Shown here one piece after another: positions 1 through 64,000 of a stretch of 64,000 bases of DNA. The number at the start of each line of letters is the position of its first letter. Position 1 is the first letter of the stretch. Source of the DNA: Dioscorea cayenensis subsp. rotundata (lineage: Eukaryota > Streptophyta > Magnoliopsida > Dioscoreales > Dioscoreaceae); contig NC_052487.1 of NCBI RefSeq assembly GCF_009730915.1, forward strand, positions 4,594,649-4,658,648. The letters are read 5' to 3'. The notes under the pieces were generated by a model. It did no database searches. It saw only the letters and a program-made list of their open reading frames with translations, and was not told the origin of the DNA. A program made the position numbers and the translations under genes.

Positions 1-293
1 AATGAACAGATCATAATAGAGTCCCACCATTTACTAAGTAATCAAGAGCAAAACTAAAATGAAAAATTTCCACACTAAACAAAAGGTACTTTCTAAAAGA
101 ATCAATGCAAGCAACAAAATAAATAAATAAAACCAACTTTAGCCAAAAAACATGATTTGCTTGGTAATCCAGAAGAAAAGGAGAATTAGGAAAAATAGAG
201 CACCAAAAAAAAATAAAAAATAAATATTACAGAAGGTAGAAAAGAGATTTTGCCAAAGGAATTTAAAGAAAAAAATAAACAGAATGACATGAC

Positions 294-467
294 CTGCTGG
301 GGAGCATTGTAACCAGAAGGAACTTTGAAGACATCAGCATCAAGAGGCATATCAATGGTTTTCTCCACCTTGCGGACAAAGGTACTGGTGACACCACCAT
401 GGCAAAACCTCAAGAACAAACCAAGCAACACAGTAAGAACAAGAAACCGATTGAGATGATCTGCCAT
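294..467 (-). CDS. Purple acid phosphatase, first coding exon (partial gene)
   Basis: First exon (58 codons) of a purple acid phosphatase; the rest lies beyond the left edge. The protein starts with a hydrophobic signal peptide (about residues 1-24, [14 protein letters not shown]) followed by the family's N-terminal run [13 protein letters not shown] and then GYNAPQQ, which in this family precedes V-H-I-T-Q-G-D. The exon ends CAG at 294 with a GT donor at 293-292. Purple acid phosphatases are secreted or vacuolar dinuclear-metal phosphomonoesterases used in phosphate scavenging. The metal ligands are in later exons and cannot be checked. The ATG at 467 is the first in frame and fits the signal peptide. 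Family assignment is secure; the subgroup (PAP10/12/26-like) is not. Confidence 0.85.
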
Positions 468-599
468 GGCTACACAAGTGAAGAAGAGAAGAGATAGAGT
501 TTGTCAAATAAGCAGACGAGCAATTAATAGAATATGAAATAGATGTGAAAGGAGTTGGGAAGAGAGAAATTTTTGTGAACAAGGCAAGTTTGTCATTAA

Positions 600-1989
600 T
601 AAAAATAAAGGACTATCTTAAAATTTGTTATATAGGTTTGCTAGTTTGATTTTTTTTGTTTTATTTTTAGTAAAAATTTATAAAAATTACATGGTGGCAG
701 AGAATATTCTAAGAGTAGCTTCGTAATCTACTTATTTTGGATTTTTTTTTTATAAATATTTCTAAGAATAAACAAGTACAGTTGTTTTCAGTTTAAGTGT
801 TCGACTATGTCAGAATACAATTAAAAAAAGGGTATGCCTCTTGCTCGAAATTTTATTTTATTTTATTTTTTTTTAAAAAAGTGACAAGTGCCAGTCAAGG
901 ATATGATGCATGAGGATGGGCTGCGATATCATCTATGAATTAATTCTTCCAACAAAGATTCAAATTTTACCATTCTACACGCCACACGAAAGACTTATTT
1001 TTTTTTTTTGCCGCTAATCACTTGAACCAAGCGACTTTAGCTGTTGCTTGAAACTCGAAAGTCAAATGGGAAGAACATGGGAGATTTTTTTATTTAAAAT
1101 TATAAAATATAAAATAAATAATATTAAATAGATTAGTGATTAAGCTAATTAAATAGATAAATAATAAATATGAATGACTAATAAAGATTTATGAATATGA
1201 TGGATTTAACCAAATTTAATAGTTAGTTGAGATCTAACTACAAACAACTAAAAAGATATAAATTTAATTTTTAATTTCAACAAAGATGAGAATAAGTGGC
1301 AATTTCTCCCTCCCTATATATATTCTTAGAGTTTGTGTTTGTCACTCTACCTTAAAAGAAAAAATCAACTAACAGAGAGAACATGTTATTTGTTTTTTAT
1401 TAATTGTGTATTCTTTGAAAAAAAAAATGAAAATCAATTGAAATTATATCTATTTAATATATATTTTTTTTTACAAATGTAACTAATTACGTTAGAGATA
1501 TTTATGCTATTATCTATTAATCAATTATGATTTTAATGTAAAACAAGATGAATGGAGCTTTCTTTAAAATAAAATAAAAAATAAAAAAGTGGTTCATTAT
1601 AATGAAATGGAAATAGATTTTGTTATGTAAAACTTACCCAAAAAATTAGATATTTATTACTTACCATGGACATTTCTTCTTGTTTTTATTTGTTGATGGG
1701 TATCTTTTTGACTAACATGATTGATGCATTTCATAAATATTAATAATATATAAATATATCCCAAAACAAAATCGATGTTATCAAATTATTATTCGCAATA
1801 TATACGATATTATCTTTTCATTTTCTATATTTAACCTTTCCTTCTCAGTGTTAAGAAATATTTTTTGTAGTCGATTTTCAAAATGTATCATTATTGTCTA
1901 GTGATATTTTTCAAAAATGTTTAGCTATATCAAAATGTATTATTTGTTATTATTACTATTTTTTAGCCACTTTTAAACATGCATCTTCA
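600..1989. other. AT-rich intergenic DNA, no gene seen
   Basis: Upstream of the phosphatase gene the DNA is very AT-rich. I see short homopolymer and TA/TAAA runs but no coding frame with family resemblance, no RNA gene and no clear transposon ends. Confidence 0.6.
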
Positions 1990-3205
1990 AATATTTTTGT
2001 TTTAAAATTATATATATAAATATACTTTTTATTGAACTTATTAACATATTATTATCAATTTTTTAGGATATTAATGTATAAAATAGTAATAATAAATAAA
2101 AATAAAAAAATTGTAATTGCTATATCAAAATCTCTAGAAACAATAATTGCAGTTTGTGATTTCTCTTTTTACTCATTCTCTTCGACTTTGAGTTTATATT
2201 TTATCTTTATTATGTATTTTTTTTTTCAATTTGTTTTATATATAAATTAATTTGTTTAATTTTTGTGTGATTTTTGTTGCCAAAAATATTTAATATATAT
2301 TAAATAATTATTGGATATTTGTTAAATATTTATTTGATTATTTGTTATAAAAATTATTGTCAAAACGGTTAAATATTTGTTGTGATTAATTACTATGAAA
2401 AATTAATTATTTGTAGATTATTTGTTAAATAATTGTTGCATAAATGAATTTAGATTGTGAATTTGTGCTAAGTCATTTTTTTAATTGTATTATTTACCAA
2501 TTTAGTGTTAAATTGTTAGTTGAGTTATTTGCTAAAGAGTGATGCTATTTTTTACTGAATAGATTTACCAAATAGGTTTTCCGAATGACGTGGATGCCAA
2601 CTTACCATTCACGTCATTATCCAAGTCATTTTTTTTATATAAATTCATATTTAAAATATAAAAATTTCCAAAATTTTAAAATAAAAAATTATAAAACCAT
2701 ATCTAAAATTCTAAAATCTTCAAACCAAAAACAACAAAATCCAATACGCAAAAATCTAAAAATTTAAACCCTAAATAATAAACAATAAACAATAAACCCT
2801 AAAAACCTAAACCCTAAGCCCTCCTAAGCCCTAAACCCTAAATTGTAAATCACAAACCCTGTGAGATTTGTGATTTACAATTTAGGATTTAAGGAGGAAG
2901 TTTTTTGTTTATCATTTATGATTAAAGATCTAAATTTAAGAATTTAGATAATAAAAAGAAATTAATTAAAAAAATGATGTGGATGCTGATAGGAATGCCA
3001 ACTTGACATCCACGTCATTTGGGAAAGCTATTCGGTAAAAATATCATTACTCTTTGCTAATTATGTAAATATGATAGGTTTTTTTTTACACATAAAGCAA
3101 AATTCTTAAATTGATGTATATTTTATATTTTTGAATTATTGATTATTATTGTCTCAAGTTTGAATTCAGCACCCCCTAAATTTTGTTTCTAGTTCTGCCA
3201 AAATA
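1990..3205 (-). repeat. Left copy of an inverted AT-rich repeat (split by a MITE)
   Basis: This stretch, minus the MITE at 2534-3055, is the reverse complement of 3686-4440 at clear but imperfect identity. Shared landmarks include the inner edge GCACCCCCTAAATTTTG (3169 on) matching CAAAATTTAGGGGGTGC in the partner, and the outer block CAAATATTTTTGTTTTAAAA. The inner edge of the partner begins CAGTGGCAGAACTAG, like hAT ends, so the two copies are probably non-autonomous hAT-family elements in opposite orientation. No coding capacity was seen. Confidence 0.7.
2534..3055. mobile_element. MITE with ~100-bp terminal inverted repeats
   Basis: The ends AAAGAGTGATG and CATTACTCTTT are inverted repeats that stay similar for about 100 bp, sharing GACGTGGATG and a following T-rich run. 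The partner repeat at 3686-4440 is uninterrupted at the same point, which gives an empty site and shows this is an insertion with a short flanking duplication (GCT, possibly up to TTTGCTA). The core holds CCCTAA-like repeats (about 2765-2842) and a perfect-looking hairpin around 2840-2890 (CTAAATTGTAAATCACAAA and its complement). The superfamily is not clear. Confidence 0.75.
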
Positions 3206-3497
3206 ATGACAGACAAATAGATTTTGATTTTTTACTTTCAAATTATCATAAGATAAAAAATTGACTAAAAAAACACTGAACTTCTTTTTTTAAAAAAATA
3301 ATAACCATGTAAATATGTAGTAATATTATTTAAGGATGAAATGAAAGTCAAACCTCACAAACTGCATAGAGTAGGATATTAATATCCTAGCTGAAAAGAC
3401 AAGTTCAAACTTCTTGAGGAAAACGCAAAAGTGTGTTAAGATGGTAAGTCTACACTCTTAACATAGTTTGTTCATATTTATAAAAAAAATAAAATAA

Positions 3498-3498
<1 letters not shown>

Positions 3499-3550
<52 letters not shown>
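3499..3550. repeat. (AAT)n microsatellite
   Basis: About 17 uninterrupted AAT units between the two inverted AT-rich repeats. Confidence 0.95.
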
Positions 3551-3552
<2 letters not shown>

Positions 3553-3685
3553 CACCACCAAAGGTTTGGAACCATTTGATCCATGGGACCCCTTAATACT
3601 AGATTAGCCCCCAGCTTAAATTTGAGAAGGAAGCCACATTCGTTGACTTCATAAAAGGAAATCAAAGAAATACCACCAATGGCCC

Positions 3686-4440
3686 ACCCAGTGGCAGAAC
3701 TAGAAACAAAATTTAGGGGGTGCTGAATTAAAATTTAAAAAATTTAAAAATATTAAATAACTTTATTAATTCAAACTTGGGATAGTAATAATCAATAATT
3801 TAAAAATAAAATGTATATCCATCTAAAAATTTTGGTTTATGTATAAAAAACCTATCATATCTACATACTTAGCAAATAACTCAACTAACAATTAGACACT
3901 AAATTGACAAATAATACAATTAAAAAAAAATTAGCACAAATTCACAATCTAAATTTATTTATGCAACAATTATTTAACAAATAATCTACAAATAATAATT
4001 TTTATAGCAATTAATCACAACAAATATCTAACCGTTTTTAACAATTTTCATAAGAAATAATTAACAAATATCCAATAATTATTTAATAAATATAAAATAT
4101 TTTTAGACAACAAATAATCACACAAAAATTAAACAAATTAAATTAGATATAAAACAAATTGAAAAAAATACATAATAAGGCCCTACAGTGAAAGATAAAA
4201 TATAAACTAGGAAGCTGGAAGAGATTGAGCAAAGAGAGAAAACTCACAAACTACAATGATTTTTTTTAGAGATTTTGATATAGCAGTTGCTTTTTTTATG
4301 GTTTTATTTATATTTATATTTATTATTACTATTTTTTACATTAATATCCTAAAAAATTGATTATAATGTATTGATAAATTCAATAAAAAAATATATCTAA
4401 ATATAAAATTTTAAAACAAAAATATTTGAAAATTTGGGTA
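3686..4440 (+). repeat. Right copy of the inverted AT-rich repeat
   Basis: Uninterrupted partner of 1990-3205, opposite orientation. It starts CAGTGGCAGAACTAG at about 3689, a hAT-like end, and runs to AAAACAAAAATATTTG near 4430. No coding frame. Confidence 0.7.
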
Positions 4441-4572
4441 GCCATATTATTTATTATTGTCATCAAATATCAATTTATTTAATATAATAATCTTATAGTT
4501 TTAATTTAATTTATTTTAAATATTGTTGGTAGAGATTTGAAAAAAATAAATAAAATATAATTAATATTTTAA

Positions 4573-4621
<49 letters not shown>

Positions 4622-4748
4622 GGGCAAGGGCAAGTTGTAATAATGAAGCAGGTTTGCTCATAAAAGTCATTTTAATTTGTATGAGTTATTTGAATGAGTC
4701 CATTCTAAATGGGAAAATGCTTTGATGGGTATAAGAAAAAAAAATTGA

Positions 4749-4750
<2 letters not shown>

Positions 4751-4823
<73 letters not shown>
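4751..4823. repeat. (TA)n microsatellite, MULE insertion site
   Basis: A long TA run that ends where the MULE begins; the same TA sequence resumes after the MULE (10552-10592). A second TA run lies at 4578-4616. Reading frames through the run give only repeating Tyr-Ile and are not genes. Confidence 0.95.
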
Positions 4824-4825
<2 letters not shown>

Positions 4826-5940
4826 GGTTACATCTCCTGGGGACGTCCCCAGAATTCATATCTAGGGATGTCCCTAGGGACCGTTGGATCAAATGATCCA
4901 ACGGTTCCTATACACTCCCAAAAAAACCATTACACTACACTTAAATGAAAACAAGACTGAAATGAGATTAGATCCATCTCCTCCACCAGCGCCCACCCAT
5001 CAACGACGCCTCTCATCATCGACATCACCGTCTCCCGTCATCTCCACCAACGCCTCCTATCGTCTCCACCACCGTCTTCCGTCTTCTCCACCAACGCTGC
5101 CTCCCCGTCGTCTCCATCAACACCAACGCCTTCTCCGGTGTCAAGGTTTAGATCCATCTCTCTATAGATCAACCGATTTCTTTTTGTTGCTCTTCTTTCT
5201 CGAAGCAATGATTTGGGAGAAATGATGTTAATTTTGAGATGGAATAGTATTTCATTTCATTCGGTGTTTTAAGTTTCATCGATTGTCCTAGATTTCCGAG
5301 TTTGATTTAGTCCATTAATTTCTAGGGTTCCAAAATTTCATCGAAAGATTTAAAACTTAAAATTTTTTTCTTTTCCTTTGTTTAGATATGTATCTATGAT
5401 TTCTTACCTGATCTTAGAATTTTGGTTGGTTGAAATTGTGAAAAGTGGCTGATTGGTGTATAAACAAATTGGTCATACATGCAGAAAATCCATACATAAC
5501 TTGTACTCAAAAGTTTGCACATGAACTTTTCTTATCAAGTAGTTTATGTTACATGACAAGGATAGTCTTTTGATGTAGTGGTTGTGTCAAATTTTAACAC
5601 TACTTAATGTAAATAAACATAATTCAATTCGTTGACACGGACATAGTCTGTATAAACAAGACTAGCTGAAAACTAACTAATTAAAGCCATGTTACCTCTA
5701 TGATTGGGATTCCTCTTTCTGTCTCTTGAGAGAACTAATGAATTTAACTTTTTTCATACATGAAAAGTATTTATTTATTTATTTTTCCTTTTCTACATTA
5801 TTTGTTTGTGGGAAAACAAAAATTGAGATATTATTCATATTTGATCACAACCTATTTTATTGCAATGACTAGCGAAAGAAGCAAAACTGTGAGACCTTTT
5901 ATTCCACTCAGTATTAGTTATCAGATAATATGTTTTGATT
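4824..5940 (+). repeat. Left terminal inverted repeat of the MULE
   Basis: Matches 9415-10551 in reverse orientation. A palindromic block ACCGTTGGATCAAATGATCC lies about 55 bp from the end. A 113-codon frame (4884-5225), rich in Ser, Pro, His and Arg, is also present as 118 codons in the other TIR because of a small insertion there; it resembles no protein I recognise. Confidence 0.9.
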
Positions 5941-6184
5941 CATAAATCTTGTTATATAATTGAAATGTTGTCGCAGTCACGACAGATCTCTATTTGACTA
6001 TAGTTAGTATCATATCCTTCTTTGCTTATTATATACACATATAACAAAAACATTTGCAAGCATGTTTTGTTTGTGTTGGATTTTACATCATAAAGCATGC
6101 CCGGACTCTTTATCTAATTTTATTTTACCTTCAAACATTGTTACGAGGAATCACCAAAAGATGTTGATTTTTTTTTTTTTACAG

Positions 6185-6541
6185 ATCCTTCCAACTACCG
6201 GTATAATAAAGCCTAGTCAAATGGTGGAAGTTTCCATTTGTCATGAGGATTTCTGCACAAAGGAGGAATTTTTAGATGGAATTGCTCAAAATTGGTGGTG
6301 CGAAGATACGAGGGACAAGGAAGCCATATTACTAGTGAAAATTACCGGTTGTTGCTCAACTGATGCCAAAACACATCGGGTCCATGTGCGCCACTGCTTA
6401 TTAACCTCAACCTCTAGTACAACAAAAGGGGATTCCGAAGGCACAGGCACCCAATCAAATCTTCTCCACAGGGCCGACTTTGTACACTTAGGCAGCTCGT
6501 CGGATGTGGTTCATGACTTGAGCCACTTGCAATGTTCTTGA
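6185..6541 (+). pseudogene. Captured 3' exon of a type II inositol polyphosphate 5-phosphatase (FRA3-like)
   Basis: A 118-codon open segment following a good 3' splice site (poly-T then ACAG at 6181-6184). It reads [17 protein letters not shown], then [27 protein letters not shown] and HRVHVRHC, and ends [12 protein letters not shown] before a TGA. As I recall the family, this is the C-terminal domain behind the catalytic region of plant type II 5-phosphatases (FRA3/5PTase12-14), which dephosphorylate inositol phosphates and phosphoinositides. Only the last exon is here; catalytic domain and WD repeats are absent. A preserved splice acceptor and what looks like intron and 3'UTR sequence point to capture of genomic DNA, not a cDNA. 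It lies between the left TIR and the transposase, as in Pack-MULEs. The fragment is still open; expression is unknown. Confidence 0.75.
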
Positions 6542-6940
6542 AGTAAAATACGTAAGGCCGGAAATATTTCCCTTTTCATATACAAGTCGAGGAGAAGCCG
6601 GAGTGTTTAATTTCTTTCTTCTTCAGCATACAGAATTTGCAAAACCTTGAACTTTCTTCTGTACATACACCGTCACATGTATGACCGGTTTATATATGTC
6701 CCTAGAATGAAAGAAAAGAAAGGTGTTGGAATTTGCACAAATTTTTCTCATTATTCATTTTACTGTTGATTCTTTAGAAAGTTGGTGTTGATCAAGTCAT
6801 TGTAATATGGTGTTGATCTAGTAATTGTAATATGGTGTTTGTTTGAGTTTGTTGAAGAACATGAGTGGTGCTTTCATCATCCATAAACATGAGTTTGTTC
6901 TCTAATTCATCATCCATAAACTACAAGACAATTAAATAAT

Positions 6941-9098
6941 TCAGTTTTTAGGCATGACAAGTTCTCCATAAACATCATTATCACACGAGAAGGTAGGCAA
7001 AGAACATGAACCAATAACCTCTTGATTTTCCTCATTTTGCTTGGTGCTTAATGAATGCTCTGGTGCATTTGACTTTTCAGTAACCATTTCAAATATGTCA
7101 TTTAGCTTAGGCATAATTTTCTCATACATGTCTAGAGATGATATACTCTGTGCAATACGGAAACACATATTTTGTGCACTCCACTTCATCAATGGTGTAA
7201 AGGCATTGTTGTGGGTCTCAACCATCATAGCACTTGACTGATACCTTGCATCCATACTCCAACGACGTAGAATATATTTTTTGGGAATCTTCGGCACCTC
7301 CTTTTTTTTTAAATATTTTCAATATGTGGCAACACAACATGCCCTCTCTCTCAAACTTCTTACACGAGCACGTTGCATAAGGTTCCCCATCTTCAGTACA
7401 GTTTTTTCCAAATACAACAACATGATTGCAAATTGCATATTTAGCATTATCGGACCCATATCGAATGCGTTCAGCAAGCATGCTATCACTTTCTGGCAAT
7501 TCTGCCTGAAAAGTATCAAACACAGCTCTTGTATACACTTCTCCTACATGTCTCTCAATTGGATGACCCGTATAAAAGTTAGCTATAGAATTCAAAGTCT
7601 TGAAGTCTTCGCTTTCTTCAACATTTCTTCGAGCTAACAAAGCCTTGTCATACTGCATAACAAACTCATCCAGTGGGGTTTGTGCATTAACAAAGCCATC
7701 AAAAAATGAGTTGATACTTTCACTACGTTGTGTAGTGGTCATTCCTGCTGTAAATGTATCTTGCCAATACAGAGAAACCCATTTGCTCCGAATTTCATAC
7801 ATCCTACTCAACCAATGTTTATCATCAATGTTGTATGTTGCCTTAAGTTCACCCCATCTATCCTCGAATGCTTCAATCGATTCACTAAGATGCAACCAGT
7901 TAGTGTAATCCCTCATAAAGCCATCTTTGCTCTTCAAATCTACTAAATACTTCATTGAATTTCTCCCAATGTGCCAAGAGCAAAGCCGATGACCAGAATT
8001 TGGAAAAACATGTGCAATGGCATTCCCCATAGCCAAATCTTGATCTGTAATAATTGTTTGTGGATGTTTCCCTAGCATGCATTTCAACCATGTTTGAAAT
8101 ACCCATAAAAAACTTTCTTCTTTTTCATCTGCCATGAGAGCACAACCAAATAAAATGGACTACTTATGATGGTTGACTCCAACAAAAGGAGCAAAGGGGA
8201 AACAAAATCTATTTGTTTGATATGTAGTATCAAAAACGACAACATCTCCAAATTCTGAATATGCAACTCTAGATCTTCCATCTGCCCAAAAGACACATCT
8301 AGTTTGACCAAACTCATCAAGCTCCATATCAAAAAAGAAAAAATCATCATTGAGTTTTTTCTCCTTGAAAAACTTAACAATAGCCATGCATTCTTGCCCA
8401 ATATTGTTACTTCGAACTCCCCTCAAATGATTTGAACAATCGTTCGGGGTAATAGATGCAGACCTTGTATTTGAAAGTGTTTCATTCAATATTCGAGACA
8501 TTTGGCTCGGTCCCACTCTACTCTTATGCAATGTCTCCATTAAACTTCTACATGTCACACTGATATGGCGGTGAGATCGCATCTTCATCACCTTAGAGGG
8601 AGTTCTTAGTAAATGATGGTTATGAACATCTTCAAAGGTCTTCACTGTCCATAACCCATTCTTCATTTTTGACACTACCATCCGAGCTTGGTAATTTGTC
8701 CTTGTATCTCTACGTCTTTGAACAATTTTTCCCAGTTGCCTTTTGTCTACCAACTTGGCTCCTTCCTTATCACAAACAAAGTATCGACATGTAATTAATT
8801 GAGAACGAGACAAACGATACACATGACCCTTTCTTACCCCAAAACCTCTGGACTTTGCATAATCCAAGTAATATCGAAATGCTTCCTCCTCATCCTCAAA
8901 CTCCATACCAACAAATGGGATTTTTGCTAATTCTTGTCCATCTCGAGACTTTGGACTCATTGCCAATTCTTGAATATCTTGTGTTGCCAAATCATCTTCA
9001 TTTTCAAGTTGTTGGCTATCATTCTTTTGTGTTAGACCACCACGTTCTCCATTTAACCCGAGCTCATTCAAATCTGTCCCATCAGTGGTATCGGCCAT
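6941..9098 (-). pseudogene. FAR1/FRS-type MULE transposase, broken
   Basis: Starts at ATG 9098. Domains in order: FAR1 DNA-binding zinc-finger region (FVGMEFEDEEEAFRYY, then DVHNHHL); MULE transposase core with FWADGRSRVAYSEFGDVVVF, DTTYQTN, TIITDQDLAMGNAI and TTTQRSESIN, so the acidic catalytic positions look kept; and a SWIM-type zinc finger (ATCSCKKFEREGMLCCHILK). Two lesions: an in-frame TAG at 8160-8162 after GVNHHK, where relatives carry Gln (CAG to TAG), and a +/-1 shift in an A run near 7300, after which the other frame resumes with PKKYILRRWSMDA. Related host proteins FHY3/FAR1 are light-signalling factors, but the flanking TIRs show this copy belongs to the transposon. Confidence 0.9.
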
Positions 9099-9414
9099 GA
9101 TATCCTATTAGGAAAACTACAACTAATTAGAATATATTAAAGCTTATAATTGAAATAAATGGGAAATCAGATAGAGATCAACCTGGGCTTCTTGAAAATT
9201 CATTATATATCACCCAATCAATATTACAAAAAGGAGAAATATAGTTTAAAGATCCAGTAATTAATTAAAGATTATATTTGCATAAATATGGCTTTAGAAT
9301 GTTAGTCAGTAATCTTGCACAGAACCATCATTTGAGACATGAGTAAAAATTTTATGCAAACAAAAAGTTAAAGTTAAATTCTCATGCAAACAAAAAATTA
9401 AATTCTCATGCACA

Positions 9415-10548
9415 CCAATCAACATATTATCTGATAACTAATACTGAGTGGAATAAAAGGTCTCACAGTTTTGCTTCTTTCACTAGTCATTGCAATAAAA
9501 TAGGCTATGATCAGATATGAATAATATCTCAATTTTTGTTTTCCCACAAACAAATAATGTAGAAAAGGAAAAATAAATAAATAAATACTTTTCATGTATG
9601 AAAAAAGTTAAATTCATTAGTTCTCTCAAGAGACAGAAAGAGGAATCCCAATCATAGAGGTAACATGGCTTTAATTAGTTAGTTTTCAGCTAGTCTTGTT
9701 TATACAGACTATGTCCGTGTCAACGAATTGAATTATGTTTATTTGCATTAAGTAGTGTTAAAATTTGACACAGCCACTACATCAAAAGACTATCCTTGTC
9801 ATGTAACATAAACTACTTGATAAGAAAAGTTCATGTGCAAACTTTTGAGTACAAGTTATGTATGGATTTTCTGCATATATGACCAATTTGTTTATACACC
9901 AATCAACCACTTTTCACAATTTCAACCAACCAAAACTCTAAGATCAGGTAAGAAATCATAGATACATATCTAAACAAAGGAAAAGAAAAAAAAAAAAAAT
10001 TAAGTTTTAAATCTTTCGATGAAATTTTGGAACCCTAGAAATTAATGGACTAAATCAAACTCGGAAATCTAGGACAATCGATGAAACTTAAAACACCGAA
10101 TGAAATGAAATACTATTCCATCTCAAAATTAACATCATTTCTCCCAAATCATTGCTTCAAGAAAGAAGAACAACAAAAAGAAATCGGTTGATCTATAGAG
10201 AGATGGATCTAAACCTTGACACCGGAGAAGGCGTTGGTGTTGATGGAGACGACGGGGAGGCAGCATTGGTGGAGAAGACGGGAGACGGTGGTGGAGACGA
10301 TAGGAGGCGTTGATGGTGGAGGCGTTGGTGGAGATGACGGGAGATGGTGGTGTCGATGATGAGAGGCGTCGTTGATGGCTGGGCGCTGGTGGAGGAGATG
10401 GATCTAATCTCATTTCAGTCTTGTTTTCATTTAAGTGTAGTGTAATGGTTTTTTTGGGAGTGTATAGGAACCGTTGGATCATTTGATCCAACGGTCCCTA
10501 GGGACATCCCCAGATATGAATTCTGGGGATGTCCCCAGGAGATGTAAC

Positions 10549-10551
<3 letters not shown>
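9415..10551 (-). repeat. Right terminal inverted repeat of the MULE
   Basis: Reverse complement of 4824-5940, with a roughly 15-bp insertion inside the embedded frame (10135-10491) and a longer A run near 9990. It borders a TA run. Confidence 0.9.
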
Positions 10552-10594
<43 letters not shown>

Positions 10595-12250
10595 TGGTTG
10601 ATATGGTAAAATAGATCACATCGAGATTTGTTTTTATTAATATTTGTGTGAAGTAGCTTTCTTTTGTCACCTAATTCGTTGATTACAATATTATTTTTAA
10701 AATATTATTATAACTTTAAAAATATATTTTATATATTTTAAAAATAGTTTTTTATAATTATAAATTATAAATTATAAATTATAAATTATATTTGGAATTA
10801 TTTAAAATGATAGATAAATTTTTTATATTTTTAAAAATCATTAATTAAATCCGTTGAATATTTTAAAAAATAAATCAAAAATTGGAGTGGCAGCATCTAA
10901 GGAAAAAAAGTACCTGTGGTTCTAGCAAAAACAAATTGCTCTTAATATAAATGAATATTATGCGTTGGATTCCTTAAAAAAAAAAATAGTATTTATTGTT
11001 TTCTATTTATGATGAAAGAAATTTAAAAAGTTGTGGATTTAGTTAGATAAGCCAAAATCAAGGAATGATAGTTCTTATATTATTTTTTTTTTTCCAAATA
11101 TAAGATACATATAAATCACTCTCATTATTGGGTCGGGCAGGCCGGCCCAGCCCAAGCCCAAATCCGACGAGCCTCATCAATAGTTTGGCCCGGACCGGGC
11201 CGGCCCAAATTTTAAATATGAAACCCATGGTCTAGTTCATGAGCTTGGCTTTTTGGATCAATTATTGGATCATCCGCCAGTTGGATTCGGCTCGAATAGG
11301 CCCGCTGTTATTTTTCGCTTTTAGCTTTACTTAATTAATCTTTGTGATGATTTAAAAATAAAAAAATAAAAAAAATAAAATTGAATAATTTTATTAATTG
11401 ATTAGTATTATTAAATTTTCACTTGAGAAAAATATTGCAAAACTAAAATATGGGTAAATCCCAACTAGGTTGACATCTACTCATTCTATTTTGTATATTT
11501 TTTAAAATTATATTATTAATATTTAATAATAAATTCAATGGGTCGACCCGTTACATCAGCCCAAAAAAAGTTCTTAAGGGCCGACCCGCGGGCCGGCTCA
11601 TCATTTAAAAATGATATCCATATCCAATCCAAAATTTGCTTGGTTCAGGCTTTGACTGACCCGTTAAACATAATTTTGGATTGGGTTTAGATCGGGCTTA
11701 GGCAGACCTTGGGGCGGTCCGTGGGCCTTAGGCCAAATGATGACAGTGAAGTGCAATTAATAGTAGTAGTATAATATATAATTGATTATATTATATTAAA
11801 TTAAATATTTGAATAAATAAATAATATATTATATTTTATTATAATAAGTTATGTATATAATAATTATATTAATTATTCGTAATATTTGAAATTTGAATTC
11901 ATATTTACATAAAATAAATGTATTTTTTATAATATATATTAATTATTTATAATATCAGGGTGGGGTAACTTCACCATGGGTGACCATAACATGTAATCCA
12001 GGTAAAAATATATCAAACCAACCACATGTTTTCTACATCCAAATTTACAAATCTCTCCAACTAAACAAAAAATTCTGACAAAACACTGGATTTGACTCGT
12101 TCCACTGCATTTTTAACTACATCCAACCAAACGCCCCATAAGTGAGAAACCCAATTACAATAGAGTAAAACACCATTTTTTTACTTTGCTTATATGAAGA
12201 AAATTAAATAATAATAATAATCTACCAAATAACAGTCCATTTGGTTCATA
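10552..12250. other. Intergenic DNA with a GC-rich repeat
   Basis: Mostly AT-rich with no gene. The part at about 11120-11750 stands out: it is rich in GGGCCGGCCC-like and GACCCG/CGGGTC words (GGCCGGCCCAGCCCAAGCCC near 11141; GGGCCGACCCGCGGGCCGGC near 11578) and has vaguely inverted ends. It looks like a dispersed repeat, but I cannot name its family or fix its ends. Confidence 0.5.
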
Positions 12251-12320
12251 ATAAAGTTTTGGGAAGTGAGGGGGTAAATATGAATTTGGATCTTTGAAGG
12301 AACCAAAAAAAAACTGAGAC

Positions 12321-12352
12321 CGGCGCGGCGGCGGCGGCGGCGGCGGCGGCCG
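12321..12352 (+). repeat. (CGG)n in the 5' leader of the twin-CX9C gene
   Basis: About eight GGC/CGG units, ending 27 bp before the start codon. A GC island in otherwise AT-rich DNA, likely within the 5'UTR. Confidence 0.85.
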
Positions 12353-12378
12353 CATTTGATGCGAGGCTTGGGTGAACG

Positions 12379-15300
12379 ATGGAAGAAGTGACGCCAAATC
12401 CGGTTTGCGGTAAGGAAACCCTCGATCTTCTCAACTGCGTGGCGAGTTCCCAGTTCGATCGTGAGCAATGCCTTCGCTTCTTGGACGCGCTGCGCAGCTG
12501 CGTGCTGGAAAAGGTTCTCATTTTTCGTTTTGATCTTTTATTTTTGTTTAAGATGAATTGGTGATCATTTCTTTTGATTTCTTGTTGTTTTTGATGCAAT
12601 TTCATGTTGGTATTTGATTGATTGTGAATTGATTGTTGTTTTGTTGAGAGTTGGTAAAGGGGTTTGATTAAAGGAATGCACTGGGGATTGGAATTTGGGG
12701 TGCATGACAGCTTGATTGGTGTGGAGAATGGTGTCACTATAAGTGTTGAGAATTATGATCCCACTTTGGGTAATCATAGAAGGCTTGGTCTTGCAAAGTA
12801 GGGTCATGACAGCCTTATTTGGGTGCCACTACTAATTAGGTTAAGCTTTTGCGTTGGATTGAAAAAAAAAGGGTATAAGTTGATATTTTGATGCTAGTGT
12901 AGTATTATGAGATATTTATTTGGGATGATGATTTTGTCGATCTGAATAATGCTCAGGAATAATGTTTTCAAGGTTGTACCATTGGTTACTGGTTTTTTTA
13001 AGGACTGGGGGTTGTTGGATTGTCTAGTTTCTTCAAATTAAGATATAGTGATTGACTGATACATCAGAGATAGGCACAAAGATCAGAATATGATGAATAT
13101 TCTGTTAAATAGTAGGCCTTTGATGTCTTAGTAGAAGCTTGCTTAGATTTCGGTTTATGGTATCTGTTTTTTTAAGGGGAGAAGTTGCCCTGTCTGAGCT
13201 CCAGAATGGTACAGAACACTGTAGATATGTCTGAGACAAGGATTGTTCCTCTTTCTTATTAGATCTAGTTTATTGTGTATTAATAAAACATTTTGTTTGT
13301 TGAAGAAGAGCGTTCAGTTATTGCATTCTCATAAAGCAAAGAAAACATATGAAAACTTTTGATTCAATAGGTTATTTACTTGGGTTGCCAAATTCATATT
13401 GCGTATCAATAAAACATTTTGTTTGTTGAAGAAGAGCGTTCAGTTATTGCATTCTCATAAAGCAAAGAAAACATATGAAAACTTTTGATTCAATAGGTTA
13501 TTTACTTGGGTTGCCAAATTCATATTCCGTATCAATAAAACATTTTGTTTGTTGAAGAAGAGCGTTCAGTTATTGCATTCTCATAAAGCAAAGAAAACAT
13601 ATGAAAACTTTTGATTCAATAGGTTATTTACTTGGGTTGCCAAATTCATATTGCGTATCATGTGTTGTAGGTTATGTTTCGTGTTCTGATGTAATGTTCA
13701 CAATTTCCTGAGAAGCATGTTGTTGATTTCCCACATGTGAATAAAATTTAATTAAAAAGGGGTGACAGAAATATGCTTCTTGTATCCTTTGAGTTAATGA
13801 GTATGGTGACTTTTGCTTAAAGTCTGCATAGATAATAACTCAGCAAGTTAATCTTTTTAATATTGGAAAATAGGAAGACAGGAATGGATACTCATATTTT
13901 TTCTCTCAATATAACCTAGTATGAAGGTTTTTAAAACATCCACTTAACCCCTAACTAAAAGATTGAATTTTGCATACTAAAAGGTGAAAGTTTCCTTCTT
14001 ATGCAAAAGCATGGTCTGTTATTTTTGTAATAAGTCATGAGAAGTCCAAACCTGTGTATCCTTGCACTTTGAATTTTCTTGAAGACAATATTATCTGGCA
14101 TTACTCTTAATCACTAAAACAGCCTTTTCCCATAGTTTTACTTAAAAGTGCAGAATTATGCCTTTGCACACTCTGATTGGTATGTTTAAGGTTTTCTAGA
14201 ACATATTATTGGCAGGATTAACTAAAGATAACAACCTTTGATTTACATGTTGTGTTATGAGCTTGACTGACTAGATAAGAAAGGAGCAGGTCAAAAAGAG
14301 CATTCGACTACCAGAAAGTTTTAAATTCCCAAATTTCAACATCATGACTCGAGGGCTCATTAATTATGTCGATGGTCTAAACTATTCACTTAAACACACT
14401 GAGTTTCTAAGTTGGTCTCATGTCTTTCACCCACTAACCTCACCCAAACTAGTGGATCAAGAATGTGGCTATATTTATTATTGATAATACCTCGCCCTAA
14501 ATGCTCAGTGCAGGGGATACAAAGAAAGGAAAAATAGAAGTATAAGCTCCCGAATCTCCAGGACAAAGCTGTAACAAGATTTATAATTTCACTGATAATC
14601 CTGGTGATGCCTTTCCCTAATTTAAATGTTGTAGTTATAGTTTTCAGTATATAGTGTGAATACAACTAGGGATTAATACTCTTCATAATCGAATCCTCTT
14701 AATCAAGGGTGTTAACTTTCCATCTCTTTATTGTTGTTGTTAGCCTTTTCTATTTGACCTTCCTTCTGCGGGAGTAGATTAGAGATGGTCTTTGATTACC
14801 ACAATCTTCCTCCTCTATCACCTATGGATTTGTTTCTATATCATCGTTGTTTCTTTGAAAAACCACCTTGTCCTCAAGGCGAAATTCTAAGTATTAAAAG
14901 TGAACCTTATTTGAATCAACCTGGCTGTCCTTATCCATGGGTAGTCCCTTCTATAGTAGAAGGATTTGGGGTACCCTATTATTGCCCCACTGAAATAACT
15001 GGGTAGTTATCTTGGATGCAGGTTCAAATATGATGTTATTTAGAAATGTCAACACTTTTGAAAGTGTGGAATCTACTGGATAGTTACCTACAACCTGCTT
15101 TAGTTAGGAGACATAAAACTAGATAAATGTTTTTGAAAGCAGGCAAGAGGAGTTTTTTAGTCCTATCTTCTTAATCTCGAAAGGATCATAAAAACAAGAA
15201 GCAAGGTTGGGGCATGCTTTGTTTGCCACAGAATGTTAATCATAATGCCTTAATTTCACCAACGACTAAGTGGTTTATTGGTAGCTGGTCTCGTTAGAAC

Positions 15301-18300
15301 TTTTTCAGTTGGTGAGAGTTCGAATCACTGGTGAGGGCACATTTCTCGTAGTGTGAGTAGTTGTGTGCTGGTGGTTTTAGCGCCCACGTGTGCGCAGGCC
15401 CTACCCCACCGAGGCTTGTGCACGCCCTTGCTTTTCTTAGTGGCCCAGCCACTCATCTTAGGAAAAAAACCTTAATTCCTAAAATAATTTGTACCTGACC
15501 TTAACTTGAACCTCCAACCAATGAGAATTAGTAGAATGCTCGATGCGATTTTGAGCCTGCTAAAGATTGAACTTCAACTAAGGATCTCATCTTGATTTGT
15601 CAGCATTGCTACAACGGCCTTTGTTTTATTCTCTTAGAAAAGGAAATGCTGTACAGTAGGCAACAATCGACCATAGACAATTTGAAATGGTGATGTTCTA
15701 GTTGCTAACTAGAAGGAAATATTGTAAGGATACCGTGCTATGCTAACCACGGGGCCCACAATTGAGATTGTTCTAAAGCAAAACAACAAAGGCAGATCTC
15801 TAGACAACATTTCAGAACTTCACTGTAGCCATCTGTCTCAGGATGATAAGCAGAGCTCTCATTTTGAGTAGTCTTTTGCAACTTGAAAATTTCCTGCTAA
15901 GAAGTACTCATAAAGACAGTATTTTAAGAGACCCTATTAGTGAATTATCTCCTGTGTAAAAATCAAACCCATAGTGAGTTGTATGAGGATGTTTAAAGGG
16001 TGGAAAATGGGTAATGCACTCAAAGCCAAAGGTCTTGGGGAGTTTGGTGGTAAAGTCCATGGAGAGGTCATCTCATATAGCATTTGGGATTGGAAAAGGC
16101 TATAGTATGTCAGCTAGTTGCATTGCCTCATATTTGGGGCACTGGTGTACCAAATAAGAGGCTATAAACTTTTGGATGCTCTTCGTTATGCCATACCAGT
16201 ATAAGTTATATTTCAAGCGGTGATAAGTCCTGTAGGCTTCATAATGTTCCTTGGTAGGAGTTGAGTGATAATAATGAATTTGGGAACCCATGTAGAATTG
16301 GCTGGTAGCACCAATTGATCACGAAGAAACAAGTGGCCCTAGACCAAACCATAATATGGCCTAGACGCCGAATAACGTTGGAGATCATTAATGATGGTTT
16401 GTAAGTCTTTATCTATATCAACTTCCTTGTCTATCTCAGTGAGATCTAATCAAACATGAACAATAAGGATGATGAGCTCATTGTTGTCATCCTTTAAGAG
16501 AAGGTACTAGCAATGTGGTTGGAACACCCAAACTTGTAAAGCAACTCAAATTCTTAGCTTAATGGCTTGCCCACTCAATGTTGTTGAGTTGGAGAGTTGG
16601 AGTGATGGTCTTTTGGTAAAGTAAGTACCATAATTATTGGAGGAGTAAGGCGCATCTAGGCATAAGGCGTAAGGCACAGGTGTGCGCTTGAGCAACACTA
16701 GGTGCACCAATAAAGAAAATTGAAAAATAGTTTTAATGTTATATGTTTCAAATTTTTAGAATGTCCTACAAATTAATATCATAGAAGACATAAAAAAACA
16801 TACATAATAACATACGAAATAATTTTCAAATGTTCAATAGAAAATGCAATAACATGGTATAATGCATGCATTGAGTCCTAAGTCCTAACTCGTATAATAA
16901 AATCTAGTGACTATTATCAAAATTTTCAAGTCCATCATCATTATCATCGCCACCAACATCATCAATTTCCTCTTCAATTTTATCATTCTCTTCATCTAAA
17001 TAATTATCTCCAAGATTTTTCTTCCGCACACCATCTCTAAGAATTAAGGGGTTCTCAAACTAGCGGATGATGCCTTATCTTTTCCTTTTGATGGCCTAGA
17101 ACTCGAAGCAGTAACATTTATTCCTTTTCCTCCTTCTTGAGTATTATATGCACTTTCATTAATTCCAGTAGCTCTTTTAGATGCACCGTAAGTTAGGTCA
17201 TCACCACCAAATATTAGTTCTTTGTCTCCTTGCTCTTCTTCTAATTTACCCATCAATTACTCATTTGCCTCAATAATATCTTGTTAAAAAATGGGATCAA
17301 TGCAATCATGATCATCATATTGACGCTTTAATTCTCAATTATATTTCACGAAGACCAAATCAACTTTGTTGATCAAGTCTTTCTTTTTTTTACTGTGAAC
17401 TTAAAAAAAAAATATAACATTATATATTTATATTATTAAAGTTTAATCCACAAGTGTTAAAAGCAAAACATTAGAATATATATAAAAAATTCTTACATGT
17501 TCACAAATTCTCCAACTATGCTCGCAACCACATGCGCCACTAATTAGGTTGAGTACTTTGACTGCAAAATCTAGTAACTCAGGAGTTGGGGCTCTATAAG
17601 ATTTCCACCATTCTGCTCTTAATTAATAATAAAGTTAGTTACATACTAGTATAAGTTGTATCTTTTGATTCTTATCAATTTATAAGAAAACTTAAGTACT
17701 TGGTGTTCTCAAATTTCGATTACTAATTACCAAGTGTCTTCCAACTATACCACCCACATTTTGATATATACTCATTTGACTATTAATTTTATGTTAACGT
17801 GAAGCTTTTGGATCCAACCTCTCTAGAGTTTCAAGCACCCCATCCATTATCTCACTATTCTTAATAATTTCTATTGGGTTGGCATAAGAAAATTCTGGAT
17901 TAAGATAGTGTCCAGCTGCATGTGAAAGTTGATAAAGTTGACATTCCTATCGTCTGTCTATGATATCAAACACAGCCTTATATTGTTCTTCATTCTCTCC
18001 GAACAACTTTGTTATAGCTTCCTTGGCCCTATCTATGGCTTCATAAATGTAACCCATAGTTGGCTTTTTCTCATTATCAACCAATCAAAACACATATCAA
18101 CTAGAGGCCAAGATTTTAGCAAGATTTATTGCCACCCCAGAAACTAAGATGATCTGACCAGGATATTCTACATTAATTATTCTAGCTGACATTTCTTACG
18201 GTTGGTGTGGAGTTGCAGGAAACATGATAAATGTTGCAAGAGTGCTTTCCATGTAGGATTATATATTAATATATCATCAAAAGGACCAAAACAAAGCATC

Positions 18301-20310
18301 GGAGATAAGGTCTGACGATGTCATTTATAGTTGCCTAGAATGGGGGAGATGCATCTGTTAGACTGAATGCCATGACCAGAAACTTGTACTGGCCGCTATG
18401 TACCCCAAAGGCTGCCTTTGGGATGTCACATTCCCAGAATCGGATATGTTGGCAGCTACAATAAAGTTCTACTTTGGAGCAGTGTTGCACCTTGCAATTC
18501 ATCCGACATTTCTTGTATAACTGGTATTAGATATTTGTCAGCTATTGTTACTCGGTTGAGCTTTCTATAATCCACACACAACTGCCAGCTTCCTTCTTTC
18601 TTCCCTCCTAGATATGCTAGGCTCGAAAATGGACAAGAGATGGGCCTATTAAGTCCTGCATGCAACATTTCAGTGGGGCTCGATAAAGTACTTCTCATCT
18701 GTCATCCGTTGAACTTTTGAACCATCTTAGTGGTTAGTATTCACCAAGAAAGACACCTTTTCCTCATCTCTGGTACCATGGACTTAAAAATATTGCTTTG
18801 TTCTTGTGATCCACACAATCGGGTCTGTCTTGTCAAAGCCCGGACTTTCGCTTTTGCATGGAAACGAAGGCACCTCCTCTGGTGAATTTGGAGGCATTAT
18901 GGTCTTGCTTTGGCCGCCGAGGCTACTGGATGTTGTGTCAATGGTGTACTGGGTTCCATCGAGTCCGAACCGCGGCCTTACCTCAGAGAGAAACTGTCAA
19001 GTCAGCCAGAATAACTGCACTTTAGCAAATCAGTAATTAATTTTCTTGGTTATATCAGATTGGAGTTAAGTATGTTTAGTCTCTAATTTGGCTTTAATTT
19101 AATGGCAGAGACCATTCTCTCCAACGATGCAACTCTGACCTCCATATAGGTTCTTGGCATGAATTAGAAAGATGACGGTCTGGACCAAATTATTGGAGGA
19201 AGAATGTGACTCTTTATTATTGAGAACAGTTTACTCTAATGATTACTGCAGGGGGTGCAAAGAAAGAAAAACATAAGCATAAGATTCTCAATCTCTAGCT
19301 TAAAACTATAATGAGGTTTATGATTTCACTAGTAATTCTGGATGCCTTTCCCTAATTTAAATGACTTAATTATAGTTTTCAGCAGATAGTGTGAATACAA
19401 TTAGGGAGCAATATTCCTGCACAATCGAATCCCTTTAATCATGGGTATTTACCTTCCATTTCCATTACTGCTTTTAGCTTTTATTATTTGACTTTTCTTT
19501 TGCTGGGGTGAATTGGTCTTTGATTACCACAATCTTCCTCCTCTATCAACACCTGATATTTTTTTGTAACACAATCACTATCATAGCCTACAATTTGATT
19601 GTGGAGTTGTAGTAGACTCCTGATGTGGTTGTCTGATGCAAATTCCATTGCATGAAATATCTAATATTTTTCTGATGCAGATTGTTAGACTTAATGTGTT
19701 TGCAATATTGACCATTTATTTTTGTCTTTTTAATCTCTTCATCAGATTCCAAATTTCGCTCACGTGATGAAATTTGCATCTATCTTCATGCATATCACAT
19801 AATCATCATAAAACTTTTCTCTCTATCTCCAAACTTAATCAATATAGAATGGGTTGCTTCTTACTACATCAAAGCATCCATATTGAGTATATTCTCTTGG
19901 ACTCTTGCCTTTACTTTCTGGATCACTACATCACTACACCAACTTGCAATTCAGATAAGTCATACCCCACTGCCCTTGTTCCTTGTGCCAGTAAGATGTC
20001 CTGATCCAAATGCTTATCTCAACCCTCTTGATAGTTTATCGGTGCACTGCTGGCTTAACCCAAATAGTTTGGTTTTGAGTCTTAAAGAGTTCTTAATTTT
20101 TTTTTAAAGCCCAACTTTAATCTGAGTACTGAGTTGATACTGAATTAAGCTTTGTTCCCTCTACAGCCAAATTAACATCGCCCTTATTATTATTATTTTT
20201 ACTGTATACTGGTTATTTAGCTTCTTTCATTTGCGCAGAAGGTGAAGAAATTCTCACTGGCTGAGCAACAGCAGGCTGCCGGAGGTCCAAACGTCAAGCA
20301 AAACTCTTAA
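12379..20310 (+). CDS. Small twin-CX9C (CHCH, Cox19-like) mitochondrial protein
   Basis: Exon 1 is 12379-12513 (45 codons, donor GT at 12514); exon 2 is 20239-20310 (acceptor GCGCAG), giving 68 residues. Two CX9C pairs are visible: C10/C20 (CGKETLDLLNC) and C31/C41 (CLRFLDALRSC), followed by a basic, Gln-rich tail starting KKVKKFSLAEQQQ. It resembles the Arabidopsis Cox19-family protein At1g02160 as I recall it. Twin-CX9C proteins fold with two disulfides and are imported into the mitochondrial intermembrane space by Mia40; a role in cytochrome oxidase or respiratory-chain assembly is inferred, not shown. The coding frame is intact. The single intron is 7,725 bp, filled by tandem repeats and nested transposons. 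Confidence 0.85.
13273..13662 (+). repeat. Three tandem copies of a 126-bp unit in the intron
   Basis: The word GCGTTCAGTTATTGC recurs at about 13310, 13436 and 13562, exactly 126 bp apart. Copies are nearly identical, with single-base differences such as GCGTATC/CCGTATC, so the duplication is recent. Unit function unknown. Confidence 0.95.
15256..15469 (+). mobile_element. tRNA-derived SINE
   Basis: About 214 bp flanked by the 8-bp duplication CCTTAATT (15248-15255 and 15470-15477). It has an A-box-like start (AAGTGGTTTATTGGTAGCTGG), a B box (GAGTTCGAATCACTGG) about 45 bp downstream, and ends in a short A run. Inserted into the old gypsy element. Confidence 0.8.
16640..18190 (-). pseudogene. 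hAT transposase fragment nested in the gypsy element
   Basis: Minus-strand pieces match a plant hAT transposase: KPTMGYIYEAIDRAKEAI (around 18030-18080), HAAGHYLNPEFSYANPIEI (around 17870-17925), and the dimerisation region with YRAPTPELLDFAVKVLNLIS and then GACGCEHSW (around 17510-17610). Stops and frame changes are frequent. A GGCGCATCTAGGCATAAGGCG-like motif near 16645 may mark one end. It separates the reverse-transcriptase part from the integrase part of the gypsy element, so it inserted later. Confidence 0.7.
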
Positions 20311-20391
20311 CATGTTCAATTGTAAACTCTATAAATTTCCTTTCAACTGTTACTTTATGAGAACATTACAGTTAATTTCTTCGCCAATTTT

Positions 20392-20510
20392 TGCTCCATT
20401 CAGCTGTGTAATTTACAACAACAAACTTGTTGCAGCACTCAGATGTGTAATTTATAGCAGCAAACTTGTTGCTCCACTCAGCTGTGTAATTTACAGCAGC
20501 AAATTTGTTG
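20392..20510 (+). repeat. Three 39-bp tandem repeats in the probable 3'UTR
   Basis: The word GTGTAATTTA recurs at 20406, 20445 and 20484, exactly 39 bp apart; each unit ends CAAACTTGTTG or CAAATTTGTTG. They lie 80-200 bp past the stop codon of the twin-CX9C gene, so are probably transcribed. The rest of 20510-21130 is AT-rich with no gene. Confidence 0.9.
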
Positions 20511-21271
20511 ATGTAGATTCTTTTCCTCTGAATTGAGGAACATAATTGAAATTTGATGTTTTAGAGGTTAGCATTGATTTGCTGTTCATACTTGCAATAA
20601 CAAATTTTACAAGGAGTTTATGGAAGTAAATATGGGGTGGGAAGTTTTCATAAATAACCCCATAAAAATGCATATTATGCATATATGCATTTATTTATTT
20701 TAATTTATTCACTGTCATGTAAATATATGGTGTAATTCCCTAAATGGTTCATCTATTTATTCAAATTTACCATTTTTAATTTTTTAGTCTCTCTACTATG
20801 TTTAAATGAGCTATGTCAGTTTTTTTTAATGGTTTAGAATTAGAGTTTAGGGGTACTGACATAGAGGAATTGAAAGATTATAATTCAAAGTAAAGAGATT
20901 AAAAAGGTAAATTTTAAAAAATAAAAGAACAGTTTATGGAATTATATGCTTTGCTATTTAAAGTTTTAAATGGTCAAATAAACAAATTTATAAAATTTAG
21001 TTATCAAAATATTTTACTTCTAAAGGATATCTATGAAGGTATAATTATTAATATTTAAAAAAATTGGAGAAAAAAAATCTAAATTTTAATTTTGAGAGGG
21101 GGTGATAAGGAAAAGTAACTGCATTCCTCGAGCAGCGTGGAATACGATTCGGGTTGCGTTCTAAAAGCGCAAGTTTTGGTTTTGAGAGGAAGAGACCCGG
21201 CTTCTCAAGCGAAGCCAATTCCTTCGCCTCCTTCGTCGCCGTCTCTACCCCAAGGCTTCAACCAGTTGATC

Positions 21272-24200
21272 ATGGCCTCCTCCGACACCAACATCGCCTT
21301 CCCCGAGCGTGCCTTTGCCGCCGCAAGTGCCGCAGTCCTCTCCGCCATCCTCACTAACCCTCTCGATGTCGCCAAGGTGAATCTCACCATGGATTTCCTC
21401 TTCTTATTGTTCCTTGTTGTGATTTTGTTTGTATTTCTGAATGTTTTGTATTTCTAAATGCATGCATTTTTGTGAATTGCAGACCAGATTGCAAGCGCAG
21501 GCCGCCGGAGTTCCGTATCATCATTCGCAGCAATATCATCAGATTGGGAAGCATTTATCATCTCCTGATCTCAAGAAGGTACAGTGAATCAATCAATCTT
21601 GTTCCATTTTTCTTTTAATTTTTTCAATGTTAAGTAGTATTTGATAATTCTGGTCCTTGCTCCTTAATAAGCAATTTTTTTATTTAGACCTAGATTGATT
21701 GAGTGGTGTGTTCTTTATTGGATATAGAAAGGATTGGAGAAATTCTATATAATCATAATTTTGCAAGAAGAGTCTTTTTCCTAAGTGTCATATCACAGAA
21801 AGGTCCTTAAATTTTGATGTTAAATAGAAAGGAAGATAAAGTGAAAGAAATTAAAATTAGTCCAATGACAAAGAGAACCTTTAAAATGATTGAACAAAGT
21901 ATTATAGTCTACGAAGTGACATCTTGTTATTCATTAAAGTCGTCTTTTTTCTCTTCTGCTCTCTTTTTGTAAGTGTATAGCAGTTTTTCTTACCTTTTCT
22001 TGACTTATTTTGGTCCTAGTCATCCTGACAATGGCCTAAATATGTTTTATTGTTTGGTTTCATAATGATTTGCTTCCTGGTTCGTATGTATTCTTAGAAT
22101 TTCTCCAACCATGATTTTCTAATGTTTTTTACTAAAACGTTTTCTGTGCTCAATTGTTTTCAGTACAATGGAACTCTGGATGTATTCTTCAAAGTCGTTA
22201 GAGAGGCAGGTGCTTATTGTCTCTTGATGAGAAATTTCATTTTTATGCTTTCTTTAATATATAATTCGTGTTTTCGCTGGAAGGCCATACGGTTACATTT
22301 TCAGCGACCATATTTCAGTGATCTTTCTGATTTTAAATTGTTCTTTGCAAAAATCTCCAGGAAGGGTTTGCTAGATTGTGGAGGGGCACAAATGCAAGCT
22401 TAGCATTAGCTGTACCAACTGTGAGTTCCGCATATTTTAGTACAGTGGTGTCATTTTCTCTTCATTCTTTTTTGTCATTTGTGAGCCTTCCTCTAATTAT
22501 AACTGTGATAATTATCATAATTGGCATCAATTTTCTGTACCATCCTCAAGTAGACAAATTTTCTTTATTCACAAACATTTGTTAGAGTTGTATTATTTCT
22601 AGCTGGAATAGTTACATTTTGCTTATATATTGGATGATAATATCACACATCTTCGGATCAGACATTCACCGCACATACTTTTATTTTTCACAAACACTAT
22701 TAGATTGTATTATTTCTCACGAGTTGCTTGTTCAACAAAAATGATTTGGAAGGGTGGTCAGGTTTTCATACTGATCTATCTTCTTAATACGGTAACAGGT
22801 GGGTATATATTTACCATGTTATGACGTTTTCCGCAACTGGGTTGAGGAATTCACTGATAGGAATTATCCTAACCTGACACCTTATGCTCCCCTAGTGGCA
22901 GGCTCAGTTGCACGTTCTTTAGCGTGCATAGCTTGTTCTCCAATTGAGTTGGCTAGGACACGTATGCAGGTACTGTACTTGTAGATTCCATCTATTATAT
23001 TTGGACTTTTTTTTTTATTTGTATGTGTACCAGGTAATATATAAGTGTTCTTAGTGTGTAAATTTGGATGTGAATTGTTGAAAAAAAGTGGTACTGTGAT
23101 GGTTAATAAGTTTTAATAAGTTTGTTAGTTATAGATAGCAATTGAAATTTCTGATTAGGCCTAAATGATAAATGAGACAGTGATTTCTAATTTCTATTTT
23201 ATCATACCAGCTATATGTGGATGGCAAGTTTGTTGAACTCTTATTTCCTATTTGATATTTTCCATATTGCTTTTTAATTTTTTTTTCTTGCTCAGGTTTA
23301 TTTGTTTTTGCAAATAAATTTCCCATTTTATCTGATCAATCTATCATTGTTGTGCTAATAGTAGGCATTTAAAGAGGTTCGAACGGGCAGAAAGCTCCCG
23401 GGGATTTCAATTACCTTGCTTGGTGTCCTCTCACCGTTGAGGAGTAAAAATAAAGTACTTAACTGTATGTTCTTTCCCTGTTGATTAAAAACTACCAGCT
23501 AGTTATGAAAGAGAAATATCATCAATGAGAGAAATAAGTCTTCTTTTTTCCATGAATCTTAAAGTTTGTTTCAATTATCATAAAAGATTTGTTTTTTGGA
23601 AGCAGGGAAAGAGTATCGTGTTCTTTGGACTGGTGTGGGAGCCCAACTTGCTCGTGATGTCCCCTTCTCTGCTATTTGCTGGTCGACTCTTGAACCGGTG
23701 AGGCTTTTCCATGGATTTTCATCTGCAAAAGATTATATCAGCCCAGTGTTTGGTTACGAACAATCCATGTTATTCAGTATTTTATTTCCTTATCTTATCT
23801 AATACAGATTAGAAGAAGACTATTGAGACTTGTCGTCGATGAAGAAAGCAATGCAGTAACCATTCTTGGTTCAAACTTTTCTGCTGGCTTTGTTGCTGGT
23901 ACCCTTGCTGCTGCTGTCACATGCCCTCTTGATGTTGCCAAAACCCGAAGACAAATAGAGGTTAACTCTGGGTTTGAACATTTTATAGTGATCTTATTCA
24001 GTCACTAATTATAATTTTTGACATGTTTGACAACAGAAAGATCCCGAAAAAGCTCTGAACACAACCACAAGGCAAACAATTGTCAAGGTTTGGAGGTAAA
24101 CATCTCACATGTGCTAAATAAAACAGATGATGACATGAGTTTTAAATTAATCTTATGCTAATATGCCAAGAAGAAAACATACGACCTGATTTACTTATGT

Positions 24201-24352
24201 CATGAACCTGATAATGCAGGAGTGAAGGATTGAAGGGACTTTTCACCGGTTTAGGTCCGCGTGTTGCACGTGCAGGCCCTTCGGTTGGTATAGTTGTCTC
24301 CTTCTATGAAGTTGTCAAGTATGTTTTACATCAGAGGCAAGAAGATTTATGA
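21272..24352 (+). CDS. MTM1: Mitochondrial carrier, MTM1/SLC25A39-40 type
   Basis: Ten exons: 21272-21376, 21483-21578, 22164-22205, 22361-22420, 22799-22969, 23365-23443, 23603 (or 23606)-23697, 23808-23960, 24037-24095, 24220-24352; 330 or 329 residues. Three carrier repeats carry the signatures NPLDVAKTRLQ, SPIELARTRMQ and CPLDVAKTRRQ, each with the PX[D/E]XX[K/R] motif. RLWRGTNASLALAVPTVGIY and GAQLARDVPFSAICWSTLEP match plant MTM1, an inner-membrane carrier linked to manganese delivery to mitochondrial superoxide dismutase; in animals SLC25A39 is linked to glutathione import. Intron 3 uses a GC donor (GAG|GCAGGT), and exon 7 has a tandem AAGCAG acceptor. An in-frame ATG at 21137 would add 45 residues; I prefer 21272, which matches family length. 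Confidence 0.9.
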
Positions 24353-24655
24353 TAGCATTATTCTGCTGCATTTTACACAAAAATGTATCTTTTTTTTTCC
24401 TCTTACAAATCTTCGGCCAAGGTTATAAATAAGCAGAGAGAATTCAGCCAATCATAGTGCACAACACCAACAAGCACATATACAAGAGAAACCGATGATC
24501 GATTCATTGATAATTGTAGGCACAAAAAGAGTGAACCTGTCAATGGACTAAGAATACAAATACGACATGGTTATGAACAACAAGAGTACGAAACCAGTCG
24601 ACTTTTAGAAATGCTAAATGAAGAGTAGTATGTCCATGAATGAAGTCCAAACAAG

Positions 24656-25175
24656 TTAGAAGAGCTTGTAAGGAGAAGATGCATCCAGGGGATGGATGAG
24701 GTAAGTGAGAACCAGGGCCACCAACATCAGCACATATGCAATCCCTTGATCAATTGATGTACCTGCAATGCATGCAAAAAGTAGCTTCATTTCAGACTTG
24801 ATTGAAAACTCTTCATGTTATTCTAAAAGTTTCTGTGGATGGTATGTTGCAATCTTATGAATAAGCTGCTGATCAGAAAAAAAGGTTCAAATTTATTAAT
24901 TGTTTGGATAAATTTGGAAATGAAGCAGGAAATAAACAAGTAGATCTAAATTTTGAGTTAATATTTTAGTTTTAATTTAATATGCTTATTTATTTTTGTT
25001 TGCACCAAAATGACTTTGTAAAAATCATATTTATTCATGCACATTCTGATTAAATTTTAATTAAAGATTTATAAGAAAATAAACTACCTTTTTACAGTCT
25101 GGCATTAAAAAAAATTAATATATTAGCAATTATTCACTTCGGAAGGATATAGTTGGTGTTTGGTTCCCGGAATGA

Positions 25176-25215
<40 letters not shown>

Positions 25216-25964
25216 TTTTCAAATTACATCCAACAACCAAAAAAACTTCATTCTTAAAACAAGAAAAAAATCAGATAAATTTTTACTATGTAACTAAACT
25301 TAGGTTTATTTTCACTTTGATTACTGAATTTCAATTTGTATTAATTTGATCACTCAATTTTAATTTAATATCACCGGGTAATAAATCAAATATTTCAATC
25401 CCTAATTGATTACAAGACTATTTAAAAATCCAACTTAGTCTCACCATGACATATTACTAAGTTTATTGGAGGTGTTTATGTCATCGAAAAAGAGCAACAC
25501 CATTCATTTAAAGACTAAAATTTATTGATTTACTACCCGTGAAATCAAATTAAAATTGAATAATCAAATTGATATAAATTAAAGTTTAACAAGTCAAAGT
25601 CTAGGGATCTACTTAAAAAATTTACCAAAGAAATCTAAAACCCTATCCTAAACATAAAAATTTATCAATCCAAAAACTGGAATAATAAAATGATCATAAT
25701 AATCTCCGGCCCAAATTTCTCTCAATTCACACGGAAAAGAAACAAAACCCAAACATAAAAAGAACACACAGTTATTGAAAAACAAAACAAAATCAATGAT
25801 CAAAAGGGAACAAAAATAAAAAAAATAAAAGAACAAAACAAACCATCACTAGTTGGGGCTGGGGCAGGAGCCACGGCGTGAGCTGCCGGCAAGACGATCC
25901 CGAGAAGGAGAACCACCACCACCACCATCAATGTAAACCAAAACCTATGTATCACAACCGCCAT
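24656..25964 (-). CDS. Arabinogalactan peptide (AG-peptide, AGP16/20-like), GPI-anchored
   Basis: Exon 1 is 25844-25964 and exon 2 is 24656-24762 (phase-1 intron), giving 75 residues. Layout: N-terminal signal peptide (about 1-30, ending AAHA), a short mature core AVAPAPAPTSDG whose Ala-Pro repeats are the expected sites of proline hydroxylation and arabinogalactan attachment, then SIDQGIAYVLMLVALVLTY and IHPLDASSPYKLF, the conserved C-terminal GPI-anchor signal of AG-peptides. The product is a 10-13-residue glycopeptide anchored at the outer face of the plasma membrane. It converges on the MTM1 gene; the stop codons are about 300 bp apart. Confidence 0.93.
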
Positions 25965-26010
25965 TAGTCTCTTTATCTATCTTCCTCTCTCTGGGGACAA
26001 GATCTCTATT

Positions 26011-26013
<3 letters not shown>

Positions 26014-26057
<44 letters not shown>
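26014..26057. repeat. (GA)n run in the AG-peptide leader
   Basis: About 22 GA units, read as CT in the gene's direction, 50-93 bp upstream of the ATG at 25964. CT-rich leaders are common in plant 5'UTRs. Confidence 0.95.
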
Positions 26058-26060
<3 letters not shown>

Positions 26061-26149
26061 GGAGAGAAAAGAGAGCAAAATGAACCTCTTCTCTTCTCAC
26101 TTTTTCTTTTTGTCTTTTTCTCTTAAAGACGTTGAGCAAAATGAGGTGC

Positions 26150-26157
26150 TATTTATA
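26150..26157 (-). promoter_or_regulatory. TATA box of the AG-peptide gene
   Basis: TATAAATA on the minus strand, in a CTATATAAATAGC context, about 190 bp upstream of the start codon. It predicts a transcript start near 26120-26125 and a leader of ~160 nt that includes the CT run. Confidence 0.6.
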
Positions 26158-26394
26158 TAGGCAAAGGAAAGTTGGAGGAAAACGACAAAAGAAAAAGGTT
26201 ATGGGTCCCACAATGAAGATTAGTCCAGCCTGTGATTTCGTGGCACCTGTCGAGTTTTGTGGGCCCCAACGGCAAAAGAGTTGTGCGGGCCCGCCGTACT
26301 GCTACGTGGCATGAGTTGATTGAGTTTATTAGTTTTAAAAATGTTTTTACTTCTGTTGAATAATTGACTTATAGTTATAAGTTATAAAGAAATA

Positions 26395-26725
26395 CTCCCT
26401 ATGTTCTTTTGTAGTTGTCATATTTTTAAGTTTTTCTATATTTTTTTTACTCATTTTGTTTTTTTTATATGTTATGAATAATCGAATCTCACATATTAAA
26501 AAAGTTAATTATTTTATATAATTTAATAAAAAAATAGTTTTTTTTTTTCCAAAATTACCCCTAATTTATATTTTCACATTTCTCTCTCATATTAAATTTC
26601 AAGAAAAGAATTGAATAGAGTGTTAGGGTAATTTTGGAAAAAAATAAATAAATGCTTCTTGATGTTTAAAAATGACCGATAGAAAAGAACATGGGTTTAT
26701 GACAGATAAAAAGAAGCGAAGGGAG
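26395..26725. mobile_element. Stowaway-like MITE
   Basis: 331 bp bounded by CTCCCTATGTTC and an inverted GAAGCGAAGGGAG end, with TA on both sides (26393-26394 and 26726-26727), the target duplication of Tc1/mariner elements. CTCCCTCCGTT-type ends are the Stowaway hallmark. A second, partial copy seems to end at about 26990 (AATATGGGGAG followed by TA). Confidence 0.8.
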
Positions 26726-26990
26726 TACTTGTCTTATTAGAAACTTTGTGCAGCATTAAATAATGTTTTCTAAATTTACTCTTTAATTTAATGTACGTGT
26801 ACAATTTTTAATAAATCAAAATCAACTGAGCATTAAATTATATTCTCCACTAGTAAGATTTTAAATAGGGGTAATTTTAGAAAGTAATGGATTTTTTTAT
26901 AAAATATAAGTAATCAACTAATTTTAACTACTTTTTTTTTAATCGGTATGAATTAGTTAAATGTGACAACTAAAAAGGAATATGGGGAGT

Positions 26991-27233
26991 ATTGGACAAT
27001 TTTTTGTTAAAAAAAAATTTTTAATATAGTGGATTTTTATTTATGATATATATTTATAAACACTTTAATTTTTAAAATATAATAATAATTTTTTAAAATA
27101 AATGAACTAATAATCCAATGAATTCGATTTAATGGTAGATGAACTAGCAACTTTATAACCATCATGTGTTAAAGCACAAAGAGAAAGTAAAAGAGAGAAC
27201 AACAAAAACTAGGGTGAAAAAGACTAAATTACC

Positions 27234-27303
<70 letters not shown>

Positions 27304-28901
27304 TATATGAATATTATGTTTAAATGTTTGATTTAAATTAATTGTGTGGGTGTTAGTGTGCCTTGTCATGGTTCTATAATAGTTACTATAGAACTTGACT
27401 ATGGCATCAACACTCTTAAATTTATGTCTATAATGGAAAACAGGTTTTTTTTTTAAAAAAAAATTATTTGAAAACAAATATCAAATTTCAATTCAAAAGT
27501 TTGTCATTAAGACTTATATTAAATGGATTAAATTGAGTTGTTACAAAATAGTACTAAATCATTCAATTTCTTATAGATTTTTTTTTTGGGTTTTCAAAAA
27601 TTTTAAACATTTTATGCTGTGTTCAAATTTTGATGAAAACTTCATTTAATAAAATCTTTTAAACTTAGAATATAAGTTTTTTAATGCAAGTTATACAATT
27701 TTAAGTTTTGCCAATAATTTATATTTTGAGAAAGTGGGTTTAAACCTCAATCCATGAGCATGAGAACAGTGGACATATGTGTTAAAATATTAACTTCATG
27801 CCATTGCCAGTGCATTTCCTTGACGTAATTTGCCTACATTTCATTAAAAAAATATATTCTTTTTTTTTTTTAATTTCGTAATCACTAGAATCGATTATAT
27901 AATTAAATCGGTTACCCTATGACAGAGGTAGTTATCTCATATTACAAAAATTTAATCAAATACACTTACAAAAATTTGAATAAAATGACCAATGAAAAAA
28001 CTTTTTTTCGAGGGTTGATTTTAATAAAGAAAAATGCTCATAATATCACAAATTGAATATTAAATACTCTTACCTTACTGTGAATACTAAATAAGTACAA
28101 AAGCATCTTGTCATTTGAAACCTAAATAATGTTATTGAAATATGTAAGCAAATGCTTGCAATGGATTAGAAGCAGATAGGATTCTTCTTTCACATGGCAA
28201 GCTACCTTGTCAATGAAGCACCTCAAAAAGCAGCTTAGAATTATTAAAGGCACATATTTTTAGGTTCCACTGACTTTTATTCTATTTAATTGCGAGAAAG
28301 GGAAATCAGTTGAAGCCTTCATTTTAGCAAACTTTTTATATTTTTATTTAAATCTTTCTACAAGTGATGTTACAATCCATTTTATTCAAAAAAAAAAAAA
28401 ATGTTACAATCCAGTAAGTGGTGGCTTGTCTACGTTGCCACAATAAAAAGAAGGATCTTCAATCTTTTGACAAATATTAACTAATCATGAATTTTAGTAG
28501 ATAGATAAAATATCAACTCTCCATTTAAAAGAGGATGACTTACTACAAATTCAAGATCTATCTTAATAGGAAACTATTTTCCAAACGGTAAGAATTTTAT
28601 TACTTTAAGACTATTGTAGTTAGGATCACCGTTCATCACGCCAAATTTTTTTATTTTTATGCATAAAAATAATAGTTTAACACTCAATAAGATAAAACCT
28701 AATATGACTTTATACTAACAAATTGATGATCATCTTAAATAATATAAATAAATAAATGGTAATACATGTATAAATTTTTATTATATATTTTTTCTAAAAT
28801 ATCAAATGCATCATAACATGAAACTGTAAACATTAAAACACTTAAAAAAGCATTCATTTAATAGCATTTAATATTAAAAGAAAAAGAAAATACAATTAGT
28901 T
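26991..28901. other. AT-rich intergenic DNA
   Basis: Between the AG-peptide and neprosin genes. It holds a (TA)n run at 27236-27300, T- and A-runs, and no coding frame with family resemblance. Confidence 0.6.
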
Positions 28902-30633
28902 TCAAGAGCTAACTGGACCTCCAGGTCCACCAAAATAGAATGTGTCTTGAGTACCGCTGGAGTTAGTGAGAGGTCCAACTTTGTAATAATTGGGATATGA
29001 TGAAAGTGGATATAACTCATCTATCGGTAAATTTAGTGATTGTTGAGCTGCGTTTATGTATTTAATCTGTTGAAAAACACATGCTTTGTTAGCACCTTCA
29101 TCTGGGAAATGACCACTTCCCATGGGCGGCAATCCTGCATCTGGATACCCTTCAAATCCGGCGGTTCCACCAAAATGAAGCTTAGTGGCACGTTTACTTA
29201 AATTGGTGAAAAGTTTATTTGGCCAGTAACCTACTAGTTTTTTTTCAGATCCATAAACAAACCACCAATTTAGTGTTGCGGGATCCTGTCATAAAATCAT
29301 CTCCATTAGAACATACCCTAATCAAGTTAGGGTTGATCCAAATAGTAAAGATTTAGTTCACTTAAACAAATAATTTCAATTCTGACCATTTGTATATGCA
29401 AAAGAACACTTAATACCTCACTATTATAGAAAACAGGTGGATTAAGAAAAAAAAAAAACCCATACATGATATTACTCAAAACCCTTTTAAAGTTTTTGAC
29501 CCACTAATTTTTTAAAGCCACAGACTCTAAACTAGTTTATGTTCGACATACTAAGAGCTCCATAATTCAATAAAGAGTAAACTTTTCTCAACAACTTTTT
29601 TTTTCATATAAAAGAATTTAAACTTGAAACTATTTGCTTAAAGACCCAAAATCTATCATTTGGACTAACCTATGATAGTTTTAGTGTTTTTTAAATAAAA
29701 TATATAAATTATAGTAAATTTTAATTTATTAATTTTAATAAAAAATAAAAAAAATATGTAAATAATAATTATGAATGAAAATAGAGAGAAAAGAAAAAAA
29801 AATTACTTTGAAAACAGAAATGTGAACGCCATATTGTGGGCCATTATAAGTGGAGACAGGTTTAATGGCAATTCCAAGAGGTATATCTTGACTGACTTGA
29901 ACAAACCCAGGGCATCTCATATCCACACACCCTGTTCTTCTGAAGCCATCATCCTACAAATAAATAAATAAAATAAAATAAATTTGATAAGTTTAAAAGA
30001 TTTAATAAATAAATAAATAAATAAAAACATTTAATTGACAAGCTTGCTTACTGTCCAAGAAGTAGCTAGCCTTGTGTTCTTATCCCCATATACTGAGTCA
30101 TCTACCTATATATATATATATATATATATAATGTCTAATTAAGAACAATTTTTTTTTAAAAAAAAAAGGAAGTAAAAAAGAAAAATAAGAAGAAAAAAAA
30201 AAACTTACAGTCCATCCAATGACTAATTGATCAGAATGGTCCTTATCATCATCATCATTACCAATCCAAAAGAAGGCAGAGGAGAATTGAGTGTTTGTGA
30301 GTTGAGGCAAACCATAGACATTGATGAATGCTGAAGCACCATAATACTCATAGTTTTCTCCATATGGAGTATGCCATATTGCCCACTATAATATATAACA
30401 TCAAAATAATTAAAAACATTATGCATAAATTAAAATTAATCTAATCACTATATATATTATTCACAAAATAAGTAACTCTCTAAATTTTTTTGAAGTTTTT
30501 TTTTAAATGAATACCTTTTGGTATTCATTATATATATTGTATGGACTTTATTTGCATTCATTGTTATATGTATGTGAGAATCTTTTAAGATAGTTATTAT
30601 ATATACATACGAGAAGAAAAATTAAACGGAGAA

Positions 30634-30666
<33 letters not shown>

Positions 30667-31486
30667 ATCTAGCTATCTAGGTATTTGTGCATTTCATGAA
30701 AATATATTTACAAAAATTTTTTAAAGATTATTTTGGGGGTGTTGTGTACATTTGTTGGTAATATTATAATTTACAATATTTTATATATTATATATTTAAT
30801 AATAAGCAAATCAACATATTTAAGGATTAAAAGTTACAATATAGTTTGATTATTTGAATATTATTTTCCACTGAATTTTATAGGATGATTTCATACAATT
30901 GTGTATCATTATTAAAAAAATTCAGTGTTGAACTTTGAAAATGATTATATGAATGTAGGCTCATCCACAAAATGGATGAGATCCCATGGCTTTTTGAAAG
31001 AAACAATCATCAAATGATTTTACATGGAAGAGTCATCATATGAAATCTCTTTAATTTAGTTTAACTAAAAAAATGATTTATTTATTTTTTAAAAAATAAA
31101 TATTTCTAAAAACAATAGGGTGTTTTAGTGAGATAAATATGAAAGAAAACAAACAGAACAAAATGGAAATAAGTAATATGATATATAAAAATTAAGAAAA
31201 AAGATTACCTGTTGTTCAAAACTATTTATATGGACAAGATTGGGAGATGAAGAAGAAGAAGAATGCATCATCATCATTTTACTGTGCTTCAAAGTTGATC
31301 TCATTCCCATAATAAGTTCTTCCTTTCTAACTCTCTTTATAACCACGGTTCCTTTTGGACACCTCTCACTTTGCAATCCAACATGCATTAATTTTGAACT
31401 ATTTAATGAATTTTCATCAAATAATCCTTTTGGATAATAACTTGGCCTTAACTGCAAAATAATCATACACAAATATATTCATAATT

Positions 31487-31534
<48 letters not shown>

Positions 31535-31912
31535 CTATGGAATTAATAATAATATTATAAGATGAAGAAGAGGACCTGAATTTTATGATGTTTGAGAGAT
31601 GGATGATCAAAAGCTGGTTGTTTGTAGATATCAACACAATCATATATGTCTCCATTTTCCTATCAGAATTAAATGAAAAAACAAAAAGAAAATTTAAATA
31701 AAAATAATTATATTAAACTTTGATTAGTGTTAAGAAAAATTAATTAATTATGATTAATTGTGACTTACTATTATGGTTTTGATGGCTGGCTTGTTGAGAA
31801 GCTTTAGTTGTCTCTCAATCTCCAAGTCTTCTTCAATTGTGAGGTTATATCCATTACCAAACACAAAGCTTGGAACTAAATGAAGCCAAATGAAAATTAG
31901 AGCAAGCATCAT
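28902..31912 (-). CDS. Secreted neprosin-domain protein (DUF239), catalytic glutamates apparently lost
   Basis: Seven exons: 31769-31912, 31576-31659, 31209-31451, 30209-30385, 30052-30105, 29807-29953, 28902-29285; 410 residues. A signal peptide ([19 protein letters not shown]) is followed by the neprosin activation-peptide region ([16 protein letters not shown]) and the neprosin domain: [53 protein letters not shown] and the closing [10 protein letters not shown]. The family namesake, neprosin of Nepenthes, is a prolyl endopeptidase using two glutamates. In relatives these lie, as I recall, in E(A/V)GW and WGGE motifs; here the matching spots read VIGWT and FGGTAG. An apoplastic or wall role is inferred. 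Low-complexity DDDDKD and [11 protein letters not shown] stretches are unusual. Two adjacent Mets could start the protein; the first is given. Confidence 0.9.
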
Positions 31913-31929
31913 CTCTAATATGCTTGTAA

Positions 31930-31953
31930 TGTTTAATTTCTCTACCTTCTGAT

Positions 31954-31987
<34 letters not shown>

Positions 31988-32352
31988 TAAAGATTCAGGT
32001 ATTATTTATAGGTTTATTTTAAACAAATAAAACAAAAAAATGATTGAGATATTAGCTAATAATATTGAAAATTTTAAACAAAAGTTTAGTTTTGAAATTT
32101 CATTTTAGTTTGTTAGATTTGTTTATTTGTTTGTTTGTTTTGATGTTGTAAGATCATATAGTTATCTTAATATTATCATTCTTCTTTTAATTTTAATAAT
32201 AATTTTTCATTTGTTTTGTTACCTACACCAATTGCATAATACCCCTTATTAATAACAAATTTATCAAATAATAAAAAACAAGCCATAACCATAAAATTAC
32301 AAGCAGATCAACTCACAAATAATATAACTATAATATCATCATCTTCTTCTTC

Positions 32353-32412
<60 letters not shown>

Positions 32413-32743
32413 GTGCTTTTTTTGCTTACAATTTTTGCTATTATCTTATATATACAATTTAAGTGGATGGAAAAAAAAAGAAATGAACAAAATCAGAATG
32501 ATAAGCTTTTCTTATTTTTTTTTGAAATAATTAAAGGCTGACATTTATAATAAGACAAACTCTAGGCCCTTACATAAAACACCAAAACATAAATATTTCA
32601 AACACTCAAACAATACCACAAAACAAAGTCACATAAACTCAAAATAATAACCAACAATTAATTAACTTCTCTCTGATTCAGGCATGCAAGTCATAATTAA
32701 GTTCAACCTCTTCTTCTTCACAGCAACAAAACCTCTCAATTCA
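31930..32743. other. Intergenic DNA with TA and AAT microsatellites
   Basis: Promoter side of the neprosin gene and 3' side of the small DUF7722-like gene. Contains (TA)n at about 31957-31983 and (AAT)n at 32357-32411. No further gene seen. Confidence 0.6.
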
Positions 32744-33004
32744 CTAGTAATGAGTAGCAATTGTAGCAGTAGTAGTCCAAAGGAAGGCCCCCATGGCAAA
32801 TGTCCTCTTCTCGGCGACGCCACCGGAGGCCGGCAAACCATACTGAGCTAACAAACAGTCCAACCTCCATTCCGGCATGTTCTCATACTCTTCCTTGCTG
32901 TACCTTGGATAGTGCAATGGCATCTTAAACCTCTCACACTTTTCCTTCTTCCCATTATAACCATCTACACTATTACTACTATTACTCTTTGCCATTGTCT
33001 CCAT
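32744..33004 (-). CDS. Small plant-specific protein, DUF7722-like
   Basis: A single-exon 86-residue frame. The core RFKMPLHYPRYSKEEYENMP, then EWRLDCLLAQYGLP and KRTFAMGAFLW, matches a family of short plant proteins of unknown function that I recall as DUF7722. Cysteine, tryptophan and proline positions of that core are kept. There is no signal peptide or membrane segment; the N-terminus is Ser/Asn/Lys-rich. Two candidate starts (M1 and M4) lie close together. The region upstream contains a TA run (33052-33077) that may serve as a TATA region. Function unknown. Confidence 0.8.
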   Translation of the reverse strand: METMAKSNSSNSVDGYNGKKEKCERFKMPLHYPRYSKEEYENMPEWRLDCLLAQYGLPASGGVAEKRTFAMGAFLWTTTATIATHY

Positions 33005-33047
33005 CTAATCTTAATTCTCTTGCATTGAAGTCCTCTGAGTTTTCTTA

Positions 33048-33078
<31 letters not shown>

Positions 33079-33902
33079 GAATGGTATTGCTATTTATATT
33101 CATAGATAGTATCAAAAGAAAAAAGCTTTGGTAGTATCATAACTTTGGAGAATTTTGTATGTTGTTGTATTGTTTAATTTTAAGTTTGTAGAAACCTTTT
33201 TTTATTGGGCGAACCTGACGAGAAGAACATAAACCGTTGATGATCGTCACTATCAACTATGAAAAGAGATTTTTTTATATAATTAATTACGCACTTTTGT
33301 AGGGTTTTTGTGTAATTTTTTAATTTGTAATTGTTTTTTTAAATCAATGGGAAATGACTTCAGAGACAAAGAAAATTCTTCCTTTTTTTTTCAAGAATAT
33401 AGAAACACAGCTGTTTAATTGAAGGGGGAAATCAAAAAGCTTGGAAACAATAGAAAATGAGTGAAAGAAAAATAAAAATAAAATGAAATAATTCACTTGC
33501 AATTATCCAAATGATTTTATCCATGTTACTCTCTAAATTCTCAATTCAACACATGTTCTCAGAGTTCATCCTAACAAAGAGACTCCTTCAAACAATTGAG
33601 TCCATAAAAGTCTAATAGATTAATGAGAACAATGATAAGTAAGAATAAAAGGGAAAAGAAAAAAAAAGAAAAATGTGTACTTAGTGTGACAATTTCAAGT
33701 CCACATTGCTTGCATTATGTGGTTCAATCCTAAATAATATCTTTCCTTCCAAATAAGGTTCACCATCTGGTCAGGCTTTGCAAGGATTTAGCTTCATTGG
33801 TCGGAAAAGCTTCCTGTATTTCATCTTGTGAAAGCTGAAATCGATTAACAGTCAATGTCGGTGTTGATATTTGGTAATCAATGAAGAACATGATTCGACT
33901 GT
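33005..33902. other. Intergenic DNA, no gene seen
   Basis: Promoter of the DUF7722-like gene and 3' flank of the transporter gene. AT-rich with no recognisable features beyond the TA run at 33052-33077. Confidence 0.6.
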
Positions 33903-36733
33903 TCAGTCAACGACGACATCCTTGAGAGTATCATGGTCAGTCTTTGGTGCTGTTGGCATATCGATAAGCATTTGTGGAGGAGCAAAGTACATGTGCACCG
34001 ACATCATGCAGATTGTGATGCCCAAGAAAAGCTATGGAAAAAAGAAGAAAAACATGTGGATAATAGCACAGCATATGAAACAGATAACATTGGCACGCCA
34101 TAACGAAAACTGAAGGAGTAGAGCTGATATTTATGAATTAAACATATGTACCTGAATGGTTGGCTGGAAACTGAAAAGATATATCGATATAATCATTGTT
34201 AGCAGCATTGCCATCGAAGTTGCATATACCTGAACAGAGTTATTAAACAAAAGAGAAAGTTCACTATATACTGGAGGACAGTACGAAAGTCACATATGCA
34301 TAATTGTGGTCAAATATGGGCCTCAAAACCCGGAAATCACAATATCTACAGGAGGTCAGCAAAGCAATTAGGAAGGTTTTTCCAGTATTACTTGAGCCCA
34401 GATAAGTACCCTTTTTTCACATTTATCATATATTGTAGCATTGACATGTTTCCTTCAATGGTAAAGCAACAATATAAGTGAAATTAAGATGAACTTAAAG
34501 TAGAAAAGTATAATACCATAGATGTCCTGTAGGCTGTAGGCATATTAACAGAACAAACATATTAAATTTGACAAACCTCTGTGCTTCTTCTCAGTGTCAT
34601 GCTTATGATAGAAAGTATATGGATGATATTCTAGACAGAAATACATCACATTTTGATGCACTTAAATTATTACCATATGCAGAGAACATGAGAGTTAGTT
34701 ACCTTGATAATGTTATCAGCATATTTCATCAACCATGACACGAGCAGCCCACTTGATCCTAGATTCAATACAACCAACCATGTTGTAAGAGTGTAACCAT
34801 TAAAAAGACGTTGCCACCAAGGTCCCTTATCAAAACCAATTCTAAAATCATCCCAGAGAAGCCGTAACATATTAAAGATGGCACCGAACCTGTCAAAAGC
34901 TATCAACATTATTAGAGAACTGAACACAACGTTAAGTTCTTTATAGAAATAAATCAATCATACTTTTCAGTTGGGAAGTAATCTCAAATGGTTATGCTTG
35001 TCTACAGTCATGCCTATGAAAGATAAAATATCGTATTATGTTGAAAAGCAAAAGAGCTAGAGAACAGGGTTTATAAGGATACCTACGTATATAATTGTAC
35101 ATTCTGCCAATACAAGCTGTCATTGTTCTTCTTCATTAGATACTCAGTATACACACCAGCCAGGGCTGAAAGACAGGCAGAAACCAGTCCAAGAATATAG
35201 CCTTGTATAGGTGATGAAAAGATGGAATCACAAGTAGCTTCTCCGCATCCTTTGACCTGCATGGAACCCAACAATGTGCTTTTCTTGTTAACCACAAGAC
35301 AACAAGTTGGAAATGTCCATTCAATAGTAAAGAAAGACAAAAGGATAGTTAGCTTTGGAAATTAGTTACAGTATAAAACTATTAATTATGCTAAACAGCT
35401 TCTCAAGGTTACTCATATAAACCATTTTTTTTTAATGTTTTTCTATAGAGCATATAGAGGACAGCAATAGAAGGGGCTGTACATCAAATTTAAGGGATTA
35501 GACAAAACTAACTCCAATAAACCTAACTTGCATGCAAGGATTGATGGAATTTTGTTTTACTTAAGCCTGGTAAGCAATTTATGAAATACAGACAACTAGG
35601 ATGTTATTTTGAGCTTAAGTGTTGATCTTTGGTGAGCAGAACAAAGAAGTACATACAGAATAACTTTGGAAAACTTCTTTCTTATTACTGATGAAAAGTT
35701 AGTTCTAAGTAAAAATATAGAAGAATTATTAAAGTAAGCAAACCTGGCTTGTGGTTGTCCCAACAGCCAAAAGAACAATAGCCATCCACTGTAGGTTTGA
35801 CAACTTCCTCTTCAAGAACAGCCTAAAGTATCAAAATTAAATTTTTTAACGTAAGGCCCGACATCTATACAAAAAATATCACCATTAATCCATCTATGAA
35901 ATGGCTAAGACCAAGAGTTAATTGCTAAGTTCATACATAATTACGTTAAGACAATGCAATCCTTGAAATGGAGAAGCACCTAAATAAAATCCCAGTTGTG
36001 ACAATTTTCAAATTGCCCATTATTTGATAAGTTGATGGATCCACGTAAGTTAATGTTGCAAACTGAACATTGTTGTGGACAAGGTATATGATAGAAGGAA
36101 TTGGAAACAGCCGCACAGTCTTCCATTCAGTTGTCATCCTTGGTGGGGATGATCCTTTACACTCTTGCCATAGAAGGAAACTAGACACCAGGAGCTGATC
36201 AAGTAAAAACAAAGAGAGTCAGCAAGACCCAAGATGCTTAAGAAAAAGGAAACTTTGCCTGAAACCCCAGATACCCCTTTGTTCATTAAAGATTTGCATT
36301 ACAATGCTACAGGTGAATTGATGCATGAGAATGCTAAAGAGCAGATTATGGGACCTTGAAGATTTCTGCAAGAAATGGAATGGTGGCGTAATCATATCTA
36401 TATCTGCCATTAGTTTGGGAGAGAGTTGTCAGAATTCCCTGCCATGCAAACAAAAATGTATGTTGGCCAGTAAATATTTGTCATTAATGAAACAAAAAGG
36501 GATTATAAGCTTCATCTGCAGTTGAAAATCAAACATTATCTACAATACTAGTGAATAAAACGTTACAAGTAGCAGATATTCATGAGCATTACCCACATCC
36601 CACTTCAAAAACCAACTTGTGAATGTAAATATTTGCAACAAATGTAGTTATTATAGTACAAAGGATTAGAAAACCCAATGTGCAGTAAAAATTCAAAATA
36701 TTATCCATTGTATCAAAGACTAAATGCTACAAG

Positions 36734-36764
<31 letters not shown>

Positions 36765-37457
36765 GGTGAATTCAAAACTAATTCACTTCCAGCCTTACTA
36801 AAGAAACGTGAAATAGAACATCATCCACAAATCAATTAAACATTCCAACATCTCTTCTCATAAGCAGAAGTCACAGTACAGCACACAAATAAATGTTTAA
36901 CTGTTGAAACAAAGAATGAACATATATTCAGTAAGACATCAACACACTATAAAAATTCTAATCCAACATGAAGAGATCCTTAAAAACATTGGATAAACTT
37001 CAACTACATGAAAAATACATGGAAAGCTCTTGCCTTTTCCTTTTTTCCTTTTTCCAAAATAGTCTTCTGTAGGGTTACCCACTAAGCATTCAATTAATCA
37101 AAATTTCCCGATTGAAGACTACGCCCACTTTCAATAAAATATAAACAAAAACAACAACAATAGCAATAGCAATAGCAATAGCAATAACAGTCCAATCATC
37201 ACCAAACAATCGCATCTTTTGACCATCAAAAAACCCCATTTTAATCCTAATTCATAATTCATCACACAAACACCAAAAAAAAAAAAGATATTGAAAAAAT
37301 GAAACAAAATGGCAAAATAGATGCAATCAACTATGAAAAATCGGAAGAAAAAGTAGATCAAATGGAAATTGGGTAAGAATTGAGGATTGGGGTTGAAGCA
37401 AAGGACCTGAGAACTTGTGAGAAGAGTGAGAAGCGCCGCAACGAAGTACCAACGCAT
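33903..37457 (-). CDS. CMP-sialic-acid-transporter-like nucleotide-sugar transporter (At5g41760 type)
   Basis: Eight exons: 37407-37457, 36355-36438, 35980-36194, 35744-35822, 35087-35256, 34703-34889, 34152-34229, 33903-34031; 330 residues. The frame closes across all splice sites. Family blocks: YDYATIPFLAEIFK, TYVDPSTYQIMGNLKIVTTG, KKNNDSLYWQNVQLY, DDFRIGFDKGPWWQRLF and LVSWLMKYADNI. These are hallmarks of the Golgi CMP-sialic acid/UDP-galactose transporter family, about ten membrane segments exchanging nucleotide sugars for nucleotide monophosphate. Plants make little or no sialic acid, so the true substrate may be CMP-Kdo or another sugar. I start at MRWYFVAALL; an in-frame ATG 69 bp upstream (37526) would add 23 basic residues not usual in the family. 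Confidence 0.93.
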
Positions 37458-37526
37458 GACTGCGCTTTGCTCACTGCTCCGCTTCACTCCGGCGAATCCC
37501 TCCCTCACTCTCTCAAGATCACGCAA

Positions 37527-39005
37527 GAGCGTGAAAAATGTTGAAGAGAGGACGGGTGGAATCGCCGTCCTATCAATGAAATTTGTTTTTTTTTGCGCAT
37601 ATACCCTTGAAAAATTATAATTACAAATGTAACCCTATAAAAGTAAGATATTTATAATAAAGTCCTTTGAAAAAACTACTTGCTCTAAAAAAAATAGTTT
37701 GATGAACATAGTTTGATGAAAATATGAAATAATAAAAGTACTAAAAAAAAAACCTCTACCAGTGGGTGGTTTTTTTTTTTGGGCATATTTTAAATATTTA
37801 TTTATTGATACCTTATTATCTGATTTTTTAGTACATATTCCCACAACTGTTCTTTGTATTTGCAATATGTTTGTAGTGATAAAATATATTTATATTTATT
37901 AGAATTGAAATGGGGTGAAAACACTTTCAAATAATTTATAATTTATTTAATAATAATAATTATTATTATATTATTTTTAAATTACTTTTAAAAACGTCAA
38001 ACACAATTACATATGCTTTGATTAACATAGCTGCTTAAAACCTAAATTGTTACAGTTATATATATATATATATAATTGTATTTTCACTTTATTCCTTTAG
38101 TAAATACAACATGATAAAAAAATGAATGATGGAAAAACAATATTTTTCAAAAAATTCCTTTTATTCTGTTTGAAAGTTTATCCCACGTGTTTTAAAAAAA
38201 CATCTAAATCACTTATTTAAATGATTTAAATTTTTATTATTTGAACCACTTCGATTATTTAGTGTTTTACCATATGTAGTTCCACATTGTACATAGATAC
38301 AAATATTAGCCGGGTTCTACACAAAAGCATGATATTTAGGCTATTTTTTTTTTTCATTAATTAGCTAATTGAGTTTATATTTCACTGTTTCTTATTTAAT
38401 TAAAACCATATTTAAAACAATTGCACTTAATCAGAAGCTAAAACAAAGCAGAATACTCATCAATGGCGGGAAGCAAATAACCGTTAGGCCAACAGAATTT
38501 CAAACTTTTAGGTAGGAAAAAAAAATTTCCCAAAGAGACAAAAAAATAAAATAACTAAAAAAAAGAAAATAATAATAACGAATAAATCTCTGTCTTCAAC
38601 TGCCATTCCAAATCTAAGCCTACTAGTACGCCCCTTCATTCATCACAGGTCTGGTGCTCAGAGCTCAAACAATGTTTCTCCCAATTCCCAAAATAGCCCT
38701 CCCTTCTTCTCTCCTCCCTTCTTTGGAGGAGAATTCATCATCCTCATTCTCTCTTGGTTAGCTATCCTTTCTTCCTTTCAAATCTGGTAAGCATTCTTGC
38801 ATTTATTTGATTTGCATGTCTTCTTGTTTGTGCTTCATATCTCTTTCATACAATGTTCAATGCCTGTGAACTGCTTGTTTAATGAATGAAATTGTAGAAA
38901 AAGTTGTGATTTTTATTATCATGTGGTTGTTCAATCAGCAATCTAGAAAAACCATAGAATTGAAGAGATTCTTGTTGCATAAATTGCTCCTTCCCTGGCT
39001 TGGCA
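37527..39005. other. Intergenic region between divergent transporter and pseudokinase genes
   Basis: Shared upstream region of two divergently transcribed genes. AT-rich; short TA run near 38060. From about 38640 the sequence looks like the 5'UTR of the pseudokinase, with a possible leader intron starting at the GTAAGC near 38787. Confidence 0.5.
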
Positions 39006-41161
39006 ATGGAGCAACTTCGTCAAGTCGGAGAAGTTTTGGGGAGTTTAAAGGCATTGATGGTGTTCAGAGATGAGATTGGGATAAACCAGAGACAATGCTG
39101 CTTGTTGGCTGATGTTTCCAATCTTGCATTTGAGGTGATTGCAGAGGAAATCAGGCAGAATCTCAAGTTTGATGAGAAAAGCATGAAGTGGAAGAATCTT
39201 GAGAATCCACTAAGGGAATTGCAGAGAATACTCCGAGAAGGCGAGCAATTCATTAGGCAGTGTGCCGAGCCGAAGGATTTGTGGGCGAAAGCTCTATCAA
39301 TGCATCAAAACACAGATTGTGTCGATTTCCATCTGCATAACTTGTTATGGTGCATTCCTGTTGTTCTTGAGGCAATTGAAACTGTTGGAGAGATCTCTGG
39401 TTGTGACCAAGAAGTGATACATAAGAAACGAATCATCTATTCGAAGAAGTATGAGAGGGAATGGATGGATCCCAAACTCTTCCAGCACAAATTTGGGTTG
39501 CAGTATTTAGTCTCTCAAGAGATATGTCATAGAATGGACAATGTCTTGAAAGAGGACAGATGGCTTTTCTCAGAAATGGTCTCTGAGAAGAGGAATTCGG
39601 TATCGTTGCCTTTAACGAAGCAGGAAAACAACATTGCTGAGCTTCTTATTGGTTCCAAAGGAAAGATGTTTCCGGCCTCGGTTCTTGTTGGGTCGAAAGA
39701 GTATCAAGTGCGGAGACGATTAGGAAACGACTATAAGGAGGTACAGTGGATGGGGGAGAGTTTTGCTCTTCGGCATATCTTTGGTGAGGTTGAGCCTTTG
39801 AGACATGAGATTTCTCTGTTATCGTCGTTAATGCACACAAATGTCATGAATGTCAAGTATGCATTCTCCGATGAAGTGAAGAAAGAGAGCTTTCTTTTGA
39901 TGGAACTCATGACTAAGGATTTGTCGAACCATATCAAGGAGATATGTAGTGCTAGGAGAAGAATACCTTTTCCGTTGCAGGTTGCAGTGGATATAATGCT
40001 CCAAATTGCAAGGGGCATGGAGTATTTGCACTCACACAACATGTATCATGGAGAATTGAATCCTTCCAACATCCTAGTAAAATCAAGAAACTCCCCGGAT
40101 GGCTACTTACATGTAAAAATCACCGGTTTTGGATTTTCGGCTTTGAAGCATTTGAAATCCTCATCAAATAAAAAAGATGTGAATCCCTGCATCTGGTATG
40201 CACCTGAGGTTCTTGTTGATCAAGATCAAACATCATCGGGGACTTCTAGTCATTCCAAGTACACAGAGAAAGCCGATGTTTATAGCTTTGCGATGATTTG
40301 TTTTGAACTTCTGACAGGAAAAATCCCCTTTGAAGATAGTCATCTTCAAGGTGAAAAGATGAGCAGAAATATAAGAGCAGGGGAGAGGCCATTGTTTCCA
40401 TTTCCATCTCCCAAGTACCTTACCAACTTAACAAAAAGATGTTGGCACACTAATCCAAATGTCCGACCAAGCTTTTCTTGCATCTGTAGAGTTCTTCGGT
40501 ATACCAAGAGGTTTCTAGTTCTGAACCCTGATCAAGGTATTCCTGGACTGGCTCCACCTATGGACTTCTTTGATCTTGACATAAGTTTGTCGAGGATATT
40601 CAAGACCAAGACAACAACAGGAATAATGAAGGTTCCTGAAATTCCTTTCCAAATGTTCGCTTATAGAGTCATAGAAAGGGAGAAGACTAGTATGAACATC
40701 AAAGACAAGAGTTCGGACTCAGGAAGTGAAGGGACACCGATAGGCAGCGAGGAAGCTGCTTTTGGCATGAACATCAATGATGATTCTTTCTCGTCTCTGG
40801 ATGTCTTGAAGCATTCTTCCAGTATCAGTTCTGAAAACAACAAGAAATCATTTGTGAGAAAGTTAGAAAGCAAGTCTAGAACATTTTCAGGTAACAACTT
40901 ACAGCTCCTTTTAATGTTTGCTTTGCTATTGATGATTCAGATTGCATCTTGGTGTTGGAATCGTTAGAATGGTAATCCTTCTTTCTCGAAATTTAACTTG
41001 ATTGTGCAGCGCAAAGTCCGAAAGGAAGAGTAAAGCCACCGCAGCTAATGCACTGTGGTCGTGGCTTCAGAACAAAATCAGAGAGCTACGCAAGAACTAT
41101 GATTATGAGCCCAGGACGCCGGAGGACGTACGGGCATGTTTCTGACCCAGAATTTGCATAG
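39006..41161 (+). CDS. DUF1221-kinase-like pseudokinase
   Basis: Coding exons 39006-40890 and 41010-41161 give 678 residues. The N-terminal DUF1221 region (EVLGSLKALMVFRDEIGINQ, about 1-205) precedes a kinase-like fold (about 230-500). Key catalytic positions are altered: the HRD aspartate is replaced (YHGELNPSNILV, about 348), the DFG reads ITGFGF (about 374), and the VAIK lysine site reads ESFALRHIFG (about 250). The APE motif (CIWYAPEVL) and the C-lobe RCWHTNPNVRPSF are kept. So it probably binds partners without phosphorylating. The spliced C-terminus ends SPGRRRTYGHVSDPEFA, the conserved tail of the plant family. If the 119-nt intron is retained, the frame instead ends in a hydrophobic stretch (LQLLLMFALLLMIQIASWCW) at 40967. 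Confidence 0.92.
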
Positions 41162-41575
41162 GTGCGGAGCTTGCATATCTAACCGAAGTTCTTGTTTTGC
41201 CATTCTGATACTGTAAACATTAAAACAAGTGTTGTATAAATTTCTAATTTAAGTGCAAATTGTTAAGGTTTTTGTGTAAACAACTTTAAATGTCATTTAG
41301 ATAAATCGATTCTTTTACATTGTTGTGAATTAAATGCACTGTTTATATATGAATCCAATCAATATCAACAACCAGATGTTGAGATTCTGCAATAACAGTA
41401 AGCTTTACATAATAGACAGCAAAACATACAGAATGATGAACTTCAGTTACACACAGAGCAAAATCAGAAAGTTATATACAAGACGGTTGAAATGCCTGAG
41501 GTATGGCAGGCTATTTGCCAAAAAGAAAATAGGTACATACATATGTTAGCGAACTTATGGTTCCACACTTAACAA

Positions 41576-43355
41576 CTAGGATGGGAGGAAGAAGGGGTCT
41601 TCCTTGTTCTGGTAAATCATGAAAAGTTGTTTGGAGTAATGCCTTGCCAGTTTCGAGCAATAGTCAAGCCCATGCCGGTCATATTTCTGCAGCTCTTCAA
41701 CCGACTTCTTCAACGGGCCATTCGGATCACCATCCAAAAGAAACTCTGCCATTCTTGATCCCCTGAAGCAAATCCTTAAAGAGTTTTAGTCTCACCATTA
41801 CATGGGAGGAAGATCAATTTTTATAAAGTCAGACAGTGATAACAACAATGATTTATTCGAAAAATAATCTATATTTGATCATCCTATGCTAAGAATTTTA
41901 CACCTCTATATAATCTAATGTTTGTCTGAACAACCAATGAGCAATTGGAAAATTATCCGGATATACCAAGGAGCTAATCTAAATACTACTCGGTCAATTA
42001 ATGAGCCATTCAACCAAATAATTTTTAATGCAATCATGCAAGACATAAGAGAACTTCATCAAAATCATAACTTGCAAGGTATAATTGACTTAAGAAAGCA
42101 CAACCAACTAAAAGGCAACATACTTGAGAGCATCAAACTTGCTAAATCCTCGGTTGTTTATAAGCAATGTTCCTTTCACTGACTTCTCCTCAGCAGTTTG
42201 TTGTCGATAAACCGCACAAACGGCTTTCATACAGAGCTCAGGGTCTTTTGAAAACGACGCCAACATATCCGCCTCATATTCCCATTGCTTCATATTCTTT
42301 CCCCGTCTTATCCGAGCCAAGACTTCATCAAGCTCTAAATCACTTGGACATTCATCGGACAGATCATGAGACGAAATATCATCACCATGACTACATTCAC
42401 TTTCATCAACCTCAGAATCATTGACAATGAATCCTCTCAAGCTTTCACTCCCACTATCAGAGTCACAAGCATGCAACTCATGAGTTTCATCTTCCTCTCC
42501 TTCAGCATCACCAGCATTCAAAAACATAACTTTCCGTCTTGTAATCCTGTCACTATCGATCGAATCTCTCGGATAACTCCCTTCCTTTCTGCAATTCATC
42601 CTCTCCAATTCTCCAAGCGGAAACAACCTTTTCCTGTTGGGAGTTAAATCCTCCCCAACTGCATCACCACCAACATTTGAATTCTTAAGCATGCCAATGG
42701 GAATCTCATCTTCATCATCCTCTTCCGCCTTTTTCCTCCTCTTAAGCTTGCCAATCGGTGTATCATCATCAACATCATCATCATCATCCTCACTGTCACT
42801 AGTGATCACTCTGGAACAACACTTCTTCTTCGGAGTAGGAACAGAAAGAAACCTCTCCTCTTGTCTACAACCATCAGCATTCAAAACTTCATCTTTGAAA
42901 TCCGTCTCCACCTCATCACCCTCCTCATCACTGATCTCAATAACATCACCAAAATTGCGAGCTTTCAGTCTTAAATTCTCTTCAATCAACTCAGAGATCC
43001 GGATTTCCAAATCCCCACATCTCCTCTTCCATTCATTTATCTCATCCAAAGCGTTCTTGTTCTCAGTCTCGCGCACGTCGTCTTGCTTCTCCTTCTGCAC
43101 AACCTGCGCCATTTGTTCCCTCGCGCGCATAGCCCCATACTCTTCCCACATCGTCGTCATCTGTTCCTCGAATAACGCGGCCATCCTTTTGTACTTCTCC
43201 ACCTCCTTCTCCAAATCCTTGCATTTGGATATCAGCTCCATCTTCTCCACCTCCTTCATCGCCAGTTCGTCGGAGAACGTGCGCTTCAAGGATTCCTCCA
43301 TCCCGGGAGGTTCAGCGCGAGATTGTGAGTTCGTGATGCCAACCTTCCCGTCCAT
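41576..43355 (-). CDS. Acidic coiled-coil protein with SUMO-interacting-like motif, function unknown
   Basis: Exon 1 is 42124-43355 and exon 2 is 41576-41762; 472 residues. Residues about 20-135 are heptad-like and charged (a coiled coil). Next comes DVIEISDEEGDEVE (about 137-150), a hydrophobic core followed by acid residues, as in SUMO-interacting motifs. The middle is very acidic (SDSEDDDDDVDDD) and has two copies of a (T/I)PIGxLK motif with basic patches KRRKK and PNRKRLF that could act as nuclear signals. The C-terminal third is a conserved-looking domain: ELDEVLARIRRGKNMKQWEY, then FLLDGDPNGPLKKSVEELQK, YDRHGLDYCSKLARHY and EDPFFLPS. I recognise it as a plant nuclear acidic protein without a known role. 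Confidence 0.85.
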
Positions 43356-43371
43356 CGTTAGACGAACCCGT

Positions 43372-43402
43372 ACCCAAACCCAAACCCTAACCCTAACCCT
43401 AA
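43372..43402 (-). promoter_or_regulatory. Telo-box cluster in the leader of the coiled-coil gene
   Basis: On the gene strand the sequence is TTTAGGGTTAGGGTTAGGG followed by TTTGGG repeats, 17-47 bp upstream of the ATG at 43355. AAACCCTAA telo boxes near transcript starts are known in plants to bind Myb-like telomere factors and to mark genes of growing cells. The copy number is too low for a telomere relic to be sure. Confidence 0.65.
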
Positions 43403-43410
43403 ATCAAAGC

Positions 43411-44047
43411 ACTGATGAAAAAGATGATGTCCAAAGAAGCGGTTCCATGTTTGGAGGAAATGGGCAACTTCACTTATGTAAAAAAAATATTTAATTAAAA
43501 TAATAGTAATAATAATTATTATAATATTATTTAAGAAAAATTAATTATGGTTCCATCAAAGTTCAAAACTTTCGAATGAGACACTTTGACATTGATTTTT
43601 CTAAACAGTTTTTTTAAAGTTTATTTCATTTTTAACTATTGTAAATCAGTTTATTCTATTTTACATTATATATTTCTTATTTAATATATATATTTTTTAT
43701 TTAGCATTTATGTATAAAAATATATATTATTTTTTTTAAATATTTATTTTTAATTTTTAATATAATTTTTAGTTTAATATTTCGTGTTTCTCTCTTAAAA
43801 AATCGAGGGATATTTAGATCAATGTTTACTATTTTTAATAACAAAAGGACTTAAATATAAGCTGTAAATTTTTTTTAAAAATACCCAAATTTAACTAACA
43901 TGAAAGATGGAGGGATTTTAGGATTAAAAATAGAAGATTAGACTTACCACTTTTCAAAAAAAAAATACAGATTATTTCTTAGTCTCTCACACAAAGTATT
44001 TTATATTAATTGCCAATCTTAATGATTTTTAATATGCAAATTATATT

Positions 44048-44111
<64 letters not shown>

Positions 44112-44307
44112 GTATCTCTTTTATACTTTATATCATTGATGCTGCAATTAATAAATGAAAATAACGTAAATTTTAAATTAAAAAAAATTCATTTGCGTTT
44201 TAAAAATATTTTAAATTAAAAAAGAAAAATATATAAATGTTGAAAATTATTATTATTTTTTAAAAATACCTTATAAACAAAGATGTAATAATAATAATAA
44301 TAATAAG
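43411..44307. other. AT-rich intergenic DNA
   Basis: No gene seen. A (TA)n run lies at 44051-44107 and a (TAA)n run at about 44288-44306, the probable insertion target of the MULE that follows. Confidence 0.6.
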
Positions 44308-45013
44308 TGGAAATTGCCAAAAAAACACTCTAAGTTTGTAATGTTGTCAAAAACACCCCGTTAATTTTGCAATCCCTAAAAACCCCTTCCTTTTAAACTC
44401 TATATTTTTCAAACCCCCAAAGCATGTAACGGATGTCAACGGAGTGATTTTTAAATTTTATGGACGAAAATGCCCTTACATGGGAAGTCGTGACTGCAGC
44501 CATTTCGGCGGTTTGAGAGGAAGTGGGTGGTTTTCTGTAGGGTAACCCCAAGAGACGAATTTACTGGAGCCGTTTACTTGTTTTTTCTCAACTCGCGTCT
44601 TTAGCTTTTTCCATTTCAAGTCGTCTCCGAAGTTGTCTCCGAGTTTTCTCTCTAGCAGCCCTCAGTAATTCTGACTTTTTCCCTTTCCACGGTATCTCGA
44701 AGGAGAAGTCCACGCAAGTAGTTGGCATTTCATCGGTTTTGCAATCTAAGGTATTGAGTATTGTTTTATGTTAACTATTCATTACTAAAGAAAGATTTTT
44801 CGGTTTTGTTTTGTGCTCTTGTTTTTGTTGGAAGATATTGAAGTCTGCAGGGGGATTTCTCGGCTGGGGTTTTGTTAGTTTGCAGGGCAATTTCTTGGCT
44901 AGGGTTTTGTTTTGCATTTTGGTCTTTATACACTATCGAAATAGTTTTTTCGATTGTTATGATTTGTGTAATATTTATAATGTACATTTCCCCTTTCATT
45001 TGATATGGTTGCA

Positions 45014-45165
45014 GTTTTACAAATGAGGTTTACGTTTAAGAAATGAGATGTTACAGTTTAAATTTTGTTGTCTCTGTTTAAGTATTGTTATCTATGTTTA
45101 ACAATTGATATCTCTGTTTAAGAACTGAAGGTTACCGTTTAAAACCTTATATTTCCGCTTAAACA
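45014..45165 (+). repeat. 20-nt periodic GTTTAA array, 5'UTR intron of ULP1-like gene
   Basis: GTTTAA-type motifs start at 45014, 45034, 45056, 45076, 45096, 45116, 45137 and 45157: steps of 20-22 nt. Spacers share a faint consensus such as ATTGTTATCTCT. The motif reads GTTTAA on the gene's sense strand. The intron probably runs from the GT at about 44751 to the AG at 45206. Confidence 0.85.
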
Positions 45166-46036
45166 TTTGTGAATACTGCATGTTGAATGTGTTGTTATTG
45201 TCGCAGGCTTGTGCTTATGGCGGTCAACCTAGTTAATGGGCGATGCTATTTGACACCGGTAGTGGAGACCTTAGCTGAATTGAAAGATAACATGACCCCT
45301 CGACACTGGGAGATCATCCGAAGGACACCGTTTGCAGCATTCATTGAGCTGGAAGCTATATACCAAGAGAGGGCCCTTCTTGATTCGCTATTGCAAAGGT
45401 ACGATGGCCGCACCAATAAATTCAGGATCGGGGAAAGCCTGCTGAGTTTTAAGCCTCAAGATGTGGCCCTCGTTCTTGGTCAGTGTTGCGATGGCGACGC
45501 AGTCGTGTTTCAGAAGAAGAAAACCCGCTCAGCGTTCGAAGGGAGGTATTTATCAAAAACCTACGAGAGACACAGAGACTCCATCAAGAGCACTTTTGTG
45601 CAACTTGTTCGACAGAGGGGAGAAGAAGATAATTTTGTCAAACTCCTGATGGTGTACCTCATGGGTACAGTCCTCTTCCCAAATACATCATGCTCGGTTC
45701 TGAACTGAATCGTTGATTATGTCGATGATCTACCCGCCATGGGGCGATATGCATGGGCGCAGGCGATACACAAGTGGCTTATGGAGGACATTCTACAAGC
45801 AGCCGCTCGAGTGCAAGATAGATGCGCCAGGAAGAAGACCAACACAGGGTATATTAAGGGTTGCTCGGTCGCGCTTAATGTCTGGTTTTACAAGCTGACC
45901 GGAATGGGAAAGAAAGTCCGTTTCGGCAAGATCCCAAGGATGCTGTGCTACGGTGAAAGTACTTACCGGAAGCAAGCGACGGTAGAAACCAGCTTGTCAT
46001 CGCTCGAAGGAAAAGAGGTAATACATCATGGACAAT

Positions 46037-46205
46037 GTTTAACAGAAGTCTTTAATGTTTAAACATATTATTTAGCGTTTAACTTTATTATTTATAGTTT
46101 AAAATTTATTCATAAAGGTTTAAATATTTTGTTCTCCGTTTAAATATATTGTATAATGTTTAAATATATAAAAACTCTGTTTAAATATAGTTTTTATAGT
46201 TTAAA
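46037..46205 (+). repeat. 20-nt periodic GTTTAA array, ULP1-like gene intron
   Basis: Nine consecutive GTTTAA motifs start at 46037, 46057, 46077, 46097, 46118, 46138, 46158, 46179 and 46199 (steps 20,20,20,21,20,20,21,20). They fill nearly the whole intron between the donor at 46018 and the acceptor at about 46246. Confidence 0.95.
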
Positions 46206-46399
46206 ATGAATGATTTCGCTGAAATTGTTTGGTTTACATATGTTAGTTTCCTGAGCTGGTTCCGGCGAATGTTGAAGAAGAAATATTTATTGGGGCCAAC
46301 CGATGGATGGATGCTATTGCTCCGGAACCACTTGCTCAAAGGCAGGAGGAGAGGGCAGCCTCTATCTTGCGTGCTCGACGCCGTTCTCCTACTTCCAGC

Positions 46400-47117
46400 C
46401 AAGGTTGTCAGACCCGGCTCGGGCATTGACCCGGCCAAGCCAAGGGGTCAAGGGTCGATGGGTTCAACCGGGTTAGACCGGGGTTGAACCGGGGTCAATA
46501 ATAAAATATTAAAAAAATATATTATAATAAGTAATAATAATAAAAAAATAATATAACCTATGTTTTAATAATAAAAAAGAATTAGTTAAATATAATATTT
46601 AAAATTTTAATTTTATATCTTTGTTTTATTTTTAAAACATCTCAAATTTGATTAAATTTAATATTTAAAATTTAATTCTTATATATATATATATATTGAT
46701 TTTTTAAAAATATAAATATTTAAAAAAACCTAATAATCTTATAATCCCTCATCAAGTCCCAAGATCACAAGTTCCAAACCCTTAAAAAGAATTAAAAACA
46801 AAAATTATGGGTACTCACAAAAATTAAAAAACGAGAAAATTCTCACTCTCTCTCACACAGCTCTCTCTCTCTCTCTCTCACACCGCCGCCGGATTCTTCT
46901 CTCTGTCTCACACACAGCCGCCGGATCCTTCTCTCTCTCTCACACACACAGCCACTGTCTCTCTCTCCTCTCTCTCTCACATATACGATCACGGATCCTT
47001 CTCTCTCTCGCCACTGGGTGATTCTTCCGGCTCATTGTGGTTATCTCTCTCTCACATACAAAGCCGCCGGATCCTTCTCTCTCTCTCTACCGCCAGGCTG
47101 ATTCTTCTGGCCGCCGT

Positions 47118-47201
<84 letters not shown>

Positions 47202-47410
47202 GCCACAGCCGGGATTCTTTTTTTTGTCACCGCCAGGTCAATGGTTTTCCGGGTAAAACCGGTGGGGTCACGGTTGAACCGGCCGGGTTATCGATTTAAC
47301 ACCGGGTCTCTTTACACCCGGTTCAAAGGGGCATGTTCGGACCGGCCGCATGGCCGGCTCGCGGTTTTTCCGGTTGAATCGGCCGGGCCGATCCGGGTCT
47401 GACAACCTTG
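46400..47410. mobile_element. Non-autonomous hAT element inside the ULP1-like exon
   Basis: Ends CAAGGTTGTCAGACCCGG and its inverted copy CCGGGTCTGACAACCTTG, flanked by CTTCCAGC (46392-46399) and ATTCCAGC (47411-47418), an 8-bp target duplication with one mismatch. Joining the flanks at one copy of the duplication keeps the exon's reading frame. The interior lacks a transposase; it has an AT-rich left half and CT/CA-rich right half with several copies of a GCCGCCGGATCCTTCTCTCT unit (46880-47080) and a (CA)n run (47150-47196). Confidence 0.85.
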
Positions 47411-48124
47411 ATTCCAGCCCACCACGCGCACGAATTCCTCGACGCCAGAGAAGCCCTTCCCTACCCCGCCAGATTGCAACAACCCCCTACCACGACAACG
47501 CAGCCCCGATTGTGGCAGCTCCCTCGACCATGGCAGCCCCTCCGACCGTGGCAGCCCCACCGGCGACATTAGGCGAAGATGTCACTGCAACTCTTATGCA
47601 GGCGTGCCAGATATTGATGACCGAGTTTCCTCGGCTTGTCGCTCGTGTTGAGGCACTGGAAGGACGTTCACAATTGACTGCGCCGTCTTTCAAAGAAATG
47701 AAGCACCCGGGACGAACGAGGCGTCAGAATTTGACGACGACGACATCATCGGGGTGACCATTCCAAGACGGCCACATTCGAAGAGACTTGCGAAAAAGAG
47801 GAGAACAATACTGCCTTTGTCTCCACAGCCGGCTGATGATGAAACAATAACAACACCATCAGCGGCTGATGCTGTTACTGAGTCTGTCACCGTTGATGAC
47901 ATGACCATGACAGTGGAGGACATCGTAGATGATGTGGCCATTGCCGCGGTTGATAAGATCGTTTACTCTCTTGTTAATGAAATCCCCGACCCGGTGGAAT
48001 CGGCTGCCGAGAGTGCGGCATCAAAGATGGACACAATCCCTGAAGAACAAAAACAAGCTAAGGGTGTGTCTCCCATTGATGTTGTTGCCGTGGCCACGGT
48101 TAAGAAGATCGTTGAATCCTTTGC

Positions 48125-48460
48125 CGTGGCCGTGGCCGTGGCCGACAGTACCGTATCGAAGCAGGACATAATCCCACAACAAGAAGAAGCATGTAAGGGT
48201 ATGTATGCGGTTGATGCTGTCATCGTCCCCGCATCGAAGCCAGACACAATCCCACAACAACAACAACCATGTAAGGATTTGTCTGCGGTTGATGCTGTCA
48301 TCGTCGTCCCCGCATCGAAGCCAGACACAATCCCACAACAACAACAACCATGTAAGGATGTGTCTGCGGTTGATGCTGTCGCCGTCATCCCCCATCGAAG
48401 CCAGATACAATCCCACAACAACAACAACCATGTTAGGATGTGTCTGCATGGTTGATCTCA
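48125..48460 (+). repeat. In-frame 78-81-bp tandem repeats in the ULP1-like gene
   Basis: The word GCGGTTGATGCTGTC recurs at 48207, 48285 and 48366, with a decayed copy at 48446. Each unit encodes about 26-27 residues such as PASKPDTIPQQQQPCKD; weaker units are seen from about 48010. It lengthens the linker between the N-terminal region and the protease domain. Confidence 0.9.
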
Positions 48461-48704
48461 TGCCGCCGTCCCCGCATCGAAGGAAGATGCTGCTGGTGGT
48501 GAACACCGTCAAGGCTCAATGACAGTACCCCATGAAGACCCCGACCGAGCAACGAGAGAGATGATCAAGGCCAATCAACAATGGGACGAGACGGCTCGGA
48601 AAGTCTTTGTTCCGAAGAAGAAAAAATGGGTTGGCCAATCGCGTCTTAATAAATACAAGCAGGAGTTGATGAGGATCTTCCTCAACTGCCCTATGGACAG
48701 GTAA

Positions 48705-48835
48705 GTTTAAAGTTTTTATGATAGTGTTTAAATGTTTATATATTTAACGTTTAATTATTTATAATATCATTTGAAAATTGATAATATTATTTAAATATTT
48801 ACAATATGGTCTAATTATATCTGTTATCGTTTAAC
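48705..48835 (+). repeat. 20-nt periodic GTTTAA array spanning a whole intron
   Basis: Motifs or degenerate forms at 48705, 48726, 48749, 48769, 48789, 48809 and 48829. The first overlaps the 5' splice site (GTAAGTTTAA at 48701) and the last abuts the 3' splice site (GTTTAACCTCAG, ending 48840). Confidence 0.8.
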
Positions 48836-49783
48836 CTCAGCACTGTCGTGTGGAAGAATGACGTTGTCAGCACCACACGGGACAAATTATACACTCTACT
48901 TGAGGGGAAGGAGATGGTCACAGATGATGTGATGGACGCTTTCGTATGCATAATACAAAAGTCGCTGAGCAAAGTGCCATATCCTTACAAGAAGCGCGCC
49001 TCCATCACAAGACCGCTAGCGCTGTTTATGTCAAAGCAGGACGACACACATGAAACCACTATGGCTATGATCGGAGATGCTGTGCGCAACTTGCATGAAG
49101 TTCAAATTGTCATCCTCCCGATAATCATGAATACCCACTTCCATGTCATCGTCCTTGACAATGTTAAACAAGAATACATGCATTATTCTTCATGTGTGGG
49201 GTACGATAAAGACGCGTTGGACATGGTAAGTTCTTTAATTATGTCCAATTAATAGTGTTTGGTATTTAATCGGTATTCCAATCTCAACTTGCATATCTTG
49301 ACAGCGGAATCTATTCGACAATTGTGTCGATATGGAGTTCGGCGAGTCGGCGACCGCAAAGTACCTACTCATTCACGACATGGAAACCCCACGCCAAAAA
49401 CAAGGAAGCATTGATTGCGCCGTCTATGTCATGCGGTTTATCGAGCAATTACTTTTCGATGAGAAGCTACGGCTACGGCAGACAGACGTTCCTTACCTGA
49501 GATTAAAGTATGTTTCCCGCATACTTAAGGAGGGGAGGGCAGCCGGCGTCCATGAGAAAGGGGGGTCGTCACAAGTGGGTTAAATTTTGTTTTCGAAGAA
49601 CAGGACTTGTATATGTCAATGTAAATTTTGTTTTCGAATGTAAACCTGGACAAATGCAATTCATTGTTTTTGTTTGAGAAGAACATGACTTGTATATCTC
49701 AATGTAAATTTTGTTTGTTTTTAATTGTAAATCAGGTTAAATTCCATTCAGTTTCATTTCATTATTTAATTTACAGTGTCATT

Positions 49784-49936
49784 GTTTACCTTTCAGTTTC
49801 ATTGTTTAAATTTACCAGCTATCGTTTAAATATCAGTGTGAAATATTTAAAAATTACAGTTTCTCTGTTTAGAATAACACTGTCTCTGTTTAAATAAATG
49901 CATTCACTGTAAAGAATAAGAGTTTATCTGTTTAAA
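49784..49936 (+). repeat. 20-nt periodic GTTTAA array downstream of the ULP1-like stop
   Basis: Motifs at 49784, 49804, 49824, 49845, about 49866, 49888, 49909 and 49930, in the sense direction of the ULP1-like gene and probably in its 3'UTR. Confidence 0.85.
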
Positions 49937-50551
49937 TATGAAAAGTTGCCACTCAATTCAGATTGTTTCTCTTTAGAAGTCAGCTTATTTACAATGCCTA
50001 GTAGGCGACAGTTTCATTACAATATCTACGATTGTGACCGGATCTATGGCAGAGGCTGCAATGTAACTCACGGACATCAAACGCTTGCGACTCAATCCTC
50101 TTTCGTCTAGGACGCCCAGGCTGCCTTCTCATCACAGGCGGTCGCAAACGAAGCTCACGATTTCCGTCTGAAGGCTTGTCATCGTTGGGTATGGGGAATA
50201 TAGCTTCCTTATACGCCAGTTTGTAATTGTCGACGGTGAAGTAGCCGCTAATAAATCGATGAACGTTGGTGTCTGTCTGTATTATTGCAGCGCAAGCATG
50301 TTTGCAAGGGATACCATAAACTTGTCACCTTCGACGTGAACAAGTTCTGATGGCAAGATCTACAGAGTTGCTGCACTGGTCGATCACTTCATAACGATCA
50401 TCGACACAACGACCAACACGAAGATTTCGGCTATCCTCGACAATTATCTCTACCTTCAAATGTATGTCTGGGCATAAGTAGGTCTCCCATTTGTTTGCTT
50501 GCTCACGCCGGTTACATAACATGCGCATCAACTTGAACCTTGCAAATAAGG

Positions 50552-50700
50552 TTAAACAAAGACAGTGATGGTTAAATAATTGGTAAACTGGTTTAAACAG
50601 TAGGGTAAATATTTAAAGGATTAAATTAATATTTAAAGTCAGACAATGTTAATTAAACAAATATGGAAGTTTTTAAAGGGTAACACTAAATGTTAAGTGT
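50552..50700 (-). repeat. 20-nt periodic GTTTAA array (minus strand), transposase intron 2
   Basis: On the plus strand TTAAAC-type motifs end at 50557, 50577, 50598, 50618, 50638, 50658, 50678 and about 50698. The sense strand of the transposase therefore reads GTTTAA, filling the intron between exons 2 and 3. Confidence 0.9.
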
Positions 50701-52004
50701 AAATCAACATTCGCAGACCTTATGGAGTCGACCATTTTCGTCACCGGTAAATGACGAGCTTCTTTGATCCAAGCATTGAACGACTCCGCGACATTTGAAT
50801 ACATCTCACCCCAATGATCACCTCTGAACAGATAATTCGACCAATGTGCCATATCCGATTTATTAATCAACCAGTGATGGGCTTCGGGTGATGTGGCCTG
50901 CAGTTCATTCACGGTATCATCGAATTCTTTAGCCGTGGATGCCCACGCAATGCGAAAGCATATAGACCTGCACTCTTCCCTCAATGCCTTCCCAAGTCTG
51001 ACATTGGCTTTCATAAAATTGGCCTCCAAATGTCGAAGACAGTATGCATGTGGCGAAGAAGGGAAGACTCTCGTAATTGCGTTCACAAGGCCCTTGGACC
51101 TGTCCGACACGAAGGTAATTATCTCATGATAATCTCCTTCCTCATATAAAGCATCGCCTAACTTGGATATGAACCAAGTCCAATTGGCGTCGGTCTCGTT
51201 GTCGACAATACCGAAGGCGACATGGAAAAAGCCATTGTTTCCATCTTTCCCTGTGGCACCCAGTAGAGTACCCCGATACTTTCCAAGGAGGTGGGTACCA
51301 ACGAGAAATAACAGTGGCCTGCAATCCCTCTTGAATCCCACAATACACGCGCTGAAAGAAAAGAATGCACGTTTAAAACGATCACCGCCTCTTTCCACGA
51401 TCGCAATGCTGCCGGGGTTTGTCTCAGCCACCTTATCCACATACATAAGGAACAAATCGTAGTTGGAGATGTCACTGCCGTCGAGGACCACCCGGGCATG
51501 CTCTTTTCCCAACCAAGCCTTCTTGTATGGTATGTGGACACCATGTTCCCGCAACATGTTCTTCTGAATGTCGATGGCCTTGTACAAGGGCCGGTCCTTG
51601 AGCTTCTGAATCACTCGTGCACTTACCCATTTTTAGGACGCTTTCGGATGTGACGCCGAACCTATTCCACCACCGCAAGTGTGTGACGGGTTCATTGTCT
51701 TGATTTTGAAAGTATTTTTATTATACTCTTTTGATGCATGAAGGCGCCAATGACAACCATCGGCAGCACATTCCATAGTCACCCGATGTTTTCGTTCTTT
51801 ATGAATTTGAAGTCAAAATTCTGTTTGATTGCAAAATTTCGAAGTACGTCCCTGAGATGTTCAATACCGTCAAAACATTGTCCGATATCCAACGACAGCA
51901 CTTCAGAATGATCTGACGAGGAAGGAAGACATCTCACACCGTCAGGGTCACCATGGGGTTGAACGGGAGCGCTCGCATAATCTGAATTCCTGCCAACACT
52001 TCAG

Positions 52005-52155
52005 TTAAATGAAAAGATCAATATTTTAAGCAGAGAATAGACTGTTTAAGTGATAAAGTAAACATGTAAACGTTAAATTAAATAATTAAACAGTGAACAA
52101 TTAACTTAAACTAATAGTACAAGATTTTAACCAGTGACTGACATACTTAAACAAT
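52005..52155 (-). repeat. 20-nt periodic GTTTAA array (minus strand), transposase intron 1
   Basis: On the plus strand TTAAAC-type motifs end at 52010, 52030, 52050, 52071, 52091, 52111, 52131 and 52152. They fill the intron between the N-terminal exon and the core exon. Confidence 0.92.
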
Positions 52156-52559
52156 AATGAACCTATACAACTGGATCAAATAAAAGAGAAAGAACTTATA
52201 ACGAGAAAAACTCATTTTCATTAGGATTCGACAATGGCACATTGTCTGTCTTGACAACAAGATCAACTACAGCGCATTTGAAGATGGAGTTCACGTGACA
52301 CATCCGCTGGAAGTCAACATCGTTTTCTATTGGACAAACCGTTTTATATCCATCTGGTGTGATAAACTTCACCCTAACAAGGGAAACTTCGAGACCCCAT
52401 CGCTCACATATCTCAGCTAACACCAACTCCCAAGAAGTCTGAGCCTTGAACATTAGCACTCTTCCCTCCACGTTGTATCTAGCAATACCACAAAAACTCT
52501 CCATAATATATCGGCCGAAAACCAAATCATACAAACCAAATGAAAAGAAGAACAAAAAG

Positions 52560-52601
52560 AAGAAGAAGAAGAAGAAGAAGAAGAAGAAGAAGAAGAAGAA
52601 G
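52560..52601. repeat. (GAA)n microsatellite upstream of the transposase
   Basis: About 14 GAA units about 55-100 bp upstream of the transposase ATG, probably in its leader. Lysine-rich and Phe-rich frames through it are not genes. Confidence 0.95.
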
Positions 52602-52799
52602 ATGTCAAGAACAAACAGCAATCAGAAAGACAAACAAAAAAGTGCACAGTTGTATGCATAAAGGTTAGACTAGATGTGATGTGATTGGGTGGCATTTTTC
52701 CCTCCATCCCAAGGGCAAAAAAGGAAATATATGTCACTGTTGCGAGGAAGCCATATTGTCATCGCTCGAAGGAAAGTTCTCACATTATCATGAGTCTCT

Positions 52800-52966
52800 G
52801 TTTAAACGTCAAGCTTTTTATGTTTAAACCGATACATATAGTGTTTAAACTAATGGTTAACTGTTTAAATAAATTCTATATCATTTAAATAATATGTAAA
52901 CCGTTTAAATATAGTGATTTACCTGTTTTAAAATATATGTTATTATTTAAATTGAATGTTTTCATT
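52800..52966 (+). repeat. 20-nt periodic GTTTAA array in the second MULE copy
   Basis: Motifs at 52800, 52822, 52843, 52863, 52883, 52903, 52925, 52945 and weakly 52966. They follow a ULP1-like exon end, as at 46037-46205, in the same orientation, but the sequence between motifs has drifted. Confidence 0.85.
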
Positions 52967-53645
52967 GACATCGCGTTGAAGAGTAAATCGATTATTGTTT
53001 AACATTTTGTTTTATTTAAACATCATAGGTACCTCCTGGGTTACTGTTTAAACATCTTTATGTATTTGCTTAAACACCGTTGTCACTGTTTAAAGAGTAA
53101 ATCGATTATTGTTTAACATTTGTTTTGTTTACAATGCCGTTTTTTGTTTCTCAAATTGTTTTTACTATGTCTGTGTTTAAATTTCATAAGTTATCACAAG
53201 TTGACACTCAAATAAGTTTGTTTGTTTAAAATATTTAAACGTTTACAATGGAGAATCTGATTAAATATCAAAAGTTCACACTCAAATAAGCTTGTTTCAT
53301 TTAAAATAAAACATTTACAACATTTACAACGTCTTCTCGGACCTCGGACACTCGCGAGTCGACCCTCGTTCGTCTATTAAGATTTCGGTTTGACTCACCA
53401 AGTATCTGTACATTCGAATGCTCACGACGGTTGCATAACATGCGCATCAACTTGAACCCGCATAACGTAGAACGCAACACGTTAAAAAAGGTTAAGCAAA
53501 CACATTCATAAAAACGTCTATTAATCAATGTGTCATGGTCTGACTTAAGCGAAGATCCTGAGAGTTAAACACAGAAAGTAATATTTGTACACTGACAAAA
53601 AATTCTTAAAGGGTAAGAACAATTCTCAAGTGATAAATATCAATT

Positions 53646-53907
53646 CTATCTTAAAGGATGTTTCATGATCTTCCTCCTCTAGAGAATCCTCCGCAATCAA
53701 TCAATAAGTGAAAACTTTCTTTTCTTGCCCAAGTCGAAATGCCCGCTTAATTGCTTGCCCGTCATCCACAGCTGGAGAATCCTCTGCATTTAGGCAATTA
53801 TGCGGGAATTTCGACTTGGGCAAGAAAAGATAGTTTAACTTGTTGCGTGATTACGGCTGATTGATTCTCAAGATGAGGAGGATCATGAGACATCCTTTAA
53901 GATAGAG
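53646..53907. repeat. Inverted repeat, ~110-bp arms
   Basis: Arms 53646-53754 and 53793-53907 pair imperfectly: CTATCTTAAAGGATG with CATCCTTTAAGATAG at the outer ends, and TTTCTTTTCTTGCCCAAGTC with GACTTGGGCAAGAAAAGA further in. The loop is about 38 bp. A transcript could form a long hairpin. Confidence 0.8.
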
Positions 53908-54277
53908 ATGATCTTCAAATTTTTGTCTGACTCCAGCGAATATCATACACAAGAAGCAGATGAGGAGGAGGAGGATGAGGACGACGAGGAGTGGTTGTCC
54001 ATGGGAAGGGTTCTTCCTTGTCATTTATGGTGTGAAGTCCACAAGCAGGTTGACACTTCATATCCGAGAAAAAAAGGAAACGCACAGTGGACCGAGATTG
54101 ACTGATCACAACGAACGAGTGTTCGGATATTTATGTTACCATGTACAAGAATTAATGCCGTCATTAATTCTTATGCACGGGATACCATAACCTTGCCACC
54201 TGCCACCTGCCACCTGCCAACACTTCAGTTCAAACGAAAAAGATCAATATTTTACGCAGAGACTTTGAGAATTTACA

Positions 54278-54381
54278 CGTTAATATGAATAGTTAAACAA
54301 GTAAAAATAAATTTAAACGGAAACGACAATTATTAAACAAATATGTAATATATTTAAACAGAGAATAGCAAAGAGTTAAAC
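54278..54381 (-). repeat. 20-nt periodic GTTTAA array (minus strand), second copy's transposase intron
   Basis: Plus-strand TTAAAC ends at 54298, 54318, 54338, 54359 and 54381, with a weak unit near 54278. It lies just downstream, in the gene direction, of the second copy's transposase exon 1, as in the first copy. Confidence 0.85.
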
Positions 54382-54633
54382 AGTATTTAAAATATACAAC
54401 TAGATAACCATAAACGAGAAGAACTTTACAACGAAATGAACTCGTTTTTAGTAGGATTTGACAATGGCACATCGTCTGTCTCGACAACAAGATCGACTAC
54501 AGCTCATTTGAAGATGGAGTGCACTTGACCAATCCAATGGAAATCAACTTCATTTTCTGTTGGAGAAACCGATTTATATATTTCGGGTATGATAAACTTC
54601 ACCTAGACTCGTTTCCTGAAACAGATTTACATC

Positions 54634-55226
54634 CAGGGGCGGAACCAAGGGGGGGCTAGCAGGGGCTGAAGCCCCCTCTCGGCCACGGAGAGAATACTTT
54701 TTAAGCAATATAAGATTTGATGGTTTTCGATTTTTCTATACTTAATTTCATCTAAAATACAATATTTGGACATATAAAAGTGTGGAATGTGGGTGTGCTT
54801 GTGTGATTAGTGGGTTTATCCATAAGACATGTGATCTTTTTTGACCCACCCAAGTTCAAATCCCACTTGGTGCATTGTTTTTACATTTTAATTTTTTAAC
54901 TTAAAAATTACTATTATTTCAAAATTTTAATAAAATAAATCTTATATAAAAATTTGAGAGGGATCAATTTTACCATATTTTAAAAAAATACAAATTTGAG
55001 ATGTATTCTTATTAGTTAAATTATTGAAAATCTCATATGTTTGCTATCGGTACTAACGAAATTTTAAATTATACTTAATATTTTTTTTAATATGTGTATT
55101 CAAATTTTGGTTATATTAGCACATTATTCTTCATTTTAAATAATTATTTTTTAAATCATTTTTTTATTTTTTTGTTTTGCCTTTAGGCTTCAGCCCCCCT
55201 ACCATTAAGTCCTGGTTCCGTCCCTG
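54634..55226. mobile_element. Non-autonomous hAT element with 8-bp target duplication
   Basis: 593 bp with ends CAGGGGCGGAACC and GGTTCCGTCCCTG, flanked by perfect TTTACATC copies (54626-54633 and 55227-55234). Just inside are GGGGCTGAAGCCCCC and GGCTTCAGCCCCCC blocks. It carries tRNA-promoter-like boxes (GTGATTAGTGGG near 54804 and AGTTCAAATCCCAC near 54856). No transposase. It interrupts the second MULE copy. Confidence 0.92.
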
Positions 55227-55624
55227 TTTACATCTATCATTACCACAAAAACCTTCCATAATAAACACCCGCAGAATGGTCAAAATGATAGCAACGAAGA
55301 GATTCTCATCGTATTATGAAACTGACAGAACTGAAGTCGAACAAACCAAATGAGGAGAAATGAGGAGAAGAACAAGATGTAATGCAACTTTTAGGCATTG
55401 TCTATCAGAAACCAAGCAGAAAGCCCTTGAAAAGGTTGGGCGTTTTTTTCCCACCATTTTCAAGGGCAAAAAAGGGATTTCACAACATGGACCCATTTGA
55501 AGTGAACGGTAGGGGGTAAAAGGGAAGTTAAACACTAACGGAAGGGCTGCCCGGGGTGTGTAAAAGTAGGAGGGGGTTTTTGGGATGTTTTGAAAATTAC
55601 GATGGGTGAACAATAATTTTCCCT

Positions 55625-56210
55625 AATAATAATAATAAGAATAATAGTAATAGCATATTCTCAAAATAAATGCCGTTAAAAAATATATAAATTTTTTTAA
55701 AAAATAAAAATTTTAAAATGTTTAAAAAGATAAAAAAAAAAGTTCATTTTTTGTAATTTTTTGAAAAAGAAGATTGTACATGAAAAAAATAGCTATTTTA
55801 GTATTTATAAAAATCCACTCATCACCTAAGTAATAACATAGTTTGATGTGATGTTTCGAACTAATATGAATGAATAAATTTCATATGAAGTTATTTTAAT
55901 AATTAAAAAAAGAGTTATATTGGAAGAAAAACCTTTATACAAATATAACTCTTTAATTGCACTACTCTATTCTCTCATGAGAAAATCCTTGATCTATTCC
56001 TTTTCTTTTTATTTCTAGCAGTTTATTTTGGAAAAGAAAAGAGGTTGCTTTTGGATTTGGTGTGCATACGATCTACTGGGAGTCTGGGATGCAACTTTTG
56101 CTCGATGCTAAAAGATCACGAATGATTAGTATAACATATTTGGCACACGATCCGTTATTAATTAAAATAAATAAAATAGGATTTATGTCAAATCAATGAG
56201 TTGATGTTAT
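55625..56210. other. AT-rich spacer, no gene seen
   Basis: Between the composite MULE and the next hAT copy. It starts in a (TAA)n run matching the one at the MULE's left end. No coding frame or RNA gene recognised. Confidence 0.6.
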
Positions 56211-57013
56211 CAAGGACAGAACCAGGACTCGATGATAATAGGGGCTGAAGCCTAAAGAAAAACCATAAAAAAAATAAAAAAAATAATCCAACAAAATAAT
56301 TATTTTAAATAAAAAATAATATGCTAACATAAAAAAAATTAAATACATATATTAAAATAACATAAAGTATAATTTAAAATTGTGTTATCTAAATATAAGA
56401 TATTTTTAATAACTCAATTAATAAGAATACATATCAAGTTTGTATATTTTTTTTAAAATATGGTAAAATCTATCCCTCTCACTATATATATATACATGAT
56501 TTTTTAAAAAAATTTTAAATTATTAAAATTTTTATATAAATTTTATTTAAAAATTTTTGTTAAAATTTGAAATCGTAATATTTTTAAAATAAAAAAATGG
56601 GATGTTAGTTTATATACGATTTTAAACTTTTTTTAAATTACTAAAAAATTTTATATAAATTTTATTTAAAAATTTATATCAAAATTTGAAATCATAATAT
56701 TTTTTAAAATAAAAAAAAGTACAAAATAATATATATATGAGATTTTTAAAATAAAAAAATGGGATGTAAAAACTAACACATGCATCAAAGAGGATTTGAA
56801 CCTGGTGGGTCAAAATCCCAAATCTTATAAAAAAGCCCACTAACCACTCCAGCACAAGGCTATTCTTTGCTTTTAGGTGCCCAAAAATTTTATTTAATAT
56901 TAATTTAAGTATAGAAAAATTGAAAACAATAAACCTTATGTGGCATGAAAGATAGTCTCCCAGCGCCGAGGGGGGGCTTCAGCCCCTGCTAGACCCCCTT
57001 GGTTCCGCCCCCG
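56211..57013. mobile_element. Second, older hAT copy of the same family
   Basis: Ends CAAGGACAGAACCAGG and CCTTGGTTCCGCCCCCG, with inner GGGGCTGAAGCC and GGGGGCTTCAGCCCC blocks as in 54634-55226. On the minus strand it has the same tRNA-like boxes (GAGTGGTTAGTGGGC and AGGTTCAAATCC, 56795-56875). Terminal repeats are more diverged and no clean 8-bp duplication is seen, so it is older. Confidence 0.75.
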
Positions 57014-57555
57014 GTCATGTTGCAATTTTTCATGCTTCCACTTGATTGTATTGTATGTTTTTGCGATGTTTTCTAACATCTACAGCCTTCTACGGCCTTA
57101 ATAACTCCCCATAACAAAACATCTAAGATCACCAGTCCTAGGTCCCTTCCCAGTTAAACTTTTCACCCCAATAATTGTCTCATGGGAGTTACCTTCACTC
57201 TCTACAACTCTACTAATCGCTAGTTTTCTTGTTTTTCATCTTACCCCACTTCTTATAGCTTATGTAGCTAATTTTGGATCACATTAACTTATTATATGTC
57301 TTACCACTGTGTGTTTTGTTGGGAGTTATTTTTGTTGGTTTGGTGGCCAAACTTCAATCCAGCCCATTTATTATTAGTAATAAAAACAGGGGGCAAAATG
57401 GAAAAGAAACCCTAAACATAAATACGTGGCTATTGAGAAGACGTCGATAGTGAGGAAAAAAAAAAAGAAAAAGAAAAAGAAGCATGGTTTTGTTCTCTGC
57501 GTCCATTGGAAGGAGGAAGGTGAAGAAAGCATCTCTTCTTCTATTGAATCATAAT

Positions 57556-58713
57556 TGTTAGTTCCTCCGGTGTGGTTTGTGGGTATTAAGTAGCACTTAA
57601 GCACTCATAGAAGTCTCACACAAACCAATAAAGAAAAAGCACACAAACAAACACAAGGAGACACACAACGTTGGTAACCCAGTTCGGCGTCCACTCGCCT
57701 ACGTCTGGGGGGCCAAGCCCGGAGATAAATAATCCACTAAAAGAGGTAAAGATAGATGAGTACAAACACTTGTCACTCACACTCTCAACAATAAAGATCA
57801 CTACCCTCTCTAGATTGTCTGGTGCTCACACACTCTCCTCAAAGAGTCACTCAAGAGTCACACCTTACAATCTACGAGCAAGGTAACTTATATAGACGCC
57901 TCAACGTCCCAAATATAGCACATGCCTCTTTTAGAATCTCCGCGGCTACTAATTTAAAAACCTGCCGAAATTAGCTGTTGCAACTCCTATTGTAACATGA
58001 ATTGCAACATGGCCCTGACTGCTAACTTGGTCGAGTTACGAGTTACGTTGCGGGACGACCTCAAGACCAATCAACCTCCCGGTCATGCTTAGTCCGAGTC
58101 GATGCGACCAAATCTCCCGATCCCATTGCCGGCAACTAGCCTACCTCCTCGGGTTCCTCATCACGCGATCCCTCGCAAGGGCGCCGCGTCCTTGTGCGTC
58201 TTCATAAAACTTGCCAAACCTAGTCTTCAATCTTCCTAAATTTGGTCTTCAAAGATTCTCCAAACTTGATCTTCAATTCACCCAAGTTTGGTCCTCAAAT
58301 CTTGCCGTTAATAGACTTCAATAATTCTCATCAAGGATTCTTCAAATCATATCTTCATTCACACCATGAATAGATCTTTCTTTAATTAAGCTCCACCATA
58401 TTTAGTCTTCAATCAAATCACCTAAATATGGTCTTGATATGATCTTGTCTTCAAGTTGTAATGCATTGCCAAAGATAACTCCACCAAGATCTTTAAGATA
58501 GCTTCATCATGATCTTCAAGATATTTGACTCCATGTTAGAGACTTACTAAAAATAGATCCACCAAGATCTTCAAGATATTTGCCTTGCACTCCAAGTCTC
58601 CTTGCCATGTCACCATGCTTGCCACATCATCAATTATGCTTTGTCACCTTGGTTGCCACGTCACTTGGTCTAGGTGTCAAATCATGCCAATAAATAGTGT
58701 GGTTGCACTAACA
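57556..58713 (-). repeat. 3' LTR of the copia-type element
   Basis: Direct repeat of the sequence from 63100 onward; TGTTAG/CTAACA form the short terminal inverted repeat. Confidence 0.92.
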
Positions 58714-59283
58714 ATCTCCCCTTTTGGCATAATTTGACACAAGCGCTTACTGCGCAGACTGACTCTGTTACAACGATTACATTTACAACACCGACACGGA
58801 CACGAGACTAAAGCCCGTACTGTTACAACTTCCAGGTACAACATCAACTGAGAATAGAAACTAGGACTGACACAAGATATCATCTAGTTGCTTACAAAAT
58901 ACTTGATAAAATATTACAAAAGCTGCAACTAGTGAGACAAAAATACGATTAACCATAATGAGCTCGACAAACATAACAATGTTCAACACAATAAGACTAA
59001 ATGTTCAAATGCCCAAGAAATAAAAAAACAAATAACTAGTCGATCCGGTGCAAGCACACTTCTCCCCTTTGTGACATAATTGATGCTGAAGTCTTCATGA
59101 GCTGACTGCAAGCTTTGTCATACCATCTTGACGAACTCCCCTATCTTCGAGGTTTCACGGTCTTCATCTCCCCACGAGTCGTGGCCATCATCTTCTCTCT
59201 TCTTCTTCTTCTCAAGAATTTCCGGGCGAGATAGAATCTTACGCTACAGCTCGGGCGATGATGAACAATTCTGCAGATAATAC

Positions 59284-60911
59284 TCATTGCCTTCTCTCCA
59301 CATCTTCTAGTTGCTCTTTCAACATCTTCTCATATTCTTCTTCTACCAATAGATTTGCCTCTTCTTCATCTTCAGGCATTGATGGTGGAGACACCCTTCC
59401 TACAGGTAAATCAATCTTCTTACCTGGGCTGACAGTTTCTGAGAAATTTTCGACTTCTTTCTTCTTGTATTGCTTCTCCCTTCCCGAGTTGTACTCCATG
59501 TTGTAACAAATCTTGCGGACAGATCAGCGGGATACCCAAGTGATGTTGAGGAGCTTGTGCGATCGACTTCTTTTACAATATTTTGGAAGATCAGCCTTCC
59601 CAGATTGAACTTCTTGCCAGTACCAACAGCAAACAATAAAAGCGCAAGCTCCTTCACTATGTTGGAATTGTGCGGGGCTGGTAACCAATTCTGAATGCCA
59701 AGTCTAAACAGAATATTGTACTTGGCCGTAAGGTTGGATGCTGGGAGTCTTGTCTCTTCTCCCCATGACTCTGTCCTTCCTCTAGTGATCTCTTTCAGAA
59801 CTTCTTCATTCAACACAAGCCCTTCTTCATAGTTTCCCTTCACCTCTGGTTTAAACTCCAAGAATTTATTCAGACAAGTGGGAGTAAAAGGGATCCACTT
59901 ACCTCGAACATAGACTCTAGTAATGCCTTTGTCAGATGGTAGTAAATTACTGTAAAATTCCTGCACTAAAGACAAACTATAGCTTTCTGGAAAAGTGGCA
60001 GACTTATATAAACTTTTTTGTTGCAGCAGCTCAGTCAAGCCATACTTCTCAAAAGCTCCTTCATCAATCATCCTTTCAACCACAACTCCTCTCCCTTCAA
60101 CAGATTCAAACTTCTTCTTGGATGCTTTGTCATAAAATCTGTCTTCATCACTGTCTTTTGCCTGTTGGGTTGCTTTCTTCTTCTTTTCTTTCTTAGAGCT
60201 TGCTGATGGTTTCTCCCCCTGTTTTGCTGCTTCAGTACACCTTCTCTTGTACCTAGGGGAAGCTTCTACTTCGGGATCAGAGAAAGACTTTCTTTTGCTA
60301 ACCTTCTCCTTCTTCTGGGTTTTCTTCCTTGACTGGGCCTTCTTTTCAGACGCTACTTTCTTCCCTTTAGCAATCTGGGCAACACGATCTTTGAGTGGGA
60401 TCTCATCAGAACTATGTGAACTGTCGGATGTTGCAGAAGATGTTATAACCGGTGCTGTGACATGTTCTGTTTCTATAGGTGCTTCAGCATGTCGGTGTAG
60501 ATCACCCAGAACTTCACTTAGAATAGTAGCAGCCTCTTCTTCAGCACTAGTGGGAGCATCTGTACTTCTTTCTCCAACAGTTTCTTCTGCTTGTGCTCGG
60601 TCTGCTTCTTTTTCTGCAGCATCTTCATCCCTAGCCTGTTACTTTTCTGAACCTTCTCCTACTGGAACTGTAGCGGAGTCCTCCTGTTCATCTTCCTCTG
60701 TTCTCTGAACATAGGCTCCTGGGAAAGACTCACGAACCCATCTCAAAAGATCATCTCTGTCTTTGACGCCTGAAGGCACATCTTGAGACGATGTTTGTGT
60801 ATCTACTTTTCTGCTATCATCCTGAGGGGAGACATAAGGGACAATCGCTTTCCCAAAATCTTCTGATTCTTCTCTCCTTGGTGGGCTTCCACCAGAATCA
60901 GTCCCTCTCAT
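59284..60911 (-). other. Extra coding region in the copia-type element
   Basis: Minus-strand frames with a domain I associate with 'putative plant transposon protein' families (KWIPFTPTCLNKFLEFKPEV, then GYPADLSARFVTTW), preceded by an acidic, Ser-rich stretch. Such domains occur in plant LTR elements outside gag and pol; their role is unknown. It lies between gag and the 3' LTR. Fossil, partly broken. Confidence 0.6.
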
Positions 60912-61581
60912 CCTTACTTATGCAATTCGGGCAGCAATTTCTTGTGGGGTTGGTGGAGCACGGCGGGCCATCCTCTTCGTCCTCATTTTTTTCTCACTGT
61001 CTTCGTTTCTTTCTTCTCTCTCTCTCCTGATTTCAAAAACAATCTTTGGAAACAAATTGGGATATTAGGGTTTTTATGCCCCCATTAATTAGTTATAACT
61101 TCCAAGGCACCCTTTAAAAAAAAATCTCTTTTCAAAAATAATCCCTCTCCTTTTTGAATATTTTTTTTATTTTCCCTCCTTTTTATTTCCCTTTTTTTTT
61201 CTTAACTTTGAGAGACATCAAGAGATTTTCACTCCTTGGAGTGTTTTGCTTGTTGACTTCATAGGACCTCGGTCAACATATTGATTGTTGTACCATAATG
61301 TTGTACCTGTCGATTTATCACCATCTTCAAACCCTGAATTGGAGGACTCTTCTTCTTCTCTTGGTACTTCACCTTTTTTTGAATCCACAATTTCTTGATT
61401 ACAGCAGTCTTCCCTCGACTTTTCTTTTTAATGATTGCTTCTTCATGTCCAATTATTCTTCCACTTTTTCAAGTCTTCTTTCAATTTGTTGCACTTGGGT
61501 CTTATGTGGCCAGTTTCTCCACAATGAAAGCATGTAGGCACTTCACTTTTAGGTTCTTCCCTTGCTTTTACTTATTTTTCT

Positions 61582-63030
61582 TTAACGTTTTGTTGGGCAG
61601 TTGACTTGACAAACACAACTCCACGAATCTTCTGTCTTGACACTTGAGCTTTCTCCAATATACCCAATACCATGTCGGGCTTTACTAGTTCTTCCAAGCT
61701 GAAAGAATCTCGTCAAGCTTGGCGTTACCCTTATCCATGGAGTCCAAGGTCTTCTCGAGCATTGAACGACTTTTTCTTTACATATACTCAACTCTTCCTC
61801 CAAGCGTTGGTTTTGCAACATCATATCATTAAATCTGTTCATTATGAGTTTATAGTTTGTGAGAAGATCATTTTCTGTTACCTCATTGTACTCACTGTCA
61901 GTTTCAGTGGATGTTGTAGCTGATGTTGCAACATATTCTGCAACAGGCGTAGATCCATTCATCACAGCAGGAAATGACGTATGATGGTTGCTCAGACTTC
62001 CTTCATCGTCCTCTTCAGTGTTACCATCTGAGTCATCACTCCATCTAGCATTCAGTGATTTTCCTTTCTTTTTGAGAGTATTAGCACACTCGGCTTGATA
62101 GTGCCCAAAGGCTCCACATTCTCTACACTTGATCTTCATGAGACGATCTTCAATTTCTTCCTTTTTGTGATGATCTTCGACTTCTTCCTTTTCTTTATTT
62201 AGACCATCTTTTCTTTGAAATTTCTTGCCTTGTGTCTTGTATCTTCTGAGCATGTCATGCATCTTTCTTGACAAGAAAACAATTTCTCTATCCTCTTCGT
62301 CTTCATCTTCTGTTATAGCAGCATGTTGTAACTCCTTCTGTTTTATTGCTTCAACCTTCAAGGCTATATCTTCTATTCTTCTTTCAGGATTGAGGTTCAT
62401 CTCATATGCTTGCAAAGACCCCATCAGCTCATCCAGTTTCATAGTTGAAATATCTCTTGCTTCTTCTATTGCCGAGATTTTTGCATCAAATCTTCTTGGG
62501 AGTGATCTAAGAGTCTTCCGGACTAGCTTTTTATCCGAGTACTCCTTGCCGAGCTGGTAGGCTTGATTTGCAATGTCCATCAATTTGGCATTGAACATGG
62601 CTATCGTCTCATCTTCTTCCATCCTGAGATTTTCGAACATAGTTGTTAACATTTGAAGTTTGGATTCTCTTACCAAATTGGTACCTTCATGTATGGTTTG
62701 AAGAATCTCCCAGGCTTTCTTGGCACACTCGCATGTTGTAATATACTTGAACTGGTTCTCATCAACTCCTCCAAAGATTGCATTAAGAGCTTTCCCATTA
62801 GCATTAGCTTTGCGCATGCCTTCGACACTCCAACAGCTTTTCTTCTTCATGATCACGTTCTCATCTTCATCAACTAGAGTAGGAGGAGACCATCCTTCTT
62901 CTACAGAAATCCATGCACTCTCATCAATGGACTTGATAAACGCCTTCATGCGAGCCTTCCAATATGGATAGTTGTATCCATTAAGCAACGGTGGTCGTGT
63001 GACGGAAGCTCCTTCTTTTCCGGCCATCAA
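61582..63030 (-). other. Gag-type region of the copia element
   Basis: Typical copia gag: PPLLNGYNYPYWKARMKAF at the start, a UBN2-like body (KAWEILQTIHEGTN; RSLPRRFDAKISAIEEA) and a CX2CX4HX4C zinc knuckle (CRECGAFGHYQAEC). It starts about 70 bp inside the right LTR in the element's direction. Fossil; largely open. Confidence 0.88.
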
Positions 63031-63099
63031 TGGAACTTGTTAGGACCTCGCCGACTTTGAAACCAAAGTGAAAACGGCGACCAAGGCACTGATACCACT

Positions 63100-64000
63100 T
63101 GTTAGTTCCTCCAGTGTGGTTTGTGGGTATTAAGTAGCACTTAAGCACTCATAGAAGTCTCACACAAACCAATAAAGAAAAAGCACACAAACAAACACAA
63201 GGAGACACACAACGTTGGTAACCCAGTTCGGCGTCCACTCGCCTACGTCTGGGGGGCCAAGCCCGGAGATAAACAATCCATTAAAAGAGGTAAAGATAGA
63301 TGAGTACAAACACTTGTCACTCACACTCTTAACAATAAAGATCACTACCCTCTCTAGATTGTCTGGTGCTCACACACTCTCCTCAAAGAGTCACTCAAGA
63401 GTCACACCTTACAATCTACGAGCAAGGTAACTTATATAGACGCCTCAACGTCCCAAATATAGCACATACCTCTTTTTAGAATCTCCGCTGACTACTAATT
63501 TAAAAAAACCACTCGAAATTAGTCATGCAGAACTCCTATTAGTAACATGAATTGCAACATGGCTCCCCGATCACCGACTTGATCGAGTTACGTTACGTTG
63601 CGGGACGACCTCAAGACCCATCAACCTCCCGGTCATGCTTAGTCCGAGTCGATGCGACCCAAATCTCCCGATCCCGATCGCCGGCAACTAGCCTACCTCC
63701 TCGGGTTCCTCATCACGCAGTCCCCTCGCAAGGGGCGCACGTCCTTGTGCGTCTTCATGAAACTTGCCAAACCTAGTCTTCAATCTTCCTAAATTTGGTC
63801 TTCAAAGATTCTCCAAACTTGATCTTCAATTCACCCAAGTTTGGTCCTCAAATCTTGCTAGTTAATAGACTTCAATAATTCTCATCAAGGATTCTTCAAA
63901 TCATATCTTCATTCACACCATGAATAGATCTTTCTTTAATTAAGTTCCACCATATTTAGTCTTCAATCAAATCACCCTAAATATGGTCTTGATATGATCT
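63100..64000 (-). repeat. 5' LTR of the copia-type element (cut by window edge)
   Basis: Matches 57556-58440 or so; the remainder lies beyond the window. Confidence 0.92.

Follow-up and report, generated by a model that had tools for sequence, protein, structure and literature searches.

Periodic GTTTAA arrays in the non-coding DNA of a yam MULE: putative target sites of a VANC-like factor

Gene Content of the Element

The window (the whole 64-kb stretch of yam DNA that was analysed) contains a MULE with two convergent genes (Table 1). A pair of sex-marker primers from the literature assigns the genome to white Guinea yam, a monocot. Its right border was set by eye. The left end can be aligned in the copies L069, L071, and L072, and both end words recur in the genome, with 298+277 copies of the left-end word (control, 3+2) and 114+108 copies of the right-end word (control, 0).

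The plus-strand gene is predicted to encode a DUF1985/plant mobile domain protein with an Ulp1 protease end. The Ulp1-like exon pair matches Peptidase_C48 (3.4e-9, 37.3 bits against a cut-off of 20.7) and SENP1 (2.3e-6). The window copy of the DUF1985 exon, which has a stop, scores 17.5 bits, below the cut-off, and in the sister copy L075 PMD reaches 55.4 bits (cut-off 34.9) and DUF1985 33.8, just under its cut-off of 35.1. DUF1985 matches that adjoin 91% identical Ulp exons exceed the cut-off, e.g., on C2064, C1127, and C19, and it was passed by 127 of the 150 loci scored from 455 candidates. AlphaFold2 gave no usable fold for the DUF1985 exon A1 (3 sequences; pLDDT 35.5), and a PDB sequence search with this exon returned 0 matches up to E 1. 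Judging by their order, strand, and splice-like borders, the DUF1985 and Ulp1 exons would form one transcript.

The minus-strand gene has MULE transposase matches in Pfam: PF10551 (5.8e-19), PF00872 (3.2e-10), and PF03108 (1.1e-7). What the original prediction had taken for a second transposase copy proved to be an internal duplication, positions 51989-52373 matching 54213-54603 at 78%. Among the four 10-kb copies compared for it, L070 and L071 align through the duplication over their compared length, L069 does not align there, and L072 is covered only to 54201. Another match, at 70%, connects the protease-gene exon end and intron 2 (45985-46170) with 52747-52937, in the left part of the array upstream of the transposase.

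Table 1. Features of the MULE (window coordinates)
Feature	Position	Strand	Remarks
Whole MULE	44309..55641	.	Degenerate ends GGAAATTGCC (left) and AATTTTCCC (right); sits in a TAA-repeat
GTTTAA array, leader intron 1	45034..45142	+	6 exact motifs; 0/60 shuffles
Predicted DUF1985/plant mobile domain exon	45207..46017	+	In-frame TGA; below both Pfam cut-offs
GTTTAA array, intron 2	46037..46204	+	9 exact motifs
81-nt tandem repeat	48151..48482	+	Long exon, variable protein region
GTTTAA array, intron 3	48705..48834	+	3 exact consecutive motifs, plus decayed units
Ulp1-like protease exon, first part	48842..49225	+	
Short array-free intron of protease gene	49226..49305	+	No GTTTAA in 41/41 distinct copies
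Ulp1-like protease exon, C-terminal part	49306..49583	+	
GTTTAA array between convergent genes, 3' flank	49804..49935	+	
Transposase C-terminal exon	49998..50533	-	SWIM zinc finger match, below Pfam cut-off
Transposase intron with GTTTAA	50552..50658	-	Motifs 41 and 60 nt apart here
MULE transposase exon	50711..52000	-	MULE and DBD_Tnp_Mut domains
Transposase intron with GTTTAA motifs	52086..52152	-	
Transposase-gene 5' exon	52196..52500	-	Weak PB1 match below cut-off; borders approximate
Array upstream of transposase	52800..52908	.	Both orientations; partly copied protease-gene exon end and intron 2
Array in internally duplicated segment	54293..54381	-	5 exact motifs

Periodicity of the GTTTAA Motif

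The region 44400-55400 contains 28 same-strand GTTTAA pairs 19-23 nt apart, against a mean of 0.08 and a maximum of 2 in 500 local dinucleotide shuffles (200-nt blocks); the longest run counts 9 motifs, versus at most 2 in the shuffles. Chance is thus excluded by the kind of control that the original prediction had proposed. No such run was found in the rest of the 64-kb window. The nine motifs placed from 46037 to 46199 are exact, and so are the six at 45034-45137 and the five on the minus strand at 54293-54376. Runs of five to nine motifs had been claimed more widely; at least five exact consecutive motifs occur in these three stretches only. The other runs hold 2-4 exact motifs, on the plus strand at 48705 (3), 49804 (2), 52800 (4), and 53088 (2), and on the minus strand at 52086 (2), 52802 (3), and 53048 (2), decayed units sitting between the exact motifs. 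TRF also reported tandem repeats of ~20 nt.

Genome-wide (584 Mb), 17,303 overlapping GTTTAA triples were counted at a step of 18-24 nt, versus 91 for the reversed motif; at a wrong spacing of 28-34 nt the 201 triples showed no excess over the reversed control (194). The first peak of neighbour spacing has a mean of 20.79 nt (383 of 737 de-duplicated pairs within 60 nt) and is followed by peaks at 40-42 and 58-60 nt. Among the options raised beforehand, a protein-binding array spaced by two helical turns fits these peaks best, but does not account for minor peaks at 8, 32, and 34 nt, which are no multiples of the step.

Location and Orientation of the Arrays

With exon borders as set by us, the exons contain 2 GTTTAA motifs in 5.04 kb, versus 60 in the 4.69 kb of non-coding DNA of the element. 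The motifs form same-orientation arrays in non-coding DNA, the exceptions being these 2 exon motifs and the mixed orientation upstream of the transposase. In the copy consensus of the C-terminal transposase intron, motifs stand 20 and 40-41 nt apart. The arrays are not specifically an intron feature: one intron is array-free, and arrays also occur in intergenic DNA, on the upstream side of the transposase, and within a short MULE.

The short MULE, located on C1, is made largely of arrays (27 forward motifs and 1 reverse), shows longer duplicated blocks by eye, and yielded no convincing match to MULE proteins. The initial 2.9 Mb of C1 hold three left-end words, each no more than 1.8 kb away from an array; 4.4% of this sequence is at most 2.5 kb from one of 49 array starts picked from roughly 100 array rows listed. 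These words and the short element are the basis for linking arrays with MULEs beyond the copy loci.

When loci were oriented by tblastn, array motifs around the protease exon (-1500 to +1350, 30 loci) were 222 sense and 0 antisense, and sense:antisense counts in the two transposase introns of the copy loci were 28:2 and 34:0; upstream of the transposase both directions were present (82:144). Since the copies are related, these counts are not independent. The proposal that the motif follows the sense strand in both genes is hence borne out for introns and fails at 52800-52868, upstream of the transposase, where the array runs against that gene; three motifs of this segment are the palindrome GTTTAAAC, readable on both strands. 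The sense bias had also been taken as an argument for action at the RNA level. The rule holds in introns and has a parallel in a second motif family (TGTGTA), but an RNA-level signal is not its necessary consequence, because plant introns favour T-rich sense strands.

Motif Conservation and Exchange

Across distinct copies, which share ancestry, conservation is higher in motif columns than in other columns matched by base (G.932/.885, T.980/.957, A.980/.941). Of 231 sequences, 2 were left out when the introns were aligned, their length being outside 0.6-1.6 of that in the window. Taken by stretch, conservation was clear in two of six (6 and 18 of 2000 random draws), and not significant singly in the other four (143, 226, 243, and 483 of 2000).

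Intron 2 was compared in ten DUF1985 genes, hand-picked rather than random. In three of them (L074, L077, and L078), this intron carries a series of 6-7 TGTGTA-type motifs spaced by 20-21 nt (0/60 shuffles each), and the GTTTAA array is lacking, while the TGTGTA array is absent from the GTTTAA loci L069, L071, L072, and L075 and from the window. Such a replacement of GTTTAA by TGTGTA at an unchanged step is what protein-target co-evolution would give. No array above shuffles was found in intron 2 of L073 and L076, nor in the leader intron of L074; therefore, the DUF1985 domain is not always accompanied by arrays. Among 100 of 159 GTGTATA triples listed, a same-strand triple occurred at 6 of 88 DUF1985 matches, five of the six lying 365-440 nt downstream of the match.

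Possible Function of the Arrays

We consider it probable that a transposon-encoded, sequence-specific anti-silencing factor of the VANC type uses the GTTTAA arrays as its target sites on DNA. The phase, the non-coding location, the domains, the motif exchange, the reduced variation of motif columns, and the published traits of VANC systems all point to this reading. The likely binder would be the plus-strand product, with its DUF1985/plant mobile domain, repeat-rich middle, and Ulp1 end; binding itself, the identity of the binder, and an effect on silencing or demethylation are inferred from sequence. Such a factor might bind GTTTAA words at a distance of about two helical turns, which would align its molecules on one face of the DNA. 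Bound in introns, promoter, and gene ends, it could remove silencing marks from the whole element, and array-bearing non-autonomous copies would be released in trans. In sister families, the protein would have changed along with the word, which went from GTTTAA to TGTGTA at a constant step. A more elaborate scheme, in which a monocot VANC branch with a fixed two-turn step and an exchangeable word reads the array in the transcribed orientation, its anti-silencing being linked with the transcription or the nascent RNA of both genes and not just with bare DNA, appears doubtful.

Alternatively, the arrays could be internal or subterminal binding sites of the transposase, serving transposition and not anti-silencing. 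The transposase does have a DBD_Tnp_Mut domain, a short and apparently non-autonomous array-bearing element needs cis sites only, and a transposase, maize MURA, is described as causing hypomethylation as well (PMC10398659). We nevertheless regard this as unlikely, given that the arrays are found in introns of both genes, at kilobase distances from the termini of the element, and that the motif differs between DUF1985 families, the comparison being one of DUF1985 loci.

That the arrays act in RNA, whether as splicing enhancers within introns or as some other signal in the transcript, seems very unlikely. The strict sense orientation in introns would suit this idea, as would the TGTGTA family, in which neighbouring clusters on opposite strands, up to 6 kb apart, are convergent in 10 of 10 cases (100 of 159 triples listed). 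However, arrays run in both directions upstream of the transposase, occur between genes, and make up much of a short element without a convincing gene, so that, judged from their location, they are not restricted to transcribed introns and exons. Moreover, the motif is missing from one intron of the protease gene in all 41 distinct copies, and introns of L073 and L076 at the same place have no arrays; these observations contradict the splicing signal suggested by the original prediction. Still less probable is functionless tandem duplication of a 20-mer by slippage, with motif and step as relics, although the repeats detected by TRF, the block duplications in the C1 element, and the four stretches without significant conservation of their own would agree with it. 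Tandem growth, another earlier suggestion, is a likely origin of the arrays, but leaves unexplained the conservation of motif columns, seen in the pooled data, and the retention of the step by sister loci that carry another word in the corresponding intron. Furthermore, drift has affected the other 14 positions of the 20-mer and left the 6 of the motif in place, and exons are nearly free of motifs.

Comparison with Known Systems

The initial statement that no such introns had been described is overtaken by the VANC literature. In the VANC21/VANDAL21 (Hiun) system of Arabidopsis, motif arrays of one orientation are described that consist of tandem repeats and lie in introns and elsewhere in non-coding DNA, the motif varies between VANC families (YAGTATTAY versus AGTTGTCC/AGTTGTAC), and the variable region of the VANC protein carries peptide repeats (PMC5735166). 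Degenerate TIRs are a published trait of VANC-bearing elements. The yam MULE is similar in combining a predicted DUF1985 protein, which has a variable repeat-bearing region, with dense same-orientation arrays of a short motif, and its sister families likewise differ in motif (GTTTAA versus TGTGTA). Unlike VANC21, its motif is GTTTAA or TGTGTA(TA), its step is 20-21 nt, intron arrays follow the sense strand, the protein carries Ulp1, and the host is a monocot, the yam system being described here from its sequence. The step and the orientation tied to the sense strand of the gene are not stated for VANC systems in the parts of the literature used here. In Sasaki (2022), the primary paper on the KIU genes (see below), the motifs reportedly act via sequence, density, and helical periodicity, with non-autonomous elements as targets. 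The step, the motif exchange, and the short array elements provide a natural data set for relating protein parts to word recognition, and the sense-strand rule is an additional testable oddity.

By its description, PAC, a non-autonomous Arabidopsis element, resembles the short yam element in having target-like repeats, but differs in being ~1 kb long with two direct repeats, possibly VANC6 targets (PMC12312487). KIU (Kaonashi) genes are VANC genes with a captured Ulp1 domain in MULEs without proper TIRs, and Ulp1-bearing MULEs are also reported from rice (PMC13317346). The yam protein is KIU-like in its predicted Ulp1 (Peptidase_C48) domain, whereas anti-silencing by KIU is described, in the text used here, for Arabidopsis and eudicots. 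The DUF1985-Ulp1 fusion is thus not new in a monocot; the arrays are, as far as the literature searched goes. Given the 17,303 array triples, our analysis suggests that transposon-encoded sequence-specific anti-silencing may not be confined to eudicots and may be common in a monocot crop genome.

Element anatomy

The joined Ulp1-like exons of the protease gene in the MULE at 44309-55641 match Peptidase_C48 at 3.4e-9 and human SENP1 at 2.3e-6. In the genome, the left-end word of the MULE occurs in 575 copies vs. 5 of its reversed control, and the right-end word in 222 vs. 0. Among the rows compared, 12 same-strand pairings of left and right words spanned less than 20 kb: five at 1.7-2.6 kb are short elements, three at 9.4-9.9 kb are full length, and the remaining four lie at 4.7, 8.5, 10.9, and 16.8 kb, three of them being alternatives at one place.

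The transposon inside the long exon (23-nt terminal inverted repeats, CAAGGTTGTCAGACCCGG..., with CT/CA microsatellites) is absent from L069, L071, and L072, all three 10-kb copies spanning the site. A second inserted repeat (54640-55225, GGGGCGGAACCAAGGGGGGGCT...GGCTTCAGCCCCCC) is situated close to where the MULE ends on the right; part of it (54943-55241) is found again, inverted, just outside the MULE at 56195-56494.

Features of the MULE, in window coordinates
Feature	Position	Strand	Remark
Leader intron with GTTTAA array	45034	+	Protease gene
DUF1985/plant-mobile-domain exon	45207-46017	+	TGA disrupts this copy
Intron 2, nine GTTTAA motifs		+	Protease gene
Long repeat-rich exon		+	Other transposon inserted at 46400-47411
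81-nt repeats	48151-48482	+	Within long exon of protease gene
Intron 3 with GTTTAA array		+	Protease gene
Two Ulp1-like exons		+	Intervening intron about 80 nt, array-free
MULE transposase gene		-	GTTTAA motifs in two introns

GTTTAA arrays and their step

Many non-coding parts of the MULE contain GTTTAA on one strand at 19-23-nt steps. The original prediction of a periodicity beyond composition was borne out: 28 same-strand pairs at this spacing were counted in 44400-55400, whereas 500 shuffles averaged 0.08 and yielded no more than 2. Up to 9 motifs followed one another in a run, compared with at most 2 in the shuffles. Its runs of five to nine motifs were recovered in three stretches (6, 9, and 5 exact motifs), the others having 2-4 with decayed units interspersed. 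No runs at this step were found in the remainder of the window. With exon borders set by us, the motif density was 2 per 5.04 kb in exons, 60 per 4.69 kb in non-coding DNA of the MULE, and 48 per 52.7 kb in the rest of the window. The end of a protease-gene exon together with its array intron (45985-46170) is duplicated upstream of the transposase (52747-52937), which suggests that arrays have spread inside the element via segment duplication.

In the whole genome (584 Mb), 8463 + 8840 overlapping GTTTAA triples were found at an 18-24-nt step (47 + 44 for the reversed-motif control), while those at a 28-34-nt step (101 + 100) were close to their own reversed-motif control (112 + 82). In the de-duplicated loci read, 383 of the 737 pairs within 60 nt had a neighbor spacing of 19-23 nt (mean 20.79), with additional peaks at 40-42 and 58-60 nt and minor off-step peaks at 8 nt (17 pairs), 32 nt (21), and 34 nt (27). 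Two turns of B-DNA correspond to about 21 nt.

In pooled alignments (six stretches, 4 to 47 distinct sequences each, not tree-corrected), GTTTAA columns were more conserved than other columns with the same base (G.932/.885, T.980/.957, A.980/.941), which points to probable purifying selection on the motif. The signal was clear in two single stretches, where 6 and 18 of 2000 random draws reached the observed value, and not clear in the other four (143, 226, 243, and 483). An earlier count with overlapping loci gave a like outcome.

Arrays, introns, and strand

At least one GTTTAA was present in all distinct copies of intron 3 (32/32), of the two transposase introns (30/30 and 34/34), of the 3' flank (47/47), and of protease-gene intron 2 (5/5), as well as in 3/4 copies of intron 1. 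The arrays are not specifically an intron signal, and the proposed role in splicing is improbable, since arrays also occupy the DNA separating the two convergent genes, as well as that upstream of the transposase; the short Ulp1-gene intron lacks GTTTAA in all 41 distinct copies; and same-position introns of the DUF1985 genes L073 and L076 contain no array exceeding shuffles. Moreover, a short element bearing both MULE end words (C1:24235-26945, left tip reading N), whose best tblastn match to six window exon peptides has an E-value of 0.005 across 10 residues, contains 27 forward motifs and 1 reverse, 20-21 nt apart inside blocks. This element also harbors an insertion with GC-rich ends (C1:24400-25250, GGGGCAGGGCGGGGAATGGGATCCCC...).

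The original prediction placed the motif on the sense strand of both genes. Strand was tallied at 30 protease-gene and 30 transposase loci, the window's own included in each; the counts are not independent, as copies share descent. For the protease gene, the 222 array motifs lying between -1500 and +1350 relative to the exon were without exception sense, and the 30 antisense motifs were located further downstream. At transposase loci the sense rule held for introns (28:2 and 34:0 sense) and failed upstream, where the region was mixed (82:144); small remainders were 4:4 (-1000 to -750) and 0:2 (-150), and past +1300 array motifs were nearly all in protease-gene sense. Plant introns require a T-rich sense strand, and a simple account of the strand rule would be that GTTTAA and TGTGTA each satisfy this better one way; a bolder account would couple the arrays to transcription.

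Motif exchange in sister DUF1985 loci

The DUF1985 gene of L074 shares 47% identity in the same exon with the GTTTAA-type copy L075. Its intron 2 contains seven TGTGTA-type motifs at a 20-21-nt step, and its leader intron no such array; L077 and L078 have six motifs each (351 nt apiece read). No GTTTAA array was found in the sequence read of these three loci, and no TGTGTA array in L069-L072, L075, or the window. In ten DUF1985 genes, a non-random sample chosen by us, intron 2 carries a GTTTAA array in five (window, L069, L071, L072, L075), a TGTGTA array in three (L074, L077, L078), and neither in two (L073, L076). The targets of L076 may have a different step. By eye, a tandem repeat of ~29 nt is seen in its leader intron (340-410 of C18:18452300-18455300).

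The genome contains 159 GTGTATA triples vs. 21 in the control, part of those listed resembling simple TA/GT repeats. In the part of the genome covered by the triples listed, 6 of 88 DUF1985 matches had a same-strand GTGTATA array, in five cases 365-440 nt downstream of the match, i.e., in intron 2; one of the six loci (C14) has two more arrays 4-6 kb further along, on the other strand. Among 100 of the 159 triples, opposite-strand cluster neighbors within 6 kb were convergent in 10/10 cases and divergent in none, as expected under a shared gene layout and the strand rule; six neighbors were on the same strand.

Comparison with VANC and KIU systems

Sasaki (2022) reportedly traced specificity to the sequence of the motif, its density, and its helical periodicity, and counted non-autonomous VANDALs among the targets. 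As described in PMC5735166, VANC21, encoded by VANDAL21 in Arabidopsis, is a DUF1985 protein that recognizes and binds a short word and brings about methylation loss in a sequence-specific manner. Copies of this word are densely arrayed in tandem, all in one orientation, within introns as well as in intergenic and terminal non-coding DNA; VANC6 targets use other words, and variable regions of VANC proteins often contain peptide repeats. Such introns, for which the original prediction knew of no description, thus have a known counterpart. According to a 2026 review (PMC13317346), those VANC genes that have captured a Ulp1 domain go by the name KIU and show motif-specific anti-silencing; the capture is dated to the monocot/eudicot separation and is strongly conserved in eudicots, and Ulp1-bearing MULEs also occur in grapevine, melon, and rice.

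Each of the two primers of the yam sex marker sp16 (PMC5604175) has a single exact match in the genome, at 1499867 (+) and 1500128 (-) of C11, so that the pair spans 262 nt in facing orientation; PMC5604175 assigns sp16 to pseudo-chromosome 11 and reports 20 as the basic chromosome number and 594 Mb as the size of its assembly version. This identifies the host as Dioscorea rotundata or a very close relative, hence a monocot. A partial literature search (VANC-type anti-silencing, GTTTAA, Dioscorea; many journals lay outside its coverage) returned no report of such arrays in a monocot. What seems to be new is the monocot host of the arrays, the words GTTTAA and TGTGTA(TA), a 20-21-nt step that recurs in families whose words differ, the strand rule, and how abundant the arrays are. 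In the sequence-level features tested, the yam element matches the VANC/KIU systems; it would work like them and very probably belongs to that kind.
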